From positions 1 to 41,550 of the forward strand of contig JAQXUH010000082.1 in the NCBI GenBank assembly GCA_029219885.1: DNA of 41,550 nucleotides, given 5' to 3'. The stretch comes from Eubacteriales bacterium. Lineage in GTDB: Bacteria; Bacillota; Clostridia; Oscillospirales; Acutalibacteraceae. The notes beneath the pieces were generated by a model. The model saw only the letters and a program-made list of their open reading frames with translations, did no database searches and had not been told where the DNA came from. How positions within the stretch are numbered: the stretch's first letter is position 1; each line of letters opens with the position of its first letter. Positions 1 to 41,550 of this stretch are shown here, piece by piece. The position numbers and the translations under genes are program-made.

Positions 1-303
1 AATTGGCAGAACATCTGTTATAAGCCAAGCAAAAAGCGAGTAAATTCCAACTGTATAAATTGAATAAGCAGTAAAAGCCACACCCTGCTTTTTCAGTCCG
101 TAAAGAAACAGAGGTATATTTAAAACAAGAAGAAACATCGAAAGACTGAATTTTTCAGGAGTAATCTGTGCAAGGAGCATTGAAGTACCGGAAATACCGC
201 TGTCATAAAGCTTCACAGGTGTCAAAAAAAGAGTTACTCCGAAAGCATTAATTATACCCGCAATGGTCAGTATAATGAAATTTTTAACTTTAAATTTCTT
301 CAT
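1..303 (-). CDS. YitT family membrane protein, N-terminal part (cut by window edge)
   Basis: Reading in from the edge on the minus strand gives 101 codons from an ATG at 303, preceded by AAAGGATGATAG as ribosome binding site. The protein has hydrophobic segments at about residues 8-28, 50-66 and 74-97, and the stretch around residues 28-45 (TPVKLYDSGISGTSMLLAQ) is what is usual near the start of YitT/DUF161 membrane proteins, which have five or six membrane segments and a C-terminal DUF2179 domain. Only about a third of a usual protein is visible, so the C-terminal domain cannot be checked. The cellular role of this family is poorly known. It has its own promoter and is separated from plsY by a terminator. 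Confidence 0.7.
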   Translation of the reverse strand, partial: MKKFKVKNFIILTIAGIINAFGVTLFLTPVKLYDSGISGTSMLLAQITPEKFSLSMFLLVLNIPLFLYGLKKQGVAFTAYSIYTVGIYSLFAWLITDVLPI

Positions 304-332
304 TCTATCATCCTTTATATGTCTTTTATTTA

Positions 333-362
333 ATTATATATTAAACTTGTATATTAAATCAA
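333..362 (-). promoter_or_regulatory. Predicted sigma-A promoter for the YitT-like gene
   Basis: On the minus strand TTGATT (357-362) and TATAAT (333-338) are 18 bases apart. The -35 lies directly beyond the T-run of the plsY terminator, so transcription restarts just after it stops. Confidence 0.5.
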
Positions 363-363
363 G

Positions 364-399
364 ACTAAAAAAGGTCCGTTTGCAAAGTGCAAACAGACC
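364..399 (-). terminator. Rho-independent terminator after plsY
   Basis: GGTCTGTTTGC and GCAAACGGACC (arms at 373-383 and 389-399) form an 11-bp stem on the minus strand with one G-U pair and a 5-base loop, followed by a run of six T. The G-U pair exists only in the minus-strand RNA, which supports the orientation. Confidence 0.85.
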
Positions 400-406
400 T
401 TTAATA

Positions 407-1078
407 TTATTCGGTTTTCTTTTTATCGGTAATTTTACTTTCCTTATGGTGAATGAGATTATATATATTCTGCCTATGAGCGACAACCACAATAATGGTA
501 AACACAAGAGCGATAATCGTAAGAACAATACTGCGGTGAAAAATATAAATCATCACAGGATAAAGAAGTGCCATAACGATACTGCCGAGAGATACATACT
601 TAGTAATCAGCACAACTACGGCAAAAATCGCAAGAAGAATAAGTGCAATACGCCAATCAATTACAAAAACCATACCGCCTGATGTAGCCACACCTTTACC
701 GCCTTTGAATTTGAAAAAGCAAGGAAAAATGTGACCGAGAACGCAGAACAAGCCTGCAAAAGATTTGACAAGCATTTTAGTGTCAATTCCTGCTGTAAGG
801 CTATCAAACTGCGACTTATCACTATCGGAAATCGGCATAATTTTAAGTATTGCAAAAGCTATTAAAATTGCAACAGCTACCTTAAGCATATCGCCTATGA
901 TAGTAAGAACTGCGTACTTTTTTCCGTAATTACGGAGCATATTAGTTGTTCCGGCATTACCGCTGCCGTGCTCTCTCACGTCGTCATTCTTAAGTCTATT
1001 TGAAAGAATAACGCTGAAATTAAGACTTCCGAGTAAATATGATATTACTGCGATTAATACAAATGCGAGAATCATCAT
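407..1078 (-). CDS. plsY: Acyl-phosphate:glycerol-3-phosphate acyltransferase PlsY
   Basis: Integral membrane enzyme that moves the acyl group from acyl-phosphate to glycerol-3-phosphate, the first step of phospholipid synthesis in most Gram-positive bacteria. Visible family motifs are HGSGNAGTTNMLR (about residues 37-49), FKGGKGVATSGG near residue 125, and HRQNI near the C-terminus. Five hydrophobic segments are evident. At 223 residues it is somewhat longer than the usual 190-210, because of a polar insert at about residues 80-105 and a charged tail. The start overlaps the der stop by one base (TAATG), so the two genes are co-transcribed and probably translationally coupled. A terminator follows. 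Confidence 0.95.
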   Translation of the reverse strand: MMILAFVLIAVISYLLGSLNFSVILSNRLKNDDVREHGSGNAGTTNMLRNYGKKYAVLTIIGDMLKVAVAILIAFAILKIMPISDSDKSQFDSLTAGIDTKMLVKSFAGLFCVLGHIFPCFFKFKGGKGVATSGGMVFVIDWRIALILLAIFAVVVLITKYVSLGSIVMALLYPVMIYIFHRSIVLTIIALVFTIIVVVAHRQNIYNLIHHKESKITDKKKTE

Positions 1079-2406
1079 TATTTCTTGCTGTCTCCTCGTT
1101 CACGGATAATAAAGCGTACAGGCGTACCGTCAAGACCGAAAGTTTCCCTGATTTGATTTTCAAGATAACGCTGATATGAGAAATGGAAAAGCTCAGCATT
1201 ATTTACAAAGAAAACAAACGTTGGCGGTCTTGTAGACGCCTGAGTCATATAATAAATCTTAAGCCTTTTGCCCTTATCGGTTGGAGGCTGAACTCTTGCA
1301 GTAGCATCGGCAAGAACCTCGTTAAGCTTACCTGTTGAAATTCTCATTGAATTCTGAGAATGGACAAAGGAAATCAGCTCAAAGAGCCTGTCAATTCTCT
1401 GACCTGTTTTAGCGGAAATAAATATAAAAGGAGCATAGCTCATAAATGAAAAATCATTTTCAAGCTTTTTCCTGTACTCGTTCATTGTGTTGCCGTCTTT
1501 TTCAACAGCATCCCACTTATTTACAGCGATAATACAAGCCTTGCCCTGCTCAATTGCAATACCTGCAACCTTTGAATCCTGCTCGGTAAAGCCCTGGGCG
1601 GCGTCAATCATAATAACGCACACATTGGCTCTTTCAACCGCCATTCTTGCACGGATAACGCTGTACTTTTCAATAACATCATCAACACGGCTTTTTCTTC
1701 TCAAGCCTGCCGTATCAATAAGATTGAATTTACCCCACTCGTTTTCTACAAAAGTGTCGGTAGTATCTCTTGTGGTGCCTGCGATATCGGAAACGATTGC
1801 TCTGTTTTCGCCGCTAATCTTATTTACAAGTGACGATTTACCTACATTCGGCTTGCCGATAATTGCAACATTGATGATTTCGTCATCCTCTTCCTCCTCA
1901 GTTTCCTCAGGAAGATATTTCAGTACTTCATCAAGCAAGTCACCTGTACCGTGACCGTGAGCCGCAGAAACGGCAATAGGGTCGCCTAAGCCTAAATTGT
2001 AAAACTCATAAAAATCAGGGTCAGGCTCGCCGATACTGTCACACTTGTTCACGCAAAGTACAATAGGCTTACCGCTTTTTTGGAGCATAGATGCAACCTC
2101 GTAATCGCTGGCAACAACGCCGTCACGGATATTTGTAACAAGTACAATAACATCTGCCGTGTCGATAGCAATTTCAGCCTGAGTACGCATCTGCTTAAGG
2201 ATAATATCATTGGTGTCCGGCTCTATACCGCCGGTATCAACAAGAAGGAACTTTCTGTTGAGCCATTCGCAGTCGCCGTAAATTCTGTCTCTTGTAACAC
2301 CCGGAGTATCATCAACTATTGAAAGGCGTGAGCCTATGAGTTTATTGAAAAGTGTGGACTTGCCAACATTAGGTCTGCCCACTATTGCAACAACACTCTT
2401 AGCCAC
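1078..2406 (-). CDS. der: Ribosome biogenesis GTPase Der (EngA)
   Basis: Double-domain GTPase needed for maturation of the 50S subunit. The first G domain has GRPNVGKS (residues 10-17), a DTPGVTRD switch (33-40), DTGG and NKCD. The second has GKPNVGKS at about 185-192, DIAGTTRD, DTAG and NKWD. The C-terminal 90 or so residues fit the KH-like domain of the family. Its length of 442 matches the usual 430-450. A GGGGGAG ribosome binding site precedes the ATG. It heads a two-gene unit with plsY; no clear promoter stands out in the 91 bases between it and rpmF. Confidence 0.97.
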   Translation of the reverse strand: MAKSVVAIVGRPNVGKSTLFNKLIGSRLSIVDDTPGVTRDRIYGDCEWLNRKFLLVDTGGIEPDTNDIILKQMRTQAEIAIDTADVIVLVTNIRDGVVASDYEVASMLQKSGKPIVLCVNKCDSIGEPDPDFYEFYNLGLGDPIAVSAAHGHGTGDLLDEVLKYLPEETEEEEDDEIINVAIIGKPNVGKSSLVNKISGENRAIVSDIAGTTRDTTDTFVENEWGKFNLIDTAGLRRKSRVDDVIEKYSVIRARMAVERANVCVIMIDAAQGFTEQDSKVAGIAIEQGKACIIAVNKWDAVEKDGNTMNEYRKKLENDFSFMSYAPFIFISAKTGQRIDRLFELISFVHSQNSMRISTGKLNEVLADATARVQPPTDKGKRLKIYYMTQASTRPPTFVFFVNNAELFHFSYQRYLENQIRETFGLDGTPVRFIIRERGDSKK

Positions 2407-2451
2407 AAAAACTCCCCCTTTAACTAAAAATCGTAATAAATAAATTTAAAA

Positions 2452-2481
2452 ATAAGAAGAAAGGCGGACACAATGTCCGCC
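2452..2481 (-). terminator. Rho-independent terminator after rpmF
   Basis: GGCGGACA and TGTCCGCC (arms 2463-2470 and 2474-2481) form an 8-bp GC-rich stem, followed on the minus strand by a T-rich tail. It separates yceD-rpmF from der-plsY. Confidence 0.8.
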
Positions 2482-2497
2482 GTGCCAACAACTAAAA

Positions 2498-2683
2498 TTA
2501 ATCCTCGTCCTTAGCGATAACTTCTTTGCCGTTGTAGTAACCACAGTTGCCGCATACCTGATGAGCAACAGCGTAACCGCCGCAGTTTGAGCACTTAACA
2601 AGTGTCGGAGCATCCATCTTCCAAACGCTTGATCTTCTCTTGTTCTTTCTTGCCTTAGATGTTTTTCTTGCAGGTACTGCCAT
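2498..2683 (-). CDS. rpmF: 50S ribosomal protein L32
   Basis: Small basic protein of the large ribosomal subunit. It opens with MAVPARKTSKARKNKRR as L32 proteins do, and has an intact zinc ribbon (C31, C34, C44, C47), so this is the zinc-binding (C+) form and not the C- paralogue used under zinc limitation. Length 61 is normal. The ribosome binding site AAAGGAGG sits ahead of the ATG. Position directly after yceD is a widely conserved pair in bacteria. Confidence 0.98.
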   Translation of the reverse strand: MAVPARKTSKARKNKRRSSVWKMDAPTLVKCSNCGGYAVAHQVCGNCGYYNGKEVIAKDED

Positions 2684-2712
2684 TTTAATTGCCTCCTTTA
2701 TACAAAAGCATT

Positions 2713-3213
2713 TTATTCTTCTTCAAGCAACTGCAAAAGTGCTGACATTCTTGGGTCCACATCACTTTTACAATCACACTTTTTGACATTGAGATTAGCA
2801 CCGCACTGAGGACAAAGCCCTTTACAATCTTCTGAACAAAGAATTTTGTTAGGCAGGCTTAAGGAAACCTCTTCGCTGACTAATTCATCCAAATCAAGCT
2901 CCCTATTCTTAACAACGATATAGTCGTCATCGTCGTTCTCGTTTTGCAGCTGCTCCACAATGATGCGTTTAACGCTGAAATCAAATGATTTTTTAACGTC
3001 CTCGGCACATCTGTCGCAGTAGCCGAAAAAGTCAAACACAATATTGATATCAAGATAAACCACATCAGCCTTGCTGAAAACAGAGCCTTTAACGATTACA
3101 TCATTCTTGATAGGGTTATAGGTGCTGTAAATGAGATTACTCAAATCAAGCCTGTAATCAATATTCTTTTTGCTAACGCTGCCGTTAAACAAATTTGTCA
3201 GGTCAATTTTCAT
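2713..3213 (-). CDS. yceD: YceD family protein (DUF177)
   Basis: 166 residues starting at MKIDLTNLF. The family is tied to 23S rRNA or ribosome maturation mainly by its constant pairing with rpmF; a direct biochemical activity is not settled. Two cysteine motifs are visible: CDRC about a third of the way in, and CSEDC...CPQC...CDC near the C-terminus, typical of DUF177. I place the start at the ATG at 3213 and not the one 18 bases upstream, because GAGGTGG lies at good spacing before 3213. A strong promoter lies just upstream. Confidence 0.9.
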   Translation of the reverse strand: MKIDLTNLFNGSVSKKNIDYRLDLSNLIYSTYNPIKNDVIVKGSVFSKADVVYLDINIVFDFFGYCDRCAEDVKKSFDFSVKRIIVEQLQNENDDDDYIVVKNRELDLDELVSEEVSLSLPNKILCSEDCKGLCPQCGANLNVKKCDCKSDVDPRMSALLQLLEEE

Positions 3214-3240
3214 AAAACCACCTCGCACCACGCTTTAAGT

Positions 3241-3269
3241 ATTATATATATAATATCGCCCTTTGTCAA
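3241..3269 (-). promoter_or_regulatory. Strong sigma-A promoter of yceD-rpmF
   Basis: Minus strand TTGACA (3264-3269), a 17-base spacer, and TATAAT (3241-3246): both hexamers are exact consensus, fitting high expression of a ribosomal protein operon. Confidence 0.85.
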
Positions 3270-3330
3270 TAGAAAATTTTAAAAATTACTGCTGTAAAAT
3301 GCCGTAAAGGCAAATAGTTAAGGGTAAAAA

Positions 3331-4740
3331 TCACTTTACAATCTTATGCTTAACACGAGACGCAGCAATTCTGACGCTTGACGACCTCTCGTACCAATTA
3401 TACTTTTTCACAATAGGCTTATATGATTTAATCTGTGCCTTAAGCTCCTTATTTTCTTCCGTCAGGTCATCGTTTTTCTTTTGGTATGCCTTATTCGCCA
3501 TATTTAAGCCGTCAGCCATACGCTTAAACATTTCTTCTTCAGGAAGAGTTGTAAGAGGTCGCACAGGTCCCGGGAATTCAATATTTTTGATTTTTTCATC
3601 AAAAGGAACAACCGTTCTGTTTTTATCCTGATAAATATGAGGAAGTCCGTTTTCGTTAAGGAAATCTACGAAATGCCGGAAACGTTCCTCGTGGCCGTTA
3701 TTGACCTGAGAGAAATCAGTCTTTTCGTAAATATCAAAAATATCGGTTTTCTCGTCAACAAGATGAGCCGGCATATTTGGAATATTATGATACTCTGCAA
3801 GCTCTCTTATTCTTGCGTCTGTCGGGAATAAGAAGCTTGGAACGCCTGCAAGAATATTGCCTACTGCTCCGTGAATTCTTGTTCCGTAGTTAAAATCAAG
3901 GCTTTTATTAAATTCGATAATACTTGGAAAATTAATAAAAAATCTGGCTTTATCGTTTACGAAAACATCATCGGTAATAAGGTGAGGATAGAGAGTTTGT
4001 GAGTTCTCTGTAATCGGAAGCGGTATACCGTAATACATAAGCTTCAAATCATCAACAAACTGAGGAATAAAATAATAATTCGGCAGGACTTCCCTGTTCC
4101 TAATCACAAATTCCTTGAAGTTTACAGGATTAGATACAGAGCCCGTTACTGAAACAATGGAATCTTTTGTCAAAGGCTTCTTTTCTCTGACAGGAAGATT
4201 CGGTCCAAAGGTCTCAAGAGACGGACAGCCGATAACATTTATATCATTAGATGTAAAGCCTAAATGTTTCAAATAGCTTTCGGTAATTGTACCTCTGACG
4301 CCAACAGATGATGAATAATTGAGTACAGCGGTAATAAATCTCTTTGCACTTTCATCATAGACGTGCTTTTCGGTAACATCAGGCTCATAAGGCATTTGAA
4401 TACCGATACCTGTAACTACAACAGGAATATTCAGTTTTTCAATAAGGTCAGTCCACTTACCGAGGCTTGGCATAAAATCTTTTCTGAAAGAATTAGCCAT
4501 CGGCAAAACCAAATAGTCATAATTTTCATTAATATATTCAGGTGTAATCTTGTCGTGAATAACAAACTTGTCAGCAAGGAAATCTACTTCAGTATCCTCT
4601 GTTAAAAGAGTTCTGGTCATACTGTATGCAAAAAGGAGATTTCCTGTATTATTGCCGATAATCTTTTTTCGCACTACCTGAGACGGCTTATAAACATCAA
4701 ATGGCGACGCACCGGCTCTAAGCAGTATTTTCTTTTTCAT
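3331..4740 (-). CDS. Polysaccharide pyruvyl transferase family protein
   Basis: 469 residues with the fold pattern of the pyruvyl transferase family (WcaK/CsaB-like), which adds ketal-pyruvate to surface polysaccharides. Supporting stretches are LVLPMANSFR (about 95-104), VVVTGIGIQMP (about 128-138), VGVRGTITESYL (about 166-177), INVIGCPSL (about 187-195) and the late NYGTRIHGAVGNILAGVPSFL (about 284-304), where the GTRIHG loop is typical. The last 60 or so residues are charged and look coiled-coil, then basic. No signal peptide: cytoplasmic. It is 13 bases behind a TetR gene and probably co-transcribed with it. A weak hairpin (TGCC/GGCA, about 3299-3312) follows. The acceptor glycan cannot be told from sequence. 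Confidence 0.8.
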   Translation of the reverse strand: MKKKILLRAGASPFDVYKPSQVVRKKIIGNNTGNLLFAYSMTRTLLTEDTEVDFLADKFVIHDKITPEYINENYDYLVLPMANSFRKDFMPSLGKWTDLIEKLNIPVVVTGIGIQMPYEPDVTEKHVYDESAKRFITAVLNYSSSVGVRGTITESYLKHLGFTSNDINVIGCPSLETFGPNLPVREKKPLTKDSIVSVTGSVSNPVNFKEFVIRNREVLPNYYFIPQFVDDLKLMYYGIPLPITENSQTLYPHLITDDVFVNDKARFFINFPSIIEFNKSLDFNYGTRIHGAVGNILAGVPSFLFPTDARIRELAEYHNIPNMPAHLVDEKTDIFDIYEKTDFSQVNNGHEERFRHFVDFLNENGLPHIYQDKNRTVVPFDEKIKNIEFPGPVRPLTTLPEEEMFKRMADGLNMANKAYQKKNDDLTEENKELKAQIKSYKPIVKKYNWYERSSSVRIAASRVKHKIVK

Positions 4741-4753
4741 ATATACCTCGTAA

Positions 4754-5332
4754 TCAGTTCATTACTCCAAAGAGTGCTTTTGTTCCGTTAATAATTTTTT
4801 GGGTACGCTTTGTCATAATTTCAGGAGAGTCTTTCATACCGCCCTGAATCCAGCAGATAATAACGCCTGATATTCCGTAGCTGAGAAATTCCGCAGCCAT
4901 AGTTTCATCGGAATCGTCGTCGCCGACAATAGAGCCTTGTAGCTTAATGCTCTTTATAAGAGGCTTGACGTAATCGTATGCGATTTTAGTAATATAGCGG
5001 GAAAGCTCTTCTGTATTTATCTTAAGAGAATTTTGGTAAAACTTCTTTTCACTACTGATTGTGGAGAACAAATCGAAAATCTTCTCATAAGCGTTATCAA
5101 GCCTGAAATCAGCGATAAAAGGATTGATTAGTTCCTCGTAAACAACCCAATCGAGAAGCTCGTATTTATCATTGAAGTGATAATAAAAAGTCTGTCGATG
5201 AAGTCCGCATTTAGCCGTAATGTCGGAAACTGAAAGCTTTTCAAACGATTCGTGCTCCATCAGCTCTTTAAGTGCCACGGCCAGTTTTTGCTGTGTGGCA
5301 TAGGAGCAGCCAAGCTTATTATTTTTCGGCAT
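4754..5332 (-). CDS. TetR family transcriptional regulator
   Basis: 192 residues. The first 60 form a TetR DNA-binding domain: helix-turn-helix around residues 36-56 with the signature CGLHRQTFYYHFNDKYELLDWV. The remaining two-thirds is a helical ligand/dimerisation domain resembling the DhaS-like branch. The start follows an AAAGGAGG site. It precedes the pyruvyl-transferase-like gene by 13 bases, so it may control that gene and itself. TTGTATA motifs surround its promoter (separate entry). The ligand is unknown. Confidence 0.85.
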   Translation of the reverse strand: MPKNNKLGCSYATQQKLAVALKELMEHESFEKLSVSDITAKCGLHRQTFYYHFNDKYELLDWVVYEELINPFIADFRLDNAYEKIFDLFSTISSEKKFYQNSLKINTEELSRYITKIAYDYVKPLIKSIKLQGSIVGDDDSDETMAAEFLSYGISGVIICWIQGGMKDSPEIMTKRTQKIINGTKALFGVMN

Positions 5333-5346
5333 ACGCCGTCCTCCTT

Positions 5347-5422
5347 TTGTATACTTTTATCAATTTGTATAATTTGAAGTAAGATAATAATAACATAAAA
5401 AATCAAAATATACAAGTGTATA
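5347..5422 (-). promoter_or_regulatory. Candidate promoter and operator region of the TetR gene
   Basis: Minus strand TTGTAT (5410-5415), 17 bases, TATTAT (5387-5392). On the plus strand TTGTATA occurs at 5347-5353 and again at 5365-5371, 18 bases apart, and TATACAAGTGTATA (5409-5422) has TATACA/TGTATA arms covering the -35. Repeated TATACA half-sites around a TetR gene suggest autoregulation, but AT-rich sequence makes chance matches possible. Confidence 0.4.
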
Positions 5423-5424
5423 AA

Positions 5425-5461
5425 ACAAGAAAAAAAAGGAACAATTTTACTTGTTCCTTTT
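5425..5461 (-). terminator. Terminator after porB (works in both directions)
   Basis: AAAAGGAACAA (5434-5444) and TTGTTCCTTTT (5451-5461) form an 11-bp stem with a 6-base loop. The minus-strand RNA continues into a T-rich tail, ending the por transcript; the plus-strand side also has a T-run. Confidence 0.75.
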
Positions 5462-5496
5462 CTTTTTACGTATATTAAGTTCTTTCTTAGCTTAAA

Positions 5497-6438
5497 TTAA
5501 GCACCTCTAACCTCAACACAGCGGTCAAGGAGCTCGTACCATCTGCGGTCAACTTCCTTCTGGAAAGCTTCAATCATCCACTCATTTTCAGGCTTGAACA
5601 TATGCTTAAAGCGTCCCTGCTTGCAGAGCCATTCCTCAATAGGAACATATCTCTTAGGCTCGTAGTTCAAAATCCACCTGCCGTCAACAACCTCAAAGAG
5701 AGGCCAATATCTTGTTTCAACTGCAAGCTTGCAGATTTCCATAATGTCAGGAGTATTATATCTCCAACCTCTCGGACAAGGAGCCATAATGTTAAGGAAA
5801 GCAGGTCCGTGAGTATAGATAGCCTTTTCTGACTTAATATGAAGGTCACGGAAGTTCTGTACAAATGTTGTCTGCGCAACGTAAGGAACCTGATGCTCTG
5901 CAATAATAGCTGCAAGGTCCTTTCTGTACTGTGGCTTACCTGTTGACTGCTTACCTACAGGAGTGGTAGTTGTGTCAGCGAACATAGGAGTAGCAGAAGA
6001 ACGCTGAATACCTGTGTTCATATATGCACCGTTATCGTAGCATACATAAACCATATCGTGACCTCTTTCCATAGCACCGCTGAGGGACTGGAAGCCGATA
6101 TCATATGTACCGCCGTCACCGCCGAAGGTGATAAACTTGTATGTTTCGTCAAGCTTACCCTTTCTCCTGAGAGCATTATATGCACCCTCAACGCCTGCCA
6201 TAGTAGCACCTGCGTTTTCAAATGCGTTGTGGATATAGCTGTCCTTATATGCTGTATAAGGATACATAAATGTAGAAACCTCAAGACAGCCTGTTGCGTT
6301 ACCTACAACAGCTTTGTCGCCTGGATGAATTGCTTTTAAAACATTTCTTACTGCGATTGTACCGCCGCAGCCTGCACACATTCTGTGACCGCCTGCAAGA
6401 CGCTCTTCTCTGCCCACAAATTCTTTAAAATTATACAT
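5497..6438 (-). CDS. porB: 2-oxoacid:ferredoxin oxidoreductase, beta subunit (thiamine diphosphate binding)
   Basis: Catalytic subunit that binds thiamine diphosphate and one [4Fe-4S] cluster. The diphosphate/Mg motif is GDGG (residues 107-110) followed by DNGAYMNTG (135-143). The four expected cluster cysteines are present: C21, C24, C51 and C221 (in APCPRGW). Length 313 is normal. It is the last gene of porG-porD-porA-porB, 13 bases behind porA, and a terminator follows. The family oxidises or reversibly makes 2-oxoacids (pyruvate, branched-chain or aromatic). Overall likeness is to pyruvate synthase, but the T-box upstream hints at a role linked to isoleucine. Confidence 0.92.
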   Translation of the reverse strand: MYNFKEFVGREERLAGGHRMCAGCGGTIAVRNVLKAIHPGDKAVVGNATGCLEVSTFMYPYTAYKDSYIHNAFENAGATMAGVEGAYNALRRKGKLDETYKFITFGGDGGTYDIGFQSLSGAMERGHDMVYVCYDNGAYMNTGIQRSSATPMFADTTTTPVGKQSTGKPQYRKDLAAIIAEHQVPYVAQTTFVQNFRDLHIKSEKAIYTHGPAFLNIMAPCPRGWRYNTPDIMEICKLAVETRYWPLFEVVDGRWILNYEPKRYVPIEEWLCKQGRFKHMFKPENEWMIEAFQKEVDRRWYELLDRCVEVRGA

Positions 6439-6451
6439 AAAAGCGTCCTCC

Positions 6452-7633
6452 TTATCCTCTTACGCCCATATAGCGATAAGGTTCTGTAACCTCGCCTGCC
6501 TGAGCTGCTTTTTCAAGTTCTTCATATACATTAATAATATCGGAAACCTTAACGTCACGTCCGCCGAGACCGTAAACATAGTTGATGGTGAGAGCGTCGG
6601 ACTTTGCTCTGTAAAGAGCAGTTGTTACTTCTGAGCCGATAGGACCGCAGTTGTCATTGTATGATTCTGTTCTGTCCATAAGAGCAACAGCCTTAACGCC
6701 CTTGAGAGCCTGTGCAATTTCTTCTGCCGGGAAAGGTCTGAAAAGTCTAATCTTAATAAGACCTGCTTTAACTCCCTGCTCTCTGAGCTCGTCAACAGCA
6801 TCCTTTGCAGTACCTGCTGCTGAACCGATAATAACTATTGCGTACTCTGCGTCGTCCATTTTGTATTCTTCAAAGAGGCCGTACTCTCTGCCTGAAAATT
6901 TTGCGTACTCCTTAGCAACATCGAGAGTAACCTGCTTAGCGTTTTTGAGAGCTTCAGCCTGTGCTCTCTTAGCCTCGAAGTAATAATTTGTTACGCTGTA
7001 TGGACCAACTGCCATAGGACATTCAGGATTGAGAAGATAATTTTCAGGCTCGTACTCGCCGACGAAATTCTTAACCTCATCATCCTCGTTAAGTACGATA
7101 TTCTCAACAGCGTGAGAAGTGATGAAACCGTCCTGACAAATCATAACAGGAAGCTTAACGTCCTTATGCTCTGCAATTCTGTAAGCCATACAGAGATTAT
7201 CATAAACCTCTTGGTTGTTCTCTGCGTAAATCTGAATCCAGCCTGCATCTCTTGCACCCATAGAATCGCTGTGGTCGCAGTTGATGTTGATAGGACCTGA
7301 AAGTGCTCTGTTTACAAGTGTAAGAACGATAGGCAGTCTGTTAGATGCTGCTAAATAAAGTTCCTCCCACATAAGTGCCATACCTGCCGAGGAAGTAGCT
7401 GTAACACTTCTTGCACCGGCAGCCTCTGAGCCGATAACTGCCGACATTGCAGAGTGCTCGGACTCAACAGGAATAAACTCGCTGTCAACCTTTCCGTTAG
7501 CCACAAGCTTTGAAAAATACTGTGGAATTTCAGTTGACGGAGTAATCGGGAAAGCGGCCATTACATCAGGATTGATTTGACGAAGTGCCTCGGCAACTGC
7601 TTCGTTACCGCTTAATCTGTCTTTTCTTGCCAT
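6452..7633 (-). CDS. porA: 2-oxoacid:ferredoxin oxidoreductase, alpha subunit
   Basis: 393 residues, the usual length. The N-terminal pyrimidine-binding domain has FPITPSTEI (28-36), with T31 at the place used to bind the 2-oxoacid, followed by VESEHSAMSAVIGSEAAGAR and TATSSAGMALMWEE. RALSGPININCDHSD and GWIQIYAENNQEVYDN match the alpha subunits of archaeal and clostridial enzymes. From memory, TPST and RALS.P.NI are commoner in pyruvate-type enzymes than in the 2-ketoisovalerate type (TPQT), so pyruvate is the default reading; substrate remains open. It is one base behind porD. Confidence 0.92.
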   Translation of the reverse strand: MARKDRLSGNEAVAEALRQINPDVMAAFPITPSTEIPQYFSKLVANGKVDSEFIPVESEHSAMSAVIGSEAAGARSVTATSSAGMALMWEELYLAASNRLPIVLTLVNRALSGPININCDHSDSMGARDAGWIQIYAENNQEVYDNLCMAYRIAEHKDVKLPVMICQDGFITSHAVENIVLNEDDEVKNFVGEYEPENYLLNPECPMAVGPYSVTNYYFEAKRAQAEALKNAKQVTLDVAKEYAKFSGREYGLFEEYKMDDAEYAIVIIGSAAGTAKDAVDELREQGVKAGLIKIRLFRPFPAEEIAQALKGVKAVALMDRTESYNDNCGPIGSEVTTALYRAKSDALTINYVYGLGGRDVKVSDIINVYEELEKAAQAGEVTEPYRYMGVRG

Positions 7634-7634
7634 A

Positions 7635-7937
7635 TTACTTTACCCCCTCCATAGTGATTGCACCAACGTGGCAGGCTTTAACGCATATACCGCAGCCCTT
7701 GCAGTGGTCATAGTCGAAGCTGCCTCTCTGTCCCTGAATAACAGGAATACAACTGTCAGGACAAACAGGCACACACATAAGACAATGAATGCATTTTGAC
7801 CAATCAAGCTCAGGCTTAACAGATGACCATTCACCTGTATTAAATTCTTCGGAAGTTCTGTCACCGTAGATTTGCATACCCTCTGTGAGGTCCTGCCAAT
7901 TACAATCAAGGTGAAGCTTATTTACATCAGACTTCAT
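7635..7937 (-). CDS. porD: 2-oxoacid:ferredoxin oxidoreductase, delta subunit (two [4Fe-4S] clusters)
   Basis: 100-residue ferredoxin-like electron carrier subunit. Cluster motif 1 is CIHCLMCVPVCP and motif 2 is CKGCGICVKACH; the second has histidine where proline usually follows the last cysteine, which does not remove a ligand. The N-terminal 40 residues (ending GEWSSVKPELDWSKC) fit the delta-subunit extension and not free ferredoxin. It lies 12 bases after porG and one base before porA. Confidence 0.93.
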   Translation of the reverse strand: MKSDVNKLHLDCNWQDLTEGMQIYGDRTSEEFNTGEWSSVKPELDWSKCIHCLMCVPVCPDSCIPVIQGQRGSFDYDHCKGCGICVKACHVGAITMEGVK

Positions 7938-7949
7938 AATCTCTCCTCC

Positions 7950-8522
7950 TTATTTAACCTCATCGAATGCCATTTTAAGAGCATTCATATTGCCATCGAT
8001 AACTTCAGGCTTTGATGCGAATTTGTGTAAAAATGAATTTTCCATTTCATTGAGGAATGTTTCCTTATCCATAACACCTGAAACCTTAACTATTGCTGCA
8101 AGCATAGGTGTGTTCGGAAAATACTTACCAAGGCAGGCAACAGATACCTTTCTTGCGTCGATAGTATGAACTAAGCCGTTATAGCCATTAAGCATTGCTT
8201 TAATTTCTCTTGGTGACTTAGAAGTATTAACTACAATACCGCCGTCCTCACTTAAGCCCTCAGTAACGTCAACTGTTTCGAGAAGTCCCTCGTCAACAAC
8301 TACTACATAATCAGGCTCATAAATGTTTGAATGAACGCGGATTTCCTTTGAGCTTATTCTGTTATAAGCAGTAATAGGAGCACCCATACGCTCCGGTCCG
8401 TATTCAGGGAAGCCCTGAACGAACTTGCCTGTTTTGAATGCAACATCTGCAAGGAGAAGTGCCGCAGTTTTTGCACCCTGACCGCCTCTGCCGTGCCAGC
8501 GGATTTCAACTAAATCTGACAT
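7950..8522 (-). CDS. porG: 2-oxoacid:ferredoxin oxidoreductase, gamma subunit
   Basis: 190 residues. The opening VEIRWHGRGGQGAKTAALLL and the following FPEYGPERMGAP are diagnostic for the gamma subunit, whose fold completes the coenzyme A-side of the complex. First gene of porGDAB. The ATG follows GGAAGAGGG at good spacing, itself downstream of the T-box terminator, so all four subunits are under the leader's control. The order G-D-A-B is that of separate-subunit enzymes of archaea and clostridia; most clostridia also carry a single-chain pyruvate oxidoreductase elsewhere, which would leave this one for another duty. Confidence 0.93.
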   Translation of the reverse strand: MSDLVEIRWHGRGGQGAKTAALLLADVAFKTGKFVQGFPEYGPERMGAPITAYNRISSKEIRVHSNIYEPDYVVVVDEGLLETVDVTEGLSEDGGIVVNTSKSPREIKAMLNGYNGLVHTIDARKVSVACLGKYFPNTPMLAAIVKVSGVMDKETFLNEMENSFLHKFASKPEVIDGNMNALKMAFDEVK

Positions 8523-8557
8523 TATAATCCCTCTTCCATTAAATAATCGTTATGTAT

Positions 8558-8820
8558 AAAAAAAAAACGCCTCTCTGCCCTAAGGCAAAGAGACGATAAT
8601 AACCGTGGTACCACTCTTTTTCGTTTTAATAAAAAACGCACTTTATGTACTGACATACACTATCCTGATAACGGTGGAGACCGTCCGTACTTACTTAAAT
8701 TTCTGTACGGCCACTCAGAGAGGATATTCCGCTTTAACCCGTATTGACTCGCACCCACCGTCAACTCTCTTAAATCAAAGATAAAACAGACATTGTTCTC
8801 TTCAACGTGTTAATATTAAG
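8558..8820 (-). ncRNA. T-box leader upstream of porGDAB, probable isoleucine (AUC) specifier
   Basis: In the minus-strand RNA, CCACTT just after the expected start pairs with GAGTGG to close stem I. Inside it AGAGA pairs with UCUCU and the specifier loop strand reads GGAAUAUCC. Counting six bases back from the GAG of the lower stem, as in the known glyQS T-box, gives AUC (8723-8725), an isoleucine codon. GAGTGGTACCACGG at 8603-8616 is the T-box sequence; its UGGU bulge suits a tRNA with discriminator A. The terminator is CGTCTCTTTGCC/GGGCAGAGAGGCG (8568-8595) followed by ten T. AAAGAG ahead of the T-box pairs with CUCUUU of the terminator arm, giving the antiterminator. A one-base shift would read UAU (Tyr), so the amino acid is likely and not proven. 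Confidence 0.85.
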
Positions 8821-8827
8821 TGGTAAT

Positions 8828-8856
8828 ATAATAATACTTTAAAATCGTTTTGTCAA
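8828..8856 (-). promoter_or_regulatory. Promoter of the T-box leader and porGDAB
   Basis: Minus strand TTGACA (8851-8856), 17 bases, TATTAT (8828-8833). The -35 overlaps the TGA stop (8853-8855) of the upstream gene, so the two units abut with no separate terminator between them. Confidence 0.85.
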
Positions 8857-10415
8857 GATTTTTTTGTTTTTACAGAAACATATGTTGAAAAATCAGAGTT
8901 TTTGTACCCTTTTCTGTAGGCCTTGACCTTATAGTAGTAGGTTTTGTTTGATTTTACAGACTTATCCTTAAAGGTGTTTTTACTGCTGCTGACAGTAGCA
9001 ATTTTAGTATATTTGCCGTTTTTTGATGTGCTGCGGTAAATATAATATCCACTTGCGTTTGAGGCCTTATTCCATTTCAAATTTACAGCATTACTGCTTT
9101 TTGCGGTAATTTTAGGCTTGGAGGGTGCCGACGCTTTGCCGACAGTAACGTAAACGGCGTCCGACGCAACAATTCTGCCGTCAAGAACAGCTACTGCATA
9201 AACCATACCCGACGCAGTTTTAGTGTAGGAAAATTTATAGGAATAAGCATTTTTAACACTTTTACCGCCGATATAAGGCATACCTGATGAATAGTAAATT
9301 TTAGCACCGCTTATATTAGTGGCGATTTTTACATTTTTGCCGTCGTTCACATCGGAAACGGAAATATTTACACTGCTTCCCCTCTTTTCGTCACAAAGCT
9401 GACTTAACTTAAGAGGAACGACAACATCTACAGGGTTTTTATTAACACTTCTGTAAATATCAGCAGCCGACTCAAACAAACAGTAAAGCTTTCCGCCCAA
9501 ACAGTAGGTCTGCTGAAGCATAGGAGGACAGGCAAGAATATTATCAAAAGTCTTGTTGCCTGTCTGCTCGTCAAATGTATAGGTGTAAAGATATGAACAG
9601 TAAATAGATTTGCTTTCGCTTCTGCCATAGGACACGGAAACAAAAAGTCTTGTTTTCTCTTTATAATTAGAAATAGTAATTCCCTGAGTATATGCAGGAA
9701 GATAGAATTTATACTGATACTTCAGGCTGTATGTTTTGTTTGCACTATCATATGTGGGAATATAGCAGTAGGCAGAGCTTGAGCCGCTTGAATTAAAGCT
9801 TGTGAGATATATTCTGCCGTTTCTGTACGTAACACCTGACGCAGACGAAATTTTAACATCCGAAACAGACTCTGAAACTGAATAGTTCACTCTGATAAAA
9901 GGACTGTTAAAGCTGAGATATCTGTAAAAAGAATCAACCGAAATAACGCCCACAGCACTTCTTGTAGCCTTAGCTATAAGAATAACTCTGTTAGCCAAAT
10001 CGTAAGTGATACCGCCTACGTGATAGGAATCGGGAAGAATAAGGGTTTTGACTAAATTCTTGTTATTATCAAGTACATATATAACAGACCTTGCATTTTC
10101 GTCGCTGTCATAGGCAGTTATAAGAGTGAATTGGTCAACGGTGCACATTGCCTGAGGAACCATTGTGGGTACAGAGGCATAGCATTTGTATTCCTTATCA
10201 TAAGAAACGGTATTGACAAGTCCCGGAATATAAAATGCTCCGTCGGTAATTTTCCTTGAAAATTCGCTGTACTGAGCAAGAGATGTGGTAAAGTCTACAC
10301 CGGGAACATTACCTGTTGTAGTTTCCAAATTAGACAGAGAATAGGCGTTAAAAGGAAGTAAAAGTGATATTATAATTGTTATGCTTAAAAGAAATGATAA
10401 TATTTTTTTCTTCAT
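8853..10415 (-). CDS. Secreted protein with chitobiase-like and fibronectin type III domains
   Basis: 520 residues with a clear signal peptide (MKKKILSFLLSITIIISLLLPFNAYS). Residues about 40-340 form a beta-rich region of repeated blades (for example QFTLITAYDSDENARSVIYVLDNNK), perhaps a propeller. Residues about 345-425 resemble the CHB_HEX_C-type beta-sandwich (KIYYSSG...AVAVLDGRIVAS). Residues 428-518 are a fibronectin type III domain (APSKPKITAKSS...GYYIYRSTSKNGKYTKIA). No LPXTG or membrane anchor is visible at the C-terminus, so it is released or held by other means. Enzymatic function is not evident. It sits alone between groEL and por; its stop overlaps the por promoter. Confidence 0.7.
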   Translation of the reverse strand: MKKKILSFLLSITIIISLLLPFNAYSLSNLETTTGNVPGVDFTTSLAQYSEFSRKITDGAFYIPGLVNTVSYDKEYKCYASVPTMVPQAMCTVDQFTLITAYDSDENARSVIYVLDNNKNLVKTLILPDSYHVGGITYDLANRVILIAKATRSAVGVISVDSFYRYLSFNSPFIRVNYSVSESVSDVKISSASGVTYRNGRIYLTSFNSSGSSSAYCYIPTYDSANKTYSLKYQYKFYLPAYTQGITISNYKEKTRLFVSVSYGRSESKSIYCSYLYTYTFDEQTGNKTFDNILACPPMLQQTYCLGGKLYCLFESAADIYRSVNKNPVDVVVPLKLSQLCDEKRGSSVNISVSDVNDGKNVKIATNISGAKIYYSSGMPYIGGKSVKNAYSYKFSYTKTASGMVYAVAVLDGRIVASDAVYVTVGKASAPSKPKITAKSSNAVNLKWNKASNASGYYIYRSTSKNGKYTKIATVSSSKNTFKDKSVKSNKTYYYKVKAYRKGYKNSDFSTYVSVKTKKS

Positions 10416-10431
10416 TTAAATACCTTCAATA

Positions 10432-10468
10432 AAACAAAAAGAATATGCTCTAATTATAAGAGCATATC
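10432..10468 (-). terminator. Terminator after groEL
   Basis: GGATATGCTC and GAGCATATTC arms (10442-10450 and 10460-10468) with a 9-base loop, followed by a run of five T on the minus strand. Confidence 0.75.
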
Positions 10469-10520
10469 CTTATTTTGTCAAATTAATTAAGAAAAATTAA
10501 CAGATTGCGTTAGCGGAATA

Positions 10521-12164
<1,644 letters not shown>

Positions 12165-12176
12165 TCATTACCTCCA

Positions 12177-12455
<279 letters not shown>

Positions 12456-12485
12456 TCACCTCTAAAAGTATTTTGTTATTATTTG

Positions 12486-12512
12486 TTAGCACTCTCTATC
12501 CCCGAGTGCTAA
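12486..12512 (-). promoter_or_regulatory. CIRCE operator (HrcA binding site)
   Basis: TTAGCACTC (12486-12494), a 9-base spacer, GAGTGCTAA (12504-12512): an exact match to the consensus inverted repeat. It lies just downstream of the -10, in the transcribed leader, so groESL should be repressed by HrcA and induced by heat. hrcA itself is not in the window. Confidence 0.97.
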
Positions 12513-12517
12513 TTACT

Positions 12518-12545
12518 ATTTTAGCAATAAATTTCCATTTGTCAA
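12518..12545 (-). promoter_or_regulatory. groESL promoter
   Basis: Minus strand TTGACA (12540-12545), 16 bases, TAAAAT (12518-12523), directly followed by CIRCE. Confidence 0.85.
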
Positions 12546-12559
12546 GGGTATTCATAAAA

Positions 12560-12608
12560 TATTCAAAAAAATATAGCCTTTCTATACAAATATGCATAAA
12601 AAGGCTAT
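12560..12608 (-). terminator. Terminator after ispF
   Basis: ATAGCCTT (12573-12580) and AAGGCTAT (12601-12608) form the stem around a 20-base loop, followed on the minus strand by ATTTTTTTG. It ends the six-gene DUF1858-to-ispF operon just upstream of the groES promoter. Confidence 0.7.
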
Positions 12609-12622
12609 GAAATATAAATAAA

Positions 12623-13096
12623 TTATGAATAATCAATAAGACAAACAGCATGAGCGGAAATGCCCTCTTTCGCTCCTGTAAAGCCGAGACCCTCCTCGGT
12701 GGTTGCTTTAACTGAAACGCAGTCAAAAGGTATATTGCAGGCGTTGGCAATATTCTCCCTCATAGAGTTTATATAAGGTGCCATTTTCGGTGCCTGTGCA
12801 AGAATGGTTGAATCAACATTAACTATCCTGTAGCCGTTGCCGTTAAGCTGTCTCACAACCTCTTTAAGAAGTTTAAGGCTGTCAGCACCTTTCCATTTTT
12901 CGTCAGTATCAGGGAAAAGGTGTCCTATATCCCCCATTGCCGCCGCACCTAAAAGAGCATCGGAAATTGCGTGAAGAAGTACATCAGCATCGCTGTGGCC
13001 TAAAAGTCCCACAGGACTGGGAATATCCACACCGCCTATAATACACTTGCGTCCCTCCACAAGTCTGTGAACATCATAGCCGTGACCTATTCTCAT
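12623..13096 (-). CDS. ispF: 2-C-methyl-D-erythritol 2,4-cyclodiphosphate synthase IspF
   Basis: Fifth enzyme of the MEP isoprenoid pathway. Metal-binding residues D8, H10 (GYDVHR) and H42 (DVLLHAI) are present, as are HSDAD (34-38), [11 protein letters not shown] and the C-terminal TTEEGLGF. I choose the ATG at 13096 (MRIGHGYD) and not the GTG two codons earlier: GAGGTG is seven bases before the ATG but only two before the GTG, and the ATG gives the usual ATGA overlap with the ispD stop. With this start it has 157 residues, as normal. Confidence 0.96.
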
Positions 13097-13773
13097 TGGC
13101 ACTCACCTCTCATTTTCAAAATACTTTCCGCTGTTGGAATATCCTCGGGAGTTGTTATTTTAATATTAGTATATTCGCCCAAAACTGCATATACCTTTTT
13201 GCCTAAATTCTCCACAAGACGGCAGTCATCGGTAAAATCTTTGCCCTGCTCTTTTGCGTGCTCCATAGCCTGTTTATAAAGGTCAAAGGAGAATATCTGC
13301 GGAGTTCTGATTGAGATAAGATTTGACCTGTCAGGAGTTCCCACAATCTGCAAATTTTCGTCAACGATTTTGATAGTGTCTTTAGGTGTTACACCTACTG
13401 CAGCAGCACCTGTTTCTCTCGCCTTACGGATAGTTGCGGAAATTTCCTCTTCCGTAACAAGCGGTCTTGCACCGTCGTGAATGATAAGCAAGTCGCAGTC
13501 GTCAATAGTTTCAACAGCGTTCATTACGCTTTGCTGTCTTGTTTCACCGCCGAAGCAGTAGGAAATGTCATACTTTGAAAGAACAGTTTCAAAAGCATCT
13601 AAATCATTTTCACGGATAACAACAATAATTTCGTCTATATCGCTGATTTTTGAAAAGGTTTCAACAGTTCTTTCGATTACTGTTTTACCGCAGATTTCAA
13701 GCAAAAGCTTGCTTTTTTCCGCTTTCATTCGTGTGCCGTTTCCTGCGGCAAGAATTATTGCTGTGTTACTCAT
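13093..13773 (-). CDS. ispD: 2-C-methyl-D-erythritol 4-phosphate cytidylyltransferase IspD
   Basis: 226 residues; joins CTP and MEP to make CDP-methylerythritol, the third step of the MEP pathway. The nucleotide-binding start [18 protein letters not shown] (residues 5-22) has the expected Gly-rich loop and lysine. [15 protein letters not shown] (about 95-109), TPKDTIK, RTPQ.F and DDCRLVE complete the signature. It overlaps rqcH by 8 bases and ispF by 4. Having ispD and ispF adjacent is common; having them behind rqcH is a clostridial-type arrangement. Confidence 0.96.
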
Positions 13774-15442
13774 CCTTTAAGCTCTCCGTTTCTTCCATAG
13801 TTGGTGTTGCAAATTCCGTCTTGTATGTTTCGTAAATTACATATCCCGGCTTTGCACCGTTTGGCTTTTTTATATTTTTAACTAAAGTATAGTCGACGGC
13901 AACATTTGAAGATTCTCTCGCTTTGCTGAAATAGGCGGCGATTACGGCACAATCGTGAATAGCCTCGTCTGTAATCTCCTTGCCTGAGGTTTCGCAGATA
14001 ACGTGACTTCCTGCCGTTTCCTGAACGTGAAACCAGGTATCATAGTTCTTTGCCGTTTTCAGCGTCAGCCTGTCGTTCATCAAATTGTTCCTGCCAACAA
14101 GGACAGAAAAGCCGTCGCGAGTTTTAAACCTCATGGGTTTAAGTGCTTTTTGTGTCTTCCTTTTATCAGCAGTATTTTTAATATATCCACCTGCTGCAAG
14201 CTCCTCTTTGATTTCTGTTATTTCGGCATCGGTTTGAGCTCTTGAAAGCTCGTCGATAACTGTGTCAAAATACTTTGCCTCTGCGTCAGCCTGAGAAATA
14301 AAGTCGATAAGCTTACTTTCGGCAATCTGCTTTTTGCGGTATTCCTTATAATATTTTTGGGAATTTTGAGACGGCGTCAAGGTAACATCCGCAGGAATGC
14401 GGACAATTTTATTGCCGTCATAGTAATTTTCCAAATCGTAATAGGGTGCACCTTTTTCAAGGCGGTACATATTGGCACTTATAAGGTCGCCGTAAATTTT
14501 ATAAGTTTCTTTATCCTTGCAGTCATCAAGCTCCTTTGCTCTGTTGAGAGCCTTTCTGACTGCTCTTTCCTGAAGAGTTGTGAGAGTTTTGAAAAGGTTT
14601 GCAGACCTAGCCTTGATACGCATCAGGCGAACTCTTTCGTAATAAAAGAAATCAAGAAGCTGCGAAAAGGTATCGTAGCTTTTAGTCTGTGCCGCTGAAC
14701 CATACTGCTTTATATCCATAAAAGCAAAATCTTTAGGCGTATCTACTATAACGGCGGTAGGCGTTGGATTTTCTGCAAGAGCTTTGAATTTTTCAACAGT
14801 AAGTCCGTTTTCAAACTCACGGCAGATAATCGGTGAAACGCCTTTAACGGTATCCATTACAGCCTTGTATATGCCTTTGTTACTGTTTCCTATTCTGTCC
14901 TTGATAAGTGAAATATCATCGGTAAAAATATTCAGCTTATCCTGTGCAGGAGGTGCGGTATATGTTACACCAGGCAGAATTTCTCTTATGTGAGATTTAT
15001 TTTCGTCAACTCGCTTTAACGAGTCGATTATCTTATTATCTTTATCAACAAAAATAATATTTGAATATTTGCCCATAATTTCTATAATCAGGGCATAATT
15101 TGTTTTGTCGCCTAATTCGTCGGTACCGCTGAAATTTATCCTTAAAATTCTCTCAAGGTTATCCTGCTGGATTGAGGTTATCCAAGCACCTGTCAGCCTT
15201 TTACGAAGCATCAGGCAAAACATAGGAGGCTTTGGAGGGTTTTCAGGTGCAAATTCAGTAAAATGAATTCTTGCAGAATCAGCATTGCAGGACATCAAAA
15301 GCTTACGGCTCCCCTCTCGTGAACGAAGAGAAATAATAACCTCGTCTCTTGAGGGCTGATGAATTTTATCTACTCTGCTGTCGACGGCAAAAGAGGCTAT
15401 TTCGTTTTTTAAATGGTATAAAAATATTCCGTCAAGTGCCAT
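13766..15442 (-). CDS. rqcH: RqcH / NFACT family protein (Ala-tailing factor of ribosome quality control)
   Basis: 558 residues. The N-terminal NFACT-N domain (MALDGIFLYHLKNEI...), a central helical coiled-coil region (about 280-430) and the C-terminal NFACT-R domain (DUF814; about 440-545, with DGFSVLVGRNNLMNDRLTLKTAKNYDTWFH in two parts) are all in place, so the protein is complete. In Bacillus subtilis this family recruits tRNA-Ala to stalled 50S subunits and adds alanine tails; older annotation is fibronectin-binding protein. The functional D97-R98 pair of B. subtilis appears here as E97-R98 (NLERIL), a conservative change. It lies 2 bases behind nif3 and overlaps ispD by 8. Confidence 0.92.
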   Translation of the reverse strand: MALDGIFLYHLKNEIASFAVDSRVDKIHQPSRDEVIISLRSREGSRKLLMSCNADSARIHFTEFAPENPPKPPMFCLMLRKRLTGAWITSIQQDNLERILRINFSGTDELGDKTNYALIIEIMGKYSNIIFVDKDNKIIDSLKRVDENKSHIREILPGVTYTAPPAQDKLNIFTDDISLIKDRIGNSNKGIYKAVMDTVKGVSPIICREFENGLTVEKFKALAENPTPTAVIVDTPKDFAFMDIKQYGSAAQTKSYDTFSQLLDFFYYERVRLMRIKARSANLFKTLTTLQERAVRKALNRAKELDDCKDKETYKIYGDLISANMYRLEKGAPYYDLENYYDGNKIVRIPADVTLTPSQNSQKYYKEYRKKQIAESKLIDFISQADAEAKYFDTVIDELSRAQTDAEITEIKEELAAGGYIKNTADKRKTQKALKPMRFKTRDGFSVLVGRNNLMNDRLTLKTAKNYDTWFHVQETAGSHVICETSGKEITDEAIHDCAVIAAYFSKARESSNVAVDYTLVKNIKKPNGAKPGYVIYETYKTEFATPTMEETESLKDE

Positions 15443-15444
15443 AG

Positions 15445-16191
15445 TCAGATTTCTTTTACAGGATTTTCCACAGGTGCAATTAAAAATTCAACATCCGTAA
15501 AAATCTCTTCAAGCCTTTCTTTCAGCATTAAAAACGGCACATTTTCCGTTTCAAAATGACCTGCGTCAATTACTGCGTAGCCGTTTTCATTAGCGTCAAG
15601 CATTTGGTGATACTTCATATCTGCCGTTACAAAGCAATCAGCCCCAGCCATTGCCTCTTCAATATATTCACCGCAGGCACCACCGCCTACAGCTACACGC
15701 TTAATGAGCTTATCGGTGTCGGTATAACGCAGTCCGTGAGTACCAAGCACCTCACAAACAAGAACAGCAAAATCGTCAATGCTCATTTCTTCCTGAAGGT
15801 CGCCTGCAACAACAATACCATTATCAAGCCTTTTAGTATTTTTCAAGCCCAAAAGCATAGCGAGGTTATCGTTAATTCCGCCCTGTGCTTTATCAAATGA
15901 GGTATGAGAGCTTATAACTGCAATATCGCTGTTAATTACATCATAAAGAGCGGTTCCCTTTTTGATATTCTTTACAGGACTGAAAATGATAGGATGATGA
16001 GTAATGAGCAAGTCTGCACCTACGCCTTTTGCAAAGCTGACAGCATCTTTGGTAGCATCAAGGCTTAAAACAGCACGGCTGACTTCTTTTTTGAAATCAC
16101 CTGCAAGAAAGCCTGTATTGTCCCATTCCTCTGCGTTATCGTATGGTGCAATTTTATTTATGTAATCAAATATATTTTTAACTGTTGTCAT
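15445..16191 (-). CDS. Nif3-like dinuclear metal centre protein
   Basis: 248 residues, YqfO/NIF3 family short form. Metal-ligand motifs are LLITHHPIIFSP (about 58-69), SSHTSFDKAQGG (about 93-104) and, at the end, DAGHFETENV. The longer form with an inserted PII-like domain is not present. Members form hexamers with a di-metal site; some act as GTP cyclohydrolase-like or hydrolase enzymes, but the role is not settled. The start overlaps trmK's stop by ATGA, the conserved trmK-nif3 pair of Firmicutes. Confidence 0.92.
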   Translation of the reverse strand: MTTVKNIFDYINKIAPYDNAEEWDNTGFLAGDFKKEVSRAVLSLDATKDAVSFAKGVGADLLITHHPIIFSPVKNIKKGTALYDVINSDIAVISSHTSFDKAQGGINDNLAMLLGLKNTKRLDNGIVVAGDLQEEMSIDDFAVLVCEVLGTHGLRYTDTDKLIKRVAVGGGACGEYIEEAMAGADCFVTADMKYHQMLDANENGYAVIDAGHFETENVPFLMLKERLEEIFTDVEFLIAPVENPVKEI

Positions 16192-16820
16192 ATATGCTTC
16201 TCCAAAGCGGTAATAATATCAGTGTAATCTTCCCCTGATTTTGATTTATTTTTAAAATAATTTAACAGATGAATAAAATACTCTTTATCGGAAAAATCTT
16301 TAATACTTCCCATGAAATAATCAACTCTGCACTTATCTGTAATTTTTCCTGTATAGTAAGCGTCAAGAACATTATAATGATGACGTCCGTCAGGAACAAC
16401 AATGTCATTTTGAATTTCAAAGCCGTTATCGAAAAGAAACTTCCTGACACTTTCAGGATGCGTCATAGGCTGAAGAATAAGATGCTTTTTCTTAACATAG
16501 CTATGACGTGAAAGAATATCGGCAATAAGTTCACCGCCCATACCGGCAATAATTATTGTATCAAAATCATTTTCGTCAAGGCTGTCAAGTCCGTTTGAGA
16601 GAGTTGTTTTTATAACATTATCAAGAGAGCATTTTTCCACAAGCTTTTTACATGAGTTTAAAGGCCCCTCGTTAATATCGGAGGCTACTGCACTTTTGAT
16701 AATATTATTTTCAGCAAGATAAACAGGAATGTATCCGTGGTCGGTGCCAATATCAGCAATAGCAGCATCCTGCTTAACAAGTGCTGCTACTGATGATAGT
16801 CTTAATGACAATTTCTGCAT
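16188..16820 (-). CDS. trmK: tRNA (adenine(22)-N1)-methyltransferase TrmK
   Basis: 210 residues. The S-adenosylmethionine site is ADIGTDHGYIPVYLAE (about 22-37); TIIIAGMGGELIADIL (about 88-103) and LILQPMTHPESVRKFL (about 114-129) are typical of TrmK. It methylates A22 in the D-arm of certain tRNAs. The start overlaps the DUF1858 gene stop by one base (TAATG) and it is coupled to nif3 downstream. Confidence 0.93.
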   Translation of the reverse strand: MQKLSLRLSSVAALVKQDAAIADIGTDHGYIPVYLAENNIIKSAVASDINEGPLNSCKKLVEKCSLDNVIKTTLSNGLDSLDENDFDTIIIAGMGGELIADILSRHSYVKKKHLILQPMTHPESVRKFLFDNGFEIQNDIVVPDGRHHYNVLDAYYTGKITDKCRVDYFMGSIKDFSDKEYFIHLLNYFKNKSKSGEDYTDIITALEKHI

Positions 16821-17017
16821 TATGCACCGATTTGAGCATTGAGCTTTTCAACAAGCTCGTCAGCGTCTGTACCGTGAACCATACAAGCGTCGGCAATCGA
16901 CTCGCCTCTTGAGGCAGGACAGCCTAAGCAATGCATACCAATCTCTAAAAAGAGAGGTGCGGTATCAGGGTATTTGTCAAGTACATCGCCGATAATTGTG
17001 TCTTTTGTAATTTCCAT
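16820..17017 (-). CDS. DUF1858 protein (hybrid-cluster-protein-associated redox disulfide type)
   Basis: 65 residues from MEITKDTIIG. It is one small DUF1858 domain with the CLGC pair (in GMHCLGCPASRGES) expected of the redox-disulfide subgroup. Its partner is unknown; no hybrid cluster protein is in the window. I use the ATG at 17017 and not the one 24 bases upstream, since AAGGAG lies 10 bases before it. It leads the trmK-nif3-rqcH-ispD-ispF operon and is divergent from the DUF4364 gene. Confidence 0.85.
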   Translation of the reverse strand: MEITKDTIIGDVLDKYPDTAPLFLEIGMHCLGCPASRGESIADACMVHGTDADELVEKLNAQIGA

Positions 17018-17126
17018 AATAATAAATCTCCTTTTAAACATCTGTAAGATATTTATATCACAAATAATCTTTTATTGCAAGTCAGATAAAAATATGTTAA
17101 TATATTTTAACAAAGAAGGTGAAGCC

Positions 17127-17693
17127 ATGGAAAAAGAATACAATCCTGCATTGGCGTTTGACGCTTTTACCGCAGGAATTGAAGACGGAGGTCTAAGGTC
17201 AAAGACTTCTATTGAAATTCTTGCCTGTTATATTGTTGCCAATTGTACCGAAAAAATTACGGCAAAAAATATTGTTGACTCTCTTGTTGAGGGCAAAATC
17301 GCAAATTATTTTGAAATTTCCGACGCTATCAGTAAAATGATTAGGATGGGAAATCTTGTTGAGGATAAAGACGGATATCTGGTAATTACCGACGATTGCA
17401 GGTATTCTGTTGAAATTGTTGAAAAAGATTTGCCTTTTACAATCAGGGAAAGAGCCGTTGAGATTGTAAGGAAAACAGTCAGACACGAAATCAACAAAAA
17501 GGAAAACAAGGTTGAAATTGTCAAGAACGGCGAGCAGTATAAGATTACAATGCACGTCAGCGACAAGGACAGAGATTTTATGGTTCTGTCACTCTACGTT
17601 CCCACGCAGGCACAGGCAGAGGTTATTAGGGATAAATTTCAGGAGCATCCCGCAGAAGTATATCAAGCACTTATAGATAAAATATTTGAATAG
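17127..17693 (+). CDS. DUF4364 family protein (winged-helix-like)
   Basis: 188 residues from ATG 17127, preceded by GAAGGTGAAG; a longer frame from 16974 lacks a ribosome binding site and runs through the divergent promoter region. The N-terminal half has the pattern of a winged helix (SIEILACYIVANC...ITAKNIVDSLVEG...YFEISDAISKMIRMGNLVEDKDGYLVIT), and the C-terminal half is a beta-rich segment (KVEIVKNGEQYKITMHVSD). The family is confined mostly to Clostridia and is thought to be regulatory; targets are unknown. Confidence 0.85.
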   Translation: MEKEYNPALAFDAFTAGIEDGGLRSKTSIEILACYIVANCTEKITAKNIVDSLVEGKIANYFEISDAISKMIRMGNLVEDKDGYLVITDDCRYSVEIVEKDLPFTIRERAVEIVRKTVRHEINKKENKVEIVKNGEQYKITMHVSDKDRDFMVLSLYVPTQAQAEVIRDKFQEHPAEVYQALIDKIFE

Positions 17694-17702
17694 CAAAAAA
17701 TT

Positions 17703-17738
17703 AGGACTGCGAACTTAATGTACGCAGTCCTGTTTTAA
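17703..17738 (+). terminator. Bidirectional terminator between DUF4364 and the ABC operon
   Basis: AGGACTGCG (17703-17711) and CGCAGTCCT (17723-17731) form a perfect 9-bp stem, with a T-run on each side. It ends two converging transcripts. Confidence 0.85.
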
Positions 17739-18424
17739 TTTTTACAACCATATTTTTGAAGGACTTTTTCCTTTAGTGAATACAATTCTGACTTTTGCTC
17801 TCTTGAAAATACAATGAACTCACTTGTCTTAAATTCGTTATAATCAATAACACATCCGTTATCATTCCAAACAAGAATAGTCGATTCTGTTTCATTTAAG
17901 CAAAATGACGATACAAAGTAAGACGTTAAAGCGTATTCTTTTGATTCTTTGCCTGTACTTTTCAAATACATTTCATCGTAGTTTTCGGTTTCATCAAGAA
18001 AAAGCAAGTATTCTTTTCCTTTTTCAAAAAAATTTACAGGTGTAAAATTACGGAGATAAATATTACTATTATTTGCTCCTAACGCATTATTTTCATACAC
18101 ACCTATTTCTTTACCTACTAAAGAATCATCACCTTTTATAATATTGGTTACAGTCATTTGACTTAGTGTTGAATAATGTGCAGAGTTCCTTTCCCCTGTA
18201 AAAACAGCAGTTAAAATTATATCTGCTTTTTCTAAGTCTTTTTCACAGGCTTTTTCTTGCCCTTTTATGCTTTCATCTGAAAACTTCGTTTCTATAATTA
18301 CGCTGTTCAAAGAGTTAAAATCATCAGCTTCTTTAACCGCAGCAAAGCGAAACACTATTGCAAATATTAAGCAGATGAATATTGCAAAGATTATTACAAT
18401 CTCAAATTTACAGCGTTTTATCAT
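17735..18424 (-). CDS. Membrane-anchored extracellular protein of unknown function
   Basis: 229 residues. I do not recognise a family. A single hydrophobic segment at residues 8-29 (IVIIFAIFICLIFAIVFRFAAV) follows a basic start, so the rest is probably outside the cell. The outer part has the pattern ADIILTAVFTGER...MTVTNIIKGDDSLVGKEIGVYEN...GKEYLLFLDE, which resembles small beta-barrel domains seen in other extracytoplasmic Firmicute proteins. It is the last gene of a four-gene operon, 6 bases behind the ABC ATPase, with a poor ribosome binding site that suggests coupled translation. Confidence 0.6.
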   Translation of the reverse strand: MIKRCKFEIVIIFAIFICLIFAIVFRFAAVKEADDFNSLNSVIIETKFSDESIKGQEKACEKDLEKADIILTAVFTGERNSAHYSTLSQMTVTNIIKGDDSLVGKEIGVYENNALGANNSNIYLRNFTPVNFFEKGKEYLLFLDETENYDEMYLKSTGKESKEYALTSYFVSSFCLNETESTILVWNDNGCVIDYNEFKTSEFIVFSREQKSELYSLKEKVLQKYGCKN

Positions 18425-18430
18425 TTTTTA

Positions 18431-19072
18431 TTAATCATTTTTGCTGTCCTCAATAGTTCCGTTCTTTATTCTGTAAACCTTATCACAAAGCAAGGATATA
18501 TCTTCTTTATTATGGCTTGCAATAATTACCGTTGCACCATTCTCATTTTCTTTTTTGATTATATCTCTAAACATATTTACACCGTTTTCGTCAAGAGCGT
18601 TAGTCGGCTCATCAAGAAGCAAAATATCAGGATGAGACATAATCGCTTGAGCTATACAAAGTTTTTGCTTCATACCAAGAGAAAACTTTTTATATATCAA
18701 ACTCGAATCAGCGTCCAAACCCACAGAGCTTATAGCCATATCAATTTCTTTATCACTTATTTTTTTGTTGCTGAAGCTGTTAAGAAGTCTAAGATTTTCC
18801 TTGGCGGTCAGCTCATTAAAAAGACCGATATTTTCAATCATTATACCTACTGTTTCCCGGCTTTTTGATTTATATATATCAATTCCGTTTACTTCAACCT
18901 TGCCGTCAGGTTTTAAAAGACCAGCAACAGTCCTTAAAAGCATTGTTTTACCGCTTCCGTTTTCACCTACAAAACCATATATTTTACCTTTTTCAAGAGT
19001 AAGGTTTATATTGCTTAAAACAAGATTATTTTTAATTTTCTTTGAAACATTTTCTAAAATAATGTAGCTCAT
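18431..19072 (-). CDS. ABC transporter ATP-binding protein
   Basis: 213 residues. Walker A is GENGSGKT (about 36-43), the Q-loop region is IGLFNELTAKENL, the signature is FSLGMKQK, a variant of LSGGQ common in ABC-2-type exporters, Walker B is DILLLDEP and the H-loop is VIIASHN. It lies 3 bases behind one membrane gene and 6 before the unknown exported protein, so it powers the transporter formed by the two membrane proteins of this operon. Substrate unknown. Confidence 0.93.
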   Translation of the reverse strand: MSYIILENVSKKIKNNLVLSNINLTLEKGKIYGFVGENGSGKTMLLRTVAGLLKPDGKVEVNGIDIYKSKSRETVGIMIENIGLFNELTAKENLRLLNSFSNKKISDKEIDMAISSVGLDADSSLIYKKFSLGMKQKLCIAQAIMSHPDILLLDEPTNALDENGVNMFRDIIKKENENGATVIIASHNKEDISLLCDKVYRIKNGTIEDSKND

Positions 19073-19075
19073 TTT

Positions 19076-19858
19076 TTACTCCTCATCATATTGTTTTAGG
19101 GATATATCAAAATTTCTAAGAAGAAAATACAAAGCAACAGCCCACGCTGCAAGTAAAATAATATTATAAACTACACTCACTAACGGTTCCATCAACTGCG
19201 TTTCCCTATCATTCATCATTTCAAAATAGCCGTTATACCAACTGAGCATATATCTTGCAACAGGATTCAGCAGGATAAAAACAACCATAAACACAGGATT
19301 GTATTTATAGTAAGTAATAGTAACGCCCAAAGTCAAAACGCAGTAAATTAAGACAAATACAAGGTACGAATTAACACTTCCAATAAAAATTGACAATGTG
19401 CATACCCCACAGGAAAAAGTAAGCAAAGTTAAATAGAATACAAAAAAGCATAGCACAAAATCAGCACTTATTTCTCTGTAACCGCTAAAAAGCAATTTAA
19501 AAATTAAAAATAACAGAGCAGAAATAAGGCAGTACAATCCAAGAAACACAAATTTTTCCGCAAAATATTTGAATTTTGAATTTCCGCGAGTAAATATAAA
19601 AATGCTTGTCTTTGACAAATTCTTTTCATAATAATTCATAATCGGCAATGCAAGTATGAATATCAGCAAAATCCCCTGAAAATTACTGAAACCAAAGCTG
19701 TAAAAATCGTTATAGCCTACTATTTTTTCAAATACAGTATAAATACTGTTTTCATCATTAACCACATCTGTGGAAAATGCATAAACAAAGCCCAAAAATA
19801 TTGATAAAACAGAAATGCCGATTAATCTTTTGTACTCAAAAAAATGCTTTATCCTCAT
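19076..19858 (-). CDS. ABC-2-like membrane protein (putative permease)
   Basis: 260 residues with about six hydrophobic segments (about 14-28, 58-76, 100-122, 133-157, 161-201, 226-246). No catalytic motif. It overlaps the previous membrane gene by ATGA and runs directly into the ATPase gene, whose ribosome binding site lies inside its last codons. The arrangement of two half-permeases and one ATPase fits a peptide or antibiotic exporter or immunity-type ABC system; this is inference from context. Confidence 0.75.
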   Translation of the reverse strand: MRIKHFFEYKRLIGISVLSIFLGFVYAFSTDVVNDENSIYTVFEKIVGYNDFYSFGFSNFQGILLIFILALPIMNYYEKNLSKTSIFIFTRGNSKFKYFAEKFVFLGLYCLISALLFLIFKLLFSGYREISADFVLCFFVFYLTLLTFSCGVCTLSIFIGSVNSYLVFVLIYCVLTLGVTITYYKYNPVFMVVFILLNPVARYMLSWYNGYFEMMNDRETQLMEPLVSVVYNIILLAAWAVALYFLLRNFDISLKQYDEE

Positions 19859-20700
19859 ACTACATCACCGAGCTTTTTTATATTTATTCTTGATAAAACA
19901 ATTGATAAAGCCAGCATTAATATAATAATTGCGAAGAAAGCCAAATAATTTATTCCCCTTGAAATATTCTCCGAAAGGACATAATCTGACATTGAAATTT
20001 CAAAGCCGAAATTTGAAAGAGTGAAAGACGAAATGATGTTTAAAAGAGTATTAAACACGAAGAAAGGTACTACAATCATTGCTCTGTTTTTAAAATAGAA
20101 AGACAGCGAATATGTAAGCATTGCACCAACACCTGCATAAAGAGTAATGAAAATAACGTAAATAAGAGAATACAAAAAAGGATAAGAAATAAACAAATTT
20201 TTAAAAGCAAGCGTCGTCATATATTCGCTATCTGCAAGATATAAAAACGCTTGATTACTTGCAAGTCCCGTAAGGTCAGCCGTTGAAATATCAGGAAACG
20301 CAGCGGCACCTAAAATAAGATTGATAAAAACAGGCACGCCTACAGTTAAAACAGTTGAATATGCACACACAAACAATTTAGAGTAAAAATACTGTTCACG
20401 GCTGCAAAGCTGAAAAATCACAGGCAGACGGTTATTCTTTTTGTCGTCAATATAGCTGTCGCAAAAAGGAACGACGCTTAATATAGGGAGTACAGTAAAA
20501 AGTATTGAAGAAAACATATTTTTACTTGATATGATTGAGGTATCCCTAAAAGATTTAATATCAGGCATATATTGACCGAAATCTGCAAAAGCATAAAAAG
20601 CAAAAGATAAAAGAGATAAAGCAATCGAAACAGCAAGGATAAATTTGTACTGTTTTCTATTAAGCAAAATATAAAGTTGTGATTTTATTGCATTTTTCAT
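19855..20700 (-). CDS. ABC-2-like membrane protein (putative permease)
   Basis: 281 residues from MKNAIKSQLYILLNRKQYKF. About six hydrophobic segments, and a long outer loop at about 130-165 after the second pair. I place the start at 20700, where GGAG stands six bases upstream; the ATG 12 bases earlier contains that site and has only a weak one of its own. The N-terminal KSQLYILLNRKQYKFIL is like other ABC-2 permeases. First gene of the operon, behind a promoter whose -35 lies in a large palindrome shared with padR. Confidence 0.75.
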   Translation of the reverse strand: MKNAIKSQLYILLNRKQYKFILAVSIALSLLSFAFYAFADFGQYMPDIKSFRDTSIISSKNMFSSILFTVLPILSVVPFCDSYIDDKKNNRLPVIFQLCSREQYFYSKLFVCAYSTVLTVGVPVFINLILGAAAFPDISTADLTGLASNQAFLYLADSEYMTTLAFKNLFISYPFLYSLIYVIFITLYAGVGAMLTYSLSFYFKNRAMIVVPFFVFNTLLNIISSFTLSNFGFEISMSDYVLSENISRGINYLAFFAIIILMLALSIVLSRINIKKLGDVV

Positions 20701-20774
20701 AATTTTCTCCATTTAGTCCCGCCTGTTTAACAAGCGTGACCATCAGTTACTTGTTACTGATTTATTTCAACTCT

Positions 20775-20803
20775 AAAATAGCACATATGTTAATATTTGT
20801 CAA
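20775..20803 (-). promoter_or_regulatory. Promoter of the ABC operon
   Basis: Minus strand TTGACA (20798-20803), 17 bases, TATTTT (20775-20780). The -35 lies inside the left arm of the palindrome at 20796-20836, so a bound protein would block it. The leader also contains TAACAAG/CTTGTTA arms about 75 bases further on. Confidence 0.75.
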
Positions 20804-20836
20804 CAATATATTTGCAGGAAATATATTGTTGACAAA
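20796..20836. promoter_or_regulatory. Perfect 18-bp-arm palindrome, candidate PadR operator
   Basis: TTTGTCAACAATATATTT (20796-20813) and its exact reverse complement (20819-20836) are separated by GCAGG. Each arm carries an outward TTGACA. It lies in the divergent region between the ABC operon and padR, overlapping the -35 of the ABC promoter and lying 10 bases before the -35 of padR. A perfect match of this length is well beyond chance. Known PadR sites are palindromes of similar place, but this sequence has no clear ATGT-N-ACAT core, so the binder is inferred. Confidence 0.75.
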
Positions 20837-20845
20837 ATGTTTTTC

Positions 20846-20874
20846 TTGCAATGTTAGGAAAATAATTGTATAAT
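20846..20874 (+). promoter_or_regulatory. Promoter of padR
   Basis: TTGCAA (20846-20851), 17 bases, TATAAT (20869-20874). Confidence 0.7.
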
Positions 20875-20923
20875 ATAAATAAGCTTGATACTGCAAAATA
20901 CTAATTCAATCAGAGGTATTATT

Positions 20924-21271
20924 TTGGGACAAAATCAAGATAATTTTAAACGCGGAACAGCAGAGCTTTTAGTCCTGCACCTACTGCAAAAAGAAGATTT
21001 ATACGGATATCAAATAACAAACGCATTTGAGGAAAAGAGCAACGGTGTTTATACAATGCTTGAAGGCTCACTTTACCCTATTCTTTACCGTTTAACCGAA
21101 GCCGGCTACATCAGTGATTATGAAAAGCTGGTAGGAAAAAGAAGAACAAGACGTTATTATCATCTTGAAGATAAAGGAAGAGAATATTACAAAGAAATAC
21201 TCAATGATTATGACTTGATAAGTGACAGTATAAATCGAATTTTAGACAGGAAGGAACAGCAGAATGGATAA
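20924..21271 (+). CDS. PadR family transcriptional regulator
   Basis: 115 residues from a TTG start (MGQNQDNFKRGTAELLVLHLL...). The start is chosen because AGAGGT lies six bases upstream and family members begin here; an ATG 13 codons earlier has no ribosome binding site. The winged helix includes KEDLYGYQI, GVYTMLEGSLYPILYRLTEAGYI and RRTRRYYHLEDKGREY, a complete short PadR (subfamily s1). Such regulators usually repress a neighbouring transporter operon and themselves. It overlaps the next gene by 8 bases. Confidence 0.92.
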   Translation: MGQNQDNFKRGTAELLVLHLLQKEDLYGYQITNAFEEKSNGVYTMLEGSLYPILYRLTEAGYISDYEKLVGKRRTRRYYHLEDKGREYYKEILNDYDLISDSINRILDRKEQQNG

Positions 21272-21674
21272 TGCTTTGCAAAAGGAATTAAAAAAGTATA
21301 TCAGAGAAGTTAAAAAACTTCTCATATGCGATTCCAAAACAAAAAAGAAATTCATAAAAGATTTCAGCGAAAGTCTATACGACTATGCTGACTCAAAAGA
21401 TGAAACGGATATACAAATTATTCGAAAACATTTCGGCAATCCTGAAGAAATCGCAAAATCTTTTCTGTCGGAAATGGATATCAAAACTGTCAAAAAACGT
21501 ATGGCATTAAAGAGCGTTATCTTAACAGCCTTAATCATCATAATATCTGTTATATCTGTTACGGCAATTGAAATATGTATAGATTCACATACAAGTGCTC
21601 ACGGAACAGGCATAGAAACATTATATGACAATAACGGCAATAAATTATCTGAAAATTATTATGAATATTATTGA
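21264..21674 (+). CDS. HAAS/DUF6120-like membrane protein, PadR partner
   Basis: 136 residues. The first 70 are helical and charged (KYIREVKKLLICDSKTKKKFIKDFSES..., then IIRKHFGNPEEIAKSFLSEM), the pattern of HAAS-type domains that accompany PadR regulators. A membrane segment follows at about 85-107, then a short outer tail ending in NYYEYY. Such proteins are thought to sense membrane state or bind the PadR protein; this is family-level inference. The ribosome binding site AGGAAGGAA lies within the end of padR. The tail may be truncated: the same frame stays open for 30 codons after the TGA stop. Confidence 0.75.
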   Translation: MDNALQKELKKYIREVKKLLICDSKTKKKFIKDFSESLYDYADSKDETDIQIIRKHFGNPEEIAKSFLSEMDIKTVKKRMALKSVILTALIIIISVISVTAIEICIDSHTSAHGTGIETLYDNNGNKLSENYYEYY

Positions 21675-21767
21675 GAAATTGTAACGAAATATGTTGCTTC
21701 TGTTGCAACAAACGATATTGATAAAAATATGATTCTTTCCTGTTCAAATACAGGAACGCTTTCTTAA
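21675..21767 (+). pseudogene. Possible lost C-terminal extension after an in-frame TGA
   Basis: Directly after the TGA of the HAAS-like gene the same frame reads 30 sense codons (EIVTKYVASVATNDIDKNM, then ILSCSNTGTLS) to a TAA at 21765-21767. The composition is protein-like and a single base change would open the stop. It could equally be chance in a 156-base gap. Confidence 0.3.
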
Positions 21768-21782
21768 AAAAGACAAAACAAA

Positions 21783-21824
21783 AGGACTGTCGATACTCGA
21801 TGAGTACGACAGTCCTGTTTTTTT
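21783..21824 (-). terminator. Bidirectional terminator between the padR operon and lysC
   Basis: AGGACTGTCG (21783-21792) pairs with CGACAGTCCT (21807-21816), and TACTC/GAGTA extend the stem inward past one unpaired base. T-runs follow on both strands (eight T on the plus strand). Confidence 0.85.
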
Positions 21825-21829
21825 TAGTA

Positions 21830-23032
21830 TCAGTCATTTGGGATGAATGCCTTATGAACAGCGGAAACTGCTCTGTCAGCAGAATCAGCGTCAATGATAA
21901 CAGAAATCTTAATCTCAGAAGTTGAAATCATCTGAATGTTGATATTGCTCTCGTAAAGAGCCTCGAACATCTTAGTTGCTGTTCCAGGATGAGATTCCAT
22001 ACCTGCACCAACGATAGAAACCTTGGCAACGTCTGTATTGCAGACAATTTTGCAGTCATCAAGGAAATCTTCAAGAAGCTCTACTGCAACAGGTCCGTTG
22101 TCCTTGCTTACTGTGAAAACGATATCCTTTGTACCGTCTCTGCCGAAAGACTGAAGAATGATATCAACATTTATATTCTTTGCTGAAAGCTTTGAGAAAA
22201 TCTTGAATGCGATACCCGGAGTATCCTGTAAGCCTAATATTGAAACAAGTGCAACGTCCTTATCCTTAGTTACACCTCTGATTAACATTTTTTCCATCTT
22301 TGCTGCCTCCTTAACGATTGTACCCGGAATTGGGTTAAGTGATGAGAGAACCTCAAGCTCTACTCCGTATTTCTTTGCCATTTCAACTGAACGATTGTTG
22401 AGAACCTGTGCACCGAGAGTTGCAAGCTCAAGCATTTCGTCATAAGTGATTTCCTTAAGCTTAACTGCGTTATCAACCTTTCTCGGGTCTGCGGTATAAA
22501 CGCCCTCAACGTCTGTGAAAATTTGGCATTTATCAGCCTTAAGTGTTGCTGCGATAGCTACTGCTGAAGTATCTGAACCGCCTCTGCCGAGAGTAGTTAA
22601 ATCGTCATAGCGGTTAATTCCCTGAAAGCCTGCAACAACTACGATATTACGCTTTGCAATTTCTGCCTGAAGTCTGTTAGGCTTGATATTCTTAATTCTC
22701 GCAGAGCCGTAAATTGAGTTTGTATTAAAGCCTGCCTGCCAGCCCAAAAGGCTTATAACAGGATAGCCGAGAGATTCAATAGCCATAGCAAGAAGTGAAA
22801 TTGAAATCTGCTCGCCTGCTGTAAGAAGCTGGTCCATCTCCCTCTTAGCAGCCTTTGGATTGATTTCCTCTGCCTTTGCAATCAAATCATCTGTGGTGTC
22901 ACCCTGAGCAGAAACAACGACAACAACGTCATTTCCCTGCTTGTAAGTATCAGTTACGATACGGGCAACGTTCATAACACGCTCTGCGTCCGCAACCGAA
23001 GAGCCGCCGAACTTTTGAACAATAAGTCCCAT
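21830..23032 (-). CDS. lysC: Aspartate kinase
   Basis: 400 residues; phosphorylates aspartate at the head of the lysine/threonine/methionine pathway. The kinase domain starts LIVQKFGGSSVAD (3-15) and contains LGRGGSDTSAVAIAA (about 148-162) and FTDVEGVYTADPR. Two ACT domains fill about 265-400 (VSILGLQDTPGIAFKIFSKL and VSIVGAGMESHPGTATKMFE), so feedback inhibition by lysine and/or threonine is expected. It is the third gene of ACT-hom-lysC, 45 bases behind hom. No lysine riboswitch is visible. Confidence 0.96.
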   Translation of the reverse strand: MGLIVQKFGGSSVADAERVMNVARIVTDTYKQGNDVVVVVSAQGDTTDDLIAKAEEINPKAAKREMDQLLTAGEQISISLLAMAIESLGYPVISLLGWQAGFNTNSIYGSARIKNIKPNRLQAEIAKRNIVVVAGFQGINRYDDLTTLGRGGSDTSAVAIAATLKADKCQIFTDVEGVYTADPRKVDNAVKLKEITYDEMLELATLGAQVLNNRSVEMAKKYGVELEVLSSLNPIPGTIVKEAAKMEKMLIRGVTKDKDVALVSILGLQDTPGIAFKIFSKLSAKNINVDIILQSFGRDGTKDIVFTVSKDNGPVAVELLEDFLDDCKIVCNTDVAKVSIVGAGMESHPGTATKMFEALYESNINIQMISTSEIKISVIIDADSADRAVSAVHKAFIPND

Positions 23033-23077
23033 AAGTTTGTAATCCTCCGAATATAGTTTGTATATAATTAGTATTAA

Positions 23078-24295
23078 TTAATAGTTTGTAACTTTAATAG
23101 TATTGATAACGTCAATGCCCTCAAGCTTTTCGTTAAGCTCATTTTCCGTCATAATATCGGTAATAAATGCAACCTCATCTGACGGCTGTCCCTGACGTGA
23201 AAGGTACTTGACCTCATCAAATACTGAATTGATTTTAGTACAGCTTGCCTTAGCACGAACATAGAAAGGCATTTTGATTGTGCTCTTATAATCAACAACA
23301 TAATCTTCTGAGCCTTCACCCCAGCCGAAAATCTTCTTCCTTTCGGTATGCTTTGCACAGTCGATAATATCCGCAACGACTGCTGAAGCGGTAGGAAGCT
23401 TACCTGCACCGGGACCGTAGAAGCATACATCTCCTACCGCGTCACCTCTGACAAGAACAGCGTTGAATACGTCCTTAACAGACGCAAGCTGAGAGCCGTT
23501 ATAAACAACCGCAGGACTTACAAAAGCTGCGATTTGGTCATCGCTGATGTGGATAATCTGTCCTAAAAGCTTAATTACTCCGCCTGCTGAATTGATATAT
23601 GAAACATCCTCAAGGGTAATATTTGTAATACCCTCAGTTTCAACCTGATTTGGATAAACGTGCTTGCCGAATGCAAGAGATGCAAGGATACAAACCTTAC
23701 GGCAGGCATCGTGACCTTCAACATCAGCAGTAGGGTCTTTCTCTGCATAGCCCTTTTCCTGAGCAATTTTCAGTGCCTCTTCAAAGGACATACCCTGTTC
23801 AATCATCATTGTGAGGATAAAGTTAGTAGTACCGTTAAGGATACCTGCAATGCCCTCAATATTATTTGCAGCAAGGCACTGAGTGAGAGGACGGATAATA
23901 GGAATACCGCCGCCTACAGACGCCTCGAAGAGGTAGTTAGTACCGCTTTCCTCGGCAGCCTTGAGAAGCTCAAGACCTCTCTGTGCGACTAACTCTTTGT
24001 TAGAAGTTACGACGCTTTTACCTGCCTTGAGAAGCTTCATTGTGAAATCAAATGCAGGATTGACACCGCCCATTGTTTCAGCAACAATCTTAATCTCATC
24101 GTCATTTAAAATATCGTTAAAATCTTTTGTAAATAAATCTTTATGCGGGTCGTCGGGAAAATCACGCAAATCGAGAATTTTAGCAACCTCAAGAGATTTT
24201 CCGCCGGTTTTAGCAGGAATTGAACTGCTGTGGCTTTCGATAACCTCAACAACACCTGAGCCTACTGTACCGTAGCCCATAACGGCAACCTTCAT
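23078..24295 (-). CDS. hom: Homoserine dehydrogenase
   Basis: 405 residues; reduces aspartate semialdehyde to homoserine. NAD(P) site GYGTVGSGVVEV (residues 7-18); catalytic region with TSNKELVA, GGGIPIIRPL, LNGTTNFILT and EKDPTADVEGHDACRK. The C-terminal 80 residues (from about 325) form an ACT domain, so threonine feedback is likely. An AGGAGG site lies 6-7 bases before the ATG. It is 11 bases behind the ACT-domain gene. Confidence 0.96.
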   Translation of the reverse strand: MKVAVMGYGTVGSGVVEVIESHSSSIPAKTGGKSLEVAKILDLRDFPDDPHKDLFTKDFNDILNDDEIKIVAETMGGVNPAFDFTMKLLKAGKSVVTSNKELVAQRGLELLKAAEESGTNYLFEASVGGGIPIIRPLTQCLAANNIEGIAGILNGTTNFILTMMIEQGMSFEEALKIAQEKGYAEKDPTADVEGHDACRKVCILASLAFGKHVYPNQVETEGITNITLEDVSYINSAGGVIKLLGQIIHISDDQIAAFVSPAVVYNGSQLASVKDVFNAVLVRGDAVGDVCFYGPGAGKLPTASAVVADIIDCAKHTERKKIFGWGEGSEDYVVDYKSTIKMPFYVRAKASCTKINSVFDEVKYLSRQGQPSDEVAFITDIMTENELNEKLEGIDVINTIKVTNY

Positions 24296-24306
24296 ATATT
24301 AACCTC

Positions 24307-24738
24307 CTATGATATCGACACGGCAGTTACGCCGTCTGTCTTTTTAATTAAACTAACAAGCTCGTCAGCAGAAACTGTCATTTCGGAAATTCTGACTGTA
24401 ACAGAAACATCTGCAACGGAATTAACAGGAACGCTTTGATTAACGGACAAAACGTTAGCACCTGCATTTGAGATAACACTCATCAAGGCAGATAAAACCC
24501 CTGCATTGTCACGAAGCTTTGCGTTAATAGTAGCAGTTTCGTCGCTGTCAGTACCGCTGTATTCAAATACCGCGTCCTTATATTTATAGTATGCACTTCT
24601 TGAAATGTCTGCCATTTTTACCGCCTGGCTGACAGAAGACGCATCCCCTGCGGCAAGCATATTTTTAGCTTCTATAACCTGAGAAAAGACCTTAGGAAGA
24701 ACGCTTGAATTAACAAGATAGTAATTAATCTTATCCAT
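24307..24738 (-). CDS. UPF0735 family ACT domain protein
   Basis: 143 residues. The N-terminal 65 residues look like a small helix-turn-helix (AAGDASSVSQAVKMADISRSAYYKYKDAV, positions about 30-58), and the C-terminal part is an ACT domain (NAKLRDNAGVLSALMSVISNAGANVLSVNQSVP). Proteins of this family are often next to hom in Firmicutes and are annotated ACT or PheB-like; they may sense an amino acid and regulate. First gene of the hom-lysC operon, behind its own promoter. Confidence 0.88.
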   Translation of the reverse strand: MDKINYYLVNSSVLPKVFSQVIEAKNMLAAGDASSVSQAVKMADISRSAYYKYKDAVFEYSGTDSDETATINAKLRDNAGVLSALMSVISNAGANVLSVNQSVPVNSVADVSVTVRISEMTVSADELVSLIKKTDGVTAVSIS

Positions 24739-24791
24739 TGAACTGTCCTTTGCTGGCGTACAACTGTTTTACTGTGGTAAACACTTTCTAT

Positions 24792-24820
24792 ATATTAACA
24801 AAAAACGTCTTACTTATCAA
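24792..24820 (-). promoter_or_regulatory. Promoter of the ACT-hom-lysC operon
   Basis: Minus strand TTGATA (24815-24820), 17 bases, TAATAT (24792-24797). The leader of about 50 bases is too short for a riboswitch. Confidence 0.65.
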
Positions 24821-24859
24821 GAGTAAAATTAAAAAAATTATGAAATATATTAAATTTAC

Positions 24860-24888
24860 TTGATTACCACTAGACATTAGTATAAAAT
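24860..24888 (+). promoter_or_regulatory. Promoter of the AI-2E family gene
   Basis: TTGATT (24860-24865), 17 bases, TAAAAT (24883-24888), about 45 bases before the ATG. Confidence 0.65.
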
Positions 24889-24932
24889 AATGTATAAGTT
24901 GAACAAATAATTTTAAAGGAAGTTGGGCTTAT

Positions 24933-26081
24933 ATGAACAGTAAGGTTGAAGAAAGACGGGCAACGCTGATAAATATTGCATATGTTGCTGTAATCTTGGC
25001 TCTTGTTTATGTGTTTTTTAAATACTGTTTCGGCGTAGCCGCACCATTTCTTCTTTCATTTTTCTTCGCCGTTGTACTGCAAAGGCCGCTGAGATGGCTT
25101 GACAAAAAGACGAAAAACAAGTGCCACGGTTTATGGTCTGTTTTGCTTGTACTTTTTGTAATTGCAATTATACTTGTACCGATAGGACTGATAATTTCTT
25201 CAATATTCAGAGAAATCGGAAGCTTTATATCATACCTTACAAATCAGCTTAATGACTTACCTGCATTTCTTGCAACGCTGGAAAAGGAAATTCTGTCTTT
25301 CCTTAAATTTTTACCTGACGCACTTTACACTACTGTTGCGGATAAAATAACCGAATTTTTCGGCACAGCAATAAACGACTTTGACCTGTCTGCATTGGGC
25401 ATCAATACTCAATCAATCACCAGCGGTATTACAAGCGGAATCAGCGGTATTTACTCTGTAGCAAAAAATGTTCCTTCAATACTGCTTGCAGTAGTAATCG
25501 GAATTATTGCTTGGATATTCTTTACAAAAGATTATAATTATGTTGTTGGCTTTATTAAGAAGCAACTTCCCGACAACCACAAAAACATTTTAAGTGAAAT
25601 CAAGCAGGTATTCTCCAAAACAATACTGAAAATGTTAAGAGCATACGGTATTATTATGTTCATAACCTTCTGTGAATTATTCCTTGGTTTCTCCATTATG
25701 AATTTGATAGGTATTATGAACAATTCATTTGCCTTTGTAATTGCAATATGTATTGCGATTTTCGATATTTTACCTGTTGCAGGCTCCGGCGGAATACTTA
25801 TTCCATGGGCACTTATCAGCTTGATTTCGGGAAATGTATCTCAAGCAATAGGACTTATAGTTTTGTATGCGATTATAACTGTAATCAGGCAGTATATCGA
25901 GCCTAAGATTGTTGGTGATTCGTTAGGCGTTCACCCTCTTGTAACTCTCGCAGGACTGTACTTCGGTCTTAAGCTGTTCGGCGTTATGGGAATGTTTATC
26001 GTGCCGATATGCGTTATGACAGTTAAAGCATTTAATGACACAGGAAGAATTCACCTCTACAACCCTCCTGAGAGGAATTAA
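24933..26081 (+). CDS. AI-2E family transporter (YdbI/YtvI-like permease)
   Basis: 382 residues with a double membrane pair at about 12-50 and 65-90, a long outer segment (about 95-180) and five further membrane helices (about 185-205, 240-265, 270-300, 300-330, 335-365). The motif FDILPVAGSGGILIPWAL and the late PKIVGDSLGVHPLVTLAGLY are typical. The family is named from E. coli TqsA, but most members outside E. coli are of unknown substrate and some are Na+/H+ antiporters. An AAGGAAG site precedes the ATG. Monocistronic, ended by the terminator shared with mgtE. Confidence 0.9.
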   Translation: MNSKVEERRATLINIAYVAVILALVYVFFKYCFGVAAPFLLSFFFAVVLQRPLRWLDKKTKNKCHGLWSVLLVLFVIAIILVPIGLIISSIFREIGSFISYLTNQLNDLPAFLATLEKEILSFLKFLPDALYTTVADKITEFFGTAINDFDLSALGINTQSITSGITSGISGIYSVAKNVPSILLAVVIGIIAWIFFTKDYNYVVGFIKKQLPDNHKNILSEIKQVFSKTILKMLRAYGIIMFITFCELFLGFSIMNLIGIMNNSFAFVIAICIAIFDILPVAGSGGILIPWALISLISGNVSQAIGLIVLYAIITVIRQYIEPKIVGDSLGVHPLVTLAGLYFGLKLFGVMGMFIVPICVMTVKAFNDTGRIHLYNPPERN

Positions 26082-26100
26082 AAGATAATAAAAACAACGA

Positions 26101-26134
26101 AAGGATTGTCACAATAAAGTGACAATCCTTTTTG
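26101..26134 (+). terminator. Bidirectional terminator between the AI-2E gene and mgtE
   Basis: AAGGATTGTCAC (26101-26112) and GTGACAATCCTT (26119-26130) form a perfect 12-bp stem with a 6-base loop, followed by TTTG on the plus strand and a T/G-rich tail on the minus strand. Confidence 0.85.
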
Positions 26135-26144
26135 TTATGCCATA

Positions 26145-27533
26145 TTAAATATGCAAAATTGCGGTTGCAAGCCAGAAATAAATGAGAAGTGAGATGGCAT
26201 CGGTAATAGTCGTGATAAACGGTGATGCCATAACAGCAGGGTCAAATTTCAACTTCTTTGCAACAATAGGAAGAATACAGCCTACTGCTTTTGCAAAAAT
26301 AGTTTCAACCAAAAGTGTCAGGCTGATAACCAAATCTACCTGTAGAGTTATGCCCTCTGTGCCAAGGAGCAGTTTATCAATAAGCAGTATTTTAACGAAA
26401 TTAACTGCCGCCAAAGAAACACCACAGACAAAGCCTACACGAATTTCTTTCCATAGTATTTTGAATATATCGTCAAAATCTACCTCATCAAGGGACAAGG
26501 CACGAATGATAGTTGTGCTTGCCTGTCCGCCGCAGTTACCGCCTGTACCCATAGGCATTGGGATAAATGAAGTAAGGATAATAAGTGCAGACAGCTTATC
26601 CTCAAAGGCTGTAATAATCAAGCCTGTAAAGGTGGCACTAATCATAAGCACCATAAGCCACGGAATACGGGACTTCCACGTTTCCATTACGCCGATTTTA
26701 AGATACGGCTTTTCAGTAGTCCTGACGATAGCGTTCATCTTGTGGATATCTTCGGTATTCTCTTCTTCAAGAACGTCGATAGCGTCATCGACTGTGATGA
26801 TACCTACAAGACGATTTTCCATATCAACGACAGGAAGTGCAAGGAAATCGTACTTACCGAAAAGCTTTGCCGCCTCTTCCTTGTCATCGTGGGTATTAAC
26901 GTAAATTACGTTAGTTTCAATAATATCCTTGATTTGGTCGTCATAATCGTGGAGAAGAAGCTCTTTAACTGTTGTAACGCCCATAAGGTGTCTTGAATTA
27001 TCGGTAACATAGCAGGTGTAAATTGTTTCCTTATCAACACCTGTACGGCGTATTCTTTTGAAAGCGTCCTCTACTGTTGAATCTTCCTTAAGGTCAACAA
27101 ACTCCGGCGTCATAATAGAGCCGGCACTATCCTCAGGATATTTCAAAAGAGTGTTGATTGAGGCTCTCGTCTGGCCATCGGTATTTTTCAAAATACGCTT
27201 AACGATAGACGCAGGCATTTCCTCGATAATATCAACAGTATCATCAAGGTACAGCTCGTCGATAACCTCACGAAGCTCTGTATCTGAAAAGGCTCTGATA
27301 ATAGCCTCTTGTGTTTCGGAATCAAGCTCTACAAATGTATCTGCTGCCTCCTCTTTTGGCAAAAGCCTGAAAAGGAGCGTACTCTGTTCACGAGGAAATT
27401 CTTCAAAAATTTCTGCAATATCAGTAGGATTTATTTCCTCAAACTGCTTTTTTATTTCAACATAATTCTTTTGTCGGTAAAGGGATAAGATATCCTGTGC
27501 AATTTCTTCGATAGTCTTTTCTTCAATGTTCAA
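26145..27533 (-). CDS. mgtE: Magnesium transporter MgtE
   Basis: 462 residues. Cytosolic MgtE_N domain (about 20-130), a CBS pair (about 135-255; IMTPEFVDLKEDSTVEDAF and DFLALPVVDMENRLVGIITVDDAIDVL), and five membrane helices in the last 180 residues with FIPMPMGTGGNCGGQAST, the conserved pore segment. The start is a TTG, with AAAGGAG nine bases before it. Last gene of rpe-DUF4015-cadherin-mgtE. No M-box Mg2+ riboswitch is visible, and the position late in an operon argues against one; control would be by the CBS domains at protein level. Confidence 0.96.
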   Translation of the reverse strand: MNIEEKTIEEIAQDILSLYRQKNYVEIKKQFEEINPTDIAEIFEEFPREQSTLLFRLLPKEEAADTFVELDSETQEAIIRAFSDTELREVIDELYLDDTVDIIEEMPASIVKRILKNTDGQTRASINTLLKYPEDSAGSIMTPEFVDLKEDSTVEDAFKRIRRTGVDKETIYTCYVTDNSRHLMGVTTVKELLLHDYDDQIKDIIETNVIYVNTHDDKEEAAKLFGKYDFLALPVVDMENRLVGIITVDDAIDVLEEENTEDIHKMNAIVRTTEKPYLKIGVMETWKSRIPWLMVLMISATFTGLIITAFEDKLSALIILTSFIPMPMGTGGNCGGQASTTIIRALSLDEVDFDDIFKILWKEIRVGFVCGVSLAAVNFVKILLIDKLLLGTEGITLQVDLVISLTLLVETIFAKAVGCILPIVAKKLKFDPAVMASPFITTITDAISLLIYFWLATAILHI

Positions 27534-27570
27534 AGCTCTTATCTCCTTTCGTTTTTCATATTACATATTT

Positions 27571-28401
27571 TTATTCCTTGTAAAATGGTTTTTCATTTTT
27601 GTCATATGGGTTAGCCACCATTTTTGATGTAAGCCTGTAAAGTAATATTACAGCTAAAAGACCTACTGCAACACACAGCAACGCAAACAAAACTTTCGGG
27701 TTTTCATAGGCTCTTTTTTTCTCAACAAAGGTAACGTAATCGGACTGAGCCATTTCGTCCTTAACCTGCTCGGTATTTTTGTCTACCTTTTCAATTTTCA
27801 GGTTATATTCCCTTTCACTGCCGTCGGAAGCGGTACAGGTAAGAACCAGCACCATTGAGCTTTGCTCTTCACTCAAGGTAAGAGTCAAATCAGGACAGGT
27901 GGCGTTAGTATCAGCCGTAACAGGCGTAATTGTAAGCTCTGTCAGGTCATACGGAATATATAAAGTATAGTCCGTTTCTTCCTTATTTACGGCAGGAGAA
28001 ATCTCGCCGTATGTACAGTAAATATCCGTCAGGTAATTATTTGAGCTTAAAGGTACCTCGGCGAAATTCGCATACTTAAAGGTATAAATCGTACTGCCGT
28101 TTTCGTAGCTGAGATTAGCCACAACCGCGGTCTGTGTGCCGTTTTCGTCATAATCGTATGTGACAAAAAGCTCACCGTCGCCGTCAATATCATAGCTTTC
28201 AAGAGCCGGCGTTTCGCTCGTATCATCAAGCTTTAAGGTGTAATCATACACATCAGGGGAAAACTCGCCCTCTATTGCAGAATTAGTGAAGCTGATGGAC
28301 TTTAATACAGGAATACTTTCAGCACCATAGACAGAAAGCACACCAAGCGATGAACTGATTAAAAGTAAAAAGGCTGCCGTCAGGGAAAATATTTTTCTCA
28401 T
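27571..28401 (-). CDS. Membrane-anchored protein with cadherin-like beta-sandwich repeats
   Basis: 276 residues with a signal peptide (MRKIFSLTAAFLLLISSSLGVLSVYG), two beta-sandwich units at about 30-120 and 122-205 of the cadherin-like (PF12733) type, each showing L..I..T.G...P.....Y.L.. and a late YTF or YNL (for example FSPDVYDYTLKL and VNKEETDYTLYI), and a C-terminal membrane segment at about 238-258 (PKVLFALLCVAVGLLAVILL) with a short basic tail. It is thus an extracellular domain on a membrane stalk. Partner unknown. It lies 19 bases behind the DUF4015-like gene. Confidence 0.75.
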   Translation of the reverse strand: MRKIFSLTAAFLLLISSSLGVLSVYGAESIPVLKSISFTNSAIEGEFSPDVYDYTLKLDDTSETPALESYDIDGDGELFVTYDYDENGTQTAVVANLSYENGSTIYTFKYANFAEVPLSSNNYLTDIYCTYGEISPAVNKEETDYTLYIPYDLTELTITPVTADTNATCPDLTLTLSEEQSSMVLVLTCTASDGSEREYNLKIEKVDKNTEQVKDEMAQSDYVTFVEKKRAYENPKVLFALLCVAVGLLAVILLYRLTSKMVANPYDKNEKPFYKE

Positions 28402-28420
28402 AAAACCACCTGTTTATACG

Positions 28421-29536
28421 CTATGCGTCGGTTTGCACAGCGATAATATAGTTTTTTATATTCTTACTGCTAAGGTACTCCTTAACAGCGTCAGGCTTAT
28501 TAGTTGTTATATAATACACGGCATTTGAGCCGGCAGTTACAGGAATTTTCTCCGTCAAAAGCTTTTCAAATTCTTCATCAAGTGACGGCTGAGTGCTGTC
28601 GCTGTATTCATCATTTTCGCCTTTTTCTGTGTTATTTTCAGCAACAGTTGCGTCAACATCAATGGCGGAAAGGAATTTAATTTCGTCGCCGAAATCAGCG
28701 TGGAGCTTTTTAGTCAGCACGGCAAATCCGTCGTTATAGCCCTCAGCAATTTCGTCAGGCAGTTCTGTATTATCAAGGACGAAAACGCTGATACCGAGAC
28801 CTTTTGTTTCTTCAATAATGCCCTTGATATAATTGTAGGTTACGCTGCTGTCAGGATTGAGATAAGCAAAGCCGTCGGCATCTCTGTAAACGCTCGTGCC
28901 CTTTGTAACCGCTGCTGTCAAATCAGCAGTAGGTGCAATATTGTCCTTATAACAGGAAATTCTCGCAACAGGAAGCAAATCGCTTTCAGTCATTTTAGAA
29001 ACTGATTCTTCCAAATCAGATGATGCAGATGAAACTGCACCATAGGCGTCAATTGTTGCAAGCTTACTTTCGTAGCCGACAGTTCCGTCGTCACGCTTAA
29101 GGTCAAAGGTCACGCAGGAATATCCCTGCTCCTGGGCATTGGTGATAACTGCATCAAGCATTACACCGCCGTCAAGAGAAAGAGACTGAACAGCAATGCT
29201 ATTGATATTAATAGACAAATTGCTTATGTTAGTATCATTTTCTGCATTGTCGGTTTCAGCAGGCATTGAATTTCTTTCCATATAAAAATCAACAAGCGTA
29301 TATCCTGCACTGACGATAAGAAAACAACATACAACTACAATAATATTTTTGGCAACTTTTCTTGCCTTGTCGGCAGTAATACGTTTCTTTCTTTTCTTAG
29401 GTCGCTTACTGTCGTACTTATCAGAGCCTGTACCTGCGTCGATATATTTATCGGCAAAATCAATTTTTCTGCCGACGGCAGGCTCGGTCCATTTAGTGTT
29501 TCGCTTTTTGTTGTTATAAAAGCGTTTTTTCTTCAT
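28421..29536 (-). CDS. Membrane-anchored DUF4015-like (putative glycoside hydrolase-like) protein
   Basis: 371 residues. A 65-residue very basic cytoplasmic start (KKKRFYNNKKRNTK..., RPKKRKKR) precedes one membrane segment at about 68-86 (NIIVVVCCFLIVSAGYTLV). The outer domain contains CVTFDLKRDDGTVGYES (about 140-156), which matches the strand-end motif VIDVKDDDG of DUF4015 TIM-barrel proteins, and VARISCYKD and FVLDNTELP as later strands. Catalytic residues cannot be assigned. DUF4015 proteins are predicted polysaccharide-acting enzymes without proven substrate. It is 12 bases behind rpe. Confidence 0.65.
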   Translation of the reverse strand: MKKKRFYNNKKRNTKWTEPAVGRKIDFADKYIDAGTGSDKYDSKRPKKRKKRITADKARKVAKNIIVVVCCFLIVSAGYTLVDFYMERNSMPAETDNAENDTNISNLSININSIAVQSLSLDGGVMLDAVITNAQEQGYSCVTFDLKRDDGTVGYESKLATIDAYGAVSSASSDLEESVSKMTESDLLPVARISCYKDNIAPTADLTAAVTKGTSVYRDADGFAYLNPDSSVTYNYIKGIIEETKGLGISVFVLDNTELPDEIAEGYNDGFAVLTKKLHADFGDEIKFLSAIDVDATVAENNTEKGENDEYSDSTQPSLDEEFEKLLTEKIPVTAGSNAVYYITTNKPDAVKEYLSSKNIKNYIIAVQTDA

Positions 29537-29548
29537 AAAATCACCGAT

Positions 29549-30196
29549 TTAAAGTTTTGCGTTTGCTTTGAGTAAAGCAATAGTTTCAGCAGGATTTTCG
29601 CTTTTGAAAACTGCGGAGCCCGCAACGAAAACATTTGCCCCTGCCTGTCCTGCGATTTTAACAGTATCAAGATTAATACCGCCGTCGACCTGAATGTCAA
29701 TATCAGGACATTTTTCACGAAGAGCCTTGATTTTAGGCATAGTGCTTTCCATAAAGCTCTGACCGCCGAAACCAGGCTCAACAGTCATTACAAGAACCAT
29801 TGAAAGTCTGTCAAGATAAGGATAAACCGCCTCGATAGGAGTTGCAGGCTTAACCGCCAAAGCAGCCTTACAGCCGCCGTCGATAATTTTGCTGATTGTG
29901 GCGTTAATATCGGAGTCACACTCTGTATGGAAAGTGATAATATCCGCACCGGCTTTAATGAAATCGTCAGCATAAAAATACGGGTCAGAAATCATAAGAT
30001 GCACGTCAAAAGGCACATTGCACACCTTTTTCATAGCTGCAATTACAGGTGCACCGATAGAAATATTCGGCACAAAGTGTCCGTCCATAACATCAAGGTG
30101 GATAAGGTCTGCTCCACCGTCGGAGCATTTTTTAAGCTCTGCCTCAAGATTTGCATAGTCAGAAGCCAGCATTGAGGGTGAAATTTTAATATCCAT
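29549..30196 (-). CDS. rpe: Ribulose-phosphate 3-epimerase
   Basis: 215 residues from MDIKISPSMLASDY. Pentose phosphate enzyme interconverting ribulose-5- and xylulose-5-phosphate. Visible signatures: SPSMLASDYANLE, LIHLDVMDGHFVPNISIG (metal and catalytic Asp), DVHLMI, DIITFHTE, VLVMTVEPGFGGQSFM, VDGGIN and GANVFVAGSAVF. I use the ATG at 30196, which has GGAGG five bases before it, and not the one 24 bases upstream. It opens a four-gene operon; rpe more often follows rsgA/prkC in Firmicutes, and that neighbourhood is absent here. Confidence 0.96.
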   Translation of the reverse strand: MDIKISPSMLASDYANLEAELKKCSDGGADLIHLDVMDGHFVPNISIGAPVIAAMKKVCNVPFDVHLMISDPYFYADDFIKAGADIITFHTECDSDINATISKIIDGGCKAALAVKPATPIEAVYPYLDRLSMVLVMTVEPGFGGQSFMESTMPKIKALREKCPDIDIQVDGGINLDTVKIAGQAGANVFVAGSAVFKSENPAETIALLKANAKL

Positions 30197-30230
30197 ATCG
30201 TCCTCCGAAATTAATTCCATAATTAATATA

Positions 30231-30259
30231 ATTATACTTTAAAATGCCAATAAAATCAA
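30231..30259 (-). promoter_or_regulatory. Promoter of the rpe operon
   Basis: Minus strand TTGATT (30254-30259), 17 bases, TATAAT (30231-30236). Confidence 0.75.
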
Positions 30260-30278
30260 CAGTAAATATGGTGGCAGA

Positions 30279-30323
30279 GGTAAAAAAATAAAGTCTCGGT
30301 GCAAGCAAAACAACCGAGACTTT
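30279..30323 (-). terminator. Terminator after the 30384 gene
   Basis: AAAGTCTCGGT (30290-30300) and ACCGAGACTTT (30313-30323) form a perfect 11-bp stem with a 12-base loop, then ATTTTTTTA on the minus strand. Confidence 0.85.
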
Positions 30324-30383
30324 GTCAGTTTTAAAAATATATAAAAACAATATGTAAGTGGAATTTAACTTTTATTTAAGAAT

Positions 30384-30911
30384 TCAATTTTCTAATAGTA
30401 AGTAAAAATTTGAAACAAAGAACGAAAAACGGATTGTAGGTTCATTCGGACTTCCTTTTTCATTAAATGCATCAATAGTAAGTTCATCTGCTATATTGCA
30501 AGCCATTGCAAAAAGAGTTTTACTTTCATTTGGTTCGTCTAAATCTAACGGATTACAATATACATCAATTTCATAAAACCAACCCAACGCATTTTTGATA
30601 TTTTCTTTAATTTCAACGGCTTCATCCTGACACGCTAACTTAACAAAAGCAAAAACCGCTTTTCTAAGGGTTTTCACTTTTTCTACAGCACTTGGATTTA
30701 TAATTCGGTTTCCTTCATATTTCTGCTGTACTGCATCTATATAATCGCTGAATTCGTTAGAATTTAAATATTCATCGACCATTTCATTTCGTGATTGCTT
30801 TAGAACTTCATCGTCCTCAAACGGGTCGTGTATATGCGGTTCCCTATTATTAAAAATCCTATCAATTTCTTTTTCAAATTCGTTTTCGTTTTTATTATTG
30901 TTATCAAACAT
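30384..30911 (-). CDS. Unrecognised soluble acidic protein
   Basis: 175 residues from MFDNNNKNENEFEK. I do not recognise it. No signal peptide or membrane segment; the first 50 residues are rich in Asn, Glu and Asp and likely disordered; the rest looks alpha-helical (VEKVKTLRKAVFAFVKLACQ) ending in a hydrophobic strand-rich tail (TIRFSFFVSNFYLLLEN). The start is the ATG at 30911, with AAAGG nine bases upstream; a TTG 33 bases earlier lacks a site. It has its own promoter and terminator. AT-rich codon use and no known neighbours suggest accessory DNA. Confidence 0.6.
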   Translation of the reverse strand: MFDNNNKNENEFEKEIDRIFNNREPHIHDPFEDDEVLKQSRNEMVDEYLNSNEFSDYIDAVQQKYEGNRIINPSAVEKVKTLRKAVFAFVKLACQDEAVEIKENIKNALGWFYEIDVYCNPLDLDEPNESKTLFAMACNIADELTIDAFNEKGSPNEPTIRFSFFVSNFYLLLEN

Positions 30912-30968
30912 ATTAGCTAACCTTTCACTCATATAAATTTTCAACGCTGAGTTTTGCTCTGCATTTTA

Positions 30969-30997
30969 TATTTAACACAGATATAAAACTTTGTCAA
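30969..30997 (-). promoter_or_regulatory. Promoter of the 30384 gene
   Basis: Minus strand TTGACA (30992-30997), 17 bases, TAAATA (30969-30974). Confidence 0.65.
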
Positions 30998-31040
30998 CAA
31001 AACTCGTTTAAATCTTCACTTATCTTTCGATTACCTCCTT
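30994..31040 (-). other. Orphan strong ribosome binding site with only an 8-residue frame
   Basis: AAGGAGGT (31033-31040, minus) starts at the last base of the stop codon of the 31040 gene. Nine bases on is ATA and not ATG, and the frame after it (SEDLNEFC) ends at a TGA that overlaps the next promoter's -35. It looks like the start of a gene that has been lost, or a decayed short reading frame. Confidence 0.35.
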
Positions 31041-31903
31041 CAGTTTATTTCATCTGTCGCGTTTTCAGTCACTCCCTTTCTGTGAAGTCTTTCGAGGGCT
31101 TCAAGATTTTTTTCCAATCTCCTTTTCAAATTATCTCTGCCGTCCTCAAGAGTTCCGTCAATTATATTTTGTATTTTCTGTTGCTCTCTGTTAATACTCT
31201 CAAGAGTCACGTTATCGGTAACATTATACTTAGAAAGCTCAAGATTTTTGATTTTTTCCTCAAGTCTATTGATTTCTTTTTTGTTACTATTAATGCGATT
31301 GATAAGTCGCTTTTCTTCACGAAGATAGTTTCTCTCATCTACTGTGAGCATTGCTGCTTCTTCAAGTCTGATTCCCAAAAGCGTTTCAACTTTCTTTTGG
31401 AAATTTTCAAAGGTTTGAGTTGTCAGCACCTTACGAGGCATTCCTTTAGGAAAGTCAACGCCGAGATGGTAATACTCAGAGATTATCGAGCCTTTCCTAT
31501 TCTTAGGTTTGTCAAATACTTCTACCCAGCCGACTACGGAGCAAACATCATCGGGGTTACAGTGGAGCTTATTAGACACATCTAATTCCTCAGAATACTC
31601 AAGAAGCATTTTCCAAGCCTTATAGACTCTGTTTCTGAGAGGCTTTTTCATCTTTTCCCAAGCGTCTCTACCACCGATTTCGCAAATCTGTGACTGAGTC
31701 ATATTATTTGCGAACGAAAACATAGACGCAGCTTTGTAGAGGTAAAGCACCTGCTGATAATAAGCTCTATAATGTTCTTCCGTGCATCCGTTATCACAAG
31801 CAAATCTGCTGTCGATAGCTTTGGGATTTCCCAATGCTCTCATAGCCATTAAAGGCCTATACATCGCGTCGATAAGATAACTCTTCTTTACATTTTTTGC
31901 CAT
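31040..31903 (-). CDS. Unrecognised protein with C-terminal coiled coil
   Basis: 287 residues from MAKNVKKSYLIDAMYRPLMA, with AAAGGAA six to seven bases before the ATG; an in-frame GTG 36 bases earlier is less likely. The N-terminal half is globular with possible helix-turn-helix character (NMTQSQICEIGGRDAWEKMKK); a CDNGC pair and later CNPDDVC are visible. Residues about 190-275 are strongly charged and heptad-like (EEKRLINRINSNKKEINRLEE...), a long coiled coil. No membrane segment. Not recognised; the mix of a compact head and coiled coil could suit a DNA-binding or partition protein of a mobile element, but that is a guess. Confidence 0.6.
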   Translation of the reverse strand: MAKNVKKSYLIDAMYRPLMAMRALGNPKAIDSRFACDNGCTEEHYRAYYQQVLYLYKAASMFSFANNMTQSQICEIGGRDAWEKMKKPLRNRVYKAWKMLLEYSEELDVSNKLHCNPDDVCSVVGWVEVFDKPKNRKGSIISEYYHLGVDFPKGMPRKVLTTQTFENFQKKVETLLGIRLEEAAMLTVDERNYLREEKRLINRINSNKKEINRLEEKIKNLELSKYNVTDNVTLESINREQQKIQNIIDGTLEDGRDNLKRRLEKNLEALERLHRKGVTENATDEIN

Positions 31904-31917
31904 AACATTTCCTTTTA

Positions 31918-32073
31918 GCTCTGAAAACAGAGCACGCACTTTTATCTTGTGAGTGCCAACACTTTGTTATAGCAGCTCTGTAAGCTGCTCAGGCGGTTAT
32001 CTATTTCAATAGCCGTCTAAGTAACTTACAGAGAGCAAAGAAAAAAGCCGTCTATCATTTGAGAAAGACAGCT
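31918..32073 (-). promoter_or_regulatory. Structured leader of the 31040 gene, attenuator-like
   Basis: In minus-strand order: AGCTGTCT/AGACGGCT hairpin (32046-32073) with a T6 run, which looks like an intrinsic terminator; a 9-bp stem CTCTGTAAG/CTTACAGAG (31976-31984 with 32025-32033) enclosing a 10-bp hairpin (31991-32000 with 32009-32018); a competing hairpin AGCAGC/GCTGCT (31971-31989) that shares bases with that stem; and GCTCTG/CAGAGC (31918-31933) just before the ribosome binding site. Mutually exclusive stems suggest a switch. No promoter was found. Confidence 0.5.
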
Positions 32074-32290
32074 GTTGTCTTATTCATTTTTGTATTCCAG
32101 TTTACTATTCCATACCAAACAATTTTATAACTTTGCAGAGTCAGATTGGTGACTACATACTTTTTTATTCAATTATGTATGGTTGTTCTTTGGACTAAGA
32201 CCCTCGGTTGTATCTTATTAGGAAAAGCCATTAGACTTACCTCAGTAGAACCTCTACCCTCACCCGTGAAATTAAAGCGTTTCACGTCAC

Positions 32291-32449
32291 TATGTAGGCA
32301 AGCACTCAAGCACTCAAGTAACCTACATAATATATTGTAACGCACCCCCCTATTTTTTGGCGTTTTTTCAAAAAAAATCAAAAAAAATAAAAAAATTTTT
32401 TCAGGCACTCAAGCAAGCACTCAAGCAACCTACATAATATATTGTAACG
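32291..32449. repeat. Two 33-base direct repeats with CTTGAGTG tandem units
   Basis: The segment GCACTCAAGYAACCTACAT followed by AATATATTGTAACG occurs at 32310-32342 and 32417-32449 with one mismatch, 107 bases apart. Before each lie extra copies of the 8-base unit CAAGCACT. In the first copy TATGTAGG (32291-32298) and CCTACATA (32322-32329) form inverted arms enclosing the tandem units. The repeats are followed by C-rich or G-rich runs. Iteron-like or RNA-element-like; function unknown. Confidence 0.7.
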
Positions 32450-32507
32450 GGGGGTATTATTTTTTTAGTTTTTTTTTTAAAAAATAAAAAAATTTTCAAT
32501 AAAAATA

Positions 32508-32539
32508 GCAGAAAAAAAACTGCAACGCAATGGTTGCAG
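32508..32539 (-). terminator. Terminator after the 58-residue gene
   Basis: CTGCAAC (32520-32526) and GTTGCAG (32533-32539) with a 6-base loop, then eight T on the minus strand. It starts 10 bases past the stop codon. Confidence 0.85.
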
Positions 32540-32548
32540 TCTGAAAAA

Positions 32549-32725
32549 TCAAAGTAATACTTTACTGTCAACGGTAACAACTCTTTCGATGTCGCCTGAT
32601 TCGTCTTTAATGCCGACGTCTGTACACTGAATGTTGATACCTGAATCATTAAATTTCGACCTCATCAAAATCAAATCGTCATCCTCAAACAATTCTTCAA
32701 CTTTCAAGAGTTCGCAATCTTCCAT
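32549..32725 (-). CDS. Small acidic protein, 58 residues, unknown
   Basis: Frame from ATG 32725 (MEDCELLKVEELFEDDDLIL) to TGA 32549-32551, with AGAGGTGATATT before the ATG, a strong promoter 54 bases upstream and a terminator just after. This complete transcription unit makes it a real gene despite its size. It is very acidic in the first 20 residues; the second half (INIQCTDVGIKDESGDIERV) reads as two or three beta strands. No membrane segment, no family recognised. Acidic small proteins of this kind can be antirepressors, DNA mimics or toxin-antitoxin parts, but nothing here shows which. Confidence 0.75.
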   Translation of the reverse strand: MEDCELLKVEELFEDDDLILMRSKFNDSGINIQCTDVGIKDESGDIERVVTVDSKVLL

Positions 32726-32778
32726 AATATCACCTCTTTCGGAAATAAGTTATTTTATATATTCATCATTGTGTGATT

Positions 32779-32807
32779 ATAATATAACATATTTCTGCAT
32801 TTGTCAA
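32779..32807 (-). promoter_or_regulatory. Promoter of the 58-residue gene
   Basis: Minus strand TTGACA (32802-32807), 17 bases, TATTAT (32779-32784). Confidence 0.8.
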
Positions 32808-32885
32808 TACTTTTCACGAATTTTTTCTCAAATTATTATATATTTTTTCAAAATTGTGCATATTCTTCCCTATTAATTGCACTTT

Positions 32886-32934
32886 TGTGTCTAAAAATAA
32901 AAACATCCGAGGCTCAAACGAACCTCGGATGTTT
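32886..32934 (-). terminator. Terminator after the 40-residue peptide gene
   Basis: AAACATCCGAGG (32901-32912) and CCTCGGATGTTT (32923-32934) form a perfect 12-bp stem with a 10-base loop, followed on the minus strand by TTTTTATTTTTAG. It ends the giant-protein operon. Confidence 0.9.
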
Positions 32935-32940
32935 GCTCAT

Positions 32941-33063
32941 TTAAAAGTCGTCGCCGTCGTATTCATCTCCGCCTTCACCCCAGCCTCCAGAAACTGTGAA
33001 GACTGAAGCGGAAGCAGAAAACTTGTCGATTTCGATTTCAGGTGATTCGTAGTATTTTTTCAT
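32941..33063 (-). CDS. 40-residue peptide encoded behind the giant surface protein
   Basis: Frame from ATG 33063 (MKKYYESPEIEIDKF) to TAA 32941-32943, with the ideal site GGAGGT seven bases before the ATG. The N-terminal part MKKYYESPEIEI is of the kind seen in many short, uncharacterised clostridial peptides; a small Ser/Ala segment (SASASVFTVS) is followed by the tail GGWGEGGDEYDGDDF, rich in Gly and acidic residues. No cysteine, no obvious signal peptidase site. The spacing of 14 bases after the giant gene and a shared terminator put it in the same operon. It may be a precursor peptide, a partner or a sorting aid of the large protein; function unknown. Confidence 0.8.
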   Translation of the reverse strand: MKKYYESPEIEIDKFSASASVFTVSGGWGEGGDEYDGDDF

Positions 33064-33077
33064 ATGCATTACCTCCG

Positions 33078-36000
33078 TTACATTGTTACAATATCGCCGT
33101 AGGCAACCATAGGAATATTTACTGTATTATCTCCGACTGAAACTTCAATAATATAGCTTACATAAGAACGAGCATATACTGTGCTTGTTGTTCTTACAGT
33201 AATCATATACTGTGAGTTGTTAATATCAGATGAAGAACGGAATGTAGTAACTCCGGTAGCACCCTTAATTAGCTGGGTTTCATCCATTAAAGTCTTGGTC
33301 ATAATTATACCACGTTCAACTATATTAACATTTTCTGAAGTTCCTGTTGACATCATACAGAACATTGAAACTTTATCGCCTGTTGAATTTCTAAGACCTG
33401 TACCGAATGAATCCGGAATAGCATTCTTTTGGTCTTCAGTAAGATTCTCGTCGGTTGAACTTACGCAAGCAAGTTTAACACCGCCGGCAAGAGCTTCTGT
33501 TACAGGGAATGCATAGAAGGTAAATGAACTTGAGCCATAAGAAAGCATTGTGTATGAGCCGTCATAATTTACAAGTGCAATACCAACACAATCAGAAATT
33601 GAAGGTGCGACTGTTACAATGTCATCAACCTTATATGCTGCAGCATCAGTGCCATCAGCAAATTTACCATTAGTTACTGTATAAGCTAATGTGGCATCTG
33701 ACTTAGTACCATTAGCCTTAATGACAGTATTACCTGTAATCTCATATCCTGCTGTAAGTTCTTTACCGCCAACAGTAAAGTTGGTGAATGTATAGTAGTT
33801 ACAATCCTGATTTGTAAGGGTTTCACCGTTACTGAACGTAATTGTCTGTCCGCTTATTGAAGAAACTGTTGTACCCTCAGGAACATAAATAACCTGTGCT
33901 CTTCCGAAGTAGTCAAGAAGCTGAACTTCATAATTAGCACAATCAGTAGTTGTAACATAAACATTTACTGTTGTATCAGTCTGAATCTTGGTTGAGAAAG
34001 TAGAAGAAGTACCGTTATTTACGCTGACTTTCTTTCCACCTTGTTCAACTTCCCAAGTAACAACACTAGCGTCACCGATGTAATCGAATTTAACTATATC
34101 ACCATAGGAGTGAATTTCATCAGTATATTGATTTGCAGTCGCACCATTGACAACATAGTTAAAGGTTACCTTATAAGTCTTCTTATTGGTGTTAAGGTCA
34201 TTAAGTACATCTGTTGTATAAGGGTCAGTTTCTTTTGTTCCTGTATACTTATAAACCTTATCGTTATAAGTTACATAAACAGCATTAATACCTGAAACGT
34301 ATTCCGGAGCATCATTAATGAGACCATATTCGAAATTGTTGTTAATCGCCTCACCATTATCTGCATACGCATCAAGGTCTGCAAGTTTTGCAAGAGACTG
34401 TGCATAGTTGTAGTTTTGATAACATTCGTTATCATCAACACTTACAAGTGCCTGAGCTGATAATTCAGCTGTCAAATCAACTATAGATTGCTGGTCGGCT
34501 GACAATACAGGAGTTTCTGCCTCTCCCTCAGTCTTAATTGGAGTATAAGTGTATTCAGTACCCAGGAACTCAGCTGATACATCGGCATCTGTGTCATAAC
34601 GTGCAGAATTCTTTGTGCTGTCAATAAGCTGATTAGCTTTCTCGATATTCTCCTGAATTGTGATAAAGCTTTCAAAGCTGAAATCTTGGTCATCAATTGT
34701 TGTAGTATAGAATACGCTGGACTCGTTGTCACTAAGATAAGCAGTCTTGTCAGTAACAGCACCGCTAAGATTTGAATTGCCCTTATCTGTAACAACTTCA
34801 CCTGTCGCATCAACAAGCGGCATCAAGTTATTAGCGGCAGCATCAACAAATGCAACAAGCTGCTCATACTCAGCACCTGTGAGTTCTGCATATCTCCAAT
34901 AATTTTCGTCGCCTTTGTTAGTGCTATAATTGATGTAATTATTAGCAAAATCAATGATAGCATTGTAATCAGCAACAGAGTCTGAAGTGTATTCGCTTGT
35001 ATCAACCTTATCGATTGTTTCTTTAACAGCTGTAATATCTTCTACTGCCTGCTGATATTCTTCAACAGTAAAGAGCTTTTCATATGCAGCAATTACATTT
35101 TGAACGATTCTTGCCTGAACAGGGTCAGTAGTTGTTGTGCCGGTCTTGAAAATGTCAGAGCCGGACTGAGTTGTGTTAAAGATAGGCTCGCCGCTGTCGG
35201 TATAAGCTGTGGTGTACTGATGTTCACCATCAACACCCTTTGTTTCAACAGCGTCAGCACCTGTGCCGTTATAGGTTGTGTTATGAGTATTTTCAACGAA
35301 CCAATATGCCTGGGCAATAGCGTCAAGATATTCTCTGTAAGATGAAACTGAGAATTCACCTGAGTTAAGGTCGCCGATAACTTCAGGCATACCGTTAGCA
35401 TCAAGAACTACCTTACCTTCGCTGTCAAGCTTAAGCTCTTTATTGAGAACCATATCAGCGAATGTACGAACTGCACCCTTATCGCAGGTTGCTACACCAA
35501 TGTTGTAGTAGGTGTAAAGCTCGTATGACATATTAGTTTCAGTACCAAGGTATGTATTATGCATAAAGATACCATTTTCAATGATATAGTTTGCATAGGT
35601 TTCAGCAGAAGTTGTATTTGTACTCTTCTTAACAGTATCCTTACCACTAAATGTTACAGTAGCGTTATAGGAATCAGTTGTTGAGTAACCCGTATCCATA
35701 ATTGCAAATGCTTTTCTGTCTGCAAGTCTGGAAGTACCGCTGTAAATATCATTTGATGTATCTTCGGTTTCATCAAAGACGCCATCGTCAAAACCGCCTG
35801 TTATAACAGCTCTGCCGTACATACCATTGCCGCAACCAAGTAAATCGGCATTAGTATAGCTGTCATATCCTGTTACATTATCCTTTGAATGAGAGGAATC
35901 ATACTTAGTAACAGTATATTCAGTTAACAAGCCTGTTCTGTTGTTAGCATAAGATGTAGCTGCCTTAACAGTTGATTCATCATTCTTAGGAGTCCAATAA

Positions 36001-39000
36001 AGGTTTGAGAAATCAAGGTTAAATTTATAACCTGTTGGTATGCCGTTACTGTCACGAGTGATAAGGTCGCTGTCACTTGAGTAGTCGATATAATAGTTAG
36101 CATCAACTACGCTTGAAGTAGCGGTGTACTCACCGTTGTCGCTTTCGTCAAATTCCATTAAGCCGTAAGAACCTGAAAGAGTACCTACTGTCTTATCATA
36201 GAAATCGAACTGAGCTTCAATAGTACTTGGTGTAACCTGAGTACCGTTGGTACCGCCATTTGCATTGATTGATTCCTCAGAGCCGAAATCTGCAAGATAC
36301 TTGAAATTACCTACACCTTTTCTGTATGTGGTATTATCAGCAGACAAATTATCGGCAAGAGGTTTGTTTGACGGACCCTTAGCATCGGTAACAGATGAAA
36401 TAATATCTGTTGCATATCCCTCAGAACCGATAAACCTACTGTAAATTGCCTTAGATACACGCTTTGAAGCACCCAAAATTGGAGCATTAGTATTTCTAAT
36501 ACCCTGAATAGTATGAGCCATACCGGGATTTGGCATTACATAGCAGAACTCATACTCGCCGTATGAAGCACCTGTATTAACATCCTTGTATGTTACAAGA
36601 AGCTCAATACCATCTTCGGTATACTTACCTGTGCTTTCGTTGTACTTAAAGTAGTTTGAAACATAACCGGAAAGAACATAAGCCTTAACGATATCTGCAT
36701 TCGGATTTGCTGCATAAATGTTAGCAGCCTGAGCGTCGGTCAGGTATTCGTTTACAGTAGCACCTGTACCATCAGCGTGAGAGTAAATCCAAAGGTTATT
36801 AGCCATTGGCGAAACACCATAGTCACCGCCTGAAAGTGTGCTATCGTTTAAGCAACGAGTTTCATCGGAAATACAGTAAACTGAGCCTGAGAATGAAGTA
36901 TCAATATAATAAGGATACTTAACAATTACCTTAGTACAACGCTCACCGAGGTTGTTACTGTCTTGACTGTAGAAACGGTTATCGGAAATTTCGATACCAT
37001 ACTTTGCATAACTTCCGCCAACAAGGTGAGTATAAATAACCTCATCAACTGTTACAACGTCGCCGGCACTTTCCTGGTCAGCCTCAGGAATGTTACCTGA
37101 ACGATAACCCCAAGAGCATTCACCATTTGAGGTATTAACCATACCGTACATAATTTCCTTAGTGCCGTCGCTCTTTGTCTGAGTAGCAAATACACCCTCA
37201 AGAACATATGAGCCGTCAGCAGCCTTAACTGTAATGTAGCAAGTACCGTCGTCACCATAGGTAAGCTCAAAGCCGTGAGAGAATGATGAACCGTCAGCAA
37301 GAGTACCATATGCAATACCCTCAGTTTCAGAGGTTGCAAGGAAGTAACAGTTGAAGCACTTTGAGTGGTTCATATTTACTGTCAAACGAAGATTATCGTT
37401 AGTGTAAATACCCTCAATATCGTAAGCGGTAAGTTTTGTCTTGTCTGTATCAGTTCCGTTATATTGAAGCGGGAACAATACAGGCCAACCGCTTTGAGTA
37501 TAAGAAATAAGGTTAATAAGTGTTGTATTACCTGAAATATCAATCTGCTTTGTAGCAAGAACGCCGTCGGTATTAGCAACCTTACCTGTCTGATACTCGT
37601 CGGTAGAAATAGGTCTTGCGTGAACAGAGTTTGTAGTTACTCTCTCGCCGTTTGCGTTATACATATATGAAACAGAGTTATGACCTGTTGAAACAAATGT
37701 ATAATCGTATGCAGGAAGATAGAATGGTGAAAGAAGCTGGTTACCATGAACGCCTGAGCCCTCGTTATGATTATCAGCGGCAGTACCGTCAATATCTACG
37801 AAGCCTGTGTTAGGCTCTGTTGAACGGAATACACGCTCGGAATAAGAGCCGTCATTTGAACCATATGAAACATACAAATAATAATATGTTGTACCGTTAA
37901 TTGTTTCGTGAGTTACCCAAGCACCCTCACCTGAGCCGTTAGTCTGTGAAGTTGAGCCTGTTTCGGCATCTTCAACAGATGTATTGAGTGGCCAGCAGAT
38001 AACTGTACCAGCGTCTGACATATCAGTTGAAAGACCTGTTGTCTTATCCATTTCCTTAACTGCGATACCGCTGTTCCATGAGCCGTATACCATATACATC
38101 TTGCTGTAATCAGCAGAATAGTAAACAGCAGGGTCAATAGCGTTGCAAGGAGTTTTATAGCCTAAGGCAGTTTCGTTAGGATAGTCATTTCCGCCAAGCT
38201 GGCTCCAAGTATCTGACTTGAATACTTCCTGAATGTTTGTATAAGGACCGGTGATATTATCGGAAACGCCCATAAAGATTGAGGAAATACCTGAGCCCCA
38301 AGATGATGTTGAGCCATAGTATACCCATTTGCCCATATCAACATTGTACATTACATGAGGAGCCCATACCAAATCACCTGCACCTGAACGATTGCTGTCC
38401 TTAGCGGCGAATGCAAGCGGAACTGCAAGAGCGGTATGATATTCAGCACCGAAAAGGTCGTGGTTTTGATAACCACATCTTCCCTGTGAGTCGCCTACAT
38501 ATTCCCAATTAACGCCGTCGGTTGACTTCTGAATAGTCATACCTGTACCGAAGAGGTAGTATTCTTTCTTAAGTGAGGTAACGTCAATTGAATTCTTTTC
38601 AATATATTCCTCGCCAACCTGTGTACCATTTGCAAGAGTGTAAACAGTTACAGCAGTTGGGTCGTGTGATGTTGCTGAAGTTGATGGAACATCAGCATTT
38701 TCATCATTATACATATTTAATACATCGACCTGAGTCATAGCCTCAGAATAGATACGAATATCGTCGAAGTAGAAGTCGCCCATATTAGCCCAGAACGGAG
38801 TACCGTCGCAGATAGAAAATTCTGTTGTATCTGCAATTAAGAACTTAATAATCTCTTTAGCGGCGGAGCCGTTATTGTTGAGATATTTTCCCTCGCCCTG
38901 AATAGTAACGTTGTGCTCATTACCATTGGTGTAAATCTTAACACCGCTGTTAGGGTCGATTGAAACAGCAACATTTACCCAATAACCTGAGTCATTACCG

Positions 39001-41550
39001 GTAGCGTGACCTGTAACATCCTGAGCGTCAGGCTTAATGTCGATATATCCGTTACCGCCTACGCCGTCAACAGTCTTGTCACAGCGTGAAACATAACCGG
39101 AGCTTAAAATCTTGAGATACTCATACTCGGAAGTGTCGCTTGCACCTGTCTTTGTAGAGAATGAAAGACCAGGCATCCAACCATTGTTCCAAGCAGATTG
39201 GTCAGTTACAACTGTGCCGTCATTCTCAATATATCTCCAGAAGCTGATTGTAACACCCTGGAAAGATGAAACAACATCAGCACCTGCAACAGTTGTAAGC
39301 GGGTTGTTCTCAAGAGTAATGTAGCTTGCATCATCGTTAGTTGCACCTGAGCCCTTTGCAAACTTAAGAACATTAGTTCTGTATGATGAAACAGCATTCC
39401 ACTCGCCTATTTGAGAAACACCGGCACCTGATTCGATTGTAGCAACAGCATTTGCTGAAAGTGTACCGTTGCCGTTGTCGGATGTAAATGCTCTGTCGCT
39501 GATAGCGGCATTTTCGTCGAAAGATTCCTGATAAATAAGATTTGTAGAATACTTAACCTTATTGATGAATGTTGCGGTGAAGTGCTCGGTTTCAACGCCG
39601 TCGTTTACACCCCAAGCCTCAATAGTGATAGTGGTCTGGCTGTCATACTTTGAACAAGCAATACCATTTTCGTTGAAAAGGTCATTATAAGTCTTTTCTG
39701 TAAGGAGACCTACATTACTGCCGTTTTCATCAGTTACTGTGTACTTAACAGTACCATTGTAAGTTTCAGGAGTAGTAATTGTGATTCTGTCAGTTTCAGG
39801 ATTGTAGAAGCTTGTGCCTGAAGAACAAGCGATGGCAAAATCAGTATTTCTTGTTACACTAACCTGAGAAACTGCTGAAACATAACTGCCGTTAATTTCA
39901 CGGGCAAAAATTGTCTTTGCAGAAGTACCGTCTGTGAATGGCTTTACAGCACCTGTGTAAGACTGCCATGTTGAGTTATCAAAGCTATACTCGATTGTGC
40001 CGACCTGTGAAGCGTTGCCTGTTGAGATTGCAACTGAATCTGTTGCAGAAATCTGTGCACCGTTTTCAACAGAGAATGTTGGCTGTTTCAAAAGAGCAAA
40101 TGTTGCAGTAACTGCCTTTGATTCAACATTACCGATAAATGAATATGCGGTAACAGTTACTGTTGAATATTCTGTACTGCCTGCGAAAGGAGCAATAGAA
40201 ACATCACCGGCAGCGATAGTAGTTTCTGCACCGTCCTTACCGCCGTCATAAGCAAGAGAATACTTTGTTTGCTGTTTATCGGCAGTAGTGATTGTAATTG
40301 TATCGTTAGGACCGATTACTGCTGAAGAAACGCTGAATACAGGAGCAATAACATTTGACTCGTGAAGAGCCTTATGAGCAGCAACGAGAGCGTCAGCCTT
40401 AGACTTAGCATTTGAAGTATCTGCATAGCCGCCGCTTACAACTGCTTTCATAACTGCCTGTGCGTTCTCATATGCTGTACGGAAATCAGCATAGGTTGTA
40501 TCGGTGTAAATATCGTAGCCTCTGCCGTTTGTTGCATAAGCCTGCATAGCATTGTTATCAATGCAGTCTTTGTTTACTTCAAAAGCGTCACGAAGAGCCT
40601 GATACTGTGCAGAGTCGGTTGTGATAGCAGCATTCGAAGCATTAGTTGAAAGATTGTCGAATAAAGCACAATATGAAGTAACTGTACTTTCAATATTGTC
40701 ATCTGTCTTATCTGCAAAGTACAAGTTAGGGTCTGAAGTTACAGCATCATAAACGGCAAGTAATGGTGATAAACCGCCCTCAGCATAGTTGCTAATATCT
40801 AAACTTTGAATTCTGCTGGATGTTGTAGGAACAGAATTGTGAAGTTTCTTATAGTTAAGAACGTAAACTGTGCTATCAGGGGTAGCTGGACCATAATTAC
40901 CACCTTTGAAGTGTGAGTAGAAATTGAAGTTATCATCATACTTCAAATAGTTGGTGTCAAAGTCACCACCTGTATATTCGCAGTAATTTCTCAGCCATTT
41001 ATAAGTTTTACTACCAAGGTCAAACGCACTACTTTGAGAAGACAAGTGTCCTAAAGTTGTATTTGTCGAAGTAGGCCAAGTACTATTTCCAGAAGTGCTA
41101 TAACCAAGCCAATCTGATGAAAGCGAAAATCCCGAAGTATCTAAGTAAACACTATAAAAAGTGTAAGACGTATAAGCATTTTTATATGTTTCAGCAACAA
41201 CAGGGAAAGAAGGATTAGTTGTTCCATCGTACATCAATACATGAATATTGTTAGAACGAACCTTGACTGTAACCTTATTGTTAACTGCACTTGACAAAGG
41301 TTCTGATGCAAGTGTTGTTGAAGAATAAAGCATGTTTGCATATCCTCCGACTGCAACATCAGTACCGTAATGACCATCAGCAGTACCTGTATAAGTTACT
41401 GAAGAAAATGGCTGCATTTTGTAAGTCGCATACTGGAGTTCATATGCAGGGCTGAACATATCAACGCTTTCGTCACCGCCGTAGTAATATGCGTCATAAG
41501 CCTTGTTGCACTTTACATAAGCGTCATAGGCATTGCCCATATTTGTATAA
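33078..41550 (-). CDS. Giant multidomain surface protein with GH43 arabinanase module (N-terminus cut by edge)
   Basis: The frame is open through the right edge; from the first ATG in the window (41540, not the true start) it is 2,820 residues. Counting from there: FIVAR-like helices about 300-395; two chitobiase-type beta-sandwich units about 396-485 and 486-566; a LamG/concanavalin-like domain about 666-945 (VTISFWRYIEN, DFYFDDIRIYSEAM); a GH43 five-blade catalytic domain about 955-1370 with D960 (HDPT), D1136 (NAIDPAV) and E1205 (GSGEGAW) as the expected base, pKa modulator and acid, and WAPHV; a GH43_C-like barrel about 1370-1480; unrecognised 1500-2060; helical repeats 2060-2400; beta-rich 2450-2820 ending YARSYVSYIIEV...MVAYGDIV. 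It is probably an endo-arabinanase on pectin side chains. No LPXTG, S-layer or dockerin is seen at the C-terminus. It is co-transcribed with the 40-residue gene. Confidence 0.85.
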   Translation of the reverse strand, partial: YTNMGNAYDAYVKCNKAYDAYYYGGDESVDMFSPAYELQYATYKMQPFSSVTYTGTADGHYGTDVAVGGYANMLYSSTTLASEPLSSAVNNKVTVKVRSNNIHVLMYDGTTNPSFPVVAETYKNAYTSYTFYSVYLDTSGFSLSSDWLGYSTSGNSTWPTSTNTTLGHLSSQSSAFDLGSKTYKWLRNYCEYTGGDFDTNYLKYDDNFNFYSHFKGGNYGPATPDSTVYVLNYKKLHNSVPTTSSRIQSLDISNYAEGGLSPLLAVYDAVTSDPNLYFADKTDDNIESTVTSYCALFDNLSTNASNAAITTDSAQYQALRDAFEVNKDCIDNNAMQAYATNGRGYDIYTDTTYADFRTAYENAQAVMKAVVSGGYADTSNAKSKADALVAAHKALHESNVIAPVFSVSSAVIGPNDTITITTADKQQTKYSLAYDGGKDGAETTIAAGDVSIAPFAGSTEYSTVTVTAYSFIGNVESKAVTATFALLKQPTFSVENGAQISATDSVAISTGNASQVGTIEYSFDNSTWQSYTGAVKPFTDGTSAKTIFAREINGSYVSAVSQVSVTRNTDFAIACSSGTSFYNPETDRITITTPETYNGTVKYTVTDENGSNVGLLTEKTYNDLFNENGIACSKYDSQTTITIEAWGVNDGVETEHFTATFINKVKYSTNLIYQESFDENAAISDRAFTSDNGNGTLSANAVATIESGAGVSQIGEWNAVSSYRTNVLKFAKGSGATNDDASYITLENNPLTTVAGADVVSSFQGVTISFWRYIENDGTVVTDQSAWNNGWMPGLSFSTKTGASDTSEYEYLKILSSGYVSRCDKTVDGVGGNGYIDIKPDAQDVTGHATGNDSGYWVNVAVSIDPNSGVKIYTNGNEHNVTIQGEGKYLNNNGSAAKEIIKFLIADTTEFSICDGTPFWANMGDFYFDDIRIYSEAMTQVDVLNMYNDENADVPSTSATSHDPTAVTVYTLANGTQVGEEYIEKNSIDVTSLKKEYYLFGTGMTIQKSTDGVNWEYVGDSQGRCGYQNHDLFGAEYHTALAVPLAFAAKDSNRSGAGDLVWAPHVMYNVDMGKWVYYGSTSSWGSGISSIFMGVSDNITGPYTNIQEVFKSDTWSQLGGNDYPNETALGYKTPCNAIDPAVYYSADYSKMYMVYGSWNSGIAVKEMDKTTGLSTDMSDAGTVICWPLNTSVEDAETGSTSQTNGSGEGAWVTHETINGTTYYYLYVSYGSNDGSYSERVFRSTEPNTGFVDIDGTAADNHNEGSGVHGNQLLSPFYLPAYDYTFVSTGHNSVSYMYNANGERVTTNSVHARPISTDEYQTGKVANTDGVLATKQIDISGNTTLINLISYTQSGWPVLFPLQYNGTDTDKTKLTAYDIEGIYTNDNLRLTVNMNHSKCFNCYFLATSETEGIAYGTLADGSSFSHGFELTYGDDGTCYITVKAADGSYVLEGVFATQTKSDGTKEIMYGMVNTSNGECSWGYRSGNIPEADQESAGDVVTVDEVIYTHLVGGSYAKYGIEISDNRFYSQDSNNLGERCTKVIVKYPYYIDTSFSGSVYCISDETRCLNDSTLSGGDYGVSPMANNLWIYSHADGTGATVNEYLTDAQAANIYAANPNADIVKAYVLSGYVSNYFKYNESTGKYTEDGIELLVTYKDVNTGASYGEYEFCYVMPNPGMAHTIQGIRNTNAPILGASKRVSKAIYSRFIGSEGYATDIISSVTDAKGPSNKPLADNLSADNTTYRKGVGNFKYLADFGSEESINANGGTNGTQVTPSTIEAQFDFYDKTVGTLSGSYGLMEFDESDNGEYTATSSVVDANYYIDYSSDSDLITRDSNGIPTGYKFNLDFSNLYWTPKNDESTVKAATSYANNRTGLLTEYTVTKYDSSHSKDNVTGYDSYTNADLLGCGNGMYGRAVITGGFDDGVFDETEDTSNDIYSGTSRLADRKAFAIMDTGYSTTDSYNATVTFSGKDTVKKSTNTTSAETYANYIIENGIFMHNTYLGTETNMSYELYTYYNIGVATCDKGAVRTFADMVLNKELKLDSEGKVVLDANGMPEVIGDLNSGEFSVSSYREYLDAIAQAYWFVENTHNTTYNGTGADAVETKGVDGEHQYTTAYTDSGEPIFNTTQSGSDIFKTGTTTTDPVQARIVQNVIAAYEKLFTVEEYQQAVEDITAVKETIDKVDTSEYTSDSVADYNAIIDFANNYINYSTNKGDENYWRYAELTGAEYEQLVAFVDAAANNLMPLVDATGEVVTDKGNSNLSGAVTDKTAYLSDNESSVFYTTTIDDQDFSFESFITIQENIEKANQLIDSTKNSARYDTDADVSAEFLGTEYTYTPIKTEGEAETPVLSADQQSIVDLTAELSAQALVSVDDNECYQNYNYAQSLAKLADLDAYADNGEAINNNFEYGLINDAPEYVSGINAVYVTYNDKVYKYTGTKETDPYTTDVLNDLNTNKKTYKVTFNYVVNGATANQYTDEIHSYGDIVKFDYIGDASVVTWEVEQGGKKVSVNNGTSSTFSTKIQTDTTVNVYVTTTDCANYEVQLLDYFGRAQVIYVPEGTTVSSISGQTITFSNGETLTNQDCNYYTFTNFTVGGKELTAGYEITGNTVIKANGTKSDATLAYTVTNGKFADGTDAAAYKVDDIVTVAPSISDCVGIALVNYDGSYTMLSYGSSSFTFYAFPVTEALAGGVKLACVSSTDENLTEDQKNAIPDSFGTGLRNSTGDKVSMFCMMSTGTSENVNIVERGIIMTKTLMDETQLIKGATGVTTFRSSSDINNSQYMITVRTTSTVYARSYVSYIIEVSVGDNTVNIPMVAYGDIVTM

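Follow-up and report, generated by a model that had tools for sequence, protein, structure and literature searches.

Transcription-terminating T-boxes are represented, for example, by the leaders of ileS and of ilv-leu operons. Leaders of this type combine a stem I that carries an AUC codon, stem III, the UGGU sequence, an antiterminator, and a terminator, and their targets are normally synthetase, transporter, or ilv genes. The leader considered here, found in a window of 41,550 nt (the whole stretch of DNA that was analysed), has the same set of elements. Its target, however, is an operon for a 2-oxoacid:ferredoxin oxidoreductase, porGDAB. As for the enzyme, ferredoxin-dependent carboxylation of propionate to 2-ketobutyrate is known biochemically from several anaerobes according to the available parts of PMC7476758, which cite Buchanan 1969, Sauer 1975, Eikmanns 1983, and Monticello 1984 for propionate-to-isoleucine activity and suggest that part of 2-ketobutyrate synthesis may instead proceed by a formate-lyase route. 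In C. thermocellum, deletion of Pfor4 (Clo1313_1353-1356), by its description a multi-subunit PFOR-annotated complex like that of the window, removes branched-chain fatty acids (available portion of PMC13011478), and thus a complex with this annotation can act on branched 2-oxoacids.

According to cmscan, the T-box family RF00230 is the sole Rfam family above its gathering score in the entire window, and the match covers the model in full (positions 1-219 of 219). The first-pass annotation, which had placed a complete T-box before porGDAB at 8558-8856 and named this covariance-model search as its check, is thereby borne out: a terminator and four por genes follow the match, and the proposed span runs from the -35 box through the U-run of the terminator (Table 1). 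The promoter scan alone does not rise above chance (1 site observed, shuffle mean 1.4); the site lies directly upstream of stem I, which is a fitting place. The terminator is more distinct, with 1 observed against a shuffle mean of 0.2 and a fold of -20.9 kcal/mol (z -7.5) that none of 200 shuffles equals. By itself the antiterminator stretch gives a weak fold (-7.0 kcal/mol, z -1.8, with 13 of 200 shuffles equally low), and when both are folded together the terminator is favoured, as expected for a T-box without tRNA. Because the segment CGUCUCUUU is common to the antiterminator and the terminator, the two are mutually exclusive, and the leader thus has both the UGGN sequence and the alternative folds typical of T-boxes. 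The riboswitch itself is an ordinary member of its family.

Table 1. Features of the leader and operon in the window (positions of the forward strand)
Feature	Position	Strand	Details
Sigma-70-like promoter	8828-8856	minus	TTGACA 8856-8851, 17-nt spacer, TATTAT 8833-8828; 11/12
T-box leader RF00230, stem I to antiterminator	8586-8814	minus	135.3 bits (gathering score 93), E 4e-30
Helix under specifier loop, 5' strand GAGA	8797-8800	minus	covaries with 8718-8721
Specifier codon AUC (isoleucine)	8723-8725	minus	followed by C8722; register from other T-boxes and helix covariation
Helix under specifier loop, 3' strand UCUC	8718-8721	minus	pairs with 8797-8800
T-box sequence UGGUACC	8607-8613	minus	UGGU is the partner of the tRNA acceptor end
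Intrinsic terminator	8558-8595	minus	12-bp hairpin 8595-8568, then ten U
Probable ribosome-binding site of porG, GGAAGAGGG	8529-8537	minus	role assigned by eye
porG, gamma subunit, 190 aa	7950-8522	minus	TIGR02175 216.1 bits (cut-off 81.1)
porD, delta, ferredoxin-type subunit, 100 aa	7635-7937	minus	TIGR02179 84.9 bits (cut-off 60.05)
porA, alpha subunit, 393 aa	6452-7633	minus	PF01855, PF17147; NF040682 495.9 bits (below cut-off 550)
porB, beta, TPP-binding subunit, 313 aa	5497-6438	minus	PF02775; NF008819 336.6 bits (below cut-off 405)

At an E threshold of 0.001 seven T-boxes are found in the own genome, and their specifiers fall into a common frame: AAC (aspS), AUC (por), UUC (pheS), UGC (cysE), CUC (leuA), ACC (thrS), and UGG (trpE). 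Those of por, trpE, and leuA were read by eye, and the target names come from N-terminal sequences as read rather than from a family search. The wider calibration set, several members of which were also read by eye, puts AUC in register with T-boxes of pheS UUC, thrS ACC, valS GUA, cysE UGC, leuA CUC, and trp UGG. AAC, an asparagine codon, is the specifier of the aspS leaders read (L001, L020, L220, L226, and others), which suggests that this enzyme also charges tRNA-Asn. When TBDB assigns a specifier, it gives priority to bases 2-4 counted back from where the bulge ends (available parts of PMC7778990); at this place the window has AUC (8725-8723), with C as the next base.

For comparison 38 por leaders were collected, of which 35 are distinct after removal of three duplicates; two more leaders described below, L085 and L088, stand outside this count. 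AUC is present in 35 of 35. On its 3' side 29 leaders have C and 6 have A, and C also occupies this place in some related pheS leaders (L028, L034, and L166); on its 5' side 34 have U and one has C, so the neighbouring frames are not constant. In the four-pair helix beside the codon, 135 of 136 cells are paired across 34 leaders, whereas 1000 partner shuffles average 121 and never exceed 127, kin rows being counted many times in this test. The remaining leader, L055, was left unparsed (AAGA:UCUU by eye). The combinations include GAGA:UCUC (19 leaders), GGGA:UCCC (9), and AAGA:UCUU, CAGG:CCUG, and UGGG:CCCA (1 each). These compensatory changes, together with the other T-boxes of the same genome, fix the frame and provide strong evidence that the specifier is AUC, isoleucine. 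The best-fitting codon had thus been read correctly, and the specifier loop holds an isoleucine codon instead of one outside the branched-chain family.

Among 60 genomes of the genus, own included, 39 have a nearly full-length PorG and one a partial one; of the other 20, 12 have distant matches only (about 20-33% identity) and eight have none. The AUC leader precedes por in all 30 genus loci read, which are the 30 best-scoring. In five further genomes (G006, G007, G013, G022, and G035) T-box places lie directly upstream of PorG places, as judged by coordinates only, and G062, G066, G077, G082, and the partial PorG locus are left out of the leader count. Exclusivity was assessed in nine congeners of 97-100% completeness with 68 T-boxes at E up to 0.001, for all of which the specifier context and first gene were read by eye (30 as search loci and 38 as fetched stretches). 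AUC appears in 4 of the 33 T-boxes of four por-bearing congeners (G008, G025, G071, and G078), each time before porG, and in none of the 35 T-boxes of five congeners without por (G005, G028, G029, G033, and G063). The latter read GUA (valS), UUC (pheS), UGC (cysE), CUC (leuA and CstA-like), ACC (thrS), UGG (trp and others), and AAC (aspS/asnS). Among the 68 T-boxes AUC thus occurs only before por, and the contigs of the own ilvA, ilvC, and ilvD (C46, C55, and C79) carry no T-box at E up to 0.001. This confinement, along with the recurrence of the leader before por, ties the operon to isoleucine.

Several other T-box loci were seen in passing. In two of the por-less congeners (L271 and L272, i.e., G005:C29 and G028:C19) a T-box with CUC, read by eye, precedes a CstA-like transporter gene, and its Rfam score of 77-78 bits is below the gathering score. 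A CUC T-box also precedes a LeuA-like gene (about 480 aa) in L153-L160 (e.g., G001:C8 and G031:C72), followed, where the stretch reaches, by a large gene starting MKLSFSTKGW or similar. These loci belong mostly to congeners without por and ilvC (G001 has ilvC, and G007 has por and ilvC). G061 has a 435-aa LeuA-like gene 318 nt after porB (L161:5353-6660) and then an apparent GntR-type regulator; a similar pair in G021 lies on a contig other than the por contig.

Beyond the 60 genus genomes, the best 80 of 572 confirmed por loci of named genomes were searched for T-boxes. A motif screen found 8, and a profile scan with Rfam raised this to 10 of 80, although more distant leaders may be missed; all 10 read AUC. 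Five of them (L069-L073) either cluster with genus rows in the tree or duplicate leaders of the genus, and L089 (127.6 bits) is also placed among genus rows. Two loci come from Lachnospiraceae MAGs: L115, with 98.2 bits, and L147, which stays under the gathering score. L085, from Faecalicatena contorta ET52, reaches 104.5 bits with an unusual T-box sequence (UGGUUGCGG). L088 is weak, with AUC, a degenerate T-box sequence, and no Rfam match over the gathering score. No T-box was detected in the other 70 of the best 80 loci (in eight of these the upstream stretch is <350 nt long), and the link of the enzyme to isoleucine is therefore not general. L083, with a weak profile match (15.3 bits, E 8.8e-5), was counted among these 70; just upstream of its por genes lies a Clostridiales-1 RNA (RF01699, 146 bits, L083:143-309). 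The nearest named records are MAGs titled Eubacterium, Eubacteriaceae, or Clostridia; to judge from the names of the isolates, their sources include rabbit and goat.

The PorG+PorA tree has 94 rows, 36 of them with a T-box, and was built by a quick method with SH-aLRT support only; it excludes L093, L136, L137, L141, L146, and L148 (<300 nt upstream), rows without full PorA or PorG, and exact duplicates. The T-box label requires four changes on this tree, and well-supported branches force all four. A first tree (100 rows, 34 with a T-box), in which L085 and L088 were labelled T-box-less, required two. The simplest reading of these branches would be four separate gains of the AUC T-box before por, and three would be expected if the weak L088 were set aside. 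An older presence with many losses, or transfer, may be the alternative. Conservation of the leader in relatives, which had been proposed as a check, is thus found within the genus and extends to other lineages.

The four genes encode a four-subunit 2-oxoacid:ferredoxin oxidoreductase: TIGR02175, TIGR02179, PF01558, PF00037, PF01855, PF17147, and PF02775 all exceed their cut-offs, and POR, ferredoxin, POR_N/PFOR_II, and TPP domains are distributed over the gamma, delta, alpha, and beta subunits. The class of the enzyme is less sharply defined. PorA had been described as pyruvate-type in appearance, and the best scores of alpha and beta indeed belong to the NCBIfam pyruvate synthase models, which remain the nearest family; both scores, however, are below the equivalog cut-offs. 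Models of 2-ketoisovalerate oxidoreductase (VOR) score lower still, namely, 337.7 bits for NF006232 (cut-off 646), 140.1 for NF005507 (399), and 287.3 for NF008818 (405). The best solved match for the window PorA and PorB (321 and 260 bits) is PDB 9bt4, a multi-subunit pyruvate:ferredoxin oxidoreductase. In the loop after RALSGP the window PorA has N, in contrast to W in 9bt4 and F in single-chain pyruvate enzymes. This substrate-side loop has N or H in 102 of the 112 sequences scanned, the pattern leaving the other 10 unmatched. As the same residues are common to T-box-less relatives, they are no marker of isoleucine-controlled enzymes. An extended por operon was considered and rejected, since the gene after porB varies among the congeners read and relatives share no common neighbour. 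Downstream of the operon the window encodes a DhaS-like TetR regulator at 4754-5332 (113.9 bits, short of the cut-off, 129); on the upstream side, at 8853-10415, it encodes a 520-aa protein that weakly matches fibronectin type III.

Computation thus yields the leader, codon, terminator, operon, conservation, and recurrence. In the reading we favour, to which we give a probability of about 0.55, por is under a switch controlled by tRNA-Ile and serves the synthesis of an isoleucine precursor, most likely the conversion of propionyl-CoA to 2-oxobutyrate. The transcription-terminating T-box would sense uncharged tRNA-Ile through its AUC specifier and UGGU. During isoleucine shortage the tRNA would stabilise the antiterminator, the terminator would not form, and porGDAB would be transcribed. 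PorGDAB would then make the precursor by ferredoxin-dependent reductive carboxylation, most probably forming 2-oxobutyrate from propionyl-CoA and CO2, and the ilv enzymes encoded by the genome could carry this product on to isoleucine. We infer the tRNA response, the direction of the reaction, and the substrate. As for direction, a starvation-induced switch implies, by established T-box logic, a biosynthetic role, and a biosynthetic step is expected here because a T-box switches genes on in starvation.

The strongest competitor, a tentative second choice at perhaps half that likelihood, keeps the same switch. In it the substrate of PorGDAB is 2-methylbutyryl-CoA and the product of its carboxylation 3-methyl-2-oxopentanoate; transamination then gives isoleucine, and branched-chain acids of the gut are thereby salvaged without ilv enzymes. 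This was the proposal of the first-pass annotation, and its isoleucine T-box, four-subunit enzyme, and conserved leader all hold; the ilv pattern, however, fits 2-oxobutyrate better. Isoleucine is indeed formed from 2-methylbutyrate in rumen organisms (available parts of PMC2812497 and PMC7356843, citing Robinson and Allison 1969), and C. thermocellum needs its four-subunit Pfor4 for branched-chain fatty acids; yet Pfor1 and Pfor4 together account for about 80% of Pfor activity on pyruvate, so Pfor4 is not confined to branched chains (available portion of PMC13011478). The N or H after RALSGP, as opposed to W or F in solved pyruvate enzymes, would also suit a different substrate, but T-box-less relatives have it too, and a carboxylase of general branched-chain specificity would also work for valine and leucine.

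The two substrates differ in what else they demand: the 2-oxobutyrate route needs ilvC and ilvD, and the 2-methylbutyrate route bypasses both. The own genome has ilvA, ilvC, and ilvD, and it is among the 34 of 40 por-bearing genomes (of 60 in the genus) with all three over cut-off, a count that led us to reject por as a general replacement of the standard pathway. Among the 20 genomes without por, 8 lack all three genes, 6 have all three, and 6 are mixed. The 8 genomes lacking all three, which would need a bypass most, have no close por. They may, however, represent one branch. For the 39 genomes at least 90% complete, the 29 with por have ilvC in 26, ilvA in 26, ilvD in 27, and all three in 25, and the 10 without por have all three in 5, none in 4, and a mixture in 1. 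With kinship ignored, the Fisher p for association with por in these genomes is 0.057 for ilvC, 0.016 for ilvA, and 0.028 for ilvD, i.e., the association is weak. In these counts, ilvD split or cut by contig ends (G018, G021, and G024) and the ilvA of G067 (357.7 bits, cut-off 378.75) are scored as missing, and the incomplete porG of G021 is scored as present. The genomes behind L089, L115, and L147 have ilvC in all three cases and ilvA in two (none over cut-off for L115).

Since the own genome has all three genes and por is missing where all three are lacking, a 2-oxobutyrate synthase fits better than a bypass, and the pattern modestly favours propionyl-CoA over 2-methylbutyryl-CoA as substrate. 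In two genomes, G030 (98% complete) and G036 (92%), por and ilvD are found but neither ilvA nor ilvC; unless their assemblies have gaps, these two fit 2-methylbutyryl-CoA better. One enzyme doing both reactions is also possible. In addition, por is dispensable, since all three ilv genes occur in five por-less genomes of at least 90% completeness; most por-bearing genomes, having ilvA, already own a source of 2-oxobutyrate. The citramalate route was rejected as another source, with CimA (TIGR00977) over cut-off in none of the 60 genomes; where the fetched stretches show a T-box before a LeuA-like gene, the specifier is CUC (leucine).

In two T-box-less loci of the best 80 (of 572), porG is preceded by a gene whose best family, below curated cut-offs, is methionine gamma-lyase (L092:4777-5970 at a distance of 31 nt and L095:524-1717 at 37 nt). 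This arrangement suggests an operon for the conversion of methionine to 2-oxobutyrate and on to propionyl-CoA, and such a neighbour, if it produces 2-oxobutyrate, would suit an enzyme acting on 2-oxobutyrate.

A distinctly less probable explanation is that of an ordinary pyruvate:ferredoxin oxidoreductase, converting acetyl-CoA to pyruvate or the reverse, placed under amino-acid-starvation control with isoleucine as a proxy. PorA and PorB are indeed nearest to pyruvate-type families, most of the best 80 (of 572) relatives have no detected T-box and no common neighbourhood, and L117 has an acetate/propionate kinase gene 34 nt upstream. Chance recruitment would, however, have had to find an isoleucine codon repeatedly, in 10 of the 10 T-box-bearing loci among those 80 and at four places of the tree, which is unlikely. 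Moreover, the own genome encodes, in a 1180-aa frame, a single-chain PFOR homologue with 33% identity to PorA in the matched part that could act as its pyruvate enzyme. Very improbable is an oxidative enzyme making acyl-CoA from isoleucine-family 2-oxoacids for lipid primers or energy, the direction in which C. thermocellum Pfor4 is proposed to run during synthesis of branched fatty acids (available portion of PMC13011478), because a T-box switches its genes on at amino acid shortage, the opposite of what a step consuming isoleucine precursors would require.

A specifier in another frame, either UAU (tyrosine) or UCC/UCA (serine), is equally hard to sustain. tRNA-Ile is expected to have A as discriminator base. 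ARAGORN finds no tRNA-Ile, tRNA-Phe, or tRNA-Cys among the 30 tRNA loci of the own assembly, in which the discriminator of tRNA-Tyr is A. Pairing with the T-box sequence is regular for Thr (UGGA/U73), Trp (UGGC/G73), and Leu (UGGU/A73), and the Asn T-box (UGGU, tRNA-Asn G73) requires a wobble; given this case in the same genome, the UGGU of por alone does not exclude tRNA-Ser(GGA), which has G73. UAU is found in 34 of 35 por leaders, and three frames are possible in principle according to the available parts of PMC7778990. However, AUC alone is invariant, the preceding frame reading UAU or CAU and the following one UCC or UCA, and the helix register sets AUC at the codon place of the calibrated T-boxes. 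In TBDB, furthermore, 1% of the tyrosine specifiers are UAU, and 99% of the isoleucine specifiers are AUC (same parts of PMC7778990).

A leader of this kind was not found in the open-access literature searched; subscription reviews and TBDB tables may list single leaders. The excerpts retrieved for T-box, isoleucine, and ferredoxin oxidoreductase together contain only a leuA T-box of Geobacter, and in those of clostridial papers naming both a T-box and pyruvate ferredoxin oxidoreductase the two are not linked. The main text of the TBDB paper (PMC7778990) has no 'ferredoxin', and the text of the Pfor4 paper (PMC13011478) no 'T-box'. What is new is the target and its repeated recruitment, and both, like the exclusiveness in the genomes examined, are unexpected; the carbon-dioxide-fixing route to isoleucine is old biochemistry. 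We see about even chances that the AUC T-box is the sign of a dedicated, regulated route to isoleucine by CO2 fixation in gut Clostridia, to which por would have been recruited several separate times, and that such an operon encodes the ferredoxin-dependent isoleucine synthesis whose activity has been known since 1969. A T-box codon acts as a genetic label of purpose, here that of a por complex serving isoleucine, and the AUC leader may provide a means to tell biosynthetic from fermentative por copies in genomes of gut bacteria. Which enzyme carries out ferredoxin-dependent carboxylation of isoleucine precursors has been doubted for some organisms (available parts of PMC7476758), and the leader points to a concrete candidate operon for that route, including the one in Faecalicatena contorta ET52 (L085). 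Among the closest known systems is the 2-ketobutyrate:ferredoxin oxidoreductase of anaerobes, which performs the same reaction as the preferred reading; whereas it is known as an activity, here there is a candidate operon with predicted control by isoleucine.
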